Part shown: in pieces, positions 1 to 64,000 of the stretch
How the letters are laid out: every line of letters begins with the position of its first letter
How positions within the stretch are numbered: the first letter of the stretch is position 1
Assembly (NCBI RefSeq): GCF_009789575.1
Contig: NZ_CP046908.1
Location: forward strand, 248,001-312,000
DNA from: Stappia indica
GTDB taxonomy: Bacteria > Pseudomonadota > Alphaproteobacteria > Rhizobiales > Stappiaceae
DNA: 64,000 nt
Direction: 5' to 3'
Position numbers and translations under genes: made by a program
The notes under the pieces: generated by a model
What the model was told of the DNA's origin: nothing
Databases searched by the model: none
Seen by the model: the letters and a program-made list of their open reading frames with translations, nothing else

Positions 1-242
1 GCCTCGTCGCCGTTCATCCAGACGAGCTCGGCCTCGACCTTGATGGCGCGCTTGGGAAACTCGAAGACGAACCGCTTGCTGAGCGCCGAGTGGCCCTTCA
101 TGCGTACGCGGCAGCCGGTGATGCTGAGATCCTCGACAAGGCAGGAGATCGACACGCCCCGGTCGACGATGATCGCCGGGATGGTGCAGGAGGCTCTCGG
201 GGCGGAGCGGATTTCCCCGCGCACAGTCGGCTTGTGGCGCAT
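1..242 (-). CDS. PilZ-like domain protein, C-terminal part beyond window
   Basis: Partial gene running off the left edge; about 80 residues are visible from an ATG at 242. An in-frame TGA lies two codons upstream (246-248), so the start is well bounded. The protein opens with a basic stretch and then shows the PilZ-type segment SITGCRVRMKG (about residues 41-51), followed by a strand pattern ending near ELVWMN. PilZ domains often bind cyclic-di-GMP, but the typical RxxxR motif is not obvious (RHKPTVRGE is a weak match at best), so ligand binding is uncertain. No clear Shine-Dalgarno sequence is visible before the ATG. Confidence 0.6.
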   Translation of the reverse strand, partial: MRHKPTVRGEIRSAPRASCTIPAIIVDRGVSISCLVEDLSITGCRVRMKGHSALSKRFVFEFPKRAIKVEAELVWMNGDE

Positions 243-480
243 GTGTCAACTCGCGGGCACGCCGGCGGCAATTTCCGGCAGTCGGGCAATTGTCTGACGA
301 TTGTTAGCTGCCCTTGTCTGAACGGGAGGTAAAGATCCTGCCTTTGCGCTGTCTGCGGCATCCGGCGGGCGCTTGCTTGCGTAAGGTCAGGCAGTGGCGG
401 TGTTCGCGGGCCAGATCCTGCGAGATCCGCCTGTCCCGCCTCCGCCGGCGCGGCGGAAGGCCAACCAGCCGGAGGCCGTC

Positions 481-933
481 ATGCCGCTTGCCGCCCTGCC
501 CCGCTTCACGCCGAACCTGTCGTTCCCGTCCTGGCTTTGCGCCGCGCTGCTTGCGCTTGGCGTCCTTGCCGCGCCGGCCCGCGCCGATGACGCCGCCTCC
601 CTGCGTGCCCTGGTCGAGGGCCAGATCGCCGCGATGCGCGCGGGCGATGCCACGGCGGCCTATGGCTATGCCGCCCCGGCGATCCGGCAGATGTTCCCCT
701 CGCCGGACCGGTTCATGCAGATGGTGAAGCGCGGATATGCCCCGGTCGTCGCGCCGCGCTCGGTGACGTTCGGCCGGTTGCGCGAGACCTCGCGCGGTCC
801 CGTGCAGGAGGTCTTCCTCACCGACAGCGGCGGCACCGACTGGCTGGCGCTCTACACGTTCGAGCAACAGGGCGACGGAAGCTGGAAGATCGCCGGCTGC
901 GTGCTGACCAAGAGCCCCGGCGCCTCGGCCTGA
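481..933 (+). CDS. DUF4864-type secreted protein
   Basis: A 150-residue protein with a Sec signal peptide: a hydrophobic stretch around residues 15-28 ends in APARA|DD, a typical signal peptidase site. The mature part (ADDAASLRALVEGQIAAM, then AAYGYAAPAIRQMFPSPDRF and a beta-rich end with WLALYTFEQQ) matches my memory of the DUF4864 family, an NTF2-like fold of unknown function common in alphaproteobacteria. I chose the ATG at 481 because GGAG lies 8-10 bases upstream and the signal peptide begins there; an in-frame ATG at 394 would add 29 residues without a signal-like start. It converges on tgt. Confidence 0.75.
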   Translation: MPLAALPRFTPNLSFPSWLCAALLALGVLAAPARADDAASLRALVEGQIAAMRAGDATAAYGYAAPAIRQMFPSPDRFMQMVKRGYAPVVAPRSVTFGRLRETSRGPVQEVFLTDSGGTDWLALYTFEQQGDGSWKIAGCVLTKSPGASA

Positions 934-950
934 GGCATCAGGTCGCCGAA

Positions 951-1050
951 GTCTAAATCCAACGGCGCCAGGTCGCCTCTCTGTTAGTCGAGCGGCGCCA
1001 AATCGCCTCTTTGCTAGTCCAGCGGCGCCAGGTCGCCTCTCTGTCAGTCG
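951..1050 (-). repeat. 30-bp tandem repeat copying the end of tgt, with a stop codon per unit
   Basis: Three units of exactly 30 bp (961-990, 991-1020, 1021-1050) sit directly downstream of tgt and resemble its last codons at 1047-1076. Read on the minus strand in the tgt frame each unit is stop-Gln-Arg-Gly-Asp-Leu-Ala-Pro-Leu-Asp, with the stops TGA (1044-1046), TAG (1014-1016) and TAA (984-986). All base differences between units are silent. A degenerate fourth stretch (951-960) begins LeuAsp without a stop. Confidence 0.9.
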
Positions 1051-2189
1051 AGCGGCGCCAGGTCGCCGCGGGCCCAATCCTCGCGCGTCTTCGCCCGGAA
1101 GTCCTCGAACCGGCCGTCCTCGATCGCCGCGCGCATCTCGCGCATCAATGTCTGGTAGTAGGCGAGATTGGTCCAGGTCAGCAGCATGGCGGCCAGCCCC
1201 TCGCCGGCCTTCACCAGATGGTGCAGATAGGCGCGCGAATAGTCCCGCGCCGCCGGGCAGTCCGAGGCCTCGTCCAGCGGGCGCGGATCGTCCGCATGGC
1301 GGGCGTTCTTCAGGTTCACCTTGCCGTAGCGCGTATAGGCGAGGCCATGGCGGCCGGCACGCGTCGGCATCACGCAGTCGAACTGGTCGATGCCGCGCGC
1401 AACGCTCTCCAGGATGTCTTCCGGCGTGCCGACGCCCATCAGGTAGCGCGGCTTGTCCACGGGCATTGCCGGCGTCGTCACCTCCAGCATCGCCAGCATC
1501 ACGTCCTGCGGCTCGCCGACCGCCAGCCCGCCGACGGAATAGCCCTCGAACGGCATCTCCCCCAGTGCCTGCGCCGAGGCAATCCGCAGGTCCGGCACGT
1601 CGCCGCCCTGCACGATGCCGTAGAGCGCCTGGCCGCGCCCCGGCCCGCCCATCGTCTCGAACTGCGCGCGCGAACGCTCGGCCCAGCGGAGCGACAGGCG
1701 CATGGCGCGCTCCACGTCCTCGCGCGGCGCCGGCAGCGCGATGCACTCGTCGAGCTGCATCTGGATGTCGGAGCCGAGCAGCTGCTGGATCTCGACCGAG
1801 CGCTCCGGCGTCATCACATGGCGCGAGCCGTCGATATGGCTCTGGAAGGTGACGCCATCCTCGGTCAGCTTGCGCAGCTGCGCCAGCGACATCACCTGGA
1901 AGCCGCCGGAATCGGTGAGGATCGTGTGCGGCCAGTTCATGAAGGTGTGCAGCCCGCCGAGCCGGGCGATGCGCTCGGCGCCCGGCCGCAGCATCAGGTG
2001 ATAGGTGTTGCCCAGCACCACGTCGGCGCCCAGCTCCCGCACCTGGTCAGGATACATCGCCTTCACGGTCGCCTGCGTCCCCACCGGCATGAAGGCCGGC
2101 GTTGCGACCCGCCCGTGCGGCGTGACGATCTCGCCGCGCCGGGCCATGCCGTCGGTCGCGAGAAGGCGGAAGGAAAAGGGCGCGGTCAT
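1044..2189 (-). CDS. tgt: queuine/preQ1 tRNA-guanine transglycosylase
   Basis: This 381-residue enzyme exchanges guanine-34 of GUN-anticodon tRNAs for preQ1, the first tRNA step in queuosine synthesis. Family motifs in order: [32 protein letters not shown] (catalytic Asp), [11 protein letters not shown], and [12 protein letters not shown] (nucleophile Asp). The C-terminal zinc site is eroded: the family CxCxxC appears as S309-D-C311-P-A-A314 and the later His position is Thr340, leaving one of four ligands. It overlaps queA by four bases (ATGA at 2186-2189), so the two are co-translated. The stop codon is followed by an in-frame repeat ladder (see separate entry). Confidence 0.95.
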
Positions 2190-3283
2190 GCAGGATCCTT
2201 GGGGAAGAGAAGCGAGCCATCGCCATAGGAATAGAAGCGATAGCCGGTCGCGATGGCATGGGCATAGGCCGCGCGCATCGTGTCGAGGCCCGACAGCGCC
2301 GACACCAGCATGAACAGGGTCGAGCGCGGCAGGTGGAAATTGGTCATCAACGCGTCGATGGCCCGGAACCGGTAGCCCGGCGTGATGAAGATCGAGGTCT
2401 CGCCGGCAAAGGGCGCCAGGCCCTCCTCGCCCTGCGCCGCGCTTTCCAGGATGCGCAGCGAGGTGGTGCCGATGGCGACGACCTTGTTGCCGCGCGCCCG
2501 CACGGCGCGCAGGGCGGCGACCGTCTCAGTGCTCACCTCGCCCCATTCGGCATGCATGCGGTGCTCGTCGGTGTCGTCCGCCTTGACGGGAAGGAACGTG
2601 CCCGCCCCCACATGCAGCGTCACCCGGTGCCGCTCGATGCCGCGCGCGTCCAGCGCCGCCAGCAACTCGTCGGTGAAGTGCAGCCCGGCGGTCGGCGCGG
2701 CGACGGCCCCGTCCTTTTCCGCAAAGATCGTCTGGTAGTCCTGCCGGTCCTGCTCGTCCTCGCCGCGCTTGGCCGCAATATACGGCGGCAGCGGGATATG
2801 GCCGACGGCGGCGATGGCCTCGTCCAGCATCGGGCCGGAGAGGTCGAAGGCGAGCAGCACTTCGCCCGTGTCGCGCTTTTCCGCGACCGTCGCGTCCAGC
2901 GTGCCCAGCAGGCAGGCCTTGCCTTCCCCCCCGGACTGCACGCCGAACTGCACGCGGTCGCCGACGACCAGCTTCTTGGCAGGGCGCACGAAGGCCCACC
3001 AGCGGTCCTCGCCTGCGCGCAGGTGCAGCGTCGCACCGATCCGCGCCACCGCCTCGCCGCGCGTGCGGGTGCCTTCCAGCTGCGCCGGGATCACCCGCGT
3101 GTCGTTGAAGACCAGCGCATCGCCCGGCTCCAGCAGCATGGGCAGGTCGCGCACGCCGCGATCGTCCAGCACCGGCTCGCCATTCGGGCGCACCACCAGC
3201 AGGCGCGCGGCATCGCGCGGTCGGGCCGGACGCAGCGCAATGCGCTCCGGCGGCAGCTCGAAGTCGAAATCGTCGACGCGCAT
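2186..3283 (-). CDS. queA: S-adenosylmethionine:tRNA ribosyltransferase-isomerase
   Basis: QueA transfers and isomerises the ribosyl group of SAM onto preQ1-tRNA to form epoxyqueuosine. The 365-residue product has the family start [16 protein letters not shown], the [11 protein letters not shown] segment, [24 protein letters not shown] and the C-terminal [16 protein letters not shown]. Length matches the family. The ATG at 3283 is the only start fitting the conserved N-terminus. It is the first gene of a two-gene operon with tgt. Confidence 0.97.
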
Positions 3284-3636
3284 GGCCTTGCAAAAACCCG
3301 GTGAAAGATGGCGTTGGTACAGGGTTTCGGCTCATATCCCTCCCCTGCCGCGCGGTCAACCGCGCGCCCTCTCCACCCGGCCTGGGCAGCGCTTTTCCCT
3401 TCGGGAACCGGACGGCGTCCGGCGCGTTCTGCAGGGGACCCGGATTCGGAGCGCCCTTGCGACAATGCGGATGCGGGCGCAACTATTTTGCGATGCACAA
3501 TCTGCATGGCTGCCGTGCACAATCTGCGCTTTTTTTCGGGGGGTGAAAAAAGTATCTCTTGGTCATCGGATCGGAGCGCTGACGCGGGATGACCCAAGCA
3601 GCCAACTCCCGCACAGATCGTGCATATGAGGATGCC
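3284..3636. other. Non-coding region upstream of queA and the first DUF1127 gene
   Basis: Divergent intergenic stretch. It contains a spaced direct repeat TGCACAATCTGC at 3494-3505 and 3516-3527 and a T/G-rich stretch at 3529-3540. I see no convincing promoter boxes or tRNA. An in-frame ATG at 3589 could extend the first DUF1127 protein by 16 residues. Confidence 0.6.
3494..3527. promoter_or_regulatory. Two direct repeats TGCACAATCTGC, 22 bp apart
   Basis: Identical 12-base copies at 3494-3505 and 3516-3527 repeat every 22 bp, close to two helical turns, as expected for a protein binding twice on one face of DNA. They lie about 110-140 bp upstream of the DUF1127/cuckoo-RNA island and about 210 bp upstream of queA. 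The binding protein is unknown. Confidence 0.4.
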
Positions 3637-3786
3637 ATGTTCGACTCTCTCGCCCGCAAGTACCGCAGCTGGCGTACGTACCAGACCACCGTTTCCGAGC
3701 TGTCGCGGCTCTCGACCCGCGAGCTCAACGATCTCGGCATCGCCCGCGGCGACATTCGCTTCGTCGCCCGTCGCGCCAGCCGTTAA
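3637..3786 (+). CDS. DUF1127 small protein, copy 1
   Basis: A 49-residue protein, almost entirely one DUF1127 domain: LARKYRSWRTYQTTVSEL then LSRLSTRELNDLGIARGDI and a basic tail ARRASR. These tiny arginine-rich proteins are widespread in alphaproteobacteria; in Rhodobacter the homologue CcaF1 has been described as RNA-binding and is co-transcribed with CcsR small RNAs. I chose the ATG at 3637 (GAGG at 3628-3631) because both paralogues start at the equivalent residue; an ATG at 3589 would give 65 residues. Three anti-Shine-Dalgarno hairpins follow its stop codon. Confidence 0.85.
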   Translation: MFDSLARKYRSWRTYQTTVSELSRLSTRELNDLGIARGDIRFVARRASR

Positions 3787-3795
3787 CAGTTCACG

Positions 3796-3922
3796 TTCAA
3801 GGAGATAGACCTCCTCCCCTGTCTCCTGACGTGTTGCCGACGGGATATCCTCCTCCCAATCCCGTTCGGACATTGCGACGCCCGCCGGTACCTCCTCCCA
3901 CCGGCGGGCGTTCGCATTTTTT
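3796..3922 (+). ncRNA. Cuckoo/CcsR-like small RNA array 1 (three hairpins)
   Basis: Three hairpins each present the anti-Shine-Dalgarno sequence CCTCCTCCC in the loop. Hairpin 1: stem 3800-3807 with 3820-3827, motif 3810-3818. Hairpin 2: stem ACGGGAT/ATCCCGT at 3840-3846 and 3859-3865, motif 3849-3857. Hairpin 3: 11-bp stem at 3879-3889 and 3900-3910, motif 3891-3899, followed by a T-run that makes it a terminator. Location behind a DUF1127 gene matches the cuckoo/CcsR family known from Rhizobiales and Rhodobacter, where the RNAs are processed from the DUF1127 message. Confidence 0.85.
3879..3922 (+). terminator. Rho-independent terminator of DUF1127 copy 1/array 1
   Basis: Stem CGCCCGCCGGT/ACCGGCGGGCG (3879-3889, 3900-3910) followed by TTTTTT at 3917-3922. 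The loop carries the third CCTCCTCCC motif, so the terminator hairpin is itself a functional element of the RNA. Confidence 0.8.
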
Positions 3923-4103
3923 GCGTGCATGCCGCAAGGCCGGGCGACCCCGGCGAAAGCCGCAAGGCGGGCATGCGAAAATAGCGCCTCACAAACGGCG
4001 CGAAGCACTCCATATGAGTGCCACCGAACGATGACGCAGCGCAGCATAGCGTGCGAAGAGCGGCCGCTTCGGGAGCAATAAGAAGAACATCACGGAGTTG
4101 GAA

Positions 4104-4256
4104 ATGTTCACGACCCTCGCTCGCAAGTACCGCAACTGGCGTGCCTACAACAGCACCGTCACCGAGCTTTCTCGCCTGACCCCGCGCGAGCTTGACGATC
4201 TCGGCATCTCGCGTGGCGAGATCCCGGCCGTCGCTCGCCGTGCGGTGATCGGCTAA
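4104..4256 (+). CDS. DUF1127 small protein, copy 2
   Basis: A 50-residue DUF1127 protein with ATG at 4104 and GGAG at 4094-4097. Sequence features are LARKYRNWRAYNSTVTEL, LSRLTPRELDDLGISRGEI and a basic tail ARRAVIG, closely matching copy 1, so the two are likely duplicates. The second hairpin array begins 14 bases after its stop codon. No terminator follows that array, so transcription could run on towards copy 3. Confidence 0.88.
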   Translation: MFTTLARKYRNWRAYNSTVTELSRLTPRELDDLGISRGEIPAVARRAVIG

Positions 4257-4269
4257 CCAATCACGGACC

Positions 4270-4383
4270 GGGGCGCGACCCTCCTCCCACGCGCCCCAGA
4301 TCGTGCACCGACGGGTCTTCTCCTCCCGGACCCGTCAGGCAAAAGCGCCGCCCGCCGGTTTCCTCCTCCCGACCGGCGGGCGG
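4270..4383 (+). ncRNA. Cuckoo/CcsR-like small RNA array 2 (three hairpins)
   Basis: Three hairpins: stem GGGGCGCG/CGCGCCCC (4270-4277, 4290-4297) with motif CCTCCTCCC at 4280-4288; stem ACGGGTC/GACCCGT (4311-4317, 4329-4335) with a variant motif TCTCCTCCC at 4319-4327; and a 12-bp stem (4348-4359, 4372-4383) with the motif at 4362-4370. Stem sequences differ from array 1 while pairing and loop motif are kept, which supports a structured RNA. Unlike arrays 1 and 3 there is no T-run after hairpin 3. Confidence 0.83.
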
Positions 4384-4556
4384 ACGCGGCCCCCGCAAGA
4401 CGGGGACCGACAGGGAGCGGGCCGGCGACAGCCGCCACACAGGAACACCACATCGCCGGGCAGAGGCACCAACGGACCAGCGCAAGAACGCGCGGCGTCC
4501 GGCAGGCAGCCCGTCCGGTTCGACCACCCCCGGTTTCGCACTCAAGGACAACGACC

Positions 4557-4706
4557 ATGATCAACACGCTCATCCGCAAGTACAATTCCTGGCAGCAGTA
4601 CCGTCGCACCTATGACGAGCTGTCCCGCCTCTCCAATCGCGAGCTCAGCGACCTGGGCATCGGCCGCGGCGATATCGACTACATCGCCCGCAGCAACCAT
4701 CGCTAA
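4557..4706 (+). CDS. DUF1127 small protein, copy 3
   Basis: A 49-residue DUF1127 protein: IRKYNSWQQYRRTYDEL, LSRLSNRELSDLGIGRGDI, tail ARSNHR. The ATG at 4557 is preceded by AAGGA at 4544-4548. More divergent than copies 1 and 2. A strong terminator follows at 4741-4770 rather than a hairpin array directly; the third array stands about 190 bp further on with its own possible promoter. Confidence 0.87.
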   Translation: MINTLIRKYNSWQQYRRTYDELSRLSNRELSDLGIGRGDIDYIARSNHR

Positions 4707-4740
4707 GCGCTCGCTCCGCCTCGCGGGGGCACCGCAGCCG

Positions 4741-4770
4741 AAAACGCCGTCCCATTCGGGGCGGCGTTTT
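4741..4770 (+). terminator. Rho-independent terminator after DUF1127 copy 3
   Basis: A 13-bp stem AAAACGCCGTCCC/GGGGCGGCGTTTT with loop ATTC; the stem ends in TTTT. The A-run on the left side makes it potentially bidirectional. Confidence 0.85.
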
Positions 4771-4852
4771 CATTTAAGTCGCTGAAATACCTGATCTTTC
4801 AAATTTTTATGCTGCTCTGCACAAAAAGCGGGGCTGATATGCAAGATCGTCT

Positions 4853-4881
4853 CTTTAAATAGACGCGGGACTCGCCCATAT
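4853..4881 (+). promoter_or_regulatory. Possible heat-shock (RpoH-type) promoter for array 3
   Basis: CTTTAA at 4853-4858, a 17-bp spacer, then CCATAT at 4876-4881, resembling the -35 and -10 elements of alphaproteobacterial RpoH promoters (CTTGAA and CCATNT). It would start transcription near 4888, just before hairpin 1 of array 3. Known CcsR RNAs of Rhodobacter are RpoH-driven. The -35 match is imperfect. Confidence 0.35.
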
Positions 4882-4891
4882 CAGGGGCAAC

Positions 4892-5012
4892 GGAGCCAAG
4901 CGATCCTCCTCCCACGCTTCGCTCCCGTTCAGGCCGGTGTTCCTCCTCCCTCACCGGCCCTCCAAAACGACGCCCACCGGATCCTCCTCCCACCGGTGGG
5001 CGTTCGTTTTTG
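4892..5012 (+). ncRNA. Free-standing cuckoo/CcsR-like small RNA array 3 (three hairpins)
   Basis: Hairpin 1: GGAGC/GCTCC plus AAGCG/CGCTT (4892-4902, 4915-4925), motif CCTCCTCCC at 4905-4913. Hairpin 2: GGCCGGTG/CACCGGCC (4932-4939, 4952-4959), motif 4942-4950. Hairpin 3: CGCCCACCGG/CCGGTGGGCG (4971-4980, 4992-5001 region), motif 4983-4991, with a T-run at 5007-5012. No DUF1127 gene immediately precedes it; it is separated from copy 3 by a terminator, so it looks like an independent small-RNA gene. Confidence 0.82.
4965..5012 (+). terminator. Rho-independent terminator of array 3
   Basis: Hairpin 3 of the array, extended by AAAACG (4964-4969) pairing with CGTTTT (5005-5010), ends in TTTTTT at 5007-5012. 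It can act in both directions. Confidence 0.75.
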
Positions 5013-5200
5013 GACCTGGCCCTTTCCCCCGACATCTCTTCGCATGCACTGCCGCTCCGGCGCGAGCTCCCTTGCGCGGACCTCTCCCTGCGTCTTCCCG
5101 GGCAAGGCGAAGCCGGAGGTCCGGGGTGACCTCGGTGGGGATGCGAGATTGTGCCTTTCGCGCGGACGCTGTCGTGGGCGCAGACCAGCCACCCTCCCAG

Positions 5201-5255
5201 GACGTCATCCCGGCCAAGCGCAGCGCAGAGCCGGGATCCATTGGCAACCCCGGCA
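5201..5255 (+). repeat. 55-bp dispersed repeat, copy 1
   Basis: Begins GACGTCATCCCGGCC and ends CAACCCCGGCA; identical over 55 bp to 5678-5732. It contains an imperfect inverted repeat (CCCGG...CCGGG). Confidence 0.85.
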
Positions 5256-5400
5256 GTCGCGGACTTTCAAAGCGCCAGCCTCCCTCTCTGTTCGTCATCA
5301 ACTCAGATCGTTGAGGTGGTCTCTCAGTCCGGCAGTGAAGACGACGACGATCTTTCGCAACTCGGCGAGGAAAGCACGTCGTCCGCCTCACCCAAAGGCT

Positions 5401-5450
5401 GTCGTCCCGGTTTCGGCGAAGCCGAAGACCGGGAACCAGTACCCCCGAAC
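5401..5450 (+). repeat. Dispersed repeat of the GTCGTCCCGGTTTCGGC family, copy 1
   Basis: About 50 bp nearly identical to 9543-9592; the core TTTCGGCGAAGCCGAAG is a stem-loop (TTCGGC/GCCGAA). The loop base differs between copies while the stem is kept. Confidence 0.8.
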
Positions 5451-5518
5451 GGTTCGGGCGAGGCCTCAGCGCTGCCGCAGGAACGCCGGTGGTGGCTAGC
5501 TTCGCGCTGCCATCAGCC

Positions 5519-5560
5519 CCGGCGGATACTGGACGCCTGCCTGCGCAGGCGTGACAGCGG
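5519..5560 (+). repeat. Dispersed hairpin repeat GGCGGATACTGGA family, copy 1
   Basis: Matches 9658-9699. The stem ACGCCTGC/GCAGGCGT here is ATGCCTGC/GCAGGCAT in the second copy, a compensating pair change that argues for a selected hairpin. Confidence 0.8.
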
Positions 5561-5677
5561 AGGGTGGAACGAGTGCCGCCCGCCTCACGTCCGCTCTGGA
5601 AACCAATAGACCCCGGATCTCGCTCCGCTCGTCCGGGGCGACGACAGAGGGTGGGGCGAGGCCGTGCCTCCTACTCG

Positions 5678-5732
5678 GACGTCATCCCGGCCAAGCGCAG
5701 CGCAGAGCCGGGATCCATTGGCAACCCCGGCA
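5678..5732 (+). repeat. 55-bp dispersed repeat, copy 2
   Basis: Identical over 55 bp to 5201-5255, in the same orientation, 477 bp further on; sequence on both sides diverges. Confidence 0.85.
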
Positions 5733-5903
5733 ATCGCCAGCGTTCGCGGGGCCAGCCACCCTCTCCGCCCGTCTTCCCGGCCGCTACGGTGACGGGCGAC
5801 TTTGCGCAGGACTCGCTTTCGTCTTCCCGGGCGAGCATCGCACGCCCCGGGATGACGAAGAGAGGATTGCGTACAGAAGAGGACAAACGCAACGGGCGCG
5901 CCC

Positions 5904-7265
5904 CTACGCGCCTGTCTTCTCGGCCTTGGCGCGGGCGAAGCGCGCCTTCAGCTGCGCGCCGCGCCCTTCCTTCACCACCTGCCGCGCCCGGCCCAGCGAC
6001 AACGCATCGGCCGGCACGTTCTCGGTGACGACGCCGCCGGCCGCCAGATACGCCCCGTCGCCGATGGTGACCGGCGCCACCAGGGTCGAGTTCGACCCGA
6101 CGAACGCGCCCGCGCCGATATCCGTGTGGTGCTTCAGGAAGCCGTCATAGTTGCAGGTGATGGTGCCGGCGCCGATATTGGCGCCCGCCCCCACCCGCGC
6201 ATCGCCGATATAGGTGAGGTGGTTGACCTTGGCCCCGGTCTCGACCCGGGCATTCTTGATCTCCACGAAATTGCCGATATGCGCGCCGGCGCCGATCTCC
6301 GCGCCGGGCCGCAGCCGCGCGTAAGGCCCGAGCGTTGCGCCCTCCGCGACCCGCGCGTCCTCCAGATGCGAGAAGGCGCGGATCGTCACCCCGTCGCCGA
6401 CCTCGACGCCGGGACCGAACACCACGTTCGGCTCCACCACCACGTCGCGGCCGAGCCGCGTGTCATGGGAAAAATGCACGGTCTCCGGTGCCACCAGCGT
6501 CGCGCCGCCCTCCATCGCGGCGATCCGCGCCTGGCGCTGGTAGTCGGCCTCCACCCGGGCCAGTTGCACCCGCGTGTTGATGCCCTGCACCTCCCACTCG
6601 TCGGCCCGCTCGGTGACGACCGAAAGACCCAGCTCGGCGGCGATTTCCACCGCGTCGGTCAGGTAGTATTCGCCCTTGGCATTGGCATTGCCGATCCGCT
6701 GGACGATCCCGGCAAAGCGCGTGCCGCGAAAGCCCATGATGCCGGAATTGCAGAAGCGCACGGCCCGCTCGGCCTCGCTCGCGTCCCGTTCCTCGCGGAT
6801 CGCCAGCAGCCGGTCGCCCTCCGTCAGCAACCGGCCGTAGCCGGTCGGATCCTGCGCCTCGAAACCGAGCACCACCACGTCGGCGCCCTCGTCCAGCCTT
6901 GCGCAGACCCGCGCCAGCGTTTGCGGCGAGACCAGCGGCGTGTCGCCGAACAGCACCAGCACCTGGTCGGGCAGATCGCGCCAGGCGGGCTCGGCGGCGC
7001 GCGCCGCGTGGGCGGTGCCCAGCCGGTCCTGCTGCACATGGCACTGCGCGTCAGGTGCCCGGCGTGCCACCTCGGCGACCAGCTCCGGCATGTCGGGCCC
7101 CACCACCACGGACACCCGGCCGATCCCGGCCGCATCGACCGCCTTCAGCACATGGCCGACCAGCGACAGCCCGGCGACCTGGTGCATCACCTTGGGCCGG
7201 TCGGACTTCATCCTTGTGCCGAGGCCGGCGGCCAGGACGATGGCAAGGCGGGACGTGGACGGCAT
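5904..7265 (-). CDS. glmU: Bifunctional GlcNAc-1-P uridyltransferase / GlcN-1-P acetyltransferase
   Basis: Makes UDP-N-acetylglucosamine for peptidoglycan and lipopolysaccharide in the cytoplasm. The 453-residue protein has the nucleotidyltransferase signature LAAGLGTRMKSDRPKVM near the N-terminus, QDRLGTAHAA, GDTPLVS and YYLTDAVEIAA in the first domain (about 1-230), and a left-handed beta-helix acetyltransferase domain with hexapeptide repeats (from about residue 250; GPYARLRPGAEIGAGAHIG, HLTYIGDARVGAGANIGAG with the catalytic-His region, NYDGFLKHHTDIG). Length is normal. glmS is not adjacent, unlike in many relatives. Confidence 0.97.
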   Translation of the reverse strand: MPSTSRLAIVLAAGLGTRMKSDRPKVMHQVAGLSLVGHVLKAVDAAGIGRVSVVVGPDMPELVAEVARRAPDAQCHVQQDRLGTAHAARAAEPAWRDLPDQVLVLFGDTPLVSPQTLARVCARLDEGADVVVLGFEAQDPTGYGRLLTEGDRLLAIREERDASEAERAVRFCNSGIMGFRGTRFAGIVQRIGNANAKGEYYLTDAVEIAAELGLSVVTERADEWEVQGINTRVQLARVEADYQRQARIAAMEGGATLVAPETVHFSHDTRLGRDVVVEPNVVFGPGVEVGDGVTIRAFSHLEDARVAEGATLGPYARLRPGAEIGAGAHIGNFVEIKNARVETGAKVNHLTYIGDARVGAGANIGAGTITCNYDGFLKHHTDIGAGAFVGSNSTLVAPVTIGDGAYLAAGGVVTENVPADALSLGRARQVVKEGRGAQLKARFARAKAEKTGA

Positions 7266-7447
7266 TGCAAACCTCTCGCATGAGTTCCGGCGGGCCAGTC
7301 ATCGGAATCCGGCGCCCGTCCGTCAAGTCGTTGCACCGGCCTGCCCGGCACTTTGTCGCAGGAAACACGAGAACGGATGTTGGCGAAAGCCGGCGCGGAC
7401 GGATATTCAGGTATCCGAATAGGTTTTCACACTCGGGCGGGCGGAAC

Positions 7448-8443
7448 ATGAACACAGCGACGGCATCAGTCCAGGCCGGGGCGGCAGACGAACCCTGGCT
7501 GCGGCATTTCCCGATCACCTTCTTCGCGGTGGTGATGGGTCTTGCCGGCCTGTCGCTGGCGACCCGCCGCATGGAGGTCGCGCTGTTCGGCGCGCCCGGC
7601 ACGGCCAGCTTCGCGCTGACGCTCGTCACCGCCGCTACCTTCTGCGTCATCGCCGCGGTCTATCTCGCCAAGACGCTGCGCCACACGGATGCGATGAAGG
7701 CGGAGTGGAACCACCCCGTGCGCATCGCCTTCTTCCCGGCGATCACCATCGGCGTGCTGCTGGTCTGCTCCGGCATCCTGCCGCGCGCGCACGGCCTCGT
7801 CGAGGCGGTGTGGATGGTCGCGACGGCCGCGCATCTCGTCATCATTCTCGGCGTCGTTTCCGCCTGGATCAGCCACCGCACCTTCGAACAGGCGCATCTG
7901 ACGCCGGCCTGGTTCATTCCCGCCGTCGGCAACGTGCTGGTGCCGGTCGCCGGCGTCGATCTCGGCTATGTCGAGATCTCGTGGTTCTTCTTCTCCGTCG
8001 GCATGCTGTTCTGGCTGATCTTCCTGACGCTGGTGTTCAACCGGCTGATCTTCCACAACCCGATCGCCGAGCGCCTGTTGCCGACGCTGGTCATCCTGAT
8101 CGCACCGCCTTCGGTCGGCTTCGTCGCGTGGATGCTGCTGAACGGCGGCCAGGTCGATGCCTTCGCCCGCGTCCTCTATTACAGCGCGCTGATGTTCGTG
8201 CTGGTGACGCTGACCCAGGTCGGGCGCCTGTTGCGCCTGCCCTTCTCCATGGCCTGGTGGGCCTATTCCTTCCCGCTCGCCGCCTTCACCATCGCCTCGG
8301 CGCTGTTTGCCGAATCGACGGGCGCCGCCTTCCAGCGCACCCTCTCCTTCATCGCCTATGGCGTTCTGTGGGCAGTGATCGCGATGCTGGTCGTCAAGAC
8401 CTTCGCCGCGATGCGGCGCAACGAGATCTGCCGCCCGGAGTAA
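7448..8443 (+). CDS. SLAC1/TehA-family anion channel
   Basis: A 331-residue inner-membrane protein with about ten hydrophobic helices. The start (WLRHFPITFFAVVMGLAGL) and the helix pattern fit the SLAC1/TDT (TehA, tellurite-resistance/dicarboxylate) family; the phenylalanine-rich pore positions (for example SWFFFSVGMLFW) are in keeping. Family members conduct anions such as chloride, nitrate or sulfite; the substrate here cannot be read. The ATG at 7448 follows GGGCGG. It is divergent from glmU and converges on the flavoprotein gene. Confidence 0.85.
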   Translation: MNTATASVQAGAADEPWLRHFPITFFAVVMGLAGLSLATRRMEVALFGAPGTASFALTLVTAATFCVIAAVYLAKTLRHTDAMKAEWNHPVRIAFFPAITIGVLLVCSGILPRAHGLVEAVWMVATAAHLVIILGVVSAWISHRTFEQAHLTPAWFIPAVGNVLVPVAGVDLGYVEISWFFFSVGMLFWLIFLTLVFNRLIFHNPIAERLLPTLVILIAPPSVGFVAWMLLNGGQVDAFARVLYYSALMFVLVTLTQVGRLLRLPFSMAWWAYSFPLAAFTIASALFAESTGAAFQRTLSFIAYGVLWAVIAMLVVKTFAAMRRNEICRPE

Positions 8444-8446
8444 GGA

Positions 8447-8468
8447 AGGTGAGGCCTGCGCCTCACCT
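8447..8468. terminator. Hairpin between convergent genes
   Basis: AGGTGAGGC (8447-8455) pairs with GCCTCACCT (8460-8468), loop CTGC. It fills the gap between the stop codons of the anion channel and flavoprotein genes. No T-run, so termination activity is uncertain. Confidence 0.35.
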
Positions 8469-9079
8469 CACCACAGCGTCTTGCGCGCCCGCTCCGGCCA
8501 TTCGCGGTCATAGGCCTCGCCGCCGACCGTCGCCTCGCTCAAGGCGGACAGGATCGCGCCGGGCGTCGGCAACCCGCTTGCCGCCTCCTGCGCGTCCCGC
8601 TCCCACAGCCGCGAACGCACGATGGCCCTTGCGCACTGGAAGTAGACCTTCTCCACCTCGATCAGGATCACGCTGCGCGGCGCCTTGCCGTCCACGGCAA
8701 AGTCTTCCAGCAGCTGCGGATCGGCGCTGATCGTCGCCCTTCCGTTGAGGCGCAGCGTCGTGCCGCTGCCGGGAATGAGAAAGAGCAGCGCCACGCGCGG
8801 GTCGCGCACGATATTGCGCAGCGAATCGATGCGGTCGTTGCCGCGCCTGTCGGGCAGCGCCACGCGCTTCGCATCCAGGATGCGCACCACCTCGCCCCGG
8901 TCGCCGCGCGGCGAGCAGTCCAGCCCCTCCGGCCCGGCGGTCGCCAGCGCCACGAAGGGCGAGGCCTTGATCAGGGCGGCATACTCGTCGCTGATCCAGT
9001 CGATCTCCTTGACCGTCGAGGCCGCCCCCGGCGTGCCATAGAGCGCTTCCAGCTGCTCCACCGTGGTGATCGTCGTCAT
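8468..9079 (-). CDS. PPOX-class FMN-binding flavoprotein (MSMEG_1061-like)
   Basis: A 203-residue split-barrel flavoprotein related to pyridoxamine 5'-phosphate oxidase. Recognisable segments are FVALATAGPEGLDCSPRGD, RVALPDRRGNDRIDSLRNI and VALLFLIPGSGTTLRLNGRA, which correspond to FMN-phosphate and dimer contacts. The pattern recalls the MSMEG_1061 subfamily of flavin-dependent oxidoreductases. The biological substrate is unknown. A family-typical tail (ERARKTLW) ends the protein. Stand-alone gene followed by a convergent hairpin. Confidence 0.82.
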   Translation of the reverse strand: MTTITTVEQLEALYGTPGAASTVKEIDWISDEYAALIKASPFVALATAGPEGLDCSPRGDRGEVVRILDAKRVALPDRRGNDRIDSLRNIVRDPRVALLFLIPGSGTTLRLNGRATISADPQLLEDFAVDGKAPRSVILIEVEKVYFQCARAIVRSRLWERDAQEAASGLPTPGAILSALSEATVGGEAYDREWPERARKTLW

Positions 9080-9218
9080 GCGCCTCTAACTCCTTGTTCC
9101 CGTCGGCCTTCTGCTCCCGGTCGGGCCCGGCCGCGCGCAAGCTAGCAGCGGGAAGGTGCGGGCGAAAGAGCAGTCGGCCGGGCAGTGGACACGGGCAGCC
9201 CGTTCCCCCCTCCCTGTC

Positions 9219-9414
9219 CCGGACGGCGCGGGCCACGACAGGCAGGCCGAGCCCCACGGAACTCTCTCCCCCCTTGAGGGGGAGATGTCGGCGAAGCCGA
9301 CAGAGGGGGGTAAGCAGCGCCCACGATGGAGCGCAGCCCTCTCCTTTCGTCCTCCCGGACGGCGCGCAGCACCGAGCCGGGACCGGAGAGCCGAGGGCCT
9401 ATGGGGCACGCTCC
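9219..9414 (+). repeat. 196-bp direct repeat, copy 1
   Basis: Nearly identical to 9742-9937 (same length; scattered substitutions). Internal core CCCCCCTTGAGGGGGAG is a palindromic hairpin of the kind common in Rhizobiales intergenic repeats, followed by GTCGGCGAAGCCGAC, a second perfect hairpin. Confidence 0.9.
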
Positions 9415-9542
9415 TGAAAGATGCCACGGCCGCCGTGCCTCTCCGGTTCCGGGTCGCGGCTTCGCCTTGCCCGGAATGACGACCGAGGGGTTGGTGTGCA
9501 AGGCGGAAACGACCCGCCGCCCCGCCACCTCGCCCTCCGGCT

Positions 9543-9592
9543 GTCGTCCCGGTTTCGGCGCAGCCGAAGACCGGGATCCAGTAACCCCGAAC
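9543..9592 (+). repeat. Dispersed repeat of the GTCGTCCCGGTTTCGGC family, copy 2
   Basis: About 50 bp matching 5401-5450 with a few substitutions; same orientation. Confidence 0.8.
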
Positions 9593-9657
9593 GCTCCCGA
9601 TCGAGGCCGCTGAGCCCGCCGCCGGGTGACCGTTGCTCTCGCACGACCACACGCGCC

Positions 9658-9699
9658 GGCGGATACTGGATGCCTGCCTTCGCAGGCATGACAGCGGAG
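9658..9699 (+). repeat. Dispersed hairpin repeat GGCGGATACTGGA family, copy 2
   Basis: Matches 5519-5560; stem ATGCCTGC/GCAGGCAT carries the compensating change relative to copy 1. Confidence 0.8.
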
Positions 9700-9741
9700 A
9701 GAATGGCCGCGGCCTCCCGCCTCGTATCTGCCCGCGTCCTC

Positions 9742-9937
9742 CCGGACGGCGCGGGCCACGACAGGTAGGCAGAGCCCCACGGAACTCTCTCCCCCCTTGA
9801 GGGGGAGATGTCGGCGAAGCCGACAGAGGGGGGTAAGCAGCGCCCACGATGGAGCGCGCCCCTCTCCTTTCGTCCTCCCGGACGGCGCGCAGCGCCGAGC
9901 CGGGACCGGAGAGCCGAGGGCCTATGGGGCACGCTCC
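9742..9937 (+). repeat. 196-bp direct repeat, copy 2
   Basis: Second copy of the 9219-9414 block, 523 bp downstream. Between the two lie the other dispersed repeat elements. Confidence 0.9.
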
Positions 9938-9972
9938 CGAACGATGGGCCGCAAAGAACGCCACGCGCAACG

Positions 9973-10008
9973 AAAAAGGGGCAGGCGCCGCATGGCCCCT
10001 GCCCCTTT
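9973..10008 (-). terminator. Rho-independent terminator of the cyclophilin genes
   Basis: AAAGGGGCAGG (9975-9985) pairs with CCTGCCCCTTT (9998-10008); on the minus strand the stem is followed by further T residues. It lies 35 bp after the stop codon of the cytoplasmic cyclophilin. Confidence 0.8.
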
Positions 10009-10043
10009 GGTTCGTCGTGTCCGCTCCAATGCGCGGGCGCGCG

Positions 10044-10517
10044 TTACGCGATGTCGGCCGCGACCTTCATCGAGACGATCTTGTCCGGATTGACCACCGG
10101 CTCGCCGCGCTTGATCTTGTCGACATTGTCCATGCCCTCGATCACTTCGCCCCAGACCGTGTACTGGCGGTCGAGGAAGCGGGCGTCGGTGAAGCAGATG
10201 AAGAACTGGCTGTCGCCGGAATTCGGGTCCTGGGCGCGGGCCATCGAGCAGGTGCCGCGCACATGCGGCTCGGCGTTGAACTCGGCGCGCAGCTTCTTGC
10301 CCGAACCGCCGGTGCCGGTGCCGCGCGGGCAGCCGGTCTGGGCCATGAAGCCCTCGATCACGCGGTGGAAGACGATGCCGTCGTAAAAGCCCTCGCGCGC
10401 CAGCTCCTTGATGCGCGCGACGTGGTTCGGCGCAAGGTCCGGGCGCATGTTGATGACGACCTGGCCCTGGGTGGTTTCCATAACCAGCGTGTTTTCTGCA
10501 TCCTTGTATTCGGCCAC
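10044..10517 (-). CDS. Cytoplasmic peptidyl-prolyl cis-trans isomerase (cyclophilin)
   Basis: A 157-residue cyclophilin-type foldase without signal peptide. Catalytic-site motifs: FYDGIVFHRVIEGFMAQTGC (catalytic Arg in FHR), then CSMARA, SQFFICF and YTVWGEVIEGMD. It catalyses proline isomerisation in the cytoplasm. It lies 51 bp downstream of a secreted paralogue with which it shares most motifs, so the pair arose by duplication and is probably one operon. The pair next to coaD and, in relatives, queA-tgt and gyrA is a conserved alphaproteobacterial arrangement. Confidence 0.95.
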   Translation of the reverse strand: MAEYKDAENTLVMETTQGQVVINMRPDLAPNHVARIKELAREGFYDGIVFHRVIEGFMAQTGCPRGTGTGGSGKKLRAEFNAEPHVRGTCSMARAQDPNSGDSQFFICFTDARFLDRQYTVWGEVIEGMDNVDKIKRGEPVVNPDKIVSMKVAADIA

Positions 10518-10568
10518 CCTCGGTCTCCTTCGTATGTTCGTGGAATCTGTGTCGAGCTGTTCGTAGCG

Positions 10569-11111
10569 TCAGTTGGCGTCGGCGGCAACGCGCATGCGCA
10601 CGATCTTGTCCGGGTTCTGCACCGGCTCGCCGCGCTTGATGGTGTCGACGTGCTCCATGCCCTCGACCACCTCGCCGAACACCGTGTACTGGCCGTTCAG
10701 CCAGTCGCCGTCGGCGAACATGATGAAGAACTGCGAGTTGGCGCTGTCCGGGCTCTGCGAGCGGGCCATGCCGAGCGTGCCGCGGCGGAACGGCTCGGAC
10801 GAGAATTCCGCCTTCAGGTCCGGCAGGTCTGAACCGCCCATGCCGGTGCCGGTCGGGTCGCCCGTCTGGGCCATGAAGCCGTCGATCACCCGGTGGAAGA
10901 CGATGCCGTCATAGAAACCCTTGCTCGCCAGCTCCTTGATGCGCGCGACATGGTTCGGCGCAAGGTCGGGCCGCAGGCGGATCACCACCTGCCCGTCCTT
11001 CAGGTCGAGCAGCAGCGTGTTTTCGGGGTCGGTCGACTGGGCGCCGGCCGGCGACAGGCCGATAACGGCGGCAAGGAGAAGCGCGGAAAAGAACGAAGCA
11101 AGGCGTGCCAT
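10569..11111 (-). CDS. Periplasmic peptidyl-prolyl cis-trans isomerase (cyclophilin)
   Basis: A 180-residue cyclophilin with an N-terminal signal peptide (hydrophobic residues about 7-20, cleavage near PAGAQS), so it acts in the periplasm. Motifs: FYDGIVFHRVIDGFMAQTGD, LGMARS, SQFFIMFAD, YTVFGEVVEGME. It is 35 bp downstream of coaD and upstream of the cytoplasmic paralogue. Confidence 0.95.
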   Translation of the reverse strand: MARLASFFSALLLAAVIGLSPAGAQSTDPENTLLLDLKDGQVVIRLRPDLAPNHVARIKELASKGFYDGIVFHRVIDGFMAQTGDPTGTGMGGSDLPDLKAEFSSEPFRRGTLGMARSQSPDSANSQFFIMFADGDWLNGQYTVFGEVVEGMEHVDTIKRGEPVQNPDKIVRMRVAADAN

Positions 11112-11146
11112 GGAAGGAAAGTCTCCCGCAACGGGGGTTGGAACTG

Positions 11147-11653
11147 TCAGCGCGGGGCCGCCAGCCGCTCGGCCAGGCGTTCCGCGACATGAGCCGGAAC
11201 GAAATGGCGGACATCGCCGCCCATCTTGGCGATCTGCCTGACCAGCGTGGCGGTGATGTGGCGGACTTCCGGAGAGGCCGGCAGGAACACCGTCTGCACG
11301 TTCGGCTCCAGCGAGCGGTTCATGCCCGCCATCTGCATCTCGTAGTCGAGGTCGGTTCCGTCGCGCAGCCCCCGCACCAGGAAGGCGGCGCCGTTGCGCC
11401 GGGCCGTCTCGATGACCAGGTCGTCGAAGGAGATCACCTCGATGCGCCCCGCATCGGCCGCGCCGAAGGCATCGCGCGCGACGCGGGCGATCATCGCCAC
11501 CCGCTCCTCGAAGCTGAACATCGGCGACTTGCCGGGATGGACGCCGATGGCGACGACCACCTTGTCGGCAAGGTCGAGCGCGTGGCGCAGGATGTCGACA
11601 TGGCCGTTGGTGACGGGGTCGAAAGAGCCGGGATAGAGCGCGGTGCGTGTCAT
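11147..11653 (-). CDS. coaD: Phosphopantetheine adenylyltransferase
   Basis: Fourth step of coenzyme A synthesis: transfers AMP from ATP to 4'-phosphopantetheine. The 168-residue protein shows the nucleotidyltransferase signature [16 protein letters not shown] (residues 7-22), [14 protein letters not shown] and the C-terminal [16 protein letters not shown] corresponding to the ISSTLVR motif. Length is typical. It likely leads the operon with the two cyclophilins. Confidence 0.97.
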
Positions 11654-11723
11654 GCCGCCGATGTACAGGGCGAGCCGCTTTCAGGCAAGCGGGACGAAGG
11701 GGCGAAGCCCCATGCGCGCGCCT

Positions 11724-12314
11724 TCACCCGGCAAGGTCCTGCATGACGGCCCGGCCGGCGAGCCGGGCGACGGCGAGCAGCCGCTCCAGGTCGTGCCCGT
11801 CGCGCGCCCTGGCCGAAAGGCCGGCCATCACGGTGGAGACGAAATCGGTCACCCGCTCCGCCTTGTCCGGATGGCGCGCGGCAACGTAGCGGCGCACCGT
11901 GTCTTCGGCGGCTGTATAAAAGACGCGGGCCGCCTCGCGCGCCTCCGCGTCGTTGCAGCGGATCCCTTCCAGAACCAGGCACCCGGCAGCCGCCGGATCG
12001 GCCGCATAGCGGCGCGCCGCCTCCTCGATGAGAGCCGCAAGGCTCTCGCCGACCGGACGGCCGGGGCTCAGGATCTCGTCGAAGGGAATGGCCGCCGTTG
12101 CCGAGTAGCGCTCCAGCGCGCGCGCATAAAGGCCTGCCTTGTTGCCGAAGGCGGCATAGAAGCTCGGCGGGTTGATGCCGAGCGCCTCGGTGACGTCCGC
12201 AACGCTCACGGCATCGTAGCCGCGGGCGCGGAACATCTGCTGCGCGGTCGCGACCGCCTCCTCGGGATCGAAGCGGCGCGGGCGGCCGCGCGGGCGGGAT
12301 ATATTTTTAGTCAT
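11724..12314 (-). CDS. TetR/AcrR-family transcriptional regulator
   Basis: A 196-residue regulator. The N-terminal helix-turn-helix spans about residues 14-60 (AVATAQQMFRARGYDAVSVA, then LGINPPSFYAAFGNKAGLY). The C-terminal domain has a TetR_C-like Cys pattern (AAGCLVLEG) but the ligand is unknown. It is divergently transcribed from the SDR oxidoreductase gene, 75 bp apart, with a palindrome in between; control of that gene (and itself) is the natural inference. Confidence 0.92.
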   Translation of the reverse strand: MTKNISRPRGRPRRFDPEEAVATAQQMFRARGYDAVSVADVTEALGINPPSFYAAFGNKAGLYARALERYSATAAIPFDEILSPGRPVGESLAALIEEAARRYAADPAAAGCLVLEGIRCNDAEAREAARVFYTAAEDTVRRYVAARHPDKAERVTDFVSTVMAGLSARARDGHDLERLLAVARLAGRAVMQDLAG

Positions 12315-12328
12315 CGCTATAAAAATCC

Positions 12329-12367
12329 TTGAACAGCCCTTCCATAGCCTTATGTAGCGTCCACTAC
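12329..12367 (+). promoter_or_regulatory. Promoter with TetR-type operator candidate
   Basis: TTGAAC at 12329-12334 and TATGTA at 12351-12356 (16-bp spacer) form a plausible promoter for the SDR gene. The palindrome GTAGCGTCCACTAC at 12354-12367 (arms GTAG.G/C.CTAC) overlaps the -10 box, the position expected for a repressor site of the divergent TetR regulator. Confidence 0.4.
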
Positions 12368-12389
12368 GTTAATACTCAAGGAGGGCCAG

Positions 12390-13103
12390 ATGGCCGACTT
12401 TCAGGGAAAATCCGTCCTCGTGCTCGGCGGCAGCCGCGGGATCGGGGCAGCGATCGTCAGACGGTTCGCGGCAGAGGGGGCGAACGTGACCTTCACCTAT
12501 GCCGGGTCGAAGGAGGCAGCGCACAAGCTGGCGGCCGAGACCGGCGCTACGGCGGTCATGACGGACAGTGCCGACCGGGATGCGGTGATCGCCCGGGTCC
12601 GCGACAGCGGGCCGCTCGCCGTGCTGGTGGTGAATGCCGGCGTCGCCGTCTTCGGCGACGCGCTGGAGCAGGATCCCGACGCCATCGACCGGCTGTTCCG
12701 GATCAATGTCCAGACCCCCTACCACGCCTCCGTCGAGGCGGCGCGGCAGATGCCGCAGGACGGCCGGATCATCGTGATCGGCTCCGTCAACGGCGACCGC
12801 ATGCCCGTCCCCGGCATGGCCTCCTACGCGCTCAGCAAGTCGGCGCTGCAGGGCCTGGCCCGCGGGCTGGCGCGCGATTTCGGGCCGCGCGGCATCACCG
12901 TGAACATCGTGCAGCCGGGCCCCATCGACACCGATGCGAACCCCGCCGACGGGCCGATGAAGGAGCTGATGCACAGCTTCATGACCATCAAGCGCCACGG
13001 CAGGCCGGAAGAGGTCGCCGGCATGGTCGCCTGGCTCGCCGGCCCCGAGGCCGGCTTCGTCACCGGGGCGATGCACACGATCGACGGCGGCTTCGGCGCC
13101 TGA
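12390..13103 (+). CDS. SDR-family oxidoreductase
   Basis: A 237-residue classical short-chain dehydrogenase. Cofactor motif VLGGSRGIGAAIVRRF (TGxxxGIG type) near residues 10-25, VVNAGVAVFG (NAG motif), and the active site with Ser at IVIGSVNGD and YALSK (Tyr-x-x-x-Lys) about residue 150; LARDFGPRGITVNIVQPGPI follows. The absence of an acidic residue after the second glycine-rich strand (FTYAGSKEAA) suggests NADP(H). The substrate is unknown. ATG at 12390 with AGGAGGG upstream. It is divergent from the TetR gene. Confidence 0.92.
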   Translation: MADFQGKSVLVLGGSRGIGAAIVRRFAAEGANVTFTYAGSKEAAHKLAAETGATAVMTDSADRDAVIARVRDSGPLAVLVVNAGVAVFGDALEQDPDAIDRLFRINVQTPYHASVEAARQMPQDGRIIVIGSVNGDRMPVPGMASYALSKSALQGLARGLARDFGPRGITVNIVQPGPIDTDANPADGPMKELMHSFMTIKRHGRPEEVAGMVAWLAGPEAGFVTGAMHTIDGGFGA

Positions 13104-13122
13104 CGGGCGGAAGGCCCGGCGC

Positions 13123-13158
13123 AAAAAGCGCGGGGGCAGGCGTCTGCCCGCCCCGCGC
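13123..13158 (-). terminator. Rho-independent terminator of the glyoxalase-like gene
   Basis: GCGCGGGG (13128-13135) pairs with CCCCGCGC (13151-13158), with an inner GCAG/CTGC stem. On the minus strand the stem is followed by TTTTT (complement of 13123-13127). Confidence 0.75.
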
Positions 13159-13183
13159 CTCGCGAGCCGAGCTGGCTACTCCG

Positions 13184-13744
13184 TCAGCTCCCCGTGAGTT
13201 CCATGAAGCGGATGCGGTTGCTGAACGGGTCGGTGACCTGCAGCTCGAGCCGCCCTCCCTGGTCCTCCAGCCCCGGCTTCATGTAGCGGTAGTCCTTGGC
13301 CTGCAGCTCCCGGTGCAGGTCTCGGATGCCGGGCATGTAGACGCACATGTTGCCGCCGGGCGTCGCGTCGCCGGCATGTTCCGACAGGTGCAGCCGCAGT
13401 CCGGAGCGCGAGATCTGCATATAGAGCGGAAAATTATCGCCGTAGCGGTGCTCCCAGTCGAGGGAGAAGCCGAGAAAGCCGAAATAGAACTCGCTCGCCT
13501 TGGCGACGTCGAAGATGCGCACGATCGGCACTGCCTGCTCAAGGCGGAGGCTCTCGCGGCTCTCGGCCGCCTCGCCCCCACCTTCGCCCTCCCCGATCTT
13601 CGCGGCCAGCACGTTCCAGTTGGCAAGGCCGAACTGGCGGGCGACGATTTCCAGTGCTTCGCTGTGGGTGATGGTCAGGTTTTTCTCGGCAAGAGCCTCG
13701 CGCATGGCCTTGGCCATGAGCTTCGAATGGCGATGGTCGCGCAT
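13184..13744 (-). CDS. Glyoxalase/bleomycin-resistance superfamily protein
   Basis: A 186-residue protein with two parts. Residues about 1-55 (KLMAKAMREALAEKNL, HSEALEIVARQFGLANWNVL) form a helical region seen in some glyoxalase-superfamily proteins; residues about 65-186 are a VOC fold (IVRIFDVAKASEFYFGFLGF, then LRLHLSEHAGD and LQVTDPFSNRIRFMEL). Metal-ligand candidates are His in LHLSEH and Glu in FMEL. Function (metabolic enzyme or binding protein) cannot be read. The gene converges on the SDR gene with a terminator between. Confidence 0.8.
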   Translation of the reverse strand: MRDHRHSKLMAKAMREALAEKNLTITHSEALEIVARQFGLANWNVLAAKIGEGEGGGEAAESRESLRLEQAVPIVRIFDVAKASEFYFGFLGFSLDWEHRYGDNFPLYMQISRSGLRLHLSEHAGDATPGGNMCVYMPGIRDLHRELQAKDYRYMKPGLEDQGGRLELQVTDPFSNRIRFMELTGS

Positions 13745-14031
13745 GTCCGTTTCCTCGTCACGGCGAAGTCCTCGTCAGCACCCGCATTACCGACGCCTTC
13801 GCCCGACGGTTGAACGGTCAGGACGCATCGCTTCGGAGGCATTCGCCATGCCCCGCCATATTCACGGCGGGGTGCGGGCTGCCGGCTGCCTCCGGCCATG
13901 GCGCAGGATAGCGCGCGGCCCCGCCCCTGTCAGCCGGCGAGTGGCAGGCCGTAAGTCTCGGCACCCCTCCTTGCACGCGGCGCCTCCGCCGGTAAAACGG
14001 TGGAAGCCCAACCGGACAGCGAGACGAGACC

Positions 14032-14541
14032 TTGCCGATCCTGCCGACGTTCCGCACCGCCCGCCTCACCATAAGGCCGCGAACCCTCGCCGATCTGGAC
14101 GCCTGCCTGGCCATGGACCGCGATCCCGAGGTGATCAGGTTCGTGCCCAAACCCTGGACCGATCCCGCCGGCCACGCGGCTTTCGTGCGCGGGCGGATGC
14201 AGGCCGATTACGGGCCGGGCCTCGGCTACTGGTCGGTGTTTGCGCATGACCGGCCGGAGCATTTCCTCGGCTGGATCCTGCTGATCCCCTGTGACGGCAT
14301 CGGGCCGGAGATCGAGATCGGCTGGCGCTTCCTGCGCGAGACCTGGGGCAAGGGCTATGCGACCGAGGCGGCGCAGCCCGTCCTCGACCATGCGATGGAC
14401 ACGCTGGCGCTCGACCGTGTCGTCGCGGAAATCGATCCCAACAACGCAGGCTCGATCAAGGTCGCCCGCAAGCTCGGCATGACCGACGAAGGCCTGATCC
14501 ACAAGGACGGCGCGACCTGGCACGCCTTCGCGATGCGGTAA
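14032..14541 (+). CDS. GNAT-family N-acetyltransferase
   Basis: A 169-residue acetyltransferase of the RimJ/RimL-like group: LPTFRTARLTIRPRTLAD at the N-terminus, EIEIGWRFLRETWGKGYATE (acetyl-CoA pyrophosphate-binding R/Q-x-x-G-x-G/A type loop) in the middle and VAEIDPNNAGSIKVARKLGM (motif B) near the end. The acceptor may be a protein or small molecule. The best start is a TTG at 14032, since no in-frame ATG precedes the conserved RTARLTIRP; GAGACGAGA lies just upstream. Confidence 0.87.
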   Translation: MPILPTFRTARLTIRPRTLADLDACLAMDRDPEVIRFVPKPWTDPAGHAAFVRGRMQADYGPGLGYWSVFAHDRPEHFLGWILLIPCDGIGPEIEIGWRFLRETWGKGYATEAAQPVLDHAMDTLALDRVVAEIDPNNAGSIKVARKLGMTDEGLIHKDGATWHAFAMR

Positions 14542-14722
14542 TGGCGGCGCAAACCAAGGCAAGGCAGCGCGACTTCGAATCCTCTCAGCCCGTGGCCACG
14601 TCGTTTCCCCGCCGGCGCCATTGTTTTGTAATTGTTGCCGTAAAGTCACTCACTGCGAATTTATTTAAGTCGCGCCGCTTTTCTGCTAGACTGTTGCTCA
14701 TAAGCAAAAGGAGGCGCAGGAC

Positions 14723-15013
14723 ATGCGTGGCATTGCAGCTTTGGGCCTTGGCGGCCTTGCCGCCATTGCCATATCCGTTGCCGTCGGAGGCCTGACACTC
14801 GGCACCGCGGATCAGATCAACACCGCGAAGAAGGGCGACCGCATGGCGCGCACGGTGCAGGTCGCCTGTGCCGCCGGCACCATGCAGGACGTGGCACCGG
14901 GCTGCGCGGATCTTGCCCGCAGCGTCGATCCCGCCTCCGCGCCCGCCTGGCACACCATCGCCACGAGCGACGGCGCCACCACCGTTCTCGCGCGCGCCCG
15001 CGTTTCGGAGTGA
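14723..15013 (+). CDS. Small exported C-x11-C protein, paralogue 1
   Basis: A 96-residue protein with a strong RBS (AAGGAGG at 14708-14714). Residues about 4-27 form one hydrophobic segment (signal peptide or anchor). The rest is exported and carries exactly two cysteines, C-x11-C (CAAGTMQDVAPGC). It aligns with the two following genes: TVQVACAAG resembles TVEAVCGG of paralogue 2, and TIATSDGATTVLARARV resembles TTVETREPAANTSVLERV of paralogue 3. Function unknown; I do not recognise the family. dsbB lies 1.8 kb downstream. Confidence 0.75.
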   Translation: MRGIAALGLGGLAAIAISVAVGGLTLGTADQINTAKKGDRMARTVQVACAAGTMQDVAPGCADLARSVDPASAPAWHTIATSDGATTVLARARVSE

Positions 15014-15539
15014 TCCGATCGTCCTGACCTCGGACCTCTCCCGGCACGGCGCGGCGCGCAAGCCTCGCGTCCTGCCCGCAGCAGCGTGACGGCGGGTTCC
15101 CCGCCTCGCCGTCATGCGCTCCCCCGGCCCCCTCTTCACTCTCCTCCCGTGCCGCTTCGCGCCTGCCCGCGCCCGATCACCGACCTTTCACCGGCCTTTC
15201 ACCTTCGCGCGAGCTTCGCCGTTTGCGCGCGCCTGCCTCTTGGCCCGCGTCCGGGCGCTCCCCATCTTATCTTTCAGGGTTGCAGGGGATGCGTGCCGCG
15301 CGGTCCCCGGCTGGACCGGCACCATGCCGGTCGCGGGCAGAAAGCAGGAGCGTTTCGCATCCGCGAAGCGTCCGGAACCGCCGAAAGGCCATGCGATTGA
15401 TGCATGGCTGGCATGCGAAAGCATGCCCGGCTTATACGCAACTCGCTGCAATCGTTCACAAAAGCAGCACAGGCCGTTCACGGAATACTGAACCGGCAAA
15501 GCCTTGCCAATCCCCTCGGGATACTACATATGGCGGTGC
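15014..15539. other. 525-bp non-coding stretch
   Basis: No convincing gene. Contains a hairpin TGACGGCG/CGCCGTCA (15087-15094, 15107-15114) that may end the upstream transcript, though without T-run, and several ATGCAT/GCATGC-rich palindromic steps at 15389-15427. A promoter for paralogue 2 should lie at the right end. Confidence 0.55.
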
Positions 15540-15884
15540 ATGATGACGATTCACAAAATTCATCAGCTGTCGACTCCGATCGCCCTTTGGGGTGCCGGCG
15601 TCGTGCTGCTTGTCGCAACGCTCGGGGCCGGATTGGCCGCCTCGGATGTCGACGCCGCGGCGGAAACCGCTGCCAACATGCAACCTTCTGCCCACGAGCG
15701 CGTTGTCTCGGCAGGCAAGGACGAACGTGCCATCGCGCAAACCGTCGAGGCGGTGTGCGGCGGCATCATCTTCCGGGAAGAGGATCCCGATTGCTTCGCC
15801 GGCACCCCGCCGCAGAAGCATCCGGTGATCGCCGAGCCGGCGACGGGCAACCAGGCGCTGCCGGTGCAACCCTCCGGATCGTGA
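15540..15884 (+). CDS. Small exported C-x11-C protein, paralogue 2
   Basis: A 114-residue protein starting MMTIHKIH with one hydrophobic segment (residues about 14-34) followed by an exported region with two cysteines in C-x11-C spacing (CGGIIFREEDPDC). The C-terminal tail is Pro/Gln-rich. GGCGG at 15532-15536 is the likely RBS; the second ATG at 15543 is equally usable. Middle of a run of three paralogues. Function unknown. Confidence 0.7.
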   Translation: MMTIHKIHQLSTPIALWGAGVVLLVATLGAGLAASDVDAAAETAANMQPSAHERVVSAGKDERAIAQTVEAVCGGIIFREEDPDCFAGTPPQKHPVIAEPATGNQALPVQPSGS

Positions 15885-15963
15885 TCCGCGTCACGGTTTC
15901 CTTGCCCGTTATGCCTCAATGTGGGGCCATCGAAGAACGGTACTAAGCAGGGACGTGACGACA

Positions 15964-16314
15964 ATGACCTTCATTCACGATCATGGCGAACAGCACGCTC
16001 ATCGCATCCGGGATCTGGCGATTGCCACCGTCGCGGCCCTGGCCGTCTTCGGCGGCATCGCAAGCATCGCCCACACCGTCCAGACGGCTTCGGCCGGCGG
16101 GATGCAGAGCGAGATGGCAGCCCCCAAGACCGACCGCGGCGCCGCCGGGCTCCCGGCTGAGTGCCAGGGCCAGACCTGGGGTCACTGGACGGCGAGTTGC
16201 GCCTCGGCGCTGAGCGGCACCAAGGGCATGCGCCAGGTGCAGTTCACCACCGTCGAGACCCGCGAGCCGGCCGCCAACACCTCGGTCCTGGAGCGCGTTC
16301 CGGCCAGCTCCTGA
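15964..16314 (+). CDS. Small exported C-x11-C protein, paralogue 3
   Basis: A 116-residue protein: short His-rich cytoplasmic start (HDHGEQHAHRIRD), hydrophobic segment (about residues 18-40), then an exported part with C-x11-C (CQGQTWGHWTASC) and a beta-like end (VQFTTVETREP). ATG at 15964, AGGGAC upstream. Two Trp residues inside the cysteine loop set it apart from its paralogues. Function unknown. Followed by a tandem repeat and terminator. Confidence 0.72.
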   Translation: MTFIHDHGEQHAHRIRDLAIATVAALAVFGGIASIAHTVQTASAGGMQSEMAAPKTDRGAAGLPAECQGQTWGHWTASCASALSGTKGMRQVQFTTVETREPAANTSVLERVPASS

Positions 16315-16353
16315 TCCCCGGGTGCCGTCCGCCGGCAACCCAAGAGCTGCATC

Positions 16354-16454
16354 GGGCGCCGCATGCCGGCGAGCCGATACTAAAAAGGGTCGCCGCATGC
16401 CGGCGAACCGATACTAAAACGGGCGCCGCATCCCGGCGATCCGACACTGCAAAA
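16354..16454 (+). repeat. 33-34-bp tandem repeat, three units
   Basis: Units at 16354-16386, 16387-16420 and 16421-16454, each beginning GGG(C/T)CGCCGCAT.CCGGCGA and ending near CGA.ACT..AAAA. They lie between the stop codon of paralogue 3 and its terminator, so they are in the 3' untranslated region. The first two units are nearly identical; the third is more diverged. Confidence 0.85.
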
Positions 16455-16487
16455 GGCGACGCCCTGCACCCCGCAGGCGTCGCCTTT
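16452..16487 (+). terminator. Rho-independent terminator after paralogue 3
   Basis: Stem AAAGGCGACGCC (16452-16463) and GGCGTCGCCTTT (16476-16487), 12 bp perfect, loop of 12; ends in TTT. Confidence 0.8.
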
Positions 16488-16624
16488 GCCGTTTCAGAAG
16501 GCCGAGGGAACGGGCCGGGCGACGTTCCGCCTCTCCCGAGAACAATCACGGCTCCGTGATCGTCTCAGAATCGCATACCCTTGGCGCGAACCTCCGCAAC
16601 CCGGATCCGCAAAGGCTCTGCCCG

Positions 16625-16783
16625 ATGTATCTCGCCGCCCTCTTCGCCCTGCTGCTTGCGGCCCTTGTCGCCGCCGCCTTCGGCCCCATGCGCCTTGCCG
16701 GCCTGCTGACCGTCGCCAGCTTCCTCGCCGCCGTGCTGGTCTACCTGCACCACGCGACCGATCCGCTGCCGCTGTCGTTCTGA
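16625..16783 (+). CDS. DUF5993-type small membrane protein
   Basis: A 52-residue protein made of two hydrophobic helices (about residues 3-18 and 24-42). It fits the DUF5993 family, small membrane proteins that neighbour dsbB-like genes; I assign it from pattern and position. It ends 11 bp before dsbB and is surely in the same operon. The start at 16625 (MYLAALF) is chosen because the upstream in-frame extension is polar and unlike the family. Confidence 0.7.
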   Translation: MYLAALFALLLAALVAAAFGPMRLAGLLTVASFLAAVLVYLHHATDPLPLSF

Positions 16784-16794
16784 AGGGGCGCATC

Positions 16795-17352
16795 ATGATC
16801 TCCAGATCCTTCGAGACCACCCTCAACGCGCTCGCCCTCCTCGCCATCTCCGCCGTGCTCGGCGTCGCCTTCCTCGACCAGTTCGCCAATGGCGAGCTGC
16901 CCTGCCCGCTCTGCCTGCTGCAGCGCGCCGGCTTCCTGCTGCTGGCCGTCGGTCCGGTGCTGAATGTCGCGCGCGGCCCCCGGCCCGCCCATTACGGCGT
17001 GACGATCCTTGCAGGGCTTCTGGGGGCGGGCTTTGCCATGCGCCAGGTGCTGCTGCATATCGAGCCGGGCGACGCGGGCTATGGCGCACCCTTCCTCGGC
17101 CTGCATTTCTACACCTGGGCCTTTGTCGTCTTCGTCGCGGCCGTCGCCGCCTCAGCGCTCATGCTGGTGCTGCGTGCGCCCATTGAGGAGGCCCGCCCGG
17201 CCGGAACCCGCGCTGTCCGCCTGACCGGGCTGTCGCTGGTTGCGGTGCTGCTGGTGCTGGCGATGGCCGCGCTCAACACGGCGAGCACGCTCATCGAGTG
17301 CGGCTTCGAAAGCTGCCCGGACAATCCGACCGTCTACCGCCTGCTGCAATAG
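16795..17352 (+). CDS. dsbB: Disulfide bond formation protein B homologue
   Basis: A 185-residue inner-membrane protein that should reoxidise DsbA-type oxidases with quinone. The quinone-side pair is C37-P-L-C40 after helix 1. In E. coli DsbB the second cysteine pair is in the loop between helices 3 and 4; here that loop (HIEPGDAGYGAPFLGLHFYTW) has none, and the only other cysteines are C169 and C174 after a fifth hydrophobic helix (about 143-162), in IECGFESCPDNP. This places the second pair at the C-terminus. Upstream neighbour is the DUF5993 gene; no dsbA is visible. Confidence 0.85.
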   Translation: MISRSFETTLNALALLAISAVLGVAFLDQFANGELPCPLCLLQRAGFLLLAVGPVLNVARGPRPAHYGVTILAGLLGAGFAMRQVLLHIEPGDAGYGAPFLGLHFYTWAFVVFVAAVAASALMLVLRAPIEEARPAGTRAVRLTGLSLVAVLLVLAMAALNTASTLIECGFESCPDNPTVYRLLQ

Positions 17353-17369
17353 GCAGGCCCCGACGGGCT

Positions 17370-18014
17370 CTAGCTGGCGGCGATCATCGCGCGGATGCCA
17401 TCGGCGATGAACTGGATCGACAGCGCCGCCAGCAGCACGCCCAGCAGCCGCGTCACCACCACCGCGGCGGTGTCGCCCATCATCCGCTCGATGCGGTCGG
17501 CCAGCAGGAACGACACGAAACAGGCGCCGATGATCACCAGGATCACCAGCGCCAGGCCCAGATAGGTCACCGTGTCGGTTGCCTGCGAGGACAGCAGGAT
17601 CACGGCCGAGATCGCCGCCGGACCCGCGATCAGCGGGATCGCCAGCGGAAACACGGCGACGTCGTGCAGCTCCTCCTGATGCGCCGCGTGCTGCGACAGC
17701 GCCTTTTCCGCGGTCTCGGATTTCCGGCGGTTGCGCTTCTCGAACACCATCTCGATGGCGATGATCAGCAGCAGCAGCCCGCCGGCGATCTGGAACGCCG
17801 GCACGGAGATGCCGAGCATGCCGAGAACGCCGCGCCCGGCGACCAGGAAGAGGAACAGGATCGCGCCGCCGATCAGCGTCGCACGCACCGCGATGCGCCG
17901 GCGCGTGGCGGCCGTGGCGCCGGCCGTGACCGCCAGGAACATGGGCGCCAGGCCCACCGGATCGATGGTCACGAACAGCGTCGCGAAGGCGTTGATGAAA
18001 TAGTCTGCCAGCAT
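17370..18014 (-). CDS. MarC-family integral membrane protein
   Basis: A 214-residue protein with about six hydrophobic helices. Family signatures are [17 protein letters not shown] near the N-terminus and [20 protein letters not shown] in the middle. MarC was once linked to multiple antibiotic resistance in E. coli, a role later doubted; the true function is unknown. The gene converges on dsbB and is divergent from gyrA. Confidence 0.92.
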
Positions 18015-18166
18015 TGCGCAAGCCCCCCGCGCGACTCGTCCGACCCCGTTATATCAGCCAAAATACGGTGTGTGGGCATGCGGGCGGCACCCCTTGTCCG
18101 AACTTTCCCTTGGGAAACTGACAAGCCTCTGTTTTGGCTATGGTTTTCGCGTCGCAAAATGCCCTG

Positions 18167-18201
18167 GCCGATTTGGCTGGCAGCGCGAAATCGGCTATAA
18201 G
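18167..18201 (+). promoter_or_regulatory. gyrA promoter with overlapping inverted repeat
   Basis: TTGGCT at 18173-18178, 17-bp spacer, TATAAG at 18196-18201; the -10 box matches TATAAT in five of six bases. Inverted repeat GCCGATTT (18167-18174)/AAATCGGC (18188-18195) overlaps the -35 box and spacer, an operator-like position. Transcription from here would give a leader of roughly 25 nt to the TTG start. Confidence 0.5.
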
Positions 18202-18234
18202 ATCGGGACAGATTCAACAAGTGTGAGAGATCCC

Positions 18235-21075
18235 TTGACCGATCGGGACACGAACGCACCTACCGGCGGCCTGCCGTCCGATATCAGGCCCGTTTCCATC
18301 ACCGACGAGATGAAGCGCAGCTACCTCGATTACGCCATGAGCGTGATCGTCAGCCGTGCCCTGCCGGATGTGCGCGACGGGTTGAAGCCGGTGCACCGGC
18401 GCATCCTCTACTCGATGCACGAGAACAGCTACGAGTGGAACAAGCCCTACCGCAAGTCGGCCCGCGTGGTCGGCGACGTGATGGGTAAATACCACCCCCA
18501 TGGCGACAGCGCGATCTACGACGCGCTCGTGCGCATGGCGCAGAACTTCTCGCTGCGCCTGCCGCTGATCGACGGCCAGGGCAACTTCGGCTCGGTCGAC
18601 GGCGATCCCGCCGCGGCCATGCGATACACCGAGTGCCGGTTGCAGAAGGTCTCGGCGCGCCTCCTTGACGACATCGACAAGGAGACCGTCAACTTCCAGG
18701 ACAACTACGACAATTCGGAGAGCGAGCCGGTCGTTTTGCCGGCAAAGTTCCCGAACCTGCTGGTCAACGGCGCCGGCGGCATCGCCGTCGGCATGGCCAC
18801 CAACATCCCGCCGCACAATCTCGGCGAGGTCATCGACGCCTCCATCGCCCTGATGGAAAATCCGGCGATGACCACGGCCGAGTTGATGGAGATCGTGCCC
18901 GGTCCCGACTTCCCGACCGGCGGCATCATTCTCGGCCGCTCGGGCATCCGCTCGGCCTATGAGACCGCGCGCGGCTCCATCGTCATGCGCGGCCGCGCCG
19001 AGATCGAGGAGATCCGCAAGGACCGCTACGCCATCGTCATCACCGAGATCCCGTATCAGGTGAACAAGGCGTCGATGATCGAGAAGATCGCCGAGCATGT
19101 GCGCGAAAAGCGCATCGAGGGCATTTCCGACATCCGCGACGAGTCCGACCGTACCGGCATGCGCGTCGTCGTCGAGCTGAAGCGCGATGCGGTCGGCGAC
19201 GTGGTGCTGAACCAGCTCTACCGCTACTCGGCGCTGCAATCGACCTTCGGCGCCAACATGGTGGCGCTGAACGGCGGCCGGCCGGAGCAGCTCGGCCTGA
19301 AGGACATGCTGACCGCCTTCATCGCCTTCCGCGAGGAGGTGATCGGCCGACGCACCCGCTTCCTGCTGAAGAAGGCGCGCGACCGCGCCCATGTCCTCGT
19401 CGGTCTCGCCATTGCGGTCGCCAATATCGACGAGGTCATCGCGCTGATCCGCACCGCGCCGGACCCGGCCACCGCCCGCGCCCAGCTGATGGAGCGCAAC
19501 TGGCCGGCCCATGACGTGGAGCCCTTGATCCGCCTGATCGACGATCCGCGCCATATGGTCAACGAGGACGGCACCTACAAGCTGTCCGAGGAGCAGGCCC
19601 GTGCCATTCTCGACCTGCGCCTGCAGCGCCTCACCGCGCTCGGCCGCGACGAGATCGCCGACGAGCTCAACAAGATCGGCGAGGAGATCCGCGACTATCT
19701 CGATATCCTGCGCTCGCGCTCCCGCATTCTCGACATCATCCGCCAGGAGCTGACGGACATCCGCGAGGAGTTCGCAACGCCCCGCCGGACCGAGATCATG
19801 GACGGCGGCGCGGACCTTGAAGACGAGGATCTCATCCAGCGCGAGGAGATGGTCGTCACGGTCAGCCATGCCGGCTACATCAAGCGCGTTCCGCTCGACA
19901 CCTACCGGGCGCAGCGGCGCGGCGGCAAGGGCCGCTCGGGCATGTCGACCAAGGACGAGGATTTCGTCACCCGCCTGTTCGTGGCCAACACGCACACGCC
20001 GGTGCTGTTCTTCTCCTCGCGCGGCATCGCCTACAAGCTGAAGGTCTGGCGCCTGCCGCTCGGCGGCCCGACCTCGCGCGGCAAGGCGCTGGTCAACATG
20101 CTGCCGCTCGAGCAGGGTGAGCAGATCACCTCGATCATGCCGTTGCCGGAGGACGAGGAGAGCTGGGGCAACCTCGACGTGATGTTCGCCACCACGCGCG
20201 GCACCGTCCGCCGCAACAAGCTCTCCGACTTCACGCAGATCAACAAGAACGGCAAGATCGCGATGAAGCTGGAGGATGGCGACGGCATCGTCGGCGTCTT
20301 CACCTGCACCGAGCATGACGACGTCATGCTGACCACGGCGCTCGGCCAGTGCATCCGCTTCGCCGTCACCGATGTGCGCGTCTTCGCGGGCCGCAACTCG
20401 GTCGGCGTGCGCGGCATCAACCTTGCCGACAGCGACCGCGTCATCTCCATGTCGATCCTGCGTCACTTCGACTGCACGGCCGACGAGCGCAGCGCCTATC
20501 TGCGCTGGCGCCGCCTGATGCGCGGCGAGGCCGACGAGGCCAATGGCGAGGCGAACGGCGAGGACGAGAGCGAGGGCGTGCCCGCGGGCGAGCTGACGCA
20601 GGAGCGCTATGCCGCCATGAGCGCCACCGAGCAGGTGATCCTCACCATCTCGGAAAACGGCTACGGCAAGCGGTCCTCGTCCTTCGAGTACCGGGTGACG
20701 GGCCGCGGCGGCAAGGGCATCACCGCCATGGCGGTGACCAAGCGCAACGGCCCGCTCGTCGCCTCCTTCCCGGTGGAAGACAGCGACCAGATCATGCTCG
20801 TCACCAATGGCGGCCAGCTGATCCGCTGCCCGGTCGACGGCATCCGCATCGCCGGCCGCGCCACCCAGGGCGTCATCGTCTTCAACACCGCCGAGGGTGA
20901 GGAAGTCGTCTCGGTCGGCCGCGTCTCCGACGAGGAGGACGCGGAAGACGCGGTGCTCGACGAAGCCGGCGGCGAGACCCCGGCGTCCGGTTCCGACACG
21001 TCGGGCGATGCCGGCGACGACGAGACCGGTGACGACGAGGCTGGCGAGGACGAAGCTCCGGGCGACGACGCCTGA
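18235..21075 (+). CDS. gyrA: DNA gyrase subunit A
   Basis: Catalytic breakage-reunion subunit of gyrase. With a TTG start at 18235 the protein is 946 residues; GTG at 18223 would add four. Both fit the promoter at 18173-18201, whereas a longer frame from 18070 does not. Catalytic Tyr131 lies in AAMRYTE; the quinolone-determining region [10 protein letters not shown] keeps Ser92 and Asp96 (wild-type, so no classical quinolone resistance change). The GyrA box QRRGGKG identifies gyrase rather than topoisomerase IV. A roughly 35-residue Glu/Asp-rich insert ([16 protein letters not shown] region) interrupts the C-terminal domain, and the tail is about 45 residues of mostly Glu, Asp, Gly and Ala. 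Confidence 0.96.
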
Positions 21076-21104
21076 CCCGCCTCACCGCCTGAAGACACCA
21101 TCAC

Positions 21105-21136
21105 GGGCCGCAGGACACTCCTGCGGCCCTTTTGTT
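21105..21136 (+). terminator. Rho-independent terminator of gyrA
   Basis: GGGCCGCAGGA (21105-21115) pairs with TCCTGCGGCCC (21119-21129), loop CAC, then TTTTGTTT. Confidence 0.9.
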
Positions 21137-21600
21137 TGCGCGCTTCGCTTGCCCGGGAAGACGCAAGGAGAGGCATGCGCGACAAACACCTGCCGACGGC
21201 GCCAATGGTTCCCGGCTCTCCGGCCTTCAGCCTCGTCCGGGAAGACGCCAGCGGAGGTTGGAGCGACAAACACCTGCCGACGGTGCCTCTGGTTCCCGGC
21301 TCTCCGGCTTCGCCTGCGGCCGGGATGACCTCCGAGAGAGAGGCACGTCCTCGCATCCCCTCTGCCGTCACCCCAACCTCGTCCGTCACTCCACGGCCGG
21401 AGATCCAACCTCAGCCGTCACCCCGGACGCAGGCGAAGCCGGAGATCCGGGGCCTATTCGTTCCCAGAGCGGCAGCAAGGACACCGAAACCTCTCCTCGT
21501 CCTCCCGGACGGCGCCCGCTTTCGCGCACCGCCCTCACTGTTCGTCATTCCGGGCAAGCGCCAGCGCGACCCGGGACCGGAGAGCCGAGGGCCGCCCCCT
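21137..21600. other. 460-bp non-coding repeat-rich region
   Basis: No gene seen. Contains two copies of a block beginning GACAAACACCTGCCGACGG (21181 and 21265; period about 84 bp) and further fragments of GGGAAGACGC/GTCATTCCGGG-type intergenic repeats also met at 5013-5903 and 9080-10043. Confidence 0.7.
21181..21310 (+). repeat. 84-bp-period tandem repeat (two units)
   Basis: GACAAACACCTGCCGACGG recurs at 21181 and 21265, each followed after a short variable stretch by GGTTCCCGGCTCTCCGGC. Confidence 0.75.
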
Positions 21601-22884
21601 TCACCCGTTCGGGCTGAACAGGTGCACCGGCTCGGCGACGCCGCGAAGGCGATGCTCGCCGAGATCGTCCAGCGCCACGTCGAGCCCGCGCGCGGCCGCC
21701 TGCGAGATCAGGATCTCGCGGCCGAGCTCCTTGGTCAGCGCCTCGATGCGGCTCGCCGCGTTCACCGCCGGGCCGATCACCGTGAAGTCGAGCCGCCCGG
21801 CCGAGCCGACATTGCCGAAGAACACCGTGCCCTCGTGCAGCGCGATGCCGGTGCGCAGCGGCGCCCACACATCCCGCATGTCTGCGACCGCCGCCGGCGG
21901 CGCCGCGTTCAATTCCGCGATCCCGGCAAGGGCCGCCCGCGCCGCGCGCAGGGCCGCGGTTGCCGCCCCCTCGCCTTGCGGAAACACCGCCAGAACCCCG
22001 TCGCCCATGAATTTCAGGATCTCGCCGCCTTCCGCGATCACCGCCCCGGCCAGCCGCTCGAAATAGGCGTTGAGCAGCGCCGTCATCGCCGGCCCCGGCA
22101 GCCGCGCCGACAGATCGGTGAAGCCGCGCAGGTCCGACATCCAGATCACCGCATCGATTTCCTCGCCGACGCCGCGCCGGATGCTGCCCTGCAGCACCTT
22201 GCCCCCCGCCGCCGGCCCCAGATAGGCGTCGAGCAGGTTCGCCGAGATCCGCCGGTCGACATGCCGGGCGACATGCAGCGCCAGGATCGACAGCAGCCGG
22301 GCGATGCCGGCCCGCTCTCCCTCAGTGAAGCCGCCCGGCTGGCGCGTTGCCAGCGACACCAGGTTGTGCTGCCCGCCGCTCCCGCTGCCGGTCTCGCCGC
22401 CTGCCGTCAGCGGCAGCGCCATGTAGTGGCTGTAGCCGAGTTGCCCGAGTTCCCGCAGCAACGGGTAGCGCGCCGAGGTCTCCGCATCGATGGTCCGGTC
22501 GAAGGCCTCGCCCCGCTCGATCACCGCATGGATCGGGCTCAGCCGATAGGCATCCGTCGCCAGGATCTCCTCGGCCACCTGGATCTCGTCGCAGATCCCG
22601 TCACCCGCCTCCCAGTTCCAGGCAAAGCCGTAGATCTGCGGGTGCAGCGTGCCCACATGCAGGCTCGCCCGCTCGACCGCCGGCAGCGCCGCCGCCATGC
22701 GCCAGCAGAACGCCTCGAAGAAGTCCAGCACGTCGCCGACCGCCAGCGCCTCGCCCAGCAGCCAGGCTTCCACATCGGCGAGCGTTCGGCCAAGCGCCCC
22801 TTGCGCCTCCGCCTCGCGCTGCGAGCGCCGGCGCAGCACCACCCCCTTCGCATAGGACCTTGGAAACGGATCGAGCCCCGCCAT
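21601..22884 (-). CDS. Class III adenylate/guanylate cyclase with N-terminal sensor region
   Basis: A 427-residue soluble protein. Residues about 60-235 form a GAF-like sensor region (YSHYMALPLTAGG, TRQPGGFTEGERAGIARLL). The C-terminal cyclase domain starts near residue 250: metal-binding Asp in WMSDLRGFTDLSAR, FMGDGVLAVFP with the second Asp, base-contact Lys in EILKFMGD, then FTVIGPAVNAASRIEAL with catalytic Asn and Arg. Thr replaces the Asp that usually contacts adenine, a common bacterial variant. Product is most likely cAMP. The ATG at 22884 has GAGGGGAAG upstream; a GTG at 22932 is possible. Confidence 0.88.
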   Translation of the reverse strand: MAGLDPFPRSYAKGVVLRRRSQREAEAQGALGRTLADVEAWLLGEALAVGDVLDFFEAFCWRMAAALPAVERASLHVGTLHPQIYGFAWNWEAGDGICDEIQVAEEILATDAYRLSPIHAVIERGEAFDRTIDAETSARYPLLRELGQLGYSHYMALPLTAGGETGSGSGGQHNLVSLATRQPGGFTEGERAGIARLLSILALHVARHVDRRISANLLDAYLGPAAGGKVLQGSIRRGVGEEIDAVIWMSDLRGFTDLSARLPGPAMTALLNAYFERLAGAVIAEGGEILKFMGDGVLAVFPQGEGAATAALRAARAALAGIAELNAAPPAAVADMRDVWAPLRTGIALHEGTVFFGNVGSAGRLDFTVIGPAVNAASRIEALTKELGREILISQAAARGLDVALDDLGEHRLRGVAEPVHLFSPNG

Positions 22885-23101
22885 TCGCGTCTTCCCCTCT
22901 CGCCGCCCGGTCACCTGCGAACGGCAATTCACGGCCGCACTTTACCTCAAGCGGACAGGCACGGGGACAAGTCGGAAAGCAGCTGCCGCGCCCCGGCGGG
23001 GATAAGTGCCGCGCCCTGGCGGGGACAAATGCCGACGCGCCAGCCGCCCGGCAGCATCGGCGATTTCGGGAGATTGAGAGGCCCCGCGTCAAAATTTCGC
23101 G
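22885..23101. other. Spacer with short tandem repeat
   Basis: Contains two consecutive units of about 25 bp (TGCCGCGCCCCGGCGGGGA type) at 22982-23033. Nothing else recognised. Confidence 0.5.
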
Positions 23102-23138
23102 ATTTCGAGACGGAATTTTGCAAAATCCGTCTCGAAAT
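23102..23138 (-). terminator. Long hairpin terminator of the ABC transporter operon
   Basis: ATTTCGAGACGGA (23102-23114) pairs with TCCGTCTCGAAAT (23126-23138); the centre TTTTGCAAAA is itself palindromic. It starts 9 bp after the ATPase stop codon and is followed on the minus strand by AAATTTTG. Confidence 0.65.
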
Positions 23139-23147
23139 TCTCAAGGC

Positions 23148-25235
23148 CTATTCGGCTGCCTCGGTCTTCGGCTTTATCACCGGCTCCATCGCGCTCAGTT
23201 CCGCCGGATCGAGATGGCACAGGATCCTGTGTCCATCGCCGAAGCTGCGCAGCGGCGGCAGCTCGACATCGCAAGTGCCCGGCATCATGTAGGGGCAGCG
23301 GGTGGAGAACGGACAGCCCGGCGGCGGGTTGGTCGGCGACGGGATTTCCCCCTTGAGCACGATATGCCGCTTCTCGATCCGCGTGTCGGCGATGGGCACG
23401 GCGGCCAGCAGCGCCTCGGTGTAGGGATGGTAGGGCGGCGCGAAGATATCCTCGGTCGTGCCCTGCTCCATGATCCGGCCGAGATACATCACCACCACCC
23501 GGTCGGCGAGGTACCGCACCACCGACAGGTCGTGGCTGATGAACAGCATCGTCGTTCGGTTCTCGCGCTGGATGTCCATCAGCAGCTCGGTCACCGCCGC
23601 CTGCACCGAAACGTCCAGCGCCGACACCGGCTCGTCGGCGATCACCACCTTCGGATTGCCGGCGAAGGCCCGCGCGATGCCCACCCGCTGCTTCTGTCCG
23701 CCGGACAGCTGGCGCGGCTTGCGCTTGGCGAAATCGCGCGGCAGCTTCACCGTGTCGAGCAGCCGGAAGACGATCTCCTCCACCTCCTCGTCCTTGCTGG
23801 CGACCCCGAACTTGCGGATCACCCGGGCGATCTGGCTGCCGACCGAATGCGACGGGTTCAGCGTGTCGAACGGGTTCTGGAACACCATCTGCAACTTCGA
23901 GATCGTCTCGGCCTTGCGCCGCTGCACCGGCAGGTCGCCGAGCTCCACATTGCCCAGCATCACCTTGCCGTCGGTCGCATCCTCCAGCCCCATCAGCACC
24001 TTGGCGAAGGTCGACTTGCCGCAACCGCTCTCGCCGACGATGGCCACCGTCTCGGCCTCGCGCGCGGTGAAGCTCAGCTTCTCGTTGGCCTTCACCACCC
24101 GCTCGCCGCCCCGCACGAACAGCCCGCCGTCCTCGATCAGGTAGTGCTTGGTCATGTCCTCGACGGACAGCACGACATCGCCCGCCTCGACCGGCGGCTT
24201 CGCCTCGCCCTTCGGCAGGTCGCGGTCCCAGTCGATCTCCTGGAACCGTTCGCAGCGCACCTTGTGGTCGTCGTCGCCCGGCACCGCATGCATCGGCAGG
24301 CGGCCGACATTGCACAGCCCGTCGCGGAAGAAGGTGCAGCGCGGCCCGAAGTTGCACCCCTCGGGGCGCTCGTGCGGCAGCGGCAGCTGGCCCGGAATTG
24401 CCACCAGCGGATGGGCGTTCTTGTCGGCGCCGGGCAACGGGATCGAGCCGAACAGTCCCCGCGTGTAGGGATGGCGCATCTCGTCGAAGACGTCATGGAT
24501 GTCCCCGACCTCCACCGCCTCGCCGGAATACATCACGGTCAGCCGGTCGCAGGTCTCCAGGATCAGCCCGAGATTGTGCGAGATGTAGATCATCGAGGTG
24601 CCGAACTCCTCGGCGATCTCGTTGATCAGCTCGACGATGCCCGCCTCCACCGTCACGTCCAGCGCGGTCGTCGGCTCGTCGAGCAGCAGCAGCTTGGGGT
24701 TCGACAGCAGCGCCATGGCGATCACCACGCGCTGCTGCTGGCCGCCGGAAATCTGGTGCGGGTAGGACGCCAGGATGCGCTTGGGGTCCGGCAGGCGCAC
24801 CTTGGCCAGCATCTCCTCGGCCCGCACCAACGCCTCGCGTTCGCTCAGGCCGTCATGATAGATCGGCACCTCGGCCAGCTGGTCGCCGATGGTCATCGAC
24901 GGGTTCAGCGAGGCCATCGGCTCCTGGTAGACCATGGCGATGCGCGAACCGCGGATCTGCCGCAGCTCCTCCTCGCTCATCTGCCGCATGTCGCGGCCCT
25001 CGAACAGGATTTCCCCGCCGACGATGGCGCCGTTCTTGCCCATGTACTGCATGATGGCGAGCGCCACGGTCGACTTGCCGCAGCCGCTTTCGCCGACGAT
25101 GCCGTGCGCCTCGCCCGGCATGAGCTTCAGGTTGAAGTCGACCACGGCCGGGATCTCCCCGGCGCGCGTGTAGTAGGAGATGCAAAGGTTCCGGCACTCC
25201 AGGACGGGCACCTGTTCGGCGGCGAGCTCGCTCAT
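23148..25235 (-). CDS. Fused two-domain ABC transporter ATPase (peptide type)
   Basis: A 695-residue protein containing both ATPases of an oligopeptide-type importer in one chain. First half: Walker [10 protein letters not shown], signature ISGGQQQRV, Walker [13 protein letters not shown], with an OppD-type Cys region ([16 protein letters not shown], about residue 290). Second half (from about 360): GESGCGKST again, [27 protein letters not shown] and a terminal Cys cluster [15 protein letters not shown]. These Cys-containing tails are typical of Opp/Dpp ATPases. Last gene of the transporter operon. Confidence 0.93.
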
Positions 25236-25248
25236 TGTGTCCCCCTCC

Positions 25249-26268
25249 TCAGTCGCGCAGGCTCATTTCCCGAAGGCCGTCGGCCATCAGGTTGAAGCCA
25301 AGGATCAGGCTCGAAACGGCCAGCGCCGGCACGAGCAGCATGTAGGAGAACTTCCACAGCATCGCCGTCTTTGCGCTCTCGCGGATCATCAATCCCCAGT
25401 CCGGGTCGGGCGGCTGCAGGCCGAGGCCCAGGAAGGTCAGCGTGGTGATCGCCACCGTGGTGTAGCCGAGCCGCAGGCAGGCATCGACGATGATCGGCCC
25501 GCGCACGTTCGGCAGCAGCTCGAAGACCATGATGTAGAGCGGATGTTCGCCGCGGGTCTGCGCCGCGTAGACGTAGTCGCGCGTCTTGATGTCGAGCGCC
25601 AATCCCCGGACGATGCGCATGATCGCCGGCGCCGAGGCGAAGGTCACCGCCACCACGATGTTGAAGCCCGACGGTCCGAGATAGTTCAGGATGACGATGA
25701 ACAGCACCATCACCGGGAACGACAGCAGCACGTTGGCGACGAACGAAATGATCTCGTCCCACCAGCCGGCCAGATAGCCGGAGATCAGGCCGAACATGGC
25801 GCCGAACACATAGGCGACCATGGTCGCCGTGACGCCCCATACCAGCACCCGCTGGCAGCCCCAGATCATGCGCGACAGCATGTCCCGGCCCTTGAAGTCG
25901 GTGCCGAGCCAGAAGAACAGGCCATTCCGCTCGGTCAGGGGCGTGGCGAACGGGGCGATCGGCTTGTTCGGGTCCATCAGGGGCAGGTACGGCGCGCTTA
26001 CCGCCATCAGCAGCCAGAAGAACACCAGCGTCAGCCCGATCACCGCGACCCGGCTTTCGCGAAAGGCGCGGATGCCCAGCACGTAAAGCATCAGCGTCGC
26101 AGGGATCGCCGGCAGCAGCACGGTCCGCGCCTCGCCGCCGATCGTCTGTCCGAACATCACATAGGCCATCAGCGGCACCCACATCAGCAGGATCAGCGCG
26201 ATGACGGGCTTGGGCCGCGACAGGCGGTCGAGGGCGGAGGGGCCGGACGGGATCTCGGTCACTGCCAT
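25249..26268 (-). CDS. ABC transporter permease (DppC type)
   Basis: A 339-residue permease with an N-terminal helix (about 22-42), a second near 75-95, then four or more membrane segments and the EAA loop-type sequence AAQTRGEHPLYIMVFELLPN. LGTDFKGRDMLSRMIWG is the conserved DppC N-terminal motif. It is the inner-membrane partner of the upstream permease (18-bp gap) and is followed 13 bp later by the fused ATPase. Confidence 0.93.
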   Translation of the reverse strand: MAVTEIPSGPSALDRLSRPKPVIALILLMWVPLMAYVMFGQTIGGEARTVLLPAIPATLMLYVLGIRAFRESRVAVIGLTLVFFWLLMAVSAPYLPLMDPNKPIAPFATPLTERNGLFFWLGTDFKGRDMLSRMIWGCQRVLVWGVTATMVAYVFGAMFGLISGYLAGWWDEIISFVANVLLSFPVMVLFIVILNYLGPSGFNIVVAVTFASAPAIMRIVRGLALDIKTRDYVYAAQTRGEHPLYIMVFELLPNVRGPIIVDACLRLGYTTVAITTLTFLGLGLQPPDPDWGLMIRESAKTAMLWKFSYMLLVPALAVSSLILGFNLMADGLREMSLRD

Positions 26269-26286
26269 TGAGTGCGTCTCCGGTCC

Positions 26287-27237
26287 TTACGCAAAACGGA
26301 TGCGTGGGTTCAGGAAGGTGTAGCCGATGTCGGAGATGATCTGCGACAGCACGGCGACGGCGACGGCGACCAGCGTGCAGGCCTGCACCACTTCCACATC
26401 GGGAAACAGCGCCGCCTCGAGCAGCAGCTTGCCGAAGCCGTCATATTCGAAGAAGACCTCGACCACGACGACGCCCGACAGCAGCCAGTTGAGCTGCAGC
26501 ACGATCAGCGTGAACGGCGCGATCAGCGCGTTGCGCAGCGCGTGCCGCATCACGACCCGGCGGTACGGCAAGCCCTTCAGGATCGCGGTGCGGATGTATT
26601 GCGAGGTCATCACCTCGGCCATCGAGGCGCGGGTCATGCGCGCCACATAGCCGAAGTCGTAGATCACCAGCGTCAGCACCGGCAGGATCAGCTCGCGGAA
26701 GCTGAACCCGCCGATCATCGCCGATTTCACCGGCAGCCAGCCGAGGCCGAGGGCGAAGATGATGGTCAGCAGGATGGCGCTGGCGATCTCCGGGATGCTG
26801 GTCGTGAAGACCGATATGAACGAGATGCTCCGGTCCTGCAGCGACCCTTCCTTCATGCCGGCCAGGATCCCGAGGATCAGCGACAACGGGATCATCAGCG
26901 CGAAGACGAAAAAGGCCAGGATGCCGGTATTGGCCAGCCTATCCGCCAGCAAGGGGCCGACCGGACGGTTCTTCTCGTAGGAGAAGCCGAGATCGCCGCT
27001 CAGGATGTTGCCCACCCAGTTGGCGTAGCGCTGGTAGAACGGCACGTCGAGGCCGCGTGCGGCGAGCCAGCTCTTGTAGCTCTCCTCGGTCAGGGCCGAG
27101 ACGGCGAAGCCGCCAAGTTCTTGCACCGCCAGCCGTTTCTTGAACTCCGGCGTGTCGAAGATCGCGAACAGCAGCAGCGAGGAGACCGCCATGATCAGAA
27201 CCATCTGAACCAGGCGTCTCAGGATCAGTTTCAGCAT
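26287..27237 (-). CDS. ABC transporter permease (DppB type)
   Basis: A 316-residue permease starting MLKLILRRLVQMVLIM, the usual DppB N-terminal helix, followed by GDLGFSYEKNRPVGPLLADR and EAA-type loop ASMAEVMTSQYIRTAILKGLPY. Partner of the DppC-type permease. It starts about 120 bp after the substrate-binding protein gene, with a hairpin in between. Confidence 0.93.
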   Translation of the reverse strand: MLKLILRRLVQMVLIMAVSSLLLFAIFDTPEFKKRLAVQELGGFAVSALTEESYKSWLAARGLDVPFYQRYANWVGNILSGDLGFSYEKNRPVGPLLADRLANTGILAFFVFALMIPLSLILGILAGMKEGSLQDRSISFISVFTTSIPEIASAILLTIIFALGLGWLPVKSAMIGGFSFRELILPVLTLVIYDFGYVARMTRASMAEVMTSQYIRTAILKGLPYRRVVMRHALRNALIAPFTLIVLQLNWLLSGVVVVEVFFEYDGFGKLLLEAALFPDVEVVQACTLVAVAVAVLSQIISDIGYTFLNPRIRFA

Positions 27238-27316
27238 GTGGCGCCCACCGTGTCGGCCCCTCGATCATGCCTCAAGCGCGGCATGCGGGCCCTCCCCCTG
27301 ACCTCGGCAAAAGACC

Positions 27317-27343
27317 GCCGCGCCGGAAATATCCCGGCGCGGC
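27317..27343 (-). terminator. Leaky terminator between binding-protein and permease genes
   Basis: GCCGCGCCGG (27317-27326) pairs with CCGGCGCGGC (27334-27343); on the minus strand TCTTTT follows a few bases later. Such hairpins keep the binding-protein message in excess over the permease message. Confidence 0.6.
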
Positions 27344-27358
27344 AATCGGTTGTCGGCG

Positions 27359-29050
27359 TCAGCTCATCCAGACCTTGTTGAACTGGTGATACTGGGTCGG
27401 GTGGGCCGGATAGCCGTTCACCGACTTGGAGGCCATCGTGTAGACCGGCCGCCAGATCGGCATGACCATCACGGAGGCGTCCTGCAGGATCTGCGAAGCC
27501 TTGGCGAGCAGCCCCTTGCGGGCCTCCACGTCGAGCGTCGCCTCGGCCTCGTCGAGCGCCGCGTCGAACTCGGGCGAGGCGAAGCCGGACTCGTTCCACG
27601 GCACGCCCGTGCGGTAGCCGAGCGACATCACCATCGTGCCGAGCGGACGGTGGGTCCAGGCGGTCGCGCCGAACGGCGTCTTGGTCCAGATCTCCCAGTA
27701 CTTGGAAGCCGGAATGACGTTGATGTTCAGCGTGATGCCCGCGTCCTTGAGCTGGTCGCGCATGGCCTCGGCGGCCGTCTGGTGCCACGGGCCGTCCGTG
27801 TTGCCGACATCGATCGTGATCGTGATGCCGTCGGGATGGCCGGCCTCGGCGAGCAGCGCCTTGGCGCCCTCCACGTCGCGGGTCAGCGGCGCCAGCGCCT
27901 GGTAGTCCGGATGCACCGGTGCCACGTGGTGGTTCTCGCCGACATCGCCGCCTTCCGGGTAGACCAGCGGCTTGATCGCGGCGTTGTCGATGGCCATGGT
28001 CACGGCCTTGCGCACGCGCTCGTCGGTGAACGGCTCGGCATCGACGCGCATGCGGCAGCACAGGCACTGCGCCGTGCGGGCGGCGATGATGTTGCCGTCG
28101 ATGGCCTTGGCCAGCTCCATCTGCTCGACGCCGAAGTCGTAGATCGCATCGACGCTCTGGCCGGCAAAGGCGGTCAGCTGGTTGTCGGCGTCGAAATTGT
28201 AGTAGTGGATCTCGTCGAGAAACACCGTGCCGCCCCAATATTCGAAGGGCTGGCCGCCGGCCTCGGTCACCTTCTTGAGGATGCAGCGGTCACCGACGAC
28301 GTTCTCGGTGATCGTGTAGGCGCCGGTGCCGTTGATCGCGTCGTCGAGCGGCGGCTTGAAGCCGCGATGCACGATGGCGGTCGGGTAGTTGTACATATCC
28401 TCGGGGAAGGACAGCACCGGCTTGGTCAGGTTGAAGCGGATCGTGTGATCGTCGACGATCTCGATGGCGCCGTCGATGAGGCTCTTCTTGCCGTCTTTAT
28501 CCTCGACCATCGCCGAGACCGACGAGAGGCCGATATTCGACGAGCCGAGATCCGGGTTGGTCCAGCGCTCGAAGTTGAACTTGACGTCCTCGGCGGTGAA
28601 ATCGTCGCCGTTGTGCCACTTCACGCCCTTGCGCAGGTAGAAGGTCCAGGTCTTCAAATCCTCGGATGCTTCCCAGCGCTCGGCCAGCATCGGCCGGGTC
28701 ACGTTGTCCGGGCCGGTCATCGCCAGGTATTCCAGCATGTGGCGCGTCTGGTTGGAGGCCTGGGTCCACGAGAAGGTCGCCGGATCGTCGATCTTCTGGA
28801 CCTGCATCGCCACCTTCAGGATGCCGCCGGCCTTGGCGTTCGGGTCGTCCGCCGGGAACGGCAGGTTGGCCGCGTCCTGCGCGACCGCCGGGCTCGGCAG
28901 GCCGGCCATCGCATAGGCCGCACCGGCACCGACGCCCAGCAGCGCCGCGTATCGGACGAACTCGCGGCGGCTCAGCCGGCCGCTGTCCATCTGTTCCTGC
29001 GCTTCCCTGACTTTCGGATGCATCTTGCTTGACGTCTCGTTGGTCGACAT
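27359..29050 (-). CDS. Tat-exported peptide-type ABC substrate-binding protein
   Basis: A 563-residue family 5 solute-binding protein. The N-terminus has a twin-arginine signal (LSRREFVRYAALLGVG, cleavage near PAVAQ), so it is exported folded. The binding fold shows DDPATFSWTQASN, LAERWEASEDLKTWTFYLRKG and NGDDFTAEDVKFNFERW. I chose ATG 29050 (GGAGGGGAGA upstream). The ligand is not readable; the neighbouring methyltransferase and dimethylglycine-type dehydrogenase suggest a methylated amine or betaine derivative instead of a peptide (inference). Confidence 0.92.
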   Translation of the reverse strand: MSTNETSSKMHPKVREAQEQMDSGRLSRREFVRYAALLGVGAGAAYAMAGLPSPAVAQDAANLPFPADDPNAKAGGILKVAMQVQKIDDPATFSWTQASNQTRHMLEYLAMTGPDNVTRPMLAERWEASEDLKTWTFYLRKGVKWHNGDDFTAEDVKFNFERWTNPDLGSSNIGLSSVSAMVEDKDGKKSLIDGAIEIVDDHTIRFNLTKPVLSFPEDMYNYPTAIVHRGFKPPLDDAINGTGAYTITENVVGDRCILKKVTEAGGQPFEYWGGTVFLDEIHYYNFDADNQLTAFAGQSVDAIYDFGVEQMELAKAIDGNIIAARTAQCLCCRMRVDAEPFTDERVRKAVTMAIDNAAIKPLVYPEGGDVGENHHVAPVHPDYQALAPLTRDVEGAKALLAEAGHPDGITITIDVGNTDGPWHQTAAEAMRDQLKDAGITLNINVIPASKYWEIWTKTPFGATAWTHRPLGTMVMSLGYRTGVPWNESGFASPEFDAALDEAEATLDVEARKGLLAKASQILQDASVMVMPIWRPVYTMASKSVNGYPAHPTQYHQFNKVWMS

Positions 29051-29585
29051 GCCCTGTCTCCCCTCCAACCGATTGCTGTGTTTGCTCTTTTTCACTGCCG
29101 CCGCGGGCCGGAAGCCCGCCGCGCATGTCGTTCCTGGCCTTGCCGACCTCGCCTTGCGCTGGCGCGCGAGCGAGGTCCGACTGCGGACCTGCCCTGGAGA
29201 TCCTCCGTGTCGGCCGGTCGCCGTTCCGGCCCCTCGCCGGATGTGCGAACCGATGGTCTTTTCCGATGCCGCAGCGTCCCGCAAGGCGGCTGCCGCAGAT
29301 CGGATCGCGTCAACCTAACATGCAATCATGGTGCCTTGGCAAAGCCTTGCAGCCATTTTTTTGAGATCCGGCTCGGGCGTGTCGGTATCGAACAACGGAT
29401 CGTCGCATAATCGATATCGCCTTTCCCTCGTTGACGGCGCTAGGCTCCTGTCATATCGCGCGTATTGAAACGCGAACGCTTCCGAAACAACTGGCCGTGT
29501 GCTTGTCGTTTTCGGAAACGGCTGGACTTTACTAAGACGGATACGAAACTAGACGTCCGCAACCGCAGCGGGGAGCCGGGTTCGC
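29051..29585. promoter_or_regulatory. 535-bp divergent control region of the transporter and methyltransferase genes
   Basis: No gene. Features: TTGACG at 29431-29436 with TATCGC 17 bp later (weak promoter candidate towards mttB), and an inverted repeat TTCCGAAA (29480-29487)/TTTCGGAA (29510-29517) about 65 bp before the methyltransferase start, a candidate operator. A T-run (29353-29361) lies in the middle. Confidence 0.4.
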
Positions 29586-31175
29586 ATGGCCGAAACGGAC
29601 GAAATCGAGGGCGTCGCTCCGGGCGGCGACGAGACCGCCGGCCGTCGCCGCGGACGCAGGGGCCGCCGGGAGGTCCAGGGCCATTCGGACGCCATCGAAC
29701 AGAAGCCGTTCCGGGCCCGCCGCAATCCCTTCGCGCCGGTCCAGGCGGTCTCCGAAGATCAACTTGAGGCGATCCATTCCGCCTCGCTCGACGTCCTGGA
29801 AAATATCGGTGTCGATTTTATCAATAGCGAGGCGAAGGCCCTTCTGAAGGCCGCCGGTGCCGATGTTTCCGCCTCGTCCGACCGAATCAGGCTGGATCGC
29901 GGCCTGGTTCTGGAGGCGCTCGCCAGCGCGCCGGCGGAGTTCATCCTCCACGCGAGGAACCCGGAGCGGAACCTCAAGGTCGGCGGCGACAGCGTCATCT
30001 GGAGCGGCGTCGCCAGCGCCCCCAACTGCGCCGACGCGCAGCGCGGCCGGCGCCCCGGCAGCCAGCAGGACTATCGCGACTTCCTCCGCCTCAGCCAGGT
30101 CTTCAACGTCATCGACCTGAACGGCGGCTACCCGGTCGAGCCGGTCGACATCCACGCCTCGGTACGCCATCTCGACTGCATCTCAGACTTCGTGACGCTC
30201 ACCGACAAGGCGTTCCACATCTATTCGCTCGGCCGCGAGCGCAATCTGGACGGCATGGAGATCGCCCGGATCGCACTTGGACTGACACATGAGGAATTCG
30301 AAAGAACTCCTTCTGTCATATCGATTATCAACTCGTCGTCGCCGCTGCGTCTCGACACGCCGATGCTTCAGGGTATCATCGAGATGTCGCGGCGCGGCCA
30401 GCCGATCGTGCTTACGCCCTTCACCCTTGCCGGCGCGATGGCGCCGGTCACGGTCGCGGGCGCCCTGGTGCAGCAGAACGCCGAGGCGCTGGCCGGTCTC
30501 GCCTTCGCCCAGATCGTGCGTCCCGGCGCGCCGGTCGTCTATGGCGGCTTCACCTCCAATGTCGACATGAAGTCCGGCGCCCCCGCCTTCGGCACGCCGG
30601 AATACATGCAGGCGGCGCTTGTCGGCGGCCAGCTCGCCCGCCGCTACAATCTGCCCTACCGCTCCTCGGCCGTCTGCGCGGCCAACTCGCCCGACGCCCA
30701 GGCCGCCTGGGAGACGGTGTTCTCGCTCTGGGGCGCGCTGATGGGCGGCGCCAACTACATCAAGCACGCCGCCGGCTGGCTCGAAGGCGGGTTGACCGCC
30801 GGCTTCGAGAAATTCGTCATCGACATCGACCTTTTGCAGATGATGGACGCCTTCCTGCAGCCGCTCGACACCTCGCCGGACGCGCTGGCGGTCGAGGCGA
30901 TCCGCGATGTCGGGCCCGGCGGCCACTTCTTCGGCACCGCCCATACGCAGGCCCGCTACAAGACCGCGTTTTATCCGCCTATCATCTCCGACTGGCGGAA
31001 CTTCGAGACCTGGCGCGATGCCGGCTCGCCGACCGCCTACGACAAGGCGCAGGTGGTCTGCAGGAAGGCGCTGGCCGAATACGAGGCCCCGCCCCTCGAT
31101 CCGGCCATCGCCGAGGAACTGGCGGATTTCGTCGCCCGGCGAAAGGCCGAGGGCGGCGCGCCCACCGACTTCTGA
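29586..31175 (+). CDS. Trimethylamine methyltransferase family (MttB-like) protein
   Basis: A 529-residue MttB-superfamily methyltransferase lacking any in-frame amber codon, so it is a non-pyrrolysine member. Such proteins demethylate quaternary amines (for example glycine betaine or proline betaine) and usually pass the methyl group to a corrinoid protein. Seen: Arg/Gly-rich N-terminal leader (about residues 18-40), then a TIM-barrel body with FTLAGAMAPVTVAGALVQQN, VYGGFTSNVDMKSGAPAFGT and YIKHAAGWLEGGLTAGFEKF. No corrinoid protein gene lies nearby. It is followed 59 bp later by the GcvT-type flavoprotein. Confidence 0.87.
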   Translation: MAETDEIEGVAPGGDETAGRRRGRRGRREVQGHSDAIEQKPFRARRNPFAPVQAVSEDQLEAIHSASLDVLENIGVDFINSEAKALLKAAGADVSASSDRIRLDRGLVLEALASAPAEFILHARNPERNLKVGGDSVIWSGVASAPNCADAQRGRRPGSQQDYRDFLRLSQVFNVIDLNGGYPVEPVDIHASVRHLDCISDFVTLTDKAFHIYSLGRERNLDGMEIARIALGLTHEEFERTPSVISIINSSSPLRLDTPMLQGIIEMSRRGQPIVLTPFTLAGAMAPVTVAGALVQQNAEALAGLAFAQIVRPGAPVVYGGFTSNVDMKSGAPAFGTPEYMQAALVGGQLARRYNLPYRSSAVCAANSPDAQAAWETVFSLWGALMGGANYIKHAAGWLEGGLTAGFEKFVIDIDLLQMMDAFLQPLDTSPDALAVEAIRDVGPGGHFFGTAHTQARYKTAFYPPIISDWRNFETWRDAGSPTAYDKAQVVCRKALAEYEAPPLDPAIAEELADFVARRKAEGGAPTDF

Positions 31176-31234
31176 CGCGGCCGGCACGCGGCCGCGTTCC
31201 AACTCATTTTCCAGACAAGCAGGGAAGCAGACGA

Positions 31235-33670
31235 ATGAAATCCCAGGCTCGCGTGGTGGTGATCGGCGGCGGCGTCGTCGGCTGCAGCGTCCTTTATCAC
31301 CTGACCCGGAGGGGCTGGACCGACGTGCTGCTGATCGAGCGCTCGGAGCTCACCTCCGGCTCGACCTGGCATGCGGCCGGCGGCTTCCACACCCTGAACG
31401 GCGACCCGAACGTCGCCAAGCTGCAGGCCTATACCGTCTCGCTCTACAAGGAGATCGAAGAGCTTTCCGGCCAGTCCTGCGGGTTGCACCTGACCGGCGG
31501 CCTGCAGCTCGCCGATACGCCCGAACGGCTCGACTGGCTGAAGATGGCCCATGCCCGCGGCCGTTACCTCGGCATGGAAACGGAGATCATCTCGGCGAAA
31601 GAGGCCAAGGAGCTGCTGCCGCTGATCGACGAGCGACACTTCGTCGGCGCCATGTGGGACCCGATCGAGGGCCATCTCGACCCCTCCGGCACCACCCATG
31701 CCTATGCCAAGGCGGCGCGCAAGGCCGGCGCCGAGATCTCGCTGCGCAACCGCGTTGTCGAGCTCGCCCAGAAGCCTGACGGCACCTGGCTGGTCGTCAC
31801 CGAGCAAGGCACGGTCGAGGCCGAACACGTGGTCAATGCCGGCGGCTTGTGGGCGCGCGAGGTCGGCCGCATGGTCGGGCTGGAACTCCCCGTCCTTGCC
31901 ATGGAGCACCACTACCTGCTGACCGAAGACATGCCGGAAATCGCCGAGATCGTCGCCTCGACCGGCAAGGAGATGGTCCACGCCATCGACTTCTCCGGCG
32001 AGATCTATACCCGCCAGGAGCGCGGCGGCATGCTGCTCGGCACCTATGAGCGCGCTGCGACGCCCTGGAGCCCGCGCCAGACGCCCTGGGACTTCGGCCA
32101 GGAGCTGCTGGCGCCGAACCTGGAGCGCATCGCCCCCTCGCTGGAGATCGGCTTCGAGCACTTCCCCGCGCTCAAGCACACCGGCATCAAGCAGTTCGTC
32201 AACGGCCCCTTCACCTTCGCCCCCGACGGCAATCCGCTGGTCGGTCCGGTGCGCGGCCTCACCAATTTCTGGTGCGCCTGCGCGGTGATGGCCGGCTTCA
32301 GCCAGGGCGGCGGCGTCGGCCTTGCCCTCTCCAACTGGATGGTCGACGGCGATCCGGGCTTCGACATCTGGGGCATGGATGTCGCCCGCTTCGGCCCCTG
32401 GGCCAGCCTCGCCTATACCAACGCCAAGGTGCGCGAGAACTATTCCCGCCGCTTCCGCATCCGCTATCCGAACGAGGAGCTGCCGGCCGCCCGTCCGCAC
32501 CAGACGACGCCGCTCTACGACCGCATGCGCGCGCAAGGCGCCGTGATGGGCGACAGCTGGGCGCTGGAAACCCCGCTCTGGTTCGCGCCAGAGGGCACCG
32601 AGCCGCGCGACATCGTCTCCTTCCGCCGTTCCAACGACTTCGAGCACGTCAAGGCCGAGTGCCAGGCGGTGCGCACCGGCGTCGGCATCACCGAGATCGC
32701 CAATTTCGCCAAGTACGAGATCGCAGGCCCCGGCGCCGAAGCCTTCCTCGACAAGCTGATGACCAACCGCATGCCGGCGCTCGGCCGCATGGTTCTGACG
32801 CCGATGCTCAACGAGACCGGCAAGCTGATCGGCGACTTCACCATCGCCCGCATTGCCGACGACCGCTTCCTGATGTGGGGCTCCTCGCAGGCCGAGATCT
32901 ATCACATGCGCTGGTTCGAGCGGCATCTGCCGCAGGACGGCTCGGTGCGCGTGACGCCGATCAATCTCGGCTGGGTCGGCCTGTCGATCGCCGGTCCCAG
33001 GGCGCGCGACCTGCTGGCGCGGGTCACCGGCGACGATGTATCGAACACCGCCTTCCCCTTCATGGCCAGCCGGGCGATGGATGTCGCCGCGGCCCCCTGC
33101 CATGTCAGCCGCATCAGCTATACCGGCGACCTCGGCTACGAGATCTGGATGGCGCCCCATTACGAACGCCGGGTCTACGACGCGTTGAAGGAAGCGGGCG
33201 CCGATCTCGGCCTGCGCGACTTCGGCATGCGCGCCCTGCTCTGCCTGCGGCTGGAAAAGAACTTCGGCACCTGGTTCCGCGAGTTCCGCCCGATCTACGG
33301 GCCCTATGAGGCCGATCTCGGCCGTTTCGTCGCCCTGAACAAGGGCGATTTCATCGGCCGCGAGGCAGCCCTGCGGGAGAAGGAGAGCGGCGGCACGCTG
33401 CGCCGGGTCAGCTTCGTCGTCGAGGCGAACGATGCCGACGTGATCGGCGACGAGCCGATCTGGCACGAGGGAAAGGTGGTCGGCTGGATCACCTCCGGCG
33501 GCTACGGCCACTTCGTCGACGCCTCGCTGGCGCAGGGCTACCTGCCGAAGGACCTGGCCGCGCTGGGCGCGGACGGCGCCTTCGAGATCGAGATCATCGG
33601 CGAGCGGGTGAAGGCCCGCATCATCAACGAGCCGCTGTTCGACCCGCGCGCCGAACGCATGCGCATGTAG
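31235..33670 (+). CDS. Dimethylglycine/sarcosine dehydrogenase-like FAD and folate protein
   Basis: An 811-residue two-part enzyme. N-terminal FAD oxidase domain (about 1-420): VIGGGVVGCSVLYHL dinucleotide fold and GSTWHAAGG, whose His is the covalent FAD attachment site in dimethylglycine and sarcosine dehydrogenases. C-terminal half (about 450-805) is a GcvT/aminomethyltransferase domain that accepts the one-carbon unit on tetrahydrofolate: NDFEHVKAECQAVRTGVGI, YTGDLGYEIWM, CLRLEKNFGTWFRE. Together with the MttB-like protein it suggests stepwise removal of N-methyl groups feeding the folate pool. The precise substrate is open. Confidence 0.92.
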   Translation: MKSQARVVVIGGGVVGCSVLYHLTRRGWTDVLLIERSELTSGSTWHAAGGFHTLNGDPNVAKLQAYTVSLYKEIEELSGQSCGLHLTGGLQLADTPERLDWLKMAHARGRYLGMETEIISAKEAKELLPLIDERHFVGAMWDPIEGHLDPSGTTHAYAKAARKAGAEISLRNRVVELAQKPDGTWLVVTEQGTVEAEHVVNAGGLWAREVGRMVGLELPVLAMEHHYLLTEDMPEIAEIVASTGKEMVHAIDFSGEIYTRQERGGMLLGTYERAATPWSPRQTPWDFGQELLAPNLERIAPSLEIGFEHFPALKHTGIKQFVNGPFTFAPDGNPLVGPVRGLTNFWCACAVMAGFSQGGGVGLALSNWMVDGDPGFDIWGMDVARFGPWASLAYTNAKVRENYSRRFRIRYPNEELPAARPHQTTPLYDRMRAQGAVMGDSWALETPLWFAPEGTEPRDIVSFRRSNDFEHVKAECQAVRTGVGITEIANFAKYEIAGPGAEAFLDKLMTNRMPALGRMVLTPMLNETGKLIGDFTIARIADDRFLMWGSSQAEIYHMRWFERHLPQDGSVRVTPINLGWVGLSIAGPRARDLLARVTGDDVSNTAFPFMASRAMDVAAAPCHVSRISYTGDLGYEIWMAPHYERRVYDALKEAGADLGLRDFGMRALLCLRLEKNFGTWFREFRPIYGPYEADLGRFVALNKGDFIGREAALREKESGGTLRRVSFVVEANDADVIGDEPIWHEGKVVGWITSGGYGHFVDASLAQGYLPKDLAALGADGAFEIEIIGERVKARIINEPLFDPRAERMRM

Positions 33671-33687
33671 CCGAGCGGCACGGCGCG

Positions 33688-34584
33688 TCAGCTTCCGGGG
33701 TTCATCTCGCGGAAGCAGGCGATCACATGGCTGGCGAAGGCATCGCTCGCCTTGCCGGCATTGCCCGCCTCCTTGAGGATCAGGTGGTAATCGCCGATCT
33801 CCGGCAGGCCGTGGCGCGCGTCGAGCTTCTGCAGCGGCGGCGTGATGACGCTGGTCGGAAACGGCGCAACGGCGAGGTCGGCCAGCAGCGCCGCCTCCTG
33901 GCCCGCGCTGTGAAAGCTCTGATAGGCGATGCGGTAGGGATGCTCGGCCTTGTCGAGCGCGATGCGCGCGGCCTTGCGCCAGGGGCAGCCGGACACCGAC
34001 AGCGCCAGCGGCAGCGGGTTGCGGCTATAGGCAACGCCCCCTTCCAGCCCCGCCCAGGCGAGCGGCTCGGTGTAGACGATCTCCCCGCCGCGGGCGAGGT
34101 CGCTGTCGGGCCGCGCCGTATAAAGGATCAGGTCGAGCTGGCCGTCCTTCAGCTTCTGCAGCAGCGGCGGGCTGCCGTCGAGATGCACGTCGACATTGAC
34201 CGCCGGATGCGAACGAGCGAAGCGCGTCAGGATGTTGGGCAGGAATCGCGTGCCGAAATCCGACGGCGCGCCGAAGCGCACCTCGCCCTCGATGGAGGGC
34301 GAGCGGAACATCGCCACCGCCTCCTCGTTGAGCAGCAGGATGCGCCGCGCGTAACCGAGCAGTGCTTCGCCCTCCGCAGTCATGCGGACACTGCGCCCCT
34401 CCCTTGCGAAAACCGCAGTGCCGAGCAGCGTCTCCAACTTCTTCACCTGCATCGAGACGGCCGAGGGCGTGCGCCCGATCACCTCGGAAGCCTTTGAAAA
34501 ACTTCCTGTTTCCGCGATGACGAGAAAAGTCCGATAGAGGTCCATCTCGATCAGCGGCGTACCTTTTCCTGGCACCAGGTCCAT
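33688..34584 (-). CDS. LysR-family transcriptional regulator
   Basis: A 298-residue LysR regulator: winged-helix region about residues 14-72 (FLVIAETGSFSKASEVIGRT, then SAVSMQVKKLETLLGTAVF) and a co-inducer domain starting GEVRFGAPSDFG. The start at 34584 is favoured by a strong AAGGAGG seven bases upstream; ATG 34545 would give the more usual length at the N-terminus. It converges on the dimethylglycine-dehydrogenase-like gene (17 bp between stops). Target genes are not evident. Confidence 0.92.
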   Translation of the reverse strand: MDLVPGKGTPLIEMDLYRTFLVIAETGSFSKASEVIGRTPSAVSMQVKKLETLLGTAVFAREGRSVRMTAEGEALLGYARRILLLNEEAVAMFRSPSIEGEVRFGAPSDFGTRFLPNILTRFARSHPAVNVDVHLDGSPPLLQKLKDGQLDLILYTARPDSDLARGGEIVYTEPLAWAGLEGGVAYSRNPLPLALSVSGCPWRKAARIALDKAEHPYRIAYQSFHSAGQEAALLADLAVAPFPTSVITPPLQKLDARHGLPEIGDYHLILKEAGNAGKASDAFASHVIACFREMNPGS

Positions 34585-34755
34585 GGCTCGGCCTCCTTGC
34601 GCTTCAGTTCAATGAAATTGATCATATACATGAGTTCTTTTGGTTTGCCTGATAGCACGAATGCGACCATATCCCGGTCAGGGCGGCATGACAGTTCGCC
34701 CGCGCGCGAACCGCCCGGCCGCCACGACACGCAACTCGAGCACATGGAGAGCGAC

Positions 34756-34959
34756 ATGTCCTACCTGACCCGGGTACTCGGCAACACTTTCGGCATCGCG
34801 ACGCGCGTCCATGCGCTTTCGGTCGCCGACACCGACCCGCGCACCCTTGCCGATCTCGGCATGTCGGGCGACGCGGCGAAGCAGGCCCGCTTCCAGTCGT
34901 TCCGCGCCGGCGAGCCCGGTGCCTCGAACGCTGCCCGCCTCGGACTGAACGGTCGCTGA
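34756..34959 (+). CDS. Small DUF1127-like protein
   Basis: A 67-residue protein starting MSYLTRVLGN with GGAGA nine bases upstream (34747-34750 region). DPRTLADLGMSGDAAKQARF is a weak echo of the DUF1127 core (REL.DLGI.R.D), but basic residues are fewer and the tail extends beyond it. Unlike the copies at 3637-4706 no anti-Shine-Dalgarno hairpins follow; instead a strong terminator does. Confidence 0.6.
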   Translation: MSYLTRVLGNTFGIATRVHALSVADTDPRTLADLGMSGDAAKQARFQSFRAGEPGASNAARLGLNGR

Positions 34960-35007
34960 GCACGCATCCCCGCCGGCCCACCGACCGTATCGATCCGCTG
35001 TAACGAC

Positions 35008-35045
35008 AAACCGCCGAAGCTCACGCTTCGGCGGTTTTCGTTTTT
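35008..35045. terminator. Bidirectional terminator between small gene and xylA
   Basis: AAACCGCCGAAGC (35008-35020) pairs with GCTTCGGCGGTTT (35025-35037), loop TCAC, followed by TTTTT at 35041-35045. The A-run on the left allows use by the opposing xylA transcript. Confidence 0.85.
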
Positions 35046-35072
35046 CGTGCAGGCGTGACGAGGAACCGCTGC

Positions 35073-36380
35073 TCAGAGGCGGCGGTTGACCAGGTTCTCC
35101 AGATATTCCTGGCGGCCCGAGACCGGGCGCGGATCGATCCCCTCGCGCTCGACGCGCGCGGCGATCTCCTCCAGCGTGCGCTCGCCCTTCAGCATGGCGA
35201 CCGCCTCCGGCGCCTGCCATCCGGCGTAGCGCCTGGCCATCGCGTCCGACAGATCGCCCTTTTCCAGAAGCTCGGCCGCGGCCAAAAGTCCGCGGGCGCA
35301 GGTGTCCATGCCGCCGATATGGCCGTGGATCAGGTCGGCCGCGTCCAGCGACTGGCGGCGGAGCTTGGCATCGAAGTTGAGCCCGCCGGTGGTGAAGCCG
35401 CCCGCCTTGAGGATGTAGTAGAGCGCCAGCGCCACTTCCGGCACGTTCATCGGGAACTGGTCGGTGTCCCAGCCGGACTGGTAGTCGTTGCGGTTCATGT
35501 CGATGGACCCGAAGATCCCCAGCGCGGAGGCGAGCGCCACCTCGTGCTCGAAGGAATGGCCGGCGAGCACCGCGTGGCCGACCTCGATATTCACCTTCAC
35601 CTCGTTCTCCAGGCCATAGGCCTTGAGGAAGCCGTAGACGGTGGCGACGTCGAAATCGTACTGGTGCTTGGTCGGCTCCTGCGGCTTCGGCTCGATCAGG
35701 ATCGCGCCCGGAAAGCCGATCTTGTGCTTGTAGTCGACGACCATCGACAGGAAGCGCCCCATCTGGTCGAGCTCCTGGCGCAGGTCCGTGTTGAGCAGCG
35801 TCTCGTAGCCCTCGCGCCCGCCCCACAGCACGTAGTTCTGGCCGCCGAGCTGGTGCGTCACGTCCATGCAGGCCTTCACCTGGCCCGCCGCATAGGCGAA
35901 GACGTCCGGGTCCGGATTGGTCGCCGCGCCGGCCATGTAGCGGCGGTGCGAGAAGAGATTGGCCGTGCCCCACAGGAGGCGCGTCTTCGAGGTCTCCATT
36001 TTGCGGGCGAAGACCTCGGCGATCTCCTGCAGGTTGCGGTTGCTCTCGGCGAGCGTCGCGCCCTCCGGCACCGCGTCCCGGTCGTGGAAGCAGAAGAACG
36101 GCACGCCGAGCAGGTCGAACATCTCGAAGGCGACGTCGGCCTTCAGGCGCGCCATCTCCATCGTCTCGCCGAACCACGGCCGCTCGAAGGTCTGGCCGCC
36201 GAACGGATCGCCGCCCGGCCAGCAGAAGCTGTGCCAATAGGCGACGGCAAAGCGCAGATGCTCCTCCATCCGCTTGCCCAGTACGAGCCGGTCGGCATCG
36301 TACCAGCGATAGGCAAAGGGATTTTCGCTCTCCGGCCCCTCATAGCGGATGGCGGGAATGCCGTCGAAAAACGCAGTCAT
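35073..36380 (-). CDS. xylA: Xylose isomerase
   Basis: Converts D-xylose to D-xylulose. The 435-residue protein has FCFHDRD with catalytic His and Asp (about residue 100), [15 protein letters not shown], and the metal-ligand set in [16 protein letters not shown] (Glu), [14 protein letters not shown] (Glu, His), GSIDMNRND and GWDTDQFP (Asp residues). Length agrees with class II enzymes. Its ATG overlaps the xylB stop by four bases (36377-36380), so the genes are translationally coupled with xylB first. Confidence 0.97.
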
Positions 36381-37840
36381 CGCAGAACCTCTTTCAGTGC
36401 CGGATAAAGGGCCCGGTAGCGGGCGAGCCCTTCCTCGTGGAAGGAACGCAAGGCCCCGTCGGGGCCGATGGAATGCGCCGTGGGCGGCGGGGTGAAGCGG
36501 TCCGCACCGCATGCGCCGGTGGCCGCCGCACGGCCGAGCCGCGCCGCACCGAAGGCAGCGCCGAAATCCCCGTTGCCCGGCACGTCGATCTCGATGCCGA
36601 GGACCGTCGCCAGGATCTCCAGCCAGTTGCGCGAGCGGGCACCGCCGCCGATGGCGGTGGCGCGTTCCACGCGGGTGCCGGCGGCCGACAGCACGTCGAG
36701 GCAGTCGCGGAAGGCATAGGCGACGCCCTCCAGCACGGCGAGCGCGAGATCGGCCCGGTCATGCGCCTGCGACAGCCCGACGAAACTGCCGCGCGCCGAG
36801 GCATCGTTATGCGGTGTGCGCTCGCCGGAGAGATACGGCAGGAACAGCACCGGCGGCCCGTCGCGCCGGGAGCGCTGGCGGGCGGCGGCCTCCGCCTCCA
36901 GCGTCGCGACATCGCAGCCCGAAACCCGCGCCAGCCAGTTGAGGCTGTCGGTCGCCGACAGGATCACGCCCATCTGGTGCCAGGTGTCGGGCAGCGCGTG
37001 GCAGAAGGCATGGACGGCGCCGGCGGTGTTCGGCCGGAAACGGTCGGTCGCAACGAAAAGCACGCCGGAGGTGCCGAGCGACAGGAAGGCCTCGCCCGGC
37101 CGCACCGCACCGATGCCGCAGGCGCTGGCGGCATTGTCGCCGGCACCGCCCGCCACCACCGGTGGACGCGCAAAGCCCCAGCGGGACGAGAGCTCCGGCA
37201 GGATCGTGCCGGTCGCATCGGTTCCTTCGGCAAGGCTCGGCATGTTGGCGCGCGTGAGACCGGTTGCGGCGAGCAACTCGTCCGACCAGTCGCGCCGGGC
37301 AACGTCGAGCCACAAGGTGCCGGCGGCGTCCGACATGTCCGAGGCCGCCGTGCCGGTCAGGCGCAGGCGGACGTAATCCTTCGGCAGCAGCACCAAGGCG
37401 GTCCTGGCAAAGATTTCGGGCTCGTGCCGCGCGACCCATTCCAGCTTCGGCGCGGTGAAGCCGGGCATGACCAGATTGCCGCCGATGCCGCGAAAGTCCG
37501 CCCGCGCATCAAGCGCCATGCACTCGGCTTCCGAGCGGCCATCGTTCCACAGGATCGCCGGGCGCAGCACCTCGTGCGAGGCGTCGAGCAGGGTCGCTCC
37601 GTGCATCTGCCCTGAAAGGCCGATGCCGGCAACGGCCGACATTTCGGACGGATAGCTGCGGGAAAGCTCGTCGAGCGTTGCGACCACCGCCTCCCACCAG
37701 GCGTTCGGGTCCTGCTCGGACCAGCCGGGATGCGGCCGGGAGACGGTCAGCGCGCTGGAGGCGGAGGCAAGGATCGCGTCCGTCTCGTCCATGAGCACGG
37801 TCTTGACCCCGGACGTGCCGATGTCGATTCCCAGATACAC
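36377..37840 (-). CDS. xylB: Xylulokinase
   Basis: Phosphorylates D-xylulose with ATP to xylulose 5-phosphate for the pentose phosphate pathway. 487 residues, FGGY kinase fold: phosphate-1 motif [16 protein letters not shown] at the N-terminus, [22 protein letters not shown], and [18 protein letters not shown] in the ATP domain. First gene of the xylB-xylA operon; no xylose transporter or repressor lies within the window. Confidence 0.96.
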
Positions 37841-37981
37841 GCGTCCTCCCGCGCCGCCATGCGGCTGTTCATATTATTTTCGATACCAAAATATACCATG
37901 GCGCGAGGAAATAAAGAGGCTCGATGAAAAGCGGCGGCGCGTCTGGATCGCGCCGCCGGATAAGGGGTTCGGAACCGCCGG

Positions 37982-38389
37982 TCACGCGGCGGCGCTCGAT
38001 GTCCCCACGCGCCCCATGGCCCGCTGCTCGGCAAGGGCAAGCACGGTCACCGCGACGGCCTGCACGCCGAGAAAGGCGTAGCCGAGCCCCGTCGGCGAGA
38101 CGAGACCGAACAGCGGCAGGGCGATGCTCGCCGCCACCCAGAGCCAGTTGCCCGCAACGACCACGAAGACGCCCGCTGCCGGCGGGGCTGACGGCGCTGC
38201 AACCGCCAGCATGAACAGCGCGACCGGCAGCAGCACGAGCCCCGCGTAGAACAGGAGAGCCTCGGGAAGGCCGAGCGGCGGCGCCAGAAGGCCGCCCGCC
38301 GCAAGCAGCAGGCCGCCCATCACAAGGCAGGTGACGGCATCGAGACCGAGAATGGCGCGAAGGGACAGGCGGTCGAAGATCTGCAACAT
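37982..38389 (-). CDS. Small four-helix membrane protein
   Basis: A 135-residue protein with four hydrophobic helices (about 17-37, 45-63, 75-93, 100-120). The start at 38389 follows AAGGAGAG. I do not recognise the family; the pattern resembles uncharacterised alphaproteobacterial membrane proteins. It is divergent (about 130 bp) from a MmyB-type regulator, which may control it. Confidence 0.75.
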   Translation of the reverse strand: MLQIFDRLSLRAILGLDAVTCLVMGGLLLAAGGLLAPPLGLPEALLFYAGLVLLPVALFMLAVAAPSAPPAAGVFVVVAGNWLWVAASIALPLFGLVSPTGLGYAFLGVQAVAVTVLALAEQRAMGRVGTSSAAA

Positions 38390-38519
38390 GGGAACTCTCC
38401 TTGGCTGGCAGGCCGGCCTCATGCCGGGCTGGATGGCGGGAGAGAACCACCGCGACGTCATCAAGGCGATTACCTCCAAGGTCATTGAAGTCAGAAAGGA
38501 TCGCGGGCACGATCCGGCC

Positions 38520-39350
38520 ATGATGAAGATGCCGCCCGCGAGCTTTCCCTATCTTCTGCGCCAGTGGCGCGGCCGCCGGCGCCTCAGCCAACTGGCGCTG
38601 GCCGCCGAGGCGGGCCTGTCGCAGCGCCATCTCAGCTTCCTGGAATGCGGCAAGGCGCAGCCGAGCCGGGAGATGGTCTCGCGGCTGGCAGACCAGCTCG
38701 CCCTGCCCTTGCGCGAACGCAATGCGATGCTGGTGGCGGCCGGCTTCTCCCCGGAGGCAGGCGAACGTGGCGCGGACCATCCCGACCTTGCCGCCGCGAT
38801 GGAGGTGGTCGGGCGCATCCTCGACGGCCGCGCCCCTCACCCGGCCCTGGCCGTCGACCGCAGCTGGAACCTGGTGCGCGCCAATGCCCCGGCGCTGGCC
38901 CTGCTCGACGGCATCGCACCGCACCTGCTCGAGCCCCCGGTCAACGTGCTGAAGGTCAGCCTGCACCCGGACGGCCTTGCCCCGCGCATCCGCAACTACC
39001 GCGAATGGCGCGCCCATCTGCTGGAGCGGCTGGGCCGGCAGGCCGACATGTCCGGCGATGGCGAGATTGCCGCGCTGGTGGAGGAACTGGGAGCCTACCC
39101 CGTGCCGAGGAGCGCAAAACCGCAGCCGGTGGCAGGCCGCGACAGGCATGCAGGCATCGCCGTGCCGCTGGAATTGCTCGCCGGCGAGACGGTCCTGTCC
39201 TTTCTCAGCACGACGACGGTCTTCGGCACCGCGCTCGACATCTTCCTGTCGGAACTGACCATCGAGTGCTTCTTTCCGGCCGACGCGGCGACCGCGGCGG
39301 CGATGACGGCGCCTGCCGCAAGCTCTGCCGAGAAGTCCGCGGCCGGGTGA
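38520..39350 (+). CDS. Helix-turn-helix regulator with MmyB-like ligand domain
   Basis: A 276-residue regulator. XRE-type helix-turn-helix at about residues 14-66 (LSQLALAAEAGLSQRHLSFL). The rest is a MmyB-like ligand-binding domain (LAVDRSWNLVRANAPALALL, VNVLKVSLHPDGLAPRIRN, ending in ALDIFLSELTIECFFP), a PAS-like fold thought to bind fatty-acid-like ligands. Several ATGs (38520, 38523, 38529) precede the domain and none has a strong RBS. Divergent from the four-helix membrane protein gene. Confidence 0.87.
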   Translation: MMKMPPASFPYLLRQWRGRRRLSQLALAAEAGLSQRHLSFLECGKAQPSREMVSRLADQLALPLRERNAMLVAAGFSPEAGERGADHPDLAAAMEVVGRILDGRAPHPALAVDRSWNLVRANAPALALLDGIAPHLLEPPVNVLKVSLHPDGLAPRIRNYREWRAHLLERLGRQADMSGDGEIAALVEELGAYPVPRSAKPQPVAGRDRHAGIAVPLELLAGETVLSFLSTTTVFGTALDIFLSELTIECFFPADAATAAAMTAPAASSAEKSAAG

Positions 39351-39788
39351 TCAGTCGTCGGGGCCCGAGCGCATCCGCTTGATCGCCCCGCGCTGCTTCT
39401 TCGCGGCGAGCCGGCGTTCCTTGGAGGCCTTTGTCGGCCGCGTCGCCTTGCGCGGCTTCGGGCGTTCCAGCGCCTTGCGCACCAAGGCGGCGAGACGCTC
39501 CAGCGCATCCAGGCGGTTGCGCTCCTGGGTGCGGAACCGGTCGGCCTGGATGAGGATCTCGCCGGCCAGCGTCAGCCGGCTGCCGGCAAGGCGGGAAAGC
39601 CGCTCCTTGACGTCCTCGGCGAGCGTCCGGTTGCCCGAAAGGTCGAAACGAAGCTGCACGGCGGTCGCGACCTTGTTGACGTTCTGCCCGCCGGGTCCCG
39701 AAGCGCGCACGAAGCTCTCCGACAGGTCGCCGGCCGGGATGCTCACCCCCGGCGCCACCTCCAGATCCATGTCCGCCACTGACGCCAT
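39351..39788 (-). CDS. arfB: Ribosome-rescue peptidyl-tRNA hydrolase
   Basis: A 145-residue class I release-factor-like hydrolase that frees stalled ribosomes. The GGQ catalytic motif is at residues 33-35 in RASGPGGQNVNKVAT; the basic tail (PRKATRPTKASKERRLAAKK) is the part that enters the empty mRNA channel. There is no stop-codon recognition domain. ATG at 39788 or 39770 are both usable. It converges on the MmyB-type regulator. Confidence 0.94.
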   Translation of the reverse strand: MASVADMDLEVAPGVSIPAGDLSESFVRASGPGGQNVNKVATAVQLRFDLSGNRTLAEDVKERLSRLAGSRLTLAGEILIQADRFRTQERNRLDALERLAALVRKALERPKPRKATRPTKASKERRLAAKKQRGAIKRMRSGPDD

Positions 39789-39875
39789 CGCCGTTCCGTT
39801 CCGTTTGTCTGTCGCCGCGGGGCATGCGCTTGGAACGCCCCCGGTGCAATGCTATGTCGGTCGCCAGGACCAGAT

Positions 39876-40727
39876 ATGAGGGGCGCCAGCGTGACACCGG
39901 ACCGCGACATCAAGCGACTGATCGAGATCATGGCCGCCCTGCGCACGCCCGGGACCGGCTGCCCCTGGGATCTGGAGCAGGACTTCGCAACGATCGCCCC
40001 TTACACGATCGAGGAAGCCTACGAGGTCGCCGACGCGATCCAGCGCGGCGACATGGTCGACCTGCGCGAGGAACTGGGCGACCTGCTCCTGCAGGTGGTC
40101 TATCACGCCCGCCTTTCCGAGGAACAGGGGGCTTTCGCCTTTCCCGACGTGGTGGAGGCGATCACCGCCAAGATGATCCGCCGGCATCCGCATGTCTTCG
40201 GTGACGACGATGCGCGCTCGGCCGGCATAGCCAAGGGCATGTGGGAGAAGATCAAGCAGCAGGAGAAGCTGGAGCGCGCCAGCGCCCGGGCGGCGGCAGG
40301 TCTCGGCGAAGAGCGCCGTCGGTTCCTCGACGACGTGCCGGCGATCTTCCCTGCCCTGACCGAAGCGGAAAAGCTGCAGCGCCGCGCCGCGCGCGTCGGC
40401 TTCGACTGGGGCAGCGCCGGTCCCGTGCTCGACAAGATCCGCGAAGAGACCGAGGAACTGGCGAGCGAGATCGCAGCGGAGGACGGCACCACGCCCGACC
40501 GCGAGCGCATCGCTGGCGAGATCGGCGACCTCATCTTCGCCGTGGCGAACCTGGCGCGGCATCTCGAAATCGACCCGGAAGAAGCGCTGAAGCGCACCAA
40601 CCGCAAGTTCCGTCGCCGCTTCGCAGCCATCGAGGACGCCGCCGAAGGCGAAGGCCGCACGCTGGCCGAGATGAGCCTCGACGAGATGGAAACGGTCTGG
40701 CAGGCGGCGAAGTCGCAAGACGCCTGA
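39876..40727 (+). CDS. mazG: Nucleoside triphosphate pyrophosphohydrolase
   Basis: Hydrolyses NTPs to NMP and pyrophosphate, a housecleaning role. 283 residues with the MazG double domain: TGCPWDLEQDFATIAPYTIEE and EELGDLLLQVVYHARL in the first half, EETEELASEIA and EIGDLIFAVANLARHL in the second (metal-binding EExxE...ExxD sets). A GTG at 39891 with GAGGGG before it is an equally good start. It converges on hflX. Confidence 0.94.
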   Translation: MRGASVTPDRDIKRLIEIMAALRTPGTGCPWDLEQDFATIAPYTIEEAYEVADAIQRGDMVDLREELGDLLLQVVYHARLSEEQGAFAFPDVVEAITAKMIRRHPHVFGDDDARSAGIAKGMWEKIKQQEKLERASARAAAGLGEERRRFLDDVPAIFPALTEAEKLQRRAARVGFDWGSAGPVLDKIREETEELASEIAAEDGTTPDRERIAGEIGDLIFAVANLARHLEIDPEEALKRTNRKFRRRFAAIEDAAEGEGRTLAEMSLDEMETVWQAAKSQDA

Positions 40728-40744
40728 GGCCGCGGCGGCGGACT

Positions 40745-42148
40745 TCAGTCCGCCGCGTCCTCGTCGATCTCGGTGAAGGCGCCGCGATAGCGGGCGGTGA
40801 ACTCGCCCTTGCGGCGCTCGCCGACGCGCACGCGCAAGGAGATGCCCTCCTCGCCATCCGTCCGCCGCAGCACATCCGTGTTGCGATAGAGCCAGGCGAG
40901 CCCCTCGCCGTCCTCCGGCGCCAGCGTCATCTCGTAGACGAGACTGTCCTCGGCCAGCCGCAGCTCCACCCGCGCCAGAAGATCCGCAACACCCTCGCCG
41001 GTCACGGCGGAGACGGCAACAGGGCCCTCGTCGATGCGGTTGGCAGCAAGCAGCGTCTGCCGGTGTTCGTCGGACAGCTTGTCGACCTTGTTCCAGACCT
41101 CGATCAGGCGGCTGCTTTGCGCCTGTTCCAGACCCAGGGCATTGAGCGTCGCGGCGACATCGGCGGCCTGGGCCTCGGTATCCTCGTGCGAAATGTCGCG
41201 CACATGCAGGATCAGGTCGGCCTCAGTCACCTCCTCCAGCGTCGCCCGGAAGGCGGCGATGAGATGGGTCGGCAGGTCGGAGATGAAGCCGACCGTATCC
41301 GACAGGATGACGTCGCGCCCATGCGGCAGCGTCACCCGCCGCAGCGTCGGATCGAGCGTCGCGAACAAGAGGTCCTTGGCGAAGACCTCGGCCTGGGTCA
41401 GCCGGTTGAACAGGGTCGACTTGCCGGCATTGGTGTAGCCGACCAGCGCGACGACCGGTTGCGGCACCTTCTTGCGCTTGGCCCGGTGCAGCTCGCGCGT
41501 GCGTGTGACCTGCTCCAGATCCTTTTCCAGCCGGTTGATCCGCTCCTGGATCAGGCGCCGGTCGGCCTCGATCTGGGTTTCGCCGGGACCGCCGACGAAA
41601 CCGAGGCCGCCGCGCTGGCGCTCCAGGTGGGTCCAGGATCGCACAAGCCGGCTTTTCTGCCACTTCAGGTGGGCAAGCTCCACCTGCAGCGTGCCTTCCG
41701 CCGTGCTGGCGCGGTCGCCGAAGATCTCGAGAATGAGGCCGGTACGGTCGAGCACCTTGCAGTGCAGCGCTTTTTCCAGGTTGCGCTGCTGGATCGGCGT
41801 CAGCGGATGGTCGACGACGACGAGCTCGATCTCCTCCGCCTTCACGATGGCGGCGAGTTCCTCGACCTTGCCGCTGCCGAACAGCGTGCCCGGCTTGGGC
41901 GTGGCGACCGTGACGATGCCGCTGGAGACGATCTCGAGGTCGATGGCCGCGGCAAGGCCGATCGCCTCCTCAAGCCGCGCCTCGGGCGAGCGACGAAGCT
42001 GGGCACCGCTCTCATCGCGATGGCGGCCGGTGAGCACGGGAACGACCACGGCAGCGCGCGCGCCAGCGGCCCCGCGCGGGCCCTCGAACGGATTGTCCGG
42101 TTCCTGCGCGGGTTTGTCCTTCCGATTCGAGCGGGGCTGGTTCTTCAA
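40745..42148 (-). CDS. hflX: Ribosome-associated GTPase HflX
   Basis: A 467-residue GTPase that can split stalled 70S or 100S ribosomes. N-terminal nucleotide-binding domain (DHPLTPIQQRNLEKAL), then a G domain with GYTNAGKST (P-loop), DTVGFISDLP (switch II), and NKVD-type motif VWNKVD. Directly follows hfq with no gap, a conserved pairing. The C-terminus ends in acidic residues whose codons lie in a hairpin (40735-40756) formed with the convergent mazG end. Confidence 0.96.
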   Translation of the reverse strand: MKNQPRSNRKDKPAQEPDNPFEGPRGAAGARAAVVVPVLTGRHRDESGAQLRRSPEARLEEAIGLAAAIDLEIVSSGIVTVATPKPGTLFGSGKVEELAAIVKAEEIELVVVDHPLTPIQQRNLEKALHCKVLDRTGLILEIFGDRASTAEGTLQVELAHLKWQKSRLVRSWTHLERQRGGLGFVGGPGETQIEADRRLIQERINRLEKDLEQVTRTRELHRAKRKKVPQPVVALVGYTNAGKSTLFNRLTQAEVFAKDLLFATLDPTLRRVTLPHGRDVILSDTVGFISDLPTHLIAAFRATLEEVTEADLILHVRDISHEDTEAQAADVAATLNALGLEQAQSSRLIEVWNKVDKLSDEHRQTLLAANRIDEGPVAVSAVTGEGVADLLARVELRLAEDSLVYEMTLAPEDGEGLAWLYRNTDVLRRTDGEEGISLRVRVGERRKGEFTARYRGAFTEIDEDAAD

Positions 42149-42403
42149 TCAGCCCGCCGTCTTCTCGCCGGTCTCGTCCGGCTCGAACAGCTGCACCGGA
42201 GCATTCGGCATCACTGTGGAAATTGCGTGCTTGTAAACAAGCTGTGAGTGTCCGTCGCGGCGCAGAAGAACACAGAAGTTGTCGAACCAGGTCACGACGC
42301 CCTGCAGCTTCACGCCATTGATCAAAAAGATCGTCAGCGGGGTCTTCTGCTTGCGTACATGGTTGAGGAAGGTGTCCTGAAGGTTTTGAGCGCGGTCAGC
42401 CAT
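42149..42403 (-). CDS. hfq: RNA chaperone Hfq
   Basis: Hexameric Sm-like RNA chaperone for small-RNA regulation. 84 residues: Sm1 region [20 protein letters not shown], Sm2 with the Hfq-specific YKHAIST, and a short tail (ETGEKTAG). Last base abuts hflX. RBS AGGAAA. Likely partner of small RNAs elsewhere in the window, such as the cuckoo-like arrays (inference). Confidence 0.98.
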
Positions 42404-42611
42404 GTTTTATTTTTTCCTGCATTCGCATTGTCGTTTATTGGTGCGCCCAGCCGGAAACAAAATCTGCCGCCATGCAGTCCTGCTGCCCGCAGCATTGCGC
42501 CCGGCAGATCCGACGTCAAGAGCCCGGGGGAAGACCCTCGGGCGCACGATGCCAGTCTAGCGCATCCTCGTTGCCATTGCTGCCCGTTTATATGACACAG
42601 CCTGCCTCAAG

Positions 42612-43475
42612 TCACACCGCACTGACTTCGGCCGTTTCATGGAACATGCGTCGCAACTCTCGCGTCACCTCGCCGGGATGCCCATTGCCGATCGACTGAT
42701 CGTCGATCCGCACCACCGGCATCACCACGGTCGTCGCCGCGGTCATGAAGGCTTCCTTGGCCTGCTTCGCCTCTTCCAGGCTGAAGGCCCGCTCCTCGAA
42801 AGTGAGGCCGTTGCGCTCGATCATGTCGAGCACGACCTGGCGGGTGATGCCCTTCAGGATGCCGCTTGCGGCCGGCCGCGTCACAAGACAGTTGTCCTTG
42901 GTGACGATCCAGGCATTGGTCGAGCCGCCTTCGGTCACCATGCCGTCGCCATCGACGAACCAGGCTTCCTTGGCACCGGCCTCTTTCGCCTTCTGCTTGG
43001 CCAAGACGTTCGGCAGCAGGCCGACGGTCTTGATGTCGACGCGCTCCCAGCGGTTCTCCGGTACGGAAATCACCGAGACGCCCTTTTCGGCCAGGGCAGC
43101 AGCCGCCGCCGGCTGAGACGAACGCGCCGTCACCACCAGTGCGGGCTCGACGGAGGCCGGCGGGAAGACGTGGTCGCGGCGCGACACGCCGCGCGTCACC
43201 TGCATGTAGACGAGGCCGTCGCGCACCTTGTTGCGGCGAACCACCTCGTGCAACACCTGCGACAGCGCCGCCCGGCCCATCGGCATGCGGATCAAGAGCT
43301 CGCCCAGCGACCGCTCGAGGCGGTCGAGATGGCGCCGCTCGTCGACGAGATGGCCGTGCCAGATCTCGCAGACCTCGTACACGCCATCGGCGAACTGGTA
43401 GCCCCGGTCCTCGATATGAATGGCGGCCTCCGCGTGCCGGACATAGCGTCCGTTCACATATGCGATGCGGCTCAT
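42612..43475 (-). CDS. D-amino-acid transaminase (PLP fold-type IV)
   Basis: A 287-residue class IV aminotransferase making D-amino acids such as D-Ala and D-Glu for cell-wall synthesis. Sequence marks: VNGRYVRHAEAAIHIEDRGY, catalytic Lys in LLPNVLAKQKAKEAG, and VTEGGSTNAWIV which binds PLP phosphate. A specific D-amino acid transaminase call is favoured over branched-chain transaminase by length and operon context (dat lies between trkA and hfq in relatives). ATG 43475 has GGAGGAAGC before it. Confidence 0.87.
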   Translation of the reverse strand: MSRIAYVNGRYVRHAEAAIHIEDRGYQFADGVYEVCEIWHGHLVDERRHLDRLERSLGELLIRMPMGRAALSQVLHEVVRRNKVRDGLVYMQVTRGVSRRDHVFPPASVEPALVVTARSSQPAAAAALAEKGVSVISVPENRWERVDIKTVGLLPNVLAKQKAKEAGAKEAWFVDGDGMVTEGGSTNAWIVTKDNCLVTRPAASGILKGITRQVVLDMIERNGLTFEERAFSLEEAKQAKEAFMTAATTVVMPVVRIDDQSIGNGHPGEVTRELRRMFHETAEVSAV

Positions 43476-43518
43476 GCTTCCTCCAGTCGATTGCGGAACG
43501 CGGCAGCCCGGCCGCGTA

Positions 43519-44895
43519 TCAGAAGAATTCCAGGCTGACGCGGAACATCTGCTCCACCTGCCGCACCCGCTCCGCGATGGCGAAAAGCACGCAGCGGTCA
43601 TGGGCGCGGATCACGGTCGAGCCGTCCGGCGTGATGACGGTCCCGTCGCGGAAGACTGCGCCGACGCGAATGCCGTCGGGCAGTTCGACCTCCCGCAAGG
43701 GCTTGCCGACAAGCGGCGAGGTTTCCAGCGCCTCGGCCTCGATGACCTCGGCCGCGCCGTTCTGCAGGGCATGGACGCCGCGGATACGGCCGCGCCGCAC
43801 ATGCTGCAGGATCTTGGAAATCGTCACTTGCCTCGGATTGACGAAGGCGTCAATGCCGAGCGCATGGGCAAAGGTCGGGTAGCTCGGATTGTTGAGCAGC
43901 GCCAGGTTGCGCTTGCAGCCGAGCTTCTTGGCCATGACGCAGGAGAGGATGTTGACCTCGTCCTCGTTGGTCAGCGCGATCAAGGTGTCCGCGTCCTGGA
44001 TGTCGGCTTCCTTGAGGATGGTCTGGTCGAGCGCGCTGCCATGCAGGATCACGGCGCGCTTCAAGGTGTCGGCGATGCTGAGCGCGCGCTCGCGCGAATG
44101 CTCGATGATCTTGACCTTGGCGGCCGACTGGCGCTGCTCCAGCGTGCGCGCGACATAGTGGCCGATATTGCCGCCGCCCGCGATGACGACCCTTGTCGCC
44201 TCCGGCTCCTCATGGCCGAAGATCGCCAGCGTCCGCCGCACCTGGTCGCGCCGCGCGACCACATAGACGAGGTCGTCGACGAACAGCGTGTCAGAGCTCT
44301 TGGGAACAAAGAGATGATTGCCGCGAAAGACGCCGGTGACCACGGCGCCGAGATCGGGAAACAACTCCGTCAACTGGCGCAGCGGTGTGTTGACCACCGG
44401 GCAATCCTCCCGGCAGATCAGGCCGACCACCACCACCTGATCATCGGCAAAACGCACGGTCTCCACCGCGCCCGGCAGCGCAAGGCGGCGCAGCACCATC
44501 TCGCCCACCTCGATCTCCGGCGAGATGATCACGTCGATGGGCATGTTGTCCCGGGAGAAGAGGTCGCTCCAATGCGGCTTCAGATAGCTCTGCGCACGCA
44601 CGCGCGCCACCTTGGTCGGCACCTTGAACAGGGAATGGGCCACCTGGCAGGCGACCATGTTGACCTCATCATAAAGCGTGACGGCGATCAGCATGTCGGC
44701 CTGGTCGGCACCGGCCTGCGCCAGCACGTCCGGATGCGCGCCATGACCGACGAAACCGCGCACGTCGAGCGTGTCGCGGATCGCGTTGATCAGCCGCGGC
44801 GAGGAATCGATGACGGAGACATCGTTCTGTTCGGCCGCAAGCTTCTCGGCAATGCCGTAGCCCACCTGGCCGGCGCCGCAAATCACCACTCTCAT
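43519..44895 (-). CDS. trkA: Trk potassium-uptake regulatory subunit TrkA
   Basis: Cytoplasmic NAD-binding subunit that gates the Trk potassium channel. 458 residues with two repeated RCK/TrkA-N domains: VVICGAGQVGYGIAEKLAAE at the start and VVIAGGGNIGHYVARTL near residue 232, each followed by a TrkA-C domain. No TrkH channel gene is in the window. Its place after ntrX is conserved in Rhizobiales. Confidence 0.95.
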   Translation of the reverse strand: MRVVICGAGQVGYGIAEKLAAEQNDVSVIDSSPRLINAIRDTLDVRGFVGHGAHPDVLAQAGADQADMLIAVTLYDEVNMVACQVAHSLFKVPTKVARVRAQSYLKPHWSDLFSRDNMPIDVIISPEIEVGEMVLRRLALPGAVETVRFADDQVVVVGLICREDCPVVNTPLRQLTELFPDLGAVVTGVFRGNHLFVPKSSDTLFVDDLVYVVARRDQVRRTLAIFGHEEPEATRVVIAGGGNIGHYVARTLEQRQSAAKVKIIEHSRERALSIADTLKRAVILHGSALDQTILKEADIQDADTLIALTNEDEVNILSCVMAKKLGCKRNLALLNNPSYPTFAHALGIDAFVNPRQVTISKILQHVRRGRIRGVHALQNGAAEVIEAEALETSPLVGKPLREVELPDGIRVGAVFRDGTVITPDGSTVIRAHDRCVLFAIAERVRQVEQMFRVSLEFF

Positions 44896-44952
44896 CGGAT
44901 CGAAGTCCCTTCAAGGTGTCCGGTCAATCCGGAACCTACCACGTCGCAACGG

Positions 44953-46320
44953 CTATGAAAGACCAAGCGACTTCAGCTTCCGGTGCAGGGCGGAACGTTC
45001 CATGCCGACGAACTCCGCCGTGCGGGACACGTTGCCGCCGAACCGCTTGATCTGGGCCTGCAGATAGTCCCGCTCGAACATCTCGCGCGCATCCCGAAGC
45101 GGCAGCGCCATCAGATGCTCGCCGCCGCCATTGGTTGGCAGGCTCGGCACGTCCGCGCCGATCTCGCCCGGCAGCAGGTCGGCGGTGATCACCGCTTCCG
45201 GATCGCCGCGGGTGAGGATCATCAGCCGTTCGACGTTGTTGCGCAGCTGGCGCACGTTGCCCGGCCAGTCGTGTGCCTGCAGCACCGCCATCGCATCCTC
45301 GCCGATCTTGCGGATCGGCAGGCCGGACGCGGCCGAAATCTGCTCCATGAAGAAATGGACCAGGTCGGGAATGTCGTCGCGCCGCTCGGCCAGCGGCGGC
45401 ACCTGCAGCGGCACCACGCCGAGCCGGTGGAACAGGTCCTCGCGGAAGCGCGCCTCGGAGATCTCGCCCTCCAGATTACGCGCACTCGACGACAGGATGC
45501 GGATGTCGACGTTCACCTTGCCGACGCCGCCGACGCGGGTGAAGGTCTGGTCGACCAGTACGCGCAGGATTTTGCCCTGGGTCTCGTAGGGCATGTCGGC
45601 AACTTCATCGATGTAGAGCGTGCCGCCATGGGCCTCTTCCATCGCGCCGACCTTGCGGATGCGCCCCTCGGTGTCCTCGATCCCGAAGAGCTCGTCCTCC
45701 ATGCGATCCGGCGTGATCGTCGCCGCATTGATCACCACGAAGGGATTGCGCGCGCGCTGCGACATCGCGTGGATCGTGCGGGCGGTCAGCTCCTTGCCGG
45801 CGCCCGAGGGACCAATGATCAGCACCCGGCTGTTGGTCGGGGCAACGCGCTCGATCATGTGGCGCAGGTTGTTCATCGCGCTGCTGGCGCCCAGCAGCTC
45901 CGGCGCATCGCCGCTGCGCTGCCGCAGCTGCTTGATCTCGCGCTTGAGCGAGGATGCCTCCAGCGCCCGCTCGGTGATCAGCACCAGCCGGTCGGCCTTG
46001 AACGGCTTCTCGATATAGTCGTAGGCACCGCGCTTGATGGCCGAGACCGCCGTCTCGACATTGCCGTGGCCGGAAATGATGACGACCGGCAGCTCGGGGT
46101 CCTGCGCCTTGATCGCATCCAGCAGCTCGAGCCCGTCCAGCCGACTGCCCTGGAGCCAGATGTCCAGCACGACCATGGATGGACGGCGTTCCTGGATGGC
46201 AGCGAGCGCGCTGTCGCTGTCGCCGGCCGTGCGCGTCTTGTAGCCCTCGTCGTCGAGGATGCCGGCGATGAGGTCGCGAATGTCGGCCTCGTCGTCGACG
46301 ATCAGGATATCATACGCCAT
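44953..46320 (-). CDS. ntrX: Nitrogen response regulator NtrX
   Basis: Response regulator of the NtrYX pair. 455 residues: receiver domain with phosphoacceptor Asp in MVVLDIWLQGS (about residue 53), AAA+ domain with Walker A GPSGAGKEL, and C-terminal Fis-type helix-turn-helix NVSRTAEFVGMERSALHRKL. The loop that in sigma54 activators reads GAFTGA is absent: ELFGIEDTEGRIRKVGAMEE leads straight to HGGTLYIDEVADMP. ATG 46320 overlaps ntrY by eleven bases; ATG 46329 is possible. Confidence 0.94.
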   Translation of the reverse strand: MAYDILIVDDEADIRDLIAGILDDEGYKTRTAGDSDSALAAIQERRPSMVVLDIWLQGSRLDGLELLDAIKAQDPELPVVIISGHGNVETAVSAIKRGAYDYIEKPFKADRLVLITERALEASSLKREIKQLRQRSGDAPELLGASSAMNNLRHMIERVAPTNSRVLIIGPSGAGKELTARTIHAMSQRARNPFVVINAATITPDRMEDELFGIEDTEGRIRKVGAMEEAHGGTLYIDEVADMPYETQGKILRVLVDQTFTRVGGVGKVNVDIRILSSSARNLEGEISEARFREDLFHRLGVVPLQVPPLAERRDDIPDLVHFFMEQISAASGLPIRKIGEDAMAVLQAHDWPGNVRQLRNNVERLMILTRGDPEAVITADLLPGEIGADVPSLPTNGGGEHLMALPLRDAREMFERDYLQAQIKRFGGNVSRTAEFVGMERSALHRKLKSLGLS

Positions 46321-48601
46321 CTGTAGCAACCGTCTCCGGGGTCACGGACGCCTCGCCTGTGTCTGACGGAAGATCCGCCGTGTTTCTTACCATCGTCAGG
46401 CGGACCATGGCCCCTCGCCCGCCTCCGACGCTCTCGTCCCGCACCGGCGCATCGAGAAGTTCGATGCCGCCGCCATGCTCTTCCATGATCTTCTTGACGA
46501 TTGCGAGACCAAGGCCGGTGCCCTTCTCCCGCGTCGTCATGTAAGGCTCCAGCAGCCGCTGTCGGTTCTCCACCGGCAGGCCGATGCCATTGTCCACCAC
46601 CTCGATGGCGATGGTTTCGCCGTCCTGGTGCACGGTGACGTCGATGCGGCCCTTGCTGCCGTTGTCGGCCGGCACCGCCAGCACCGATTCCGTCGCGTTC
46701 TTGATGACGTTGGTCAGCGCCTGTCCGACCAGCCTCTGGTCGAACCGCGCCTTCACCGCCGTCTCGGGGAGATCGGTGCGGATCGAAATGTCCGGATTGG
46801 CGACGCTCTGCAGGAAGGCGGCCTCGCGCACGGTGGTGCGCAGATCGCTGCTGCTCATCGTCGGCTTCGGCATGCGCGCAAAGGACGAGAACTCGTCGAC
46901 CATGCGGCCGATGTCCCCGACCTGGCGGATGATCGTATCGATGCACTGGTCGAACACGGTGCGGTCGTCGTCGACGATCTTCTTGCCGTAGCGCCGGCGG
47001 ATGCGCTCCGCCGACAGCTGGATCGGCGTCAGCGGGTTCTTGATTTCGTGGGCGATGCGGCGTGCAACGTCGGCCCAGGCCGAGGTGCGCTGGGCGGTGA
47101 CGAGGTCGGTGATGTCGTCCAGCGTGACCACGAAGCCGTGCTCGCTGCGGGTCGACTGCTCGCTGGTCACCCGCACGTTGACGCTGCGCTCGCGCCCGTG
47201 CCGGTGCAGCGACACCTGCGTCTCGGTCATCCGGTCGTCGGCGCGCGCCAGCACGTCCTCCACGACAGAGGCAAGCTCCGGCACCACGCGGCCGAGCGGT
47301 TCGTCCAGAAGCGCGCTCTCGCTGACGTCGAGCAGCGACAGAGCCGAGCGGTTCACCAGCGTGATCCGGCCGCTATCGTCGATGCCGATGACGCCGGCGG
47401 TGACGCCCGACAGGACCGCCTCGGTGAAACGGCGGCGACGGTCGATCTGGTCGTTCGCCGCCAGCAGCGCGTCGCGCTGGCCGCGCAGCTGCGCCGTCAT
47501 GTTGTTGAAGGTGGTGCCGAGATTGGCAAGGTCGCCCGCCGACTTGTCGGTCTCCACCTGGACATAGAGATTGCCCTTGGAGACCTGATCGGCCGCGCCG
47601 ATGAGCCGGCGGATCGGCGAGACCAGCTGGTTGGCGAAACCGAAGCCGATCCAGATCGACGACAGCAGCAGCACCAGTGTGACGCCGGTATAAACGAGCG
47701 CGAAAGCCACCTGCACGCCGAAGCGGCTCTGCTCCATGCGCCCGTACTGGCTCGCCCCGTCCTCGGCCAGACGCATGTAGTCGACCACGCGCTTGTCCAT
47801 CGCGCGGGTGACATAGAGATACATGTCGTCATAGGCGGAGAGCTTCATCACGCCGCCGACGAGATTGGACACGCCGGGCGCGATCAGCACCGGCTCGCCG
47901 GCCGCCGCCTGTCCGAACGCCTCCACCGGCGGCAGGATGACCTCCACGTCCGGGTTGACGACGACGCGGGTGATCACCGTGCCGTCCGGCTTCATCAGAT
48001 AGGCCCCGCCGAGCGCACGCAAGGTGGTCTGCGTCTGGAAGAAACTGTCGAAACGGGTCGGCTCGAAGTCGTAGACCGCCTTGGCCCGGTCGATGTCGTT
48101 GGCCATGGCGATGAGGTCGCCGCGCAGCACGCGGGCGTGCTCCTGCAGATAGGCCTGCGCGACGGTGAGCGCATTGTCGATGATCAGCCGGGTGCGGTCC
48201 TCGAACCAGCGGTCGAGGCCGCGGTCGAGGGTGATGGTCGCGAGAATGGCGACAAGAACTGCGGGAACCGCCGCCACGACGCTGAACAGCGTGACGATGC
48301 GCCCATGCAGGCGAGCCGCCGCCCGCCCTCGCCTGCGCGCCTGCAGCAGCGCTGCAAATTCGAGCCCGATCAGCAGCAACAGGATGGCGACGAGAACGCC
48401 GTTGATCACCATCGCAACCTGCGCGACGGGACCGTCCGGCGCGATCGGCGTCACGCCCATCAGCACGAAGAAGGTCAGGGTGATGGAAATCAACGAAACG
48501 ATGACCAGCACGAGGCCGATGCGGCGCACGCGCAACCCGCTCCGACCGCTGTCGGATGGAGAATCTGCTCCGCTGGTTCTCTCGGCAAGCACAGTCGGCA
48601 A
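46310..48601 (-). CDS. ntrY: Nitrogen/redox sensor histidine kinase NtrY
   Basis: A 763-residue membrane sensor kinase. About three helices near the N-terminus (roughly 25-45, 60-85, 95-115) and one near 295-315 flank a periplasmic region; HAMP at about 320-370 (SPIRRLIGAADQVSKG), a PAS domain (VLSGVTAGVIGIDDSGRI), then the kinase core: H-box [21 protein letters not shown]1 VDNGIGLP and G2 GTGLGLAIVKKI. It phosphorylates NtrX. Gene order ntrB-ntrC-ntrY-ntrX is conserved. Confidence 0.95.
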   Translation of the reverse strand: MPTVLAERTSGADSPSDSGRSGLRVRRIGLVLVIVSLISITLTFFVLMGVTPIAPDGPVAQVAMVINGVLVAILLLLIGLEFAALLQARRRGRAAARLHGRIVTLFSVVAAVPAVLVAILATITLDRGLDRWFEDRTRLIIDNALTVAQAYLQEHARVLRGDLIAMANDIDRAKAVYDFEPTRFDSFFQTQTTLRALGGAYLMKPDGTVITRVVVNPDVEVILPPVEAFGQAAAGEPVLIAPGVSNLVGGVMKLSAYDDMYLYVTRAMDKRVVDYMRLAEDGASQYGRMEQSRFGVQVAFALVYTGVTLVLLLSSIWIGFGFANQLVSPIRRLIGAADQVSKGNLYVQVETDKSAGDLANLGTTFNNMTAQLRGQRDALLAANDQIDRRRRFTEAVLSGVTAGVIGIDDSGRITLVNRSALSLLDVSESALLDEPLGRVVPELASVVEDVLARADDRMTETQVSLHRHGRERSVNVRVTSEQSTRSEHGFVVTLDDITDLVTAQRTSAWADVARRIAHEIKNPLTPIQLSAERIRRRYGKKIVDDDRTVFDQCIDTIIRQVGDIGRMVDEFSSFARMPKPTMSSSDLRTTVREAAFLQSVANPDISIRTDLPETAVKARFDQRLVGQALTNVIKNATESVLAVPADNGSKGRIDVTVHQDGETIAIEVVDNGIGLPVENRQRLLEPYMTTREKGTGLGLAIVKKIMEEHGGGIELLDAPVRDESVGGGRGAMVRLTMVRNTADLPSDTGEASVTPETVATDGV

Positions 48602-48705
48602 CCGTCGCTAGAATCGGCCCAGGCGGGTCCGTTGCTGGGAATGCGGCACCCTTACCACACAATGTTGCCAAATTACGACAGAGATGCCGCCGCGTGAAGC
48701 CGACG

Positions 48706-50142
<1,437 letters not shown>

Positions 50143-50159
50143 GGTCGGTGTCCCAGATG

Positions 50160-51275
50160 TCAGATTTCGTCCTGCGTCGCGTAAGCGGGCATCAGGATGC
50201 GGAAAACGGTGCGGCCCGGCTGGCTGTCGCATTCGATGACGCCGCCGTGGTCGCCGATGATCTTGGCGACGAGCGCAAGCCCCAGGCCGGAGCCGTTGGC
50301 CTTGGTCGTCACGAAGGGGTCGAAGAGATGCGGCAGCAGGTCCTCGGGAACGCCCGGACCGTTGTCGCGTACGCAGAACTCCAGCGGCAGGCTCACCCGC
50401 TCCCGCGAGCCGGGCACCGACAGGCGGATACCGGGGCGGTAGGCGGTCGTCAGGGTGATCTCGCCCGCCGGTTCGCCCGCCACCGCCTCGCTGGCGTTCT
50501 TCACCAGGTTGAGGAACACCTGCACCAGCTGGTCGCGATTGGCCAGGACCAGCGGCAGGGACGGGTCGTATTCGACGTTGATCGGGATGTTGCGGGCAAA
50601 GCCGGAATTGGCGAGGCGCTGCACATGGTCGAGCACCACGTGGATGTTGACCGGCTCGCGCTCCACGGGCCGCTCGTCGGAGAACACTTCCATCCGGTCG
50701 ACCAGCTTCACGATACGGTCGGTCTCGTCCATGATCAGCCGGGTCAGCGGGCGGTCGTCCTCGGCGGCTGAGGCTTCCAGCAGCTGCGCCGCGCCGCGAA
50801 TGCCCGACAACGGGTTCTTGATCTCGTGCGCCAGCATCGTCGCAAGGCCCGAGACGGTGCGCGCCGCACCGCGCGAGGTCAGCTGGCGGTCAATCTTTTC
50901 CGCCATGCCCCGCTCCTGCAGCATCAGGACGACGGCGCCCGGCCGGTCGGCCACCGGTGCGGCGATGATGTCGACGATCTTCTCGGCGCCGATGCGCGGC
51001 GAGCCGATGTCCACCTTGTACTCGTTGACCGGCGCGCCCCGCTCCCTCACCTGCGAGATCAGCATCAGCAGCGGGCTGCCGAACGGCACGAAATGGGACA
51101 CCGGATGGCGGCGGAGCACCTGCGCGCTGGCGCGGAAGAAGCTCTCCGCCGCCATGTTCGCCTCGATGATGCGCCCTTGCGGATCGACGAGGATGAGCGG
51201 GTGCGGCAGTGCATCGAGGATCTGCCCGTTGGTGCCGGGGATCGGGCCGGCGGCGGCTTCGCGTGCGCCTCTCAT
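50160..51275 (-). CDS. ntrB: Nitrogen sensor kinase/phosphatase NtrB (NR(II))
   Basis: A cytoplasmic 371-residue kinase paired with NtrC and regulated by PII signal proteins. N-terminal PAS domain ([20 protein letters not shown]), H-box [20 protein letters not shown], and ATPase core [20 protein letters not shown] with [13 protein letters not shown]. Its start overlaps the dusB stop by four bases, so it is translationally coupled. Confidence 0.95.
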
Positions 51276-52306
51276 GCGGCGGCCTCCAGGCTGAATGCGG
51301 TCTCCGCCCCGCCCGCAAAGCAGGCTCGAACGCCGGCGGTGACGAAGCCCGCGTCTTCCGATGTCAGGATCTTCTGGCGCATGGGGCCGGGCACGCCGGG
51401 TGCGCCGGCATCCAGGTACCAGGCGATATGCTTGCGGGCGAGGCGCAGCCCTTTTTGCGAACCGTAGAGCTCGCGCATCATCTCGATATGCTCGCAGACG
51501 AGTTCACCGAGCTCGGCGCCCGAAGGCACAACAGGAGCCGGCAGGCCGTCGAGCCCGGCAGCGATGGCTCCCGGCAGCCAGGGGCGACCGTAAGCAGCGC
51601 GGCCGACCATGACCGCATCGGCGCCCGACCGGTCCATCATCTCGCGCGCATCCTCCACCGAGGTGCAATCGCCATTGGCGACGAGCGGAACGGAAATTCG
51701 CTCGCGCACCGCCCGGATCGCATCCCAATCGGCCTGGCCCTTGTAGAACTGGCAGCGGGTGCGGCCATGGACGGTGATCATCGCGATGCCTGCCGCCTCG
51801 GCCCGCGCGGCAAGCTCCGGCGCGTTGAGCGAATCGTGGTCCCAGCCAAGGCGCATCTTCAGCGTCACCGGCACGGAAACCGCGCCGACGGTGGCTTCCA
51901 CCAGTGTCAGGGCATGGTCGAGATCGCGCATGAGCGCAGAGCCGGAATAACCGGAGGTCACCTTCTTGGCCGGGCAGCCCATGTTGATATCGATGACGTC
52001 GGCCCCAGCGGCCTCTGCCAGGCGCGCTCCCTCGGCCATCCAGCGGGCCTCGCGGCCGGCAAGCTGCACCACATGCGGCGCGCCGGCGATTCCCTCGCTG
52101 CGCAGACGGGTTTCGGGATGCCCCTCGGCAAGCTGCTCGCACGCCACCATCTCGGAAACGACGAGCCCGGCGCCGAAGCGGTGCGCCAGACGCCGGAAAG
52201 CCACATCGGTAACGCCGGACATGGGCGCGAGAAACACGCGATTGGCGCTCTCCACCGTCCCGATCCTGATGCCGCGGCTGTCTGCGCCGCCGTCCTGAAT
52301 GCTCAT
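51272..52306 (-). CDS. dusB: tRNA-dihydrouridine synthase B (NifR3)
   Basis: A 344-residue flavoenzyme reducing uridines in tRNA to dihydrouridine. TIM-barrel marks: [37 protein letters not shown] with catalytic Cys, [29 protein letters not shown] and [11 protein letters not shown]. Known in alphaproteobacteria as nifR3, first gene of the nifR3-ntrBC operon. I start it at ATG 52306 because the upstream extension (rich in Cys and Arg) lacks conservation. Confidence 0.95.
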
Positions 52307-52445
52307 ATGATGTGCACTTTCCACTGTGCCTACAGAATAGACAATGTCGTTTACGCTGCAAGTGCGAAATTCGCGCGTCCGACATAAGCCTTGTGGATGC
52401 GCGGCGAAACCGTCAAAACCGCCGCATCCGCATTGACGACCGGAC

Positions 52446-53714
52446 ATGACGATGACCGCGCCCGACCATTCCCCGCCTAGCGCTGCCGGCCGAGTGGCCA
52501 TGCTGATCGTCGCGGCAGGCAAGGGCCTGCGCGCGGGCGGCGGCGTGCCCAAGCAGTACCGACAGATCGGCGGCACACCTGTGCTGCGCCGCACAATCGA
52601 GGCGGCGCTCGCCTGCGACCGCGTGTCTGCCGTCGCGGTGCTGATCGGCGAGAACGACGACGCCCACTATGCCGACTGCATTGCCGGGCTCGCCGATCCG
52701 CGCCTGCAGCCGCCGGCCCGAGGCGGCGACACCCGCCAGGCAACGGTGCTGAACGGCCTGCGGGCGCTCGAACACCTCGCCCCGGACATCGTCCTCATCC
52801 ATGACGGGGCCCGCCCCTTCGTCTCGATTGAGGTCATGAACGCCGCCATCGACGCGATTGCGGCCGGCCACCGCGCAGCGGTTGCCGCCGTCCCCGTTTC
52901 CGATACGCTGAAGCGGGCAGATCCGGAGAGCGGCGCAATCCTCGGTACGGTGGAGCGCAGCGGACTTTATGCCGCGCAGACGCCCCAGGCCTTCCGCTTT
53001 AGCGATATCCTGGACGCGCATGAGCGCGCAGCAAGCGAAGGCCTCGCGTCCTTCACGGACGATGCAGCCGTTGCCGAATGGGCCGGCCTTGCGGTCGTGC
53101 TTACGCCCGGTGAGGCCGGCAACGTCAAGATCACCACGGCGGAGGACCTGCGCCGCTTCGACAGGGACAGCGCCACCAGGGAGCCTCGCATGGACATGGA
53201 AACACGGGTCGCCACCGCCTACGACGTGCATGCATTCGAGGCGGGCAACGGGGTCGTTCTCGGCGGCATCGCCATTCCCCACGACCGCGCGCTCATGGGC
53301 CACTCCGACGCGGACGTGGTGCTGCACGCGCTCACCGACGCGGTGCTGGCAACCATCTGCGACGGCGATATCGGCCATCACTTTCCGCCAAGCGATCCGC
53401 AGTGGCGGGGCGCGGCCTCCGACCAGTTTCTCGACTACGCGGTCGACCGGCTGCGCCAGCGCGGCGGGCGGATCTCGCATCTCGACGTCACCATCGTCTG
53501 CGAACGCCCGAAGATCGGGCCGCACCGCGAAGCGATGCGCGCGCGCATCGCCGAAATTTGCGGCACGCCGCTTCACCGGGTATCGGTAAAGGCCACGACC
53601 TCGGAACGGCTCGGCTTCACGGGGCGCGAGGAAGGCATCGCGGCTCTGGCGACCGCCACCGTCCGCCTGCCGGAGCAGAATGACGACATCACCGCGCAAG
53701 GAGGCCATGCGTGA
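52446..53714 (+). CDS. ispDF: Bifunctional MEP cytidylyltransferase / MEcPP synthase
   Basis: A 422-residue fusion of two steps of the non-mevalonate isoprenoid pathway. IspD part (about 1-240): [54 protein letters not shown]. IspF part (about 250-415): [12 protein letters not shown] with metal ligands, [17 protein letters not shown] and [12 protein letters not shown]. The fusion is typical of alphaproteobacteria. Divergent from dusB; its stop overlaps cinA by four bases. Confidence 0.96.
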
Positions 53715-54235
53715 CCGATCTCGCCCGCGTCGAGGACAGTGCGGCCTGCGTCATCCGCGAGGCGACTGCCGCAGGCCTGCTGCTGACAACCGCGGAATCC
53801 TGCACCGGCGGTCTGATCGCCGGGGCTCTCACGGAGATCTCCGGCTCGTCGGCGGCGGTCGACCGCGGGTTCGTGACCTATTCCAACGAAGCAAAGAGCG
53901 ACATGCTGGGCGTGCCGGCCGATCTGATCGCCCGCGTCGGCGCGGTCAGCCGCGACGTCGCGATCGCCATGGCCGAGGGCGCACTCGCGGCCTCCCGCGC
54001 CGATGTGACCGTCGCCGTGACCGGGATCGCCGGACCGGGCGGCGGCTCGGCGGAAAAGCCGGTCGGTCTCGTTCACATGGCTCTGTCTGCCAAGGGCCTT
54101 CCGACGCATCATGAGGAGTTGCGCCTCGGCGATGCCGGGCGGAGCGCAGTGCGCCTTGCCACCGTGGAGCGCGCCCTGGCCGCCCTGTCGCAGACCATTG
54201 CTAAAGTTTTATCGGTTCGTGAAACCGGCGAATGA
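53711..54235 (+). CDS. pncC: CinA-family nicotinamide-nucleotide amidohydrolase
   Basis: A 174-residue single-domain CinA C-terminal protein (PncC type), which hydrolyses nicotinamide mononucleotide to nicotinic acid mononucleotide. Marks: [19 protein letters not shown] with the catalytic Ser and Cys-Thr-Gly-Gly, [40 protein letters not shown] start at 53711 overlaps the ispDF stop, so it is co-translated. Confidence 0.93.
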
Positions 54236-54317
54236 CCAGTTCAACAACGGCTTTCCCCTGTTAATTGTTTTTTCTGGGGAATGCACCCAAAGTCCTGTTC
54301 AAACAAGGACATGTAAC

Positions 54318-54770
54318 ATGCGTAAGACCTGCCTGACCGTTGCCCTTGCGATTGCCCTTCCGGCAAGCGCGCTTGCCGACGACATCCACATGATCTCGCG
54401 GCACTCGGACGGCACTTTCTATGGCAGCCACAAGGTGTTCACGCGTGCCGGCGATAATCTCTACGAGATCTCGCTCTGCGGCCATGCCTACTACGCCCGT
54501 GCAGCAACGGTCGCCTGGATGAACTACGAGGCAGAGGAAGGCCGCGACGTCGGCCTGGAGTTGAACCAGGGTAAGGGCTGGTACCGCATCTGCGAAGAGC
54601 CGAGCGAGCAGGTCAAGCTCGCCGATATCGGCGTCGAGGGAACCAATGCGGAGGTGATGCGCGCCAGCGAAGAGGCGATGAACCGCCGCATGCGCTTCAT
54701 CTACATCCGCCAGGTCTTCTCCAAATACGGAAATTCCGGCGCCGCCTCATCGTCCTATCACGCAAGGTGA
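54318..54770 (+). CDS. Hypothetical secreted protein
   Basis: A 150-residue protein with a clear Sec signal peptide (MRKTCLTVALAIALPASALA|DD). Start at 54318 with AAGGAC at 54305-54310. The mature part contains two further cysteines (ISLCGHAY and YRICEEPSEQ) and is rich in Tyr, Glu and Arg. I do not recognise the family. It is separate from the cinA operon (83 bp gap) and converges on the START-domain gene. Confidence 0.75.
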   Translation: MRKTCLTVALAIALPASALADDIHMISRHSDGTFYGSHKVFTRAGDNLYEISLCGHAYYARAATVAWMNYEAEEGRDVGLELNQGKGWYRICEEPSEQVKLADIGVEGTNAEVMRASEEAMNRRMRFIYIRQVFSKYGNSGAASSSYHAR

Positions 54771-54786
54771 TGCGCGGGGAGCCAGG

Positions 54787-55242
54787 CTAGCCGGCGCCGT
54801 AGACCACGTCGGCCCGCGCCTCGAAGGCGTCGGAGAACTTCCTGAAAGCCCGGTCGAACATCGCCGACATGAGCGCACTCAGCGTGCGGCTCTTGAACTC
54901 GTAGGTGATGTCGAAACCGACCTCGCAGGCATCCTCGCCGAGCGGCTTGAACGTCCAGACATTTTCCAGATGCCGGAACGGGCCGTCGAGATACTCGACG
55001 AGAATGCGCCTGTTGTCAGGCTCCAGCGTGACCCGGCTGGTGAAGGTCTCGCGAAACAGCTTGTAGGCGACGGTCATGTCGGCGACGAGCACCTCGCGCC
55101 CTTCGCCGAGATCCTTTCGCCCCCTCACCTGCAGTTTCTCGCAAAGCGGCACGAATTCGGGATATTTCTCCACATCGGCGACCAGCGCGAACATGTCCTC
55201 GCTGCTGTGAGCCACCTTGTGGACGGTCTGGAATGACGGCAT
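54787..55242 (-). CDS. COQ10/RatA-type START-domain protein
   Basis: A 151-residue START-fold protein: HKVAHSSEDMFALVADVEKYPEFVPLC (family-typical start), DMTVAYKLFRETFTSRVTL and FDITYEFKSRTLSALMSAMF. Relatives bind coenzyme Q (COQ10) or were called the RatA toxin; in alphaproteobacteria the COQ10-like ubiquinone role is likelier. ATG 55242 matches the family start. Follows lipA by 61 bp in the same direction. Confidence 0.9.
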   Translation of the reverse strand: MPSFQTVHKVAHSSEDMFALVADVEKYPEFVPLCEKLQVRGRKDLGEGREVLVADMTVAYKLFRETFTSRVTLEPDNRRILVEYLDGPFRHLENVWTFKPLGEDACEVGFDITYEFKSRTLSALMSAMFDRAFRKFSDAFEARADVVYGAG

Positions 55243-55303
55243 GTGACTTTCGGTCCTGCGTCTTTCTCGTGTCGGCGGCCCGGCGCGCGGCCGGGCCGGA
55301 AGA

Positions 55304-56287
55304 TCAGGCGGAAGCGGCCTGGCCCAGCTTGGCGGCGCGCGCACGCTTCAGGTCGGCGAAGTCCTCGCCCGCGTGATGCGAGGAACGGGTCAGCGGGCTC
55401 GCCGAAACCTTCAGGAAGCCCTTCGCATAGGCGATCTTCTCGAACGCCGTGAACTCGTCGGGCGTCACGAAGCGCATCACCGCGTGATGCTTGGAACTCG
55501 GCTGCAGGTACTGGCCGATGGTCAGGAAGTCGACATCTGCGGTGCGCAGATCGTCCATCAGCTGCAGCACCTCGTTCCGCTCCTCGCCGAGGCCAACCAT
55601 GATGCCCGACTTGGTGAACATGCCGGGGTCGATCTCCTTCACCTGCTGCAACAGGCGGATGGAGTGGAAATAGCGCGCACCGGGACGCACCGTCAGGTAC
55701 TTCGACGGCACCGTCTCCAGATTGTGGTTGAAGACGTCGGGCCGCGCGCGAACCACCGTCTCCAGCGCGCCGGGTTTGCGCAGGAAATCGGGCGTCAGCA
55801 CCTCGATGGTGGTCGAGGGCGCGCGCTCGCGGATCGCCTGGATCACTTCGGCGAAATGGCCGGCACCACCGTCGGCAAGATCGTCGCGATCCACCGAGGT
55901 AATGACGACATGCTGAAGGCCCATCGTCGCGACCGCCTCGGCAACGCCGCCCGGCTCCTTCGGATCGACCGGGCCGGGCATGCCCGTGCGCACGTTGCAG
56001 AAGGCGCAGGCGCGGGTGCAGGTATCGCCGAGGATCATGAAGCTGGCATGCTTCTTCGACCAGCATTCGCCGATATTCGGACAGCCCGCTTCCTCGCAGA
56101 CGGTCACGAGATTGTTGGAGCGAACCACCTGCTGCGTCTCCCGATAGACGGGGGACGTCGGCGCCTTCACCCGGATCCAGGCAGGCTTGCGCTGGATCGG
56201 GTTGTCGGGCCGGTGGGCCTTTTCCGGGTGGCGGGGCCGCTCGGCCTGCGAGTTGCCCTGGGTAACCGTGTCGAGGAGTGTAACCAT
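55304..56287 (-). CDS. lipA: Lipoyl synthase
   Basis: Radical SAM enzyme inserting two sulfurs into octanoyl side chains of E2 subunits. 327 residues: auxiliary cluster [12 protein letters not shown], radical SAM cluster CTRACAFC (about residue 83-90), [13 protein letters not shown], and the C-terminal RSSHHAGED carrying the conserved third-cluster Ser. It lies downstream of the pdh-lpd block whose E2 and E1-beta lipoyl domains are its targets. Confidence 0.97.
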
Positions 56288-56341
56288 GGCACCTAAGTGT
56301 CGCTGTTGGGGTGAAAGGTCAAGCGGTTCCGCGCCGGTCTG

Positions 56342-56776
56342 CTATACCGCCGCAGCAGGTCTCATATAGCTTTTCAACTGCGCAACGGCGGCCTCGCCGA
56401 GCGGCTGCGAGCGGCGGGTGGCCTCGTTGATCTGCACGACCACGCTGCGCGCCTTCGCGAGCGACCGTCCCTGCTGGCAGATCACCTGCTCCAGCGTCAC
56501 CGAACTGCGCCCGATGCTCGCGACCGCCGTGCCGATCTCCACCGTGCCGGGCCACAGGCCCTCGGCAAGAAAATCCAGTTCCAGCCGGGCGATCACAAAG
56601 GCCGCACCCGGTTCGGCGAGTTCGCCTGCCACATGGAACAGAAGCTCCACCCGGCCGGTCTCCAGAAACGTCGAGTAGACCGCGTTGTTGACGTGGCCCT
56701 GGCGATCTGTGTCGCTGTAGCGCAGCTTGTCGCTCGTGCGCAGCGGAAAGGCATCGATGACGGAAGCGTCGCTCAA
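56342..56776 (-). CDS. Hot-dog-fold acyl-CoA thioesterase
   Basis: A 144-residue 4HBT-type thioesterase: RYSDTDRQGHVNNAVYSTFL (active Asp and HVNN motif), LLFHVAGELAEPGAAFVIARLELDF. Substrate acyl chain unknown. Its ATG overlaps the stop of the upstream GlsB-type gene (56773-56776). Confidence 0.88.
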   Translation of the reverse strand: MSDASVIDAFPLRTSDKLRYSDTDRQGHVNNAVYSTFLETGRVELLFHVAGELAEPGAAFVIARLELDFLAEGLWPGTVEIGTAVASIGRSSVTLEQVICQQGRSLAKARSVVVQINEATRRSQPLGEAAVAQLKSYMRPAAAV

Positions 56777-57012
56777 CCGCGGATCTTCCGCCAGACAAAC
56801 AACAGCAGGATCGCGCCCACCGTCGCCAGCACCAGCTGGTCGATGAACCCGCCCGACACATTGAGCTTGAAGATTTCTGCAAGCTTGCCGCCGACCAGCG
56901 CGCCGATCAGACCGACGACCAGGCTGCCGAAGAAGCCGCCGCGGCTGTCGAGCACGCGGTGCGCCACGGCACCGGCGATCAGCCCGATCAAGATCCAGAG
57001 GATGATGCCCAT
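56773..57012 (-). CDS. GlsB/YeaQ/YmgE stress-response membrane protein, copy 1
   Basis: A 79-residue membrane protein, three hydrophobic helices with GGFFGSLVVGLIGALVGGKLAE, typical of transglycosylase-associated/YeaQ proteins. Start 57012 preferred over a longer form because the helix begins MGIILWILIGLIAG. Second of a tandem pair. Confidence 0.9.
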   Translation of the reverse strand: MGIILWILIGLIAGAVAHRVLDSRGGFFGSLVVGLIGALVGGKLAEIFKLNVSGGFIDQLVLATVGAILLLFVWRKIRG

Positions 57013-57070
57013 TCTGCCCTCACCTGAAAGCCGGCCGGGGATCGCCCGGCCGGTAATGTTACCCGTCCGA

Positions 57071-57319
57071 TCAGGCAAGCACCCGAGCGATCAGCACCAC
57101 GACAATCGCGCCGACCGCCGCGACGATGACCTGATTCACGAAGGCATTGCCGACATTGATGTTGATGCCGGCAAGGTTGAACAGGAAGCCGCCGACAAAC
57201 GCACCGATCAGGCCGGTGATGAGATAGCGGACAAGACCGCCGCCGCCGATCAACAGGCTGGCGAGCCAGCCGGCAATGAGACCGATGGCGCACCAGATGA
57301 GGATGTTCTTGACGTCCAT
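57071..57319 (-). CDS. GlsB/YeaQ/YmgE stress-response membrane protein, copy 2
   Basis: An 82-residue paralogue of the next gene: MDVKNILIWCAIGLIAGWLASLL and GGGLVRYLITGLIGAFVGGFLF, glycine-zipper helices. Tandem duplication 59 bp apart. These proteins are stress-induced in enterobacteria; their role is unclear. Confidence 0.9.
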   Translation of the reverse strand: MDVKNILIWCAIGLIAGWLASLLIGGGGLVRYLITGLIGAFVGGFLFNLAGININVGNAFVNQVIVAAVGAIVVVLIARVLA

Positions 57320-57412
57320 GTCGAAAGTCCCCGTTTGTGAAATTGCGCCGGAAGGCACCCGCCAAGGGTAGACGCTTCGAGGCGCAACTCAAGATCGGAC
57401 CGACGCCTGTCC

Positions 57413-58861
57413 TCAGGCGTTCAGCACCCGGCCATAGGCGTCGAGCACGCTTTCCTTCATCATTTCCGACAGGGTCGGATGCGGGAAGATCGTGTGCATC
57501 AGCTCTTCCTCGGTGGTCTCCAGGTTCATGGCGACCACGAAACCCTGGATCAGCTCGGTCACTTCCGCGCCGACCATATGCGCACCGATCAGCTCGCCGG
57601 TCTTCTTGTCGAAGATCGTCTTGATCATGCCCTGATCCTCGCCGAGCGCGATCGCCTTGCCGTTGGCCGCGAAGCTGTAGCGTCCGACGCGGATGTCGCG
57701 GCCCTGCTCCTTGGCCTTGGCCTCGGTCAAACCGACGGAGGCGACCTGCGGGTTGCAATAGGTGCAGCCCGGAATGCGGCCCATCTCCATCGGATGGACG
57801 CCCGGCACGCCGGCGATCTTCTCGATGCAGATGACGCCCTCGTGCTCGGCCTTGTGGGCCAGCATCGGCGGCCCGGCGACATCGCCGATGGCATAGAGGC
57901 CCGGCACGTTGGTCTTGCCGTAGCCGTCTATGACGATGCAGCCGCGGTCGGTCTTGACGCCGAGCGCCTCGAGGCCGAGGCCTTCGATATTGCCCTGGAC
58001 GCCGACGGCGGAGATCAGACGGTCGGCGGTGATCTTCTCCACCTTGCCGTCCTTGGTCTCAACATGCGCGGTGACGGAATTGGCGCCCTTCTCAACCTTG
58101 GCGACCTTCGCCTCGGTGAGGATCTTCAACCCTCGCTTTTCCAGCTGCTTGCGGGCGAAGGCGGAGATCTCGGCGTCTTCCACCGGCATGACCTGCGGCA
58201 TCACCTCGACGACGGTCACCTCTGCGCCCATCGAGCGATAGAAGGACGCGAACTCGATGCCGATGGCGCCCGATCCCATCACGACCAGCGACTTGGGCAT
58301 GACGTCCGGCTTCATCGCCTCGAAATAGGTCCAGATCAGCTTGCCGTCCGGCTCGATCCCCGGCAGCGCACGAGGACGCGCGCCGGTCGCGACGATGATG
58401 TGCTTGGCCGTGTAGGTGCCCTCGCCCTTGACACCCTTCGGCACCGGGTTCTGCGGCTCGACCACCGGCTTCGTCGACTTGCCGACGCTGATCTCGCCGG
58501 GCTTGGTCAGCTTCGCCTCGCCCCAGATCACGTCGATCTTGTTCTTCTTCATCAGGAAGGCGACGCCGCCGTTGAGACGGGCCGAGACGCCGCGCGAACG
58601 GGCAACCACGTCCTTGACGTCGGCGGTCATCTTGCCCTCGAGCTTCAGGCCGAAGCTCTTGGCGTGGTTGGCGTTATCGAGGATCTCCGCGGACCGGAGC
58701 AGCGCCTTGGTTGGAATGCAACCCCAGTTGAGGCAGATGCCGCCAAGATGCTCGCGCTCGACGATCGCGGTCTTGAGGCCGAGCTGCGCCGCACGGATGG
58801 CCGTGACATAGCCTCCCGGACCCGAGCCGATGATGATGACGTCGTAGGACGTGCCGCTCAT
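57413..58861 (-). CDS. lpd: Dihydrolipoyl dehydrogenase (E3)
   Basis: A 482-residue flavoprotein reoxidising dihydrolipoyl groups with NAD+. FAD motif IIIGSGPGGYVTAIRAAQLG, redox disulfide GICLNWGCIPTK, FAD-binding VPGLYAIGDVAG and active-site His-Glu in IFPHPTLSEMMKESV. Follows the pdhABC genes, so it serves pyruvate dehydrogenase. A long hairpin separates it from pdhC. Confidence 0.96.
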   Translation of the reverse strand: MSGTSYDVIIIGSGPGGYVTAIRAAQLGLKTAIVEREHLGGICLNWGCIPTKALLRSAEILDNANHAKSFGLKLEGKMTADVKDVVARSRGVSARLNGGVAFLMKKNKIDVIWGEAKLTKPGEISVGKSTKPVVEPQNPVPKGVKGEGTYTAKHIIVATGARPRALPGIEPDGKLIWTYFEAMKPDVMPKSLVVMGSGAIGIEFASFYRSMGAEVTVVEVMPQVMPVEDAEISAFARKQLEKRGLKILTEAKVAKVEKGANSVTAHVETKDGKVEKITADRLISAVGVQGNIEGLGLEALGVKTDRGCIVIDGYGKTNVPGLYAIGDVAGPPMLAHKAEHEGVICIEKIAGVPGVHPMEMGRIPGCTYCNPQVASVGLTEAKAKEQGRDIRVGRYSFAANGKAIALGEDQGMIKTIFDKKTGELIGAHMVGAEVTELIQGFVVAMNLETTEEELMHTIFPHPTLSEMMKESVLDAYGRVLNA

Positions 58862-58935
58862 GAAAAGTCCTCCAGATAGGACGGCGGGCGCGCCGCAAGG
58901 CTGCGCCCGGCGGAAACCGGAATTGATGGCGAGAC

Positions 58936-58962
58936 GGCCGGCGCCGCGATGCGGCGCCGGCC
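58936..58962 (-). other. Intercistronic hairpin between pdhC and lpd
   Basis: GGCCGGCGCCGC (58936-58947) pairs with GCGGCGCCGGCC (58951-58962), 12 bp perfect, loop GAT. It lies just after the pdhC stop codon. No T-run follows on the minus strand, so message stabilisation or attenuation is likelier than full termination. Confidence 0.6.
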
Positions 58963-58969
58963 TGTTGGA

Positions 58970-60343
58970 TCACACCAGCATGCTCATCGGGTTTTCGATG
59001 AACTGCCGGAACGCAGCCATCAGTTCCGCGCCGAGGGCGCCGTCGACCGCACGGTGGTCGGTCGACAGGGTCACCGACATGACGGTGGCAATCGCCAGCG
59101 CACCGTTCTTGACCACGGCGCGCTGTTCGCCCGCGCCGACCGCGAGAATCGTCGCGTGCGGCGGGTTGATCACCGCGGCAAAGTCCTTGATGCCGAACAT
59201 GCCGAGGTTGGAGACCGACGTCGTGCCGCCCTGGTATTCCTGCGGCTGCAGCTTGCGGCTGCGGGCGCGACCGGCCAGGTCCTTCATCTCGTTGGAGATC
59301 GCGGACAGGGTCTTCTCGTCGGCCCGGCGGATGATCGGCGTGATCAGGCCACCCTCGATGGCCACCGCAACGCCGACATCGGCGTGCTTGTGGACCAGCA
59401 TGCCGCCGTCGGTCCAGCTGGCATTGGCCGCCGGAACCGCCTTCAGCGCCAGTGCATGGGCCTTGATGACCATGTCGTTGACCGAGAGCTTGTAGGCCGG
59501 CTTGCCGTCCTTGTCCTTCGGCGCCGCGTCGTTCAGCTGGGCACGCAGGGCCAGCAGCGCATCGAGCTCGCAATCCACCGTCAGGTAGAAATGCGGCACG
59601 GTCTGCTTGGACTCCGTCAGACGCTTGGCGATGGTCTTGCGCATGTTGTCATGCGGCACGACCTCGTAGCTGCCCTCCTCGAAGAGCTTGAGCACCTGGC
59701 TTTCGGCCATGCCGGACGGCGCGGCAGCCTTGGGAGCCTCGGCAGCGGCGGGCTTCTCGGCCGCAGCGGCCTTCGGCGCATCCGCACCCTTGCGGCCGGT
59801 ACCGGACTTCAGCGCCTCGTCCACATCGCGCTTGACGATGCGGCCATGCGGACCGGAGCCGGAGATCGCGGCAAGGTCGAGGCCGTCCTGCGCCGCAAGC
59901 CGGCGGGCGAGCGGCGAGGCAAAGATGCGCTCGCCCTTGTCGCCGGCCGGGGCCGGCGGTGCCTTGGCGGGAGCCGCCTGCTCGGCAGCGGTCGGAGCGG
60001 ACGGCTCCGACTTTGCAGGTGCCTCGGACTTCGCAGGCGCTTCGACCTTGGCAGGTGCAGCACCGGCCTTCGCGGCGCCGGCGAGCGAGGAGGCATCCTC
60101 CCCCTCTTCCAGCAGCAGCGCGATGACCTCGTTGACCTTCACGCCCTCGGTGCCTTCCGCCACGAGGATCTTGCCGACCGTGCCCTCTTCGACCGCCTCG
60201 ACTTCCATGGTCGCCTTGTCGGTCTCGATTTCCGCGATGACGTCGCCGGAGGAGACGGTGTCGCCCTCCTTGACCAGCCACCTGGCGAGATTGCCCTCTT
60301 CCATCGTCGGCGAGAGGGCCGGCATCAAAATCTTGATTGGCAT
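58970..60343 (-). CDS. pdhC: Pyruvate dehydrogenase E2 (dihydrolipoyl acetyltransferase)
   Basis: A 457-residue E2: one lipoyl domain with lipoylated Lys in [10 protein letters not shown], Ala/Pro-rich linkers, a peripheral-subunit-binding domain ([18 protein letters not shown] near residue 165), and a catalytic domain with [13 protein letters not shown] (His-x3-Asp-Gly). Transfers acetyl from lipoate to CoA. Downstream of pdhB by 15 bp. Confidence 0.97.
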
Positions 60344-60358
60344 CGTCTCTTCCCCGCC

Positions 60359-61753
<1,395 letters not shown>

Positions 61754-61768
61754 CGTACGCTCCCGCGA

Positions 61769-62821
61769 TCAAAGAAGAATGTCGGTGTAGAGCTCGGAAA
61801 CATCCGGCTCCGGATCCGTCTGCGCGAACTCGGCGGACTCCGCCACGATCTCGCGCACCTCCTTGTCGATGGCCTTGAGGTCGTCCTCGCTCGCCCATCC
61901 ATTGTCCAGCAGACGCTTGCGGACCTGCTCGATCGGATCGTGCTCGGTGCGCATCTTCTGGACCTCCTCCTTCGACCGGTACTTGGCCGGGTCGGACATG
62001 GAGTGGCCGCGATAGCGATAGGTGATCATTTCGAGGATGTACGGGCCCTTGCCCGAGCGGCAGTGCTCGAGCGCCTTCTCGCTGGCCGCCATGACGGCGC
62101 GCACGTCCATGCCGTCGACCTGCTCGCCGGGAATGCCGAACGAGGCGCCGCGCTGCGAGAGATCCGTCGTCGCGGAGGCGCGCTCGACGCTGGTGCCCAT
62201 GCCGTACTTGTTGTTCTCGATGACATAGACCACGGGCAGCTTCCACAGCTGCGCCATGTTGAAGCTCTCGTAGACCTGGCCCTGGTTGGAAGCGCCATCG
62301 CCGAAGAAGGTCATCGCGACCGCACCGTTCTCGCGGTAGCGGTTGGCAAAGCCGAGGCCGGTGCCGAGCGAGACCTGGGCGCCGACGATGCCGTGGCCAC
62401 CGTAGAACTGCTTTTCCTTGGAGAACATGTGCATGGAGCCGCCCTTCCCCTTGGAATAGCCGCCCCGGCGTCCGGTCAGCTCGGCCATGACGCCCTTCGG
62501 GTCCATGTCCATGGCGAGCATGTGGCCGTGATCACGATAGCCGGTGATCATCTGGTCGCCGTCCTTGGATGCCATGCGCATGCCGACGACGACCGCTTCC
62601 TGACCGATATAAAGGTGACAGAAGCCGCCGATCAGGCCCATGCCGTAAAGCTGGCCGGCCTTTTCCTCGAAGCGGCGGATGAGCAGCATGTGCCGATAGG
62701 CACCCAGCTCCTGCTCCTTGGTGAACTCTACGATCGCGGGCGACGATTTGGCCGCCCCTCCCTTCGACCGGGCAGCGCTCTTCGAGCGTGCACCGGAGGT
62801 CTTGCCAGACGTTCCAGCCAT
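61769..62821 (-). CDS. pdhA: Pyruvate dehydrogenase E1 alpha
   Basis: A 350-residue thiamine-diphosphate subunit. A 30-residue Ser/Lys/Ala-rich leader, then QELGAYRHMLLIRRFEEKAG, ThDP-Mg motif FFGDGASNQGQVYESFNMAQ ending ENN, and the flexible loop YRYRGHSMSDP. Decarboxylates pyruvate and hands the acetyl group to the lipoyl domains. First of the pdhABC-lpd set; preceded by an AT-rich control region. Confidence 0.97.
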   Translation of the reverse strand: MAGTSGKTSGARSKSAARSKGGAAKSSPAIVEFTKEQELGAYRHMLLIRRFEEKAGQLYGMGLIGGFCHLYIGQEAVVVGMRMASKDGDQMITGYRDHGHMLAMDMDPKGVMAELTGRRGGYSKGKGGSMHMFSKEKQFYGGHGIVGAQVSLGTGLGFANRYRENGAVAMTFFGDGASNQGQVYESFNMAQLWKLPVVYVIENNKYGMGTSVERASATTDLSQRGASFGIPGEQVDGMDVRAVMAASEKALEHCRSGKGPYILEMITYRYRGHSMSDPAKYRSKEEVQKMRTEHDPIEQVRKRLLDNGWASEDDLKAIDKEVREIVAESAEFAQTDPEPDVSELYTDILL

Positions 62822-63016
62822 GTCCCTCGTCTCGGTTTTGCGTCCCTTGCGGGACTGCGTTTCCCCTTCAGCAATCTAGCGGAAGGTACGCGAGGGGAAA
62901 AGTCAATGAAAGCCGGAAGTTGATGGCGCAAGAATCATATTATGTTGCTGATATTGAACATGTTTTTGAAATTTAACTGAAAGATGGTTCAAAATTCGCT
63001 TTGAACCTGTTTTCGG
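62822..63016. promoter_or_regulatory. AT-rich control region upstream of pdhA
   Basis: About 90 bp (62925-63015) far richer in A/T than the surroundings. Contains the perfect inverted repeat GGTTCAAA (62986-62993)/TTTGAACC (63000-63007) and an A/T-rich -10-like stretch further towards pdhA (TATTATGTTG around 62938). Likely holds the pdhA promoter and a regulator site; whether it is an operator or a transcript-end hairpin of ftsB is open. Confidence 0.45.
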
Positions 63017-63406
63017 TTACTCTGCAGAGGCGCGGCTCGGGCGCAGGATCGCCAGCTCCTGCGAATGCACCAGGTTCAGGCTTGCGCGCGCCCGCTCGTC
63101 GATCATGTCCGGATCGAGGCTTTCGGGGCGCAGCAACATCACGCGCCTGAGCAAGTCTTCGCGTTCCCCGCGCACCACGGCAAGCTCTTTCTCGAGCTCG
63201 GCATAGCGATGCTCGATCCGTGCCTTGCCCACGAGACCGAGCTCGCCGTTCAGCGCGTGAAAGGCGAAGTAGGCAACAAGCCCCACGGCAATCGCGGGCA
63301 CCGTGAGGCGCTGGCGAAGGGTACGGCGGCGATGGCGAGTGGAATTGAACGGCACGGAAGCGACCCGACTCGATACGAACAGTTCGACGGGATCACTATC
63401 GGCCAT
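63017..63406 (-). CDS. FtsB/DivIC-type cell-division protein
   Basis: A 129-residue bitopic protein: basic N-terminus (about 1-33, TRHRRRTLRQRL), one membrane helix (about 35-52), then a coiled coil (ARIEHRYAELEKELAVVRGEREDLLRRVMLL split over about 60-92) and the family ending LDPDMIDERARASLNLVHSQE. Septum formation initiator family; acts at the division site with FtsL and FtsQ. It sits before pdhA as in other Rhizobiales. Confidence 0.9.
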   Translation of the reverse strand: MADSDPVELFVSSRVASVPFNSTRHRRRTLRQRLTVPAIAVGLVAYFAFHALNGELGLVGKARIEHRYAELEKELAVVRGEREDLLRRVMLLRPESLDPDMIDERARASLNLVHSQELAILRPSRASAE

Positions 63407-63442
63407 CAGCCTTAATGGTTGGTTGCCGCCCGGGCGAAAGGC

Positions 63443-64000
63443 TCAGGCGGCAGCGGTTTCTGCCTCCGCAAGGCGCACCAGCTTGAGCAGCACGGCAGCG
63501 CTGCCCTTGAGCCGCTGCTCGGCGCTGTCCCAGTCGCGCGCCAGGACCACCTTCTGGTCGGGGCGGATCTTCGCCAGGACGCCCTGCTCGGCGATATAGG
63601 ATACCAGCCCGGCCGGATTGGCGAAGGAGCTGTTGCGGAAGGCGATGACCACGCCCTTCGGCCCGGCATCGATCTTCTCCACATTGGCCCGGCGGCACAG
63701 CCCCTTGATGAAGACGATCTTCAGCAGGTGTTCCACCTCTTCCGGCAGCGGACCGAAACGGTCGATGAGCTCGGCGCCGAACGCGTCGATCTCCTCCGGC
63801 GCGGCAAGGTCCGCCAGCCGCCGATAAAGAGACAGGCGCAGCGGCAAATCGGCGACATAGCTTTCCGGGATGAGAACAGGCGTCCCGACCTGGATCTGCG
63901 GCGACCAGGTCTCCTCGGCCTCGGCACCGTCGCCGGTGCGCAGCTGCGCCACCGCCTCTTCCAGCATCTGCTGATAGAGTTCGAAGCCGACTTCCTTGAT
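63443..64000 (-). CDS. mfd: Transcription-repair coupling factor, C-terminal part
   Basis: Partial gene entering from the right edge; the last 185 residues are visible. GFELYQQMLEEAV then YVADLPLRLSLYRRLADL and DRFGPLPEEVEHLLKI are characteristic of the Mfd C-terminal TRCF domain. Mfd removes stalled RNA polymerase from DNA lesions and recruits UvrA. The stop lies 36 bp upstream of ftsB. Confidence 0.93.
   Translation of the reverse strand: MKEVGFELYQQMLEEAVAQLRTGDGAEAEETWSPQIQVGTPVLIPESYVADLPLRLSLYRRLADLAAPEEIDAFGAELIDRFGPLPEEVEHLLKIVFIKGLCRRANVEKIDAGPKGVVIAFRNSSFANPAGLVSYIAEQGVLAKIRPDQKVVLARDWDSAEQRLKGSAAVLLKLVRLAEAETAAA

Follow-up and report, generated by a model that had tools for sequence, protein, structure and literature searches.

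An island of DUF1127 genes and anti-Shine-Dalgarno hairpin arrays in Stappia indica, with a likely inserted cassette

Genes and hairpin arrays of the island

The window analysed here is a 64-kb stretch, bases 248001-312000 of the 5.1-Mb single-contig genome of Stappia indica. Near its start, 1.4 kb is shared by three DUF1127 genes and three arrays, each made up of three hairpins, a content put forward in the original prediction and confirmed by Pfam, folding and a loop scan. The island begins with an operator at 3492 and closes with array C, which ends at 5012. Array A lies 3' of gene 1 and ends in T6, array B lies 3' of gene 2, with T runs of at most 3 between gene 2 and gene 3, and array C has no gene directly 5' of it. 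The layout is as first described: one array without a gene, one without a terminator and one gene without an adjacent array. The features are as follows.

3492..3520, + strand: predicted LsrB/VtlR-type operator of unit 1, with TGCA-N6-GCAT at 3494-3507 and an exact GCAT-N3-TG-N3-T at 3504-3516
3552..3557, + strand: -10-like element of unit 1, GTATCT (relatives have CTATCT or a variant), 31 bases past the operator
near 3564, + strand: estimated start site of unit 1
3637..3786, + strand: DUF1127 gene 1, 49 aa (Pfam PF06568, 54.1 bits)
3788..3922, + strand: array A, three hairpins with CCTCCTCCC loops, T6 after the last (Rfam ar14, 65 bits at 3788-3916; fold)
3950..3978, + strand: weak operator relative 5' of gene 2 (-10.3 bits; two mismatches to GCAT-N3-TG-N3-T, by eye)
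4010..4015, + strand: -10-like element of unit 2, CCATAT, 31 bases past the operator-like site
4104..4256, + strand: DUF1127 gene 2, 50 aa, most likely an inserted gene-1-type copy (Pfam 58.2 bits; protein tree)
4260..4388, + strand: array B, without a terminator; one loop of its three hairpins is TCTCCTCCC (ar14 47.6 bits, below cut-off; fold; T runs)
4557..4706, + strand: DUF1127 gene 3, 49 aa, last gene of the ancestral layout, most likely severed from its old promoter (Pfam 57.5 bits)
4740..4771, + strand: terminator-like hairpin 3' of gene 3, 14 pairs and a loop of 4 (-26.8 kcal/mol, z -5.5)
4816..4844, + strand: operator relative 5' of array C (7.8 bits; two mismatches to GCAT-N3-TG-N3-T, by eye)
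4876..4881, + strand: -10-like element of unit 3, CCATAT, 31 bases past the operator-like site, present in 14/14 Stappia loci
4885..5012, + strand: array C, free-standing; its three hairpins bear CCTCCTCCC loops and its end is T-rich (Rfam ar14, 71 bits at 4885-5008; fold)
near 4888, + strand: estimated start site of unit 3

A simple promoter scan returned no sigma-70 consensus promoter. The equivalent terminator scan left the island's terminators unlisted and gave two terminator-like sites elsewhere, against 1.8 expected.

All three genes score above the Pfam DUF1127 cut-off of 23.3 bits, and the genome holds five such matches, three in the island and two elsewhere. The Rfam ar14 model (RF02344; cut-off 58.8 bits) is passed by arrays C and A and missed by array B, which is therefore assigned by descent and structure only. 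The earlier assignment to the cuckoo/CcsR family thus holds through arrays A and C, together with the published link between DUF1127 genes and such RNAs (PMC10253847). A short DUF1127 gene followed by an array, the arrangement of the cuckoo/CIN1 locus, is found at genes 1 and 2; array C stands alone. As described in PMC10253847, the cuckoo/CIN1 locus likewise has arrays behind a short DUF1127 gene, whereas the island has three genes and three arrays, one of the arrays lying between two genes. The resemblance to ar14/NfeR1 of Sinorhizobium meliloti lies in the three hairpins, the CCUCCUCCC loops and the variable stems (PMC10746234). NfeR1 is described as a stand-alone gene, whereas arrays A and B follow DUF1127 genes; array B does not reach the Rfam threshold, and the operator of array C is a weakened one.

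Nine loops start on the + strand at 3810, 3849, 3891, 4280, 4319, 4362, 4905, 4942 and 4983. Eight read CCTCCTCCC and the one at 4319 reads TCTCCTCCC, in agreement with the nine loops and single variant noted at first. The core of the 16S rRNA anti-Shine-Dalgarno sequence is CCUCC. The loops run in the same sense as this sequence and therefore mimic the tail of the 16S rRNA, which would let them pair with Shine-Dalgarno sequences; of the original reading, pairing with ribosome-binding sites stands, and the match to the 16S 3' end in reverse does not. Exact CCTCCTCCC occurs eight times in the window, always inside the island. With one mismatch allowed, the window has 37 matches against 28.0 (sd 5.4) expected, a number reached by 6 of 100 shuffles; because this count barely exceeds chance, the signal lies in clustering and hairpins rather than in the total. 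Across the whole genome the loop-triple pattern gives three matches, all in the island; the reversed-pattern control of this search is not independent, since its letters occur within the same loops.

Arrays A, B and C fold at -65.9, -74.6 and -65.1 kcal/mol (z -8.2, -4.8 and -6.8), none of 200 shuffles per array folds as well, and all nine loops are open. Each array thus has the three hairpins with open CCUCCUCCC loops of ar14, one loop of array B being UCUCCUCCC. The loop-triple pattern matched in 70 other genomes and loci were fetched from 39 of them; the 41 Stappiaceae loci compared are the window and 40 fetched stretches. The core is fully open in 243 of their 245 loops and in 65 once the flanks are shuffled, and the mean energy is -21.4 against -11.1.

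Covariation was scored on the window's own fold as reference structure, and relatedness inflates all of the following figures. The 41 gene-linked arrays have 82.3% of cells paired, compared with 72.1% after shuffling; both sides have changed in 33 of 43 pairs (shuffled: 22.1), and covariation scores 0.320 (shuffled: 0.172). The 24 free arrays give 79.4% (67.5%), 33 of 42 pairs (24.6) and 0.395 (0.206). In neither set did any of 500 shuffles reach the score, and structures shifted by 1-3 columns scored far lower. Counting against this, further pair types in the gene-linked arrays are fewer than in shuffles (64 against 72.7). Alignment A2 retains one array of different plan (L045), which aligns poorly. 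These data show the variable yet paired stems of ar14, and they bear out the earlier remark that stems change while pairing and loop stay.

A stricter pattern, three copies of CTCCTCCC, matched 3 of 142 genomes of the class; it misses variants, and by eye only the window's own genome has a real array among the matches. Two of them (G091, G206) are simple repeats, and a wide spread in the class on this pattern was rejected.

Relatives in Stappia and the extra cassette

The genus offers a simpler layout with which to compare the island. In 9 of 14 Stappia loci, which cover all 14 Stappia genomes compared, gene 1 and array A are followed by a last DUF1127 gene and then by a separate array C, 203-992 bases past that gene's stop. 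The other five (the window, L031, L035, L037 and L041) carry an extra gene and array in between. The loop motif, whose loss in close relatives had been named as evidence against the prediction, is kept almost throughout: three loops are present in array A of 14/14 loci, in array C of 13/14 (the middle loop of L040 is altered) and in array B of 4/5 (L041 is without the first hairpin).

The protein of gene 2 is of gene-1 type in a protein tree, which is built on 49-50 aa and carries no support values. Its upstream region is nevertheless homologous to that of the last gene in two-gene loci: the match to L038 scores 114, against 36 for the best of 200 shuffles, and 8 of 9 two-gene relatives exceed their shuffles. 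The exception is L039, whose last-gene promoter scores 36, below the 40 of its shuffles. None of the last-gene promoters of the five three-gene loci exceeds shuffles. On the opposing side, as with L039, the gene-1 promoters of L034 and L036 also exceed shuffles in this comparison.

Since gene 2 is of gene-1 type and its upstream region is of last-gene type, the likeliest history is that the gene-1 cassette was copied into the space between the last gene and its promoter. The parts of the island are of known kind, and a single inserted copy is the best account of their unusual arrangement. The triple arrangement proposed at first is correct as a layout; it is better read as the two-gene, two-array layout of the genus with one insert than as three damaged cassettes.

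This history also accounts for the two apparent defects. The longest T run between genes 2 and 3 is 2-3 in 5/5 loci, against 6-7 after array A; array B would need no terminator, because transcription is predicted to continue into gene 3. Gene 3 has no array of its own because array C is a separate gene, with CCATAT in the same place in all 14 loci. Three transcription units are predicted: gene 1-array A, gene 2-array B-gene 3, and array C alone.

In the five three-gene loci queA and tgt adjoin the island, as they do in none of the 36 other fetched stretches, and uvrA lies beside it in L038 and L039. The difference in neighbours indicates that the island moved as well. As the flanks are not orthologous, a tree built from them was rejected as a means of dating the additional cassette.

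Upstream sites and a candidate LysR regulator

Upstream of gene 1, TGCACAAT-N2-GCA and a third half-site are kept in 14/14 Stappia loci. The operator contains both TGCA-N6-GCAT, given as the LsrB box of the NfeR1 promoter (PMC10746234), and GCAT-N3-TG-N3-T, given as the LsrB/VtlR consensus (PMC8844928), and by eye 13 of 15 bases agree with the Brucella VtlR motif read backwards (PMC12595884). NfeR1 is reported to require LsrB (PMC10746234), and the box upstream of it is one more likeness to island gene 1. The exact consensus occurs eight times in the window, against 6.7 expected, so the motif alone is not rare; it is the place and conservation of the gene 1 site that argue for it as a member of the regulon.

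Units 2 and 3 have only weakened relatives of GCAT-N3-TG-N3-T upstream, and no exact copy. With a 29-base operator profile built from gene-1 sites, the array C site is the second-best independent site on both strands of the 64 kb (7.8 bits), and the gene 2 site is far weaker (-10.3 bits). In all three units, a -10-like element lies exactly 31 bases past the operator or operator-like site. RpoH, whose promoter consensus (PMC4843759) is likewise similar to the CCATAT elements of units 2 and 3, may also drive these two units; the groES control, read by eye, carries CIRCE and offers no RpoH yardstick for them.

The layout extends beyond the genus. When a second profile, trained on first units in Stappiaceae, was applied to 80 named DUF1127 loci, 68 had a site at E < 0.01, among them 62 of the 74 that lie outside Stappiaceae. 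The 80 were not randomly drawn: they rank highest among at least 105 gene 1 relatives. At least two loops lie near the gene in 70 of the 80. In Stappiaceae, the exact consensus is present at 25 of 39 first genes (0.3 expected), 0 of 37 last genes and 2 of 27 free arrays; of the 80 named loci, 33 have it (0.4 expected). As the exact consensus is missing at units 2 and 3 and nearly all their counterparts, only unit 1 is placed under LsrB/VtlR.

A candidate regulator is encoded in the same genome, in the order trxB, LysR gene (L073, L006:283-1179; 298 aa, with Pfam LysR domains), RNA candidate. The same order is described in Agrobacterium as trxB-vtlR-abcR (PMC7486931). The stretch behind the LysR gene has, by eye, one CCTCCTCCC hairpin and a T-rich end, with an operator of 25.2 bits. 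This RNA candidate matches no Rfam family over cut-off, and the LysR protein no NCBIfam model over cut-off among the best 25 of 55 matches. An Rfam match, suhB, was considered as the place of AbcR and rejected, as by eye it adjoins an inositol-monophosphatase-like frame.

In the VtlR/LsrB regulon as described for Brucella, Agrobacterium and Sinorhizobium, a LysR regulator behind trxB activates DUF1127 genes and small RNAs. Stappia shares the gene order and the exact consensus at gene 1; the accounts of this regulon treat the DUF1127 genes as proteins and, in the parts that concern them, name no arrays behind them. The CcaF1-CcsR1-4 locus of Rhodobacter sphaeroides resembles the island in having a DUF1127 gene and RNAs in one transcript (predicted here), and differs in its four CcsR RNAs behind one gene (PMC10253847). 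CcsR is described there as RpoH-driven, from an RpoHI/RpoHII promoter, whereas island gene 1 has an LsrB/VtlR-type site.

Proposed action and occurrence in phages

We propose that the island yields three DUF1127 proteins together with three anti-Shine-Dalgarno RNAs that belong to the ar14/NfeR1/cuckoo type and act in trans. Unit 1 would be switched on by a LysR regulator of LsrB/VtlR type, unit 2 would have been born from a gene-1 cassette landing behind the last gene's promoter, and unit 3 would be array C by itself. Each open CCUCCUCCC loop would pair with the ribosome-binding site of a target mRNA and block the start of translation, the targets probably being transport and catabolic genes. 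The loops would be redundant, and the number of units would set the dose. The DUF1127 protein probably aids processing of the array RNA or acts in the same nutrient and stress response; its partners may be other proteins, as described for Agrobacterium (PMC12501420). Taken as a whole, with its RNA units, inserted cassette, LysR control and start-site blocking, we consider this account probable.

The expected outcome rests on analogy. The arrays are homologous to NfeR1 and should therefore silence as it does; NfeR1 is reported to silence ntrB and two transporter mRNAs through three redundant loops (PMC10746234, PMC7143759). Blocked ribosome binding on metabolic and transport mRNAs is thus the likely effect. 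In a sequence scan, GGGAGGAG occurred at 43 start sites, against 12 for the reversed pattern. Transporters (ABC, TRAP and MFS) make up 7 of 27 scanned proteins from the first 30 of the 43 sites and 1 of 16 scanned from the 22 control sites, an enrichment that is not significant (Fisher p 0.22).

One alternative is a general brake, in which the arrays cover Shine-Dalgarno sequences broadly and lower overall translation under stress, with no defined targets. The loop includes the 16S anti-Shine-Dalgarno core, GGGAGGAG start sites exceed the reversed pattern, and no target class is significant; NfeR1, however, hits particular mRNAs (PMC10746234, PMC7143759), and the nine-base loop demands GGGAGGAGG, beyond an ordinary Shine-Dalgarno sequence, which makes a general brake unlikely. 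We give the same low standing to the idea that the arrays serve mainly as binding sites for DUF1127 protein, by titration or in processing, with mRNA pairing secondary. CcaF1, a DUF1127 protein, is reported to mature the CcsR RNAs encoded behind it together with RNase E (PMC10253847), yet Agrobacterium DUF1127 proteins are described as working by protein contacts, via the kinase PhoR, and YjiS of Salmonella as showing no RNA binding (PMC12501420), and arrays exist also without a nearby DUF1127 gene.

A purely cis-acting role, ending or protecting DUF1127 mRNAs with the loop sequence incidental, appears less probable still. It would suit the position of arrays A and B directly behind DUF1127 genes, the T6 of array A and the many named loci with two or more loops near a short DUF1127 gene, but the loops stay constant while stems vary, array C and many relatives have no gene in front, array B ends no transcript, and NfeR1 is a free trans-acting RNA (PMC10746234). 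Chance, low complexity or a dispersed repeat beside genes, to which only the near-expected number of one-mismatch matches lends weight, is rejected by the open-loop test, folds and covariation, together with the Rfam score and the conserved place and spacing, and is highly improbable.

Arrays of this kind also occur on 19 plasmid records of rhizobia and in viral sequences. Scanning IMG/VR for three CCTCCTCCC at array spacing matched 56 contigs, of which ten were dropped by eye as repeats or because their loops were not all open (L234, L239, L254, L257, L272, L273, L277 and the borderline L235, L247 and L263). The remaining 46 hold 22 distinct arrays and form 33 clusters at 98% identity. In 40 of the 46, the array lies 32-184 bases from a phage helicase gene and is convergent to it.

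These 40 contigs form two backbone groups, of 22 and 18. Ten of ten neighbour proteins from two viral contigs (L276 and L255) match phage families; the neighbours include a helicase (phrog_16), a processivity factor (phrog_947), a Cas4-type exonuclease (phrog_1990) and a primase (phrog_906). Four helicase-linked contigs were run against Rfam, and all of them exceed the ar14 threshold (70.8-81.2 bits). In 40/40, the top-scoring operator-like site is exactly 86 bases 5' of the first loop; one backbone group has strong sites, with a median of 20.3 bits, and the other has weak ones, with -7.9, and the exact consensus is present in 31 of the 40. The related phages 16-3, AP-16-3, NV1.1.1 and RHph_TM3_3_14B have the helicase and no array within the 7.6-9.7 kb examined, and two array queries against 50,697 phage records gave no matches.

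Mobile elements in the neighbourhood of such loci are mentioned in section 2.4 of PMC3927594, a paper in which the word 'phage' does not occur; our literature search on phage-borne arrays found nothing. More tentatively, with the odds slightly against it, the arrays and their LsrB/VtlR-type promoter may form a transferable regulatory module, multiplied in Stappia into a protein-RNA-protein operon. In the replication region of phages related to Rhizobium phage 16-3, it would let the phage supply a ribosome-site-blocking RNA of the host kind under a host regulator.

The RNA family, its loops and stems, its DUF1127 link and the VtlR/LsrB targets are in print (PMC10253847, PMC12501420, PMC3927594, PMC10746234, PMC7143759, PMC12595884, PMC7486931, PMC8844928, PMC4843759, PMC8307010). 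What this analysis adds is the predicted protein-array-protein unit with its likely history, the promoter layout held in common, and the presence of arrays within phage replication modules. These findings join two lines treated apart in the literature we found, DUF1127 genes as VtlR/LsrB targets and the cuckoo/NfeR1 anti-Shine-Dalgarno RNAs; in our search, no paper connected VtlR/LsrB to arrays linked with DUF1127 genes. Should gene 1 and array A form one LsrB/VtlR-driven transcript, effects credited to the protein may be those of the RNA. The five Stappia with the extra cassette and the nine without it provide a natural dosage series, and, judging from the arrays found in phage replication modules, phages may turn this same RNA on their hosts.

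An operator and RNA candidate behind trxB

Elsewhere in the Stappia indica genome, outside the island, a LysR gene and an RNA candidate lie together:
L006:283-1632, LysR gene, then RNA candidate, 3' of trxB

The RNA candidate contains a single CCTCCTCCC hairpin, and the operator at this locus scores 25.2 bits. The candidate is likely an AbcR-like RNA.

Further features of the window and variation among Stappia arrays

Besides the island sites, a profile scan of the window returned a strong operator-like site at 15388-15416, which contains an exact GCAT-N3-TG-N3-T at 15402-15414. Downstream lies a frame for a small predicted exported protein (15543-15884), one in a series of small frames. Some match to this stretch was found in 9/14 Stappia genomes, with good conservation limited to the same five that carry three cassettes.

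Two single losses were seen in the arrays, namely an altered middle loop in array C of L040 and a missing first hairpin in array B of L041, both Stappia loci. Between array C and glmU, a direct repeat of ~55 bases was noted by eye:
window about 5199-5255 and 5681-5735, direct repeat copies

Arrays in viral contigs, phages and probable foreign contigs

Array matches occurred in IMG/VR contigs L228-L283 (for example L229, L255 and L276), of which 46 were kept; in 40 of these, an ar14-type array and an LsrB/VtlR-like site adjoin a phage helicase. In phages 16-3, AP-16-3 and NV1.1.1, ~280 conserved non-coding bases adjoin the helicase, occupying the place of the array in other phages and containing two copies of TACAAATTTGTCAAC:
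L284:2403-2680, L286:4702-4982 and L287:5702-5994, as listed, conserved non-coding stretches of 16-3, AP-16-3 and NV1.1.1

Rhizobiales-type DUF1127-array loci also appear in records titled Bacillus subtilis SK6B4 (L153) and a Xylophilus MAG (L149), where they probably represent foreign contigs within those assemblies.
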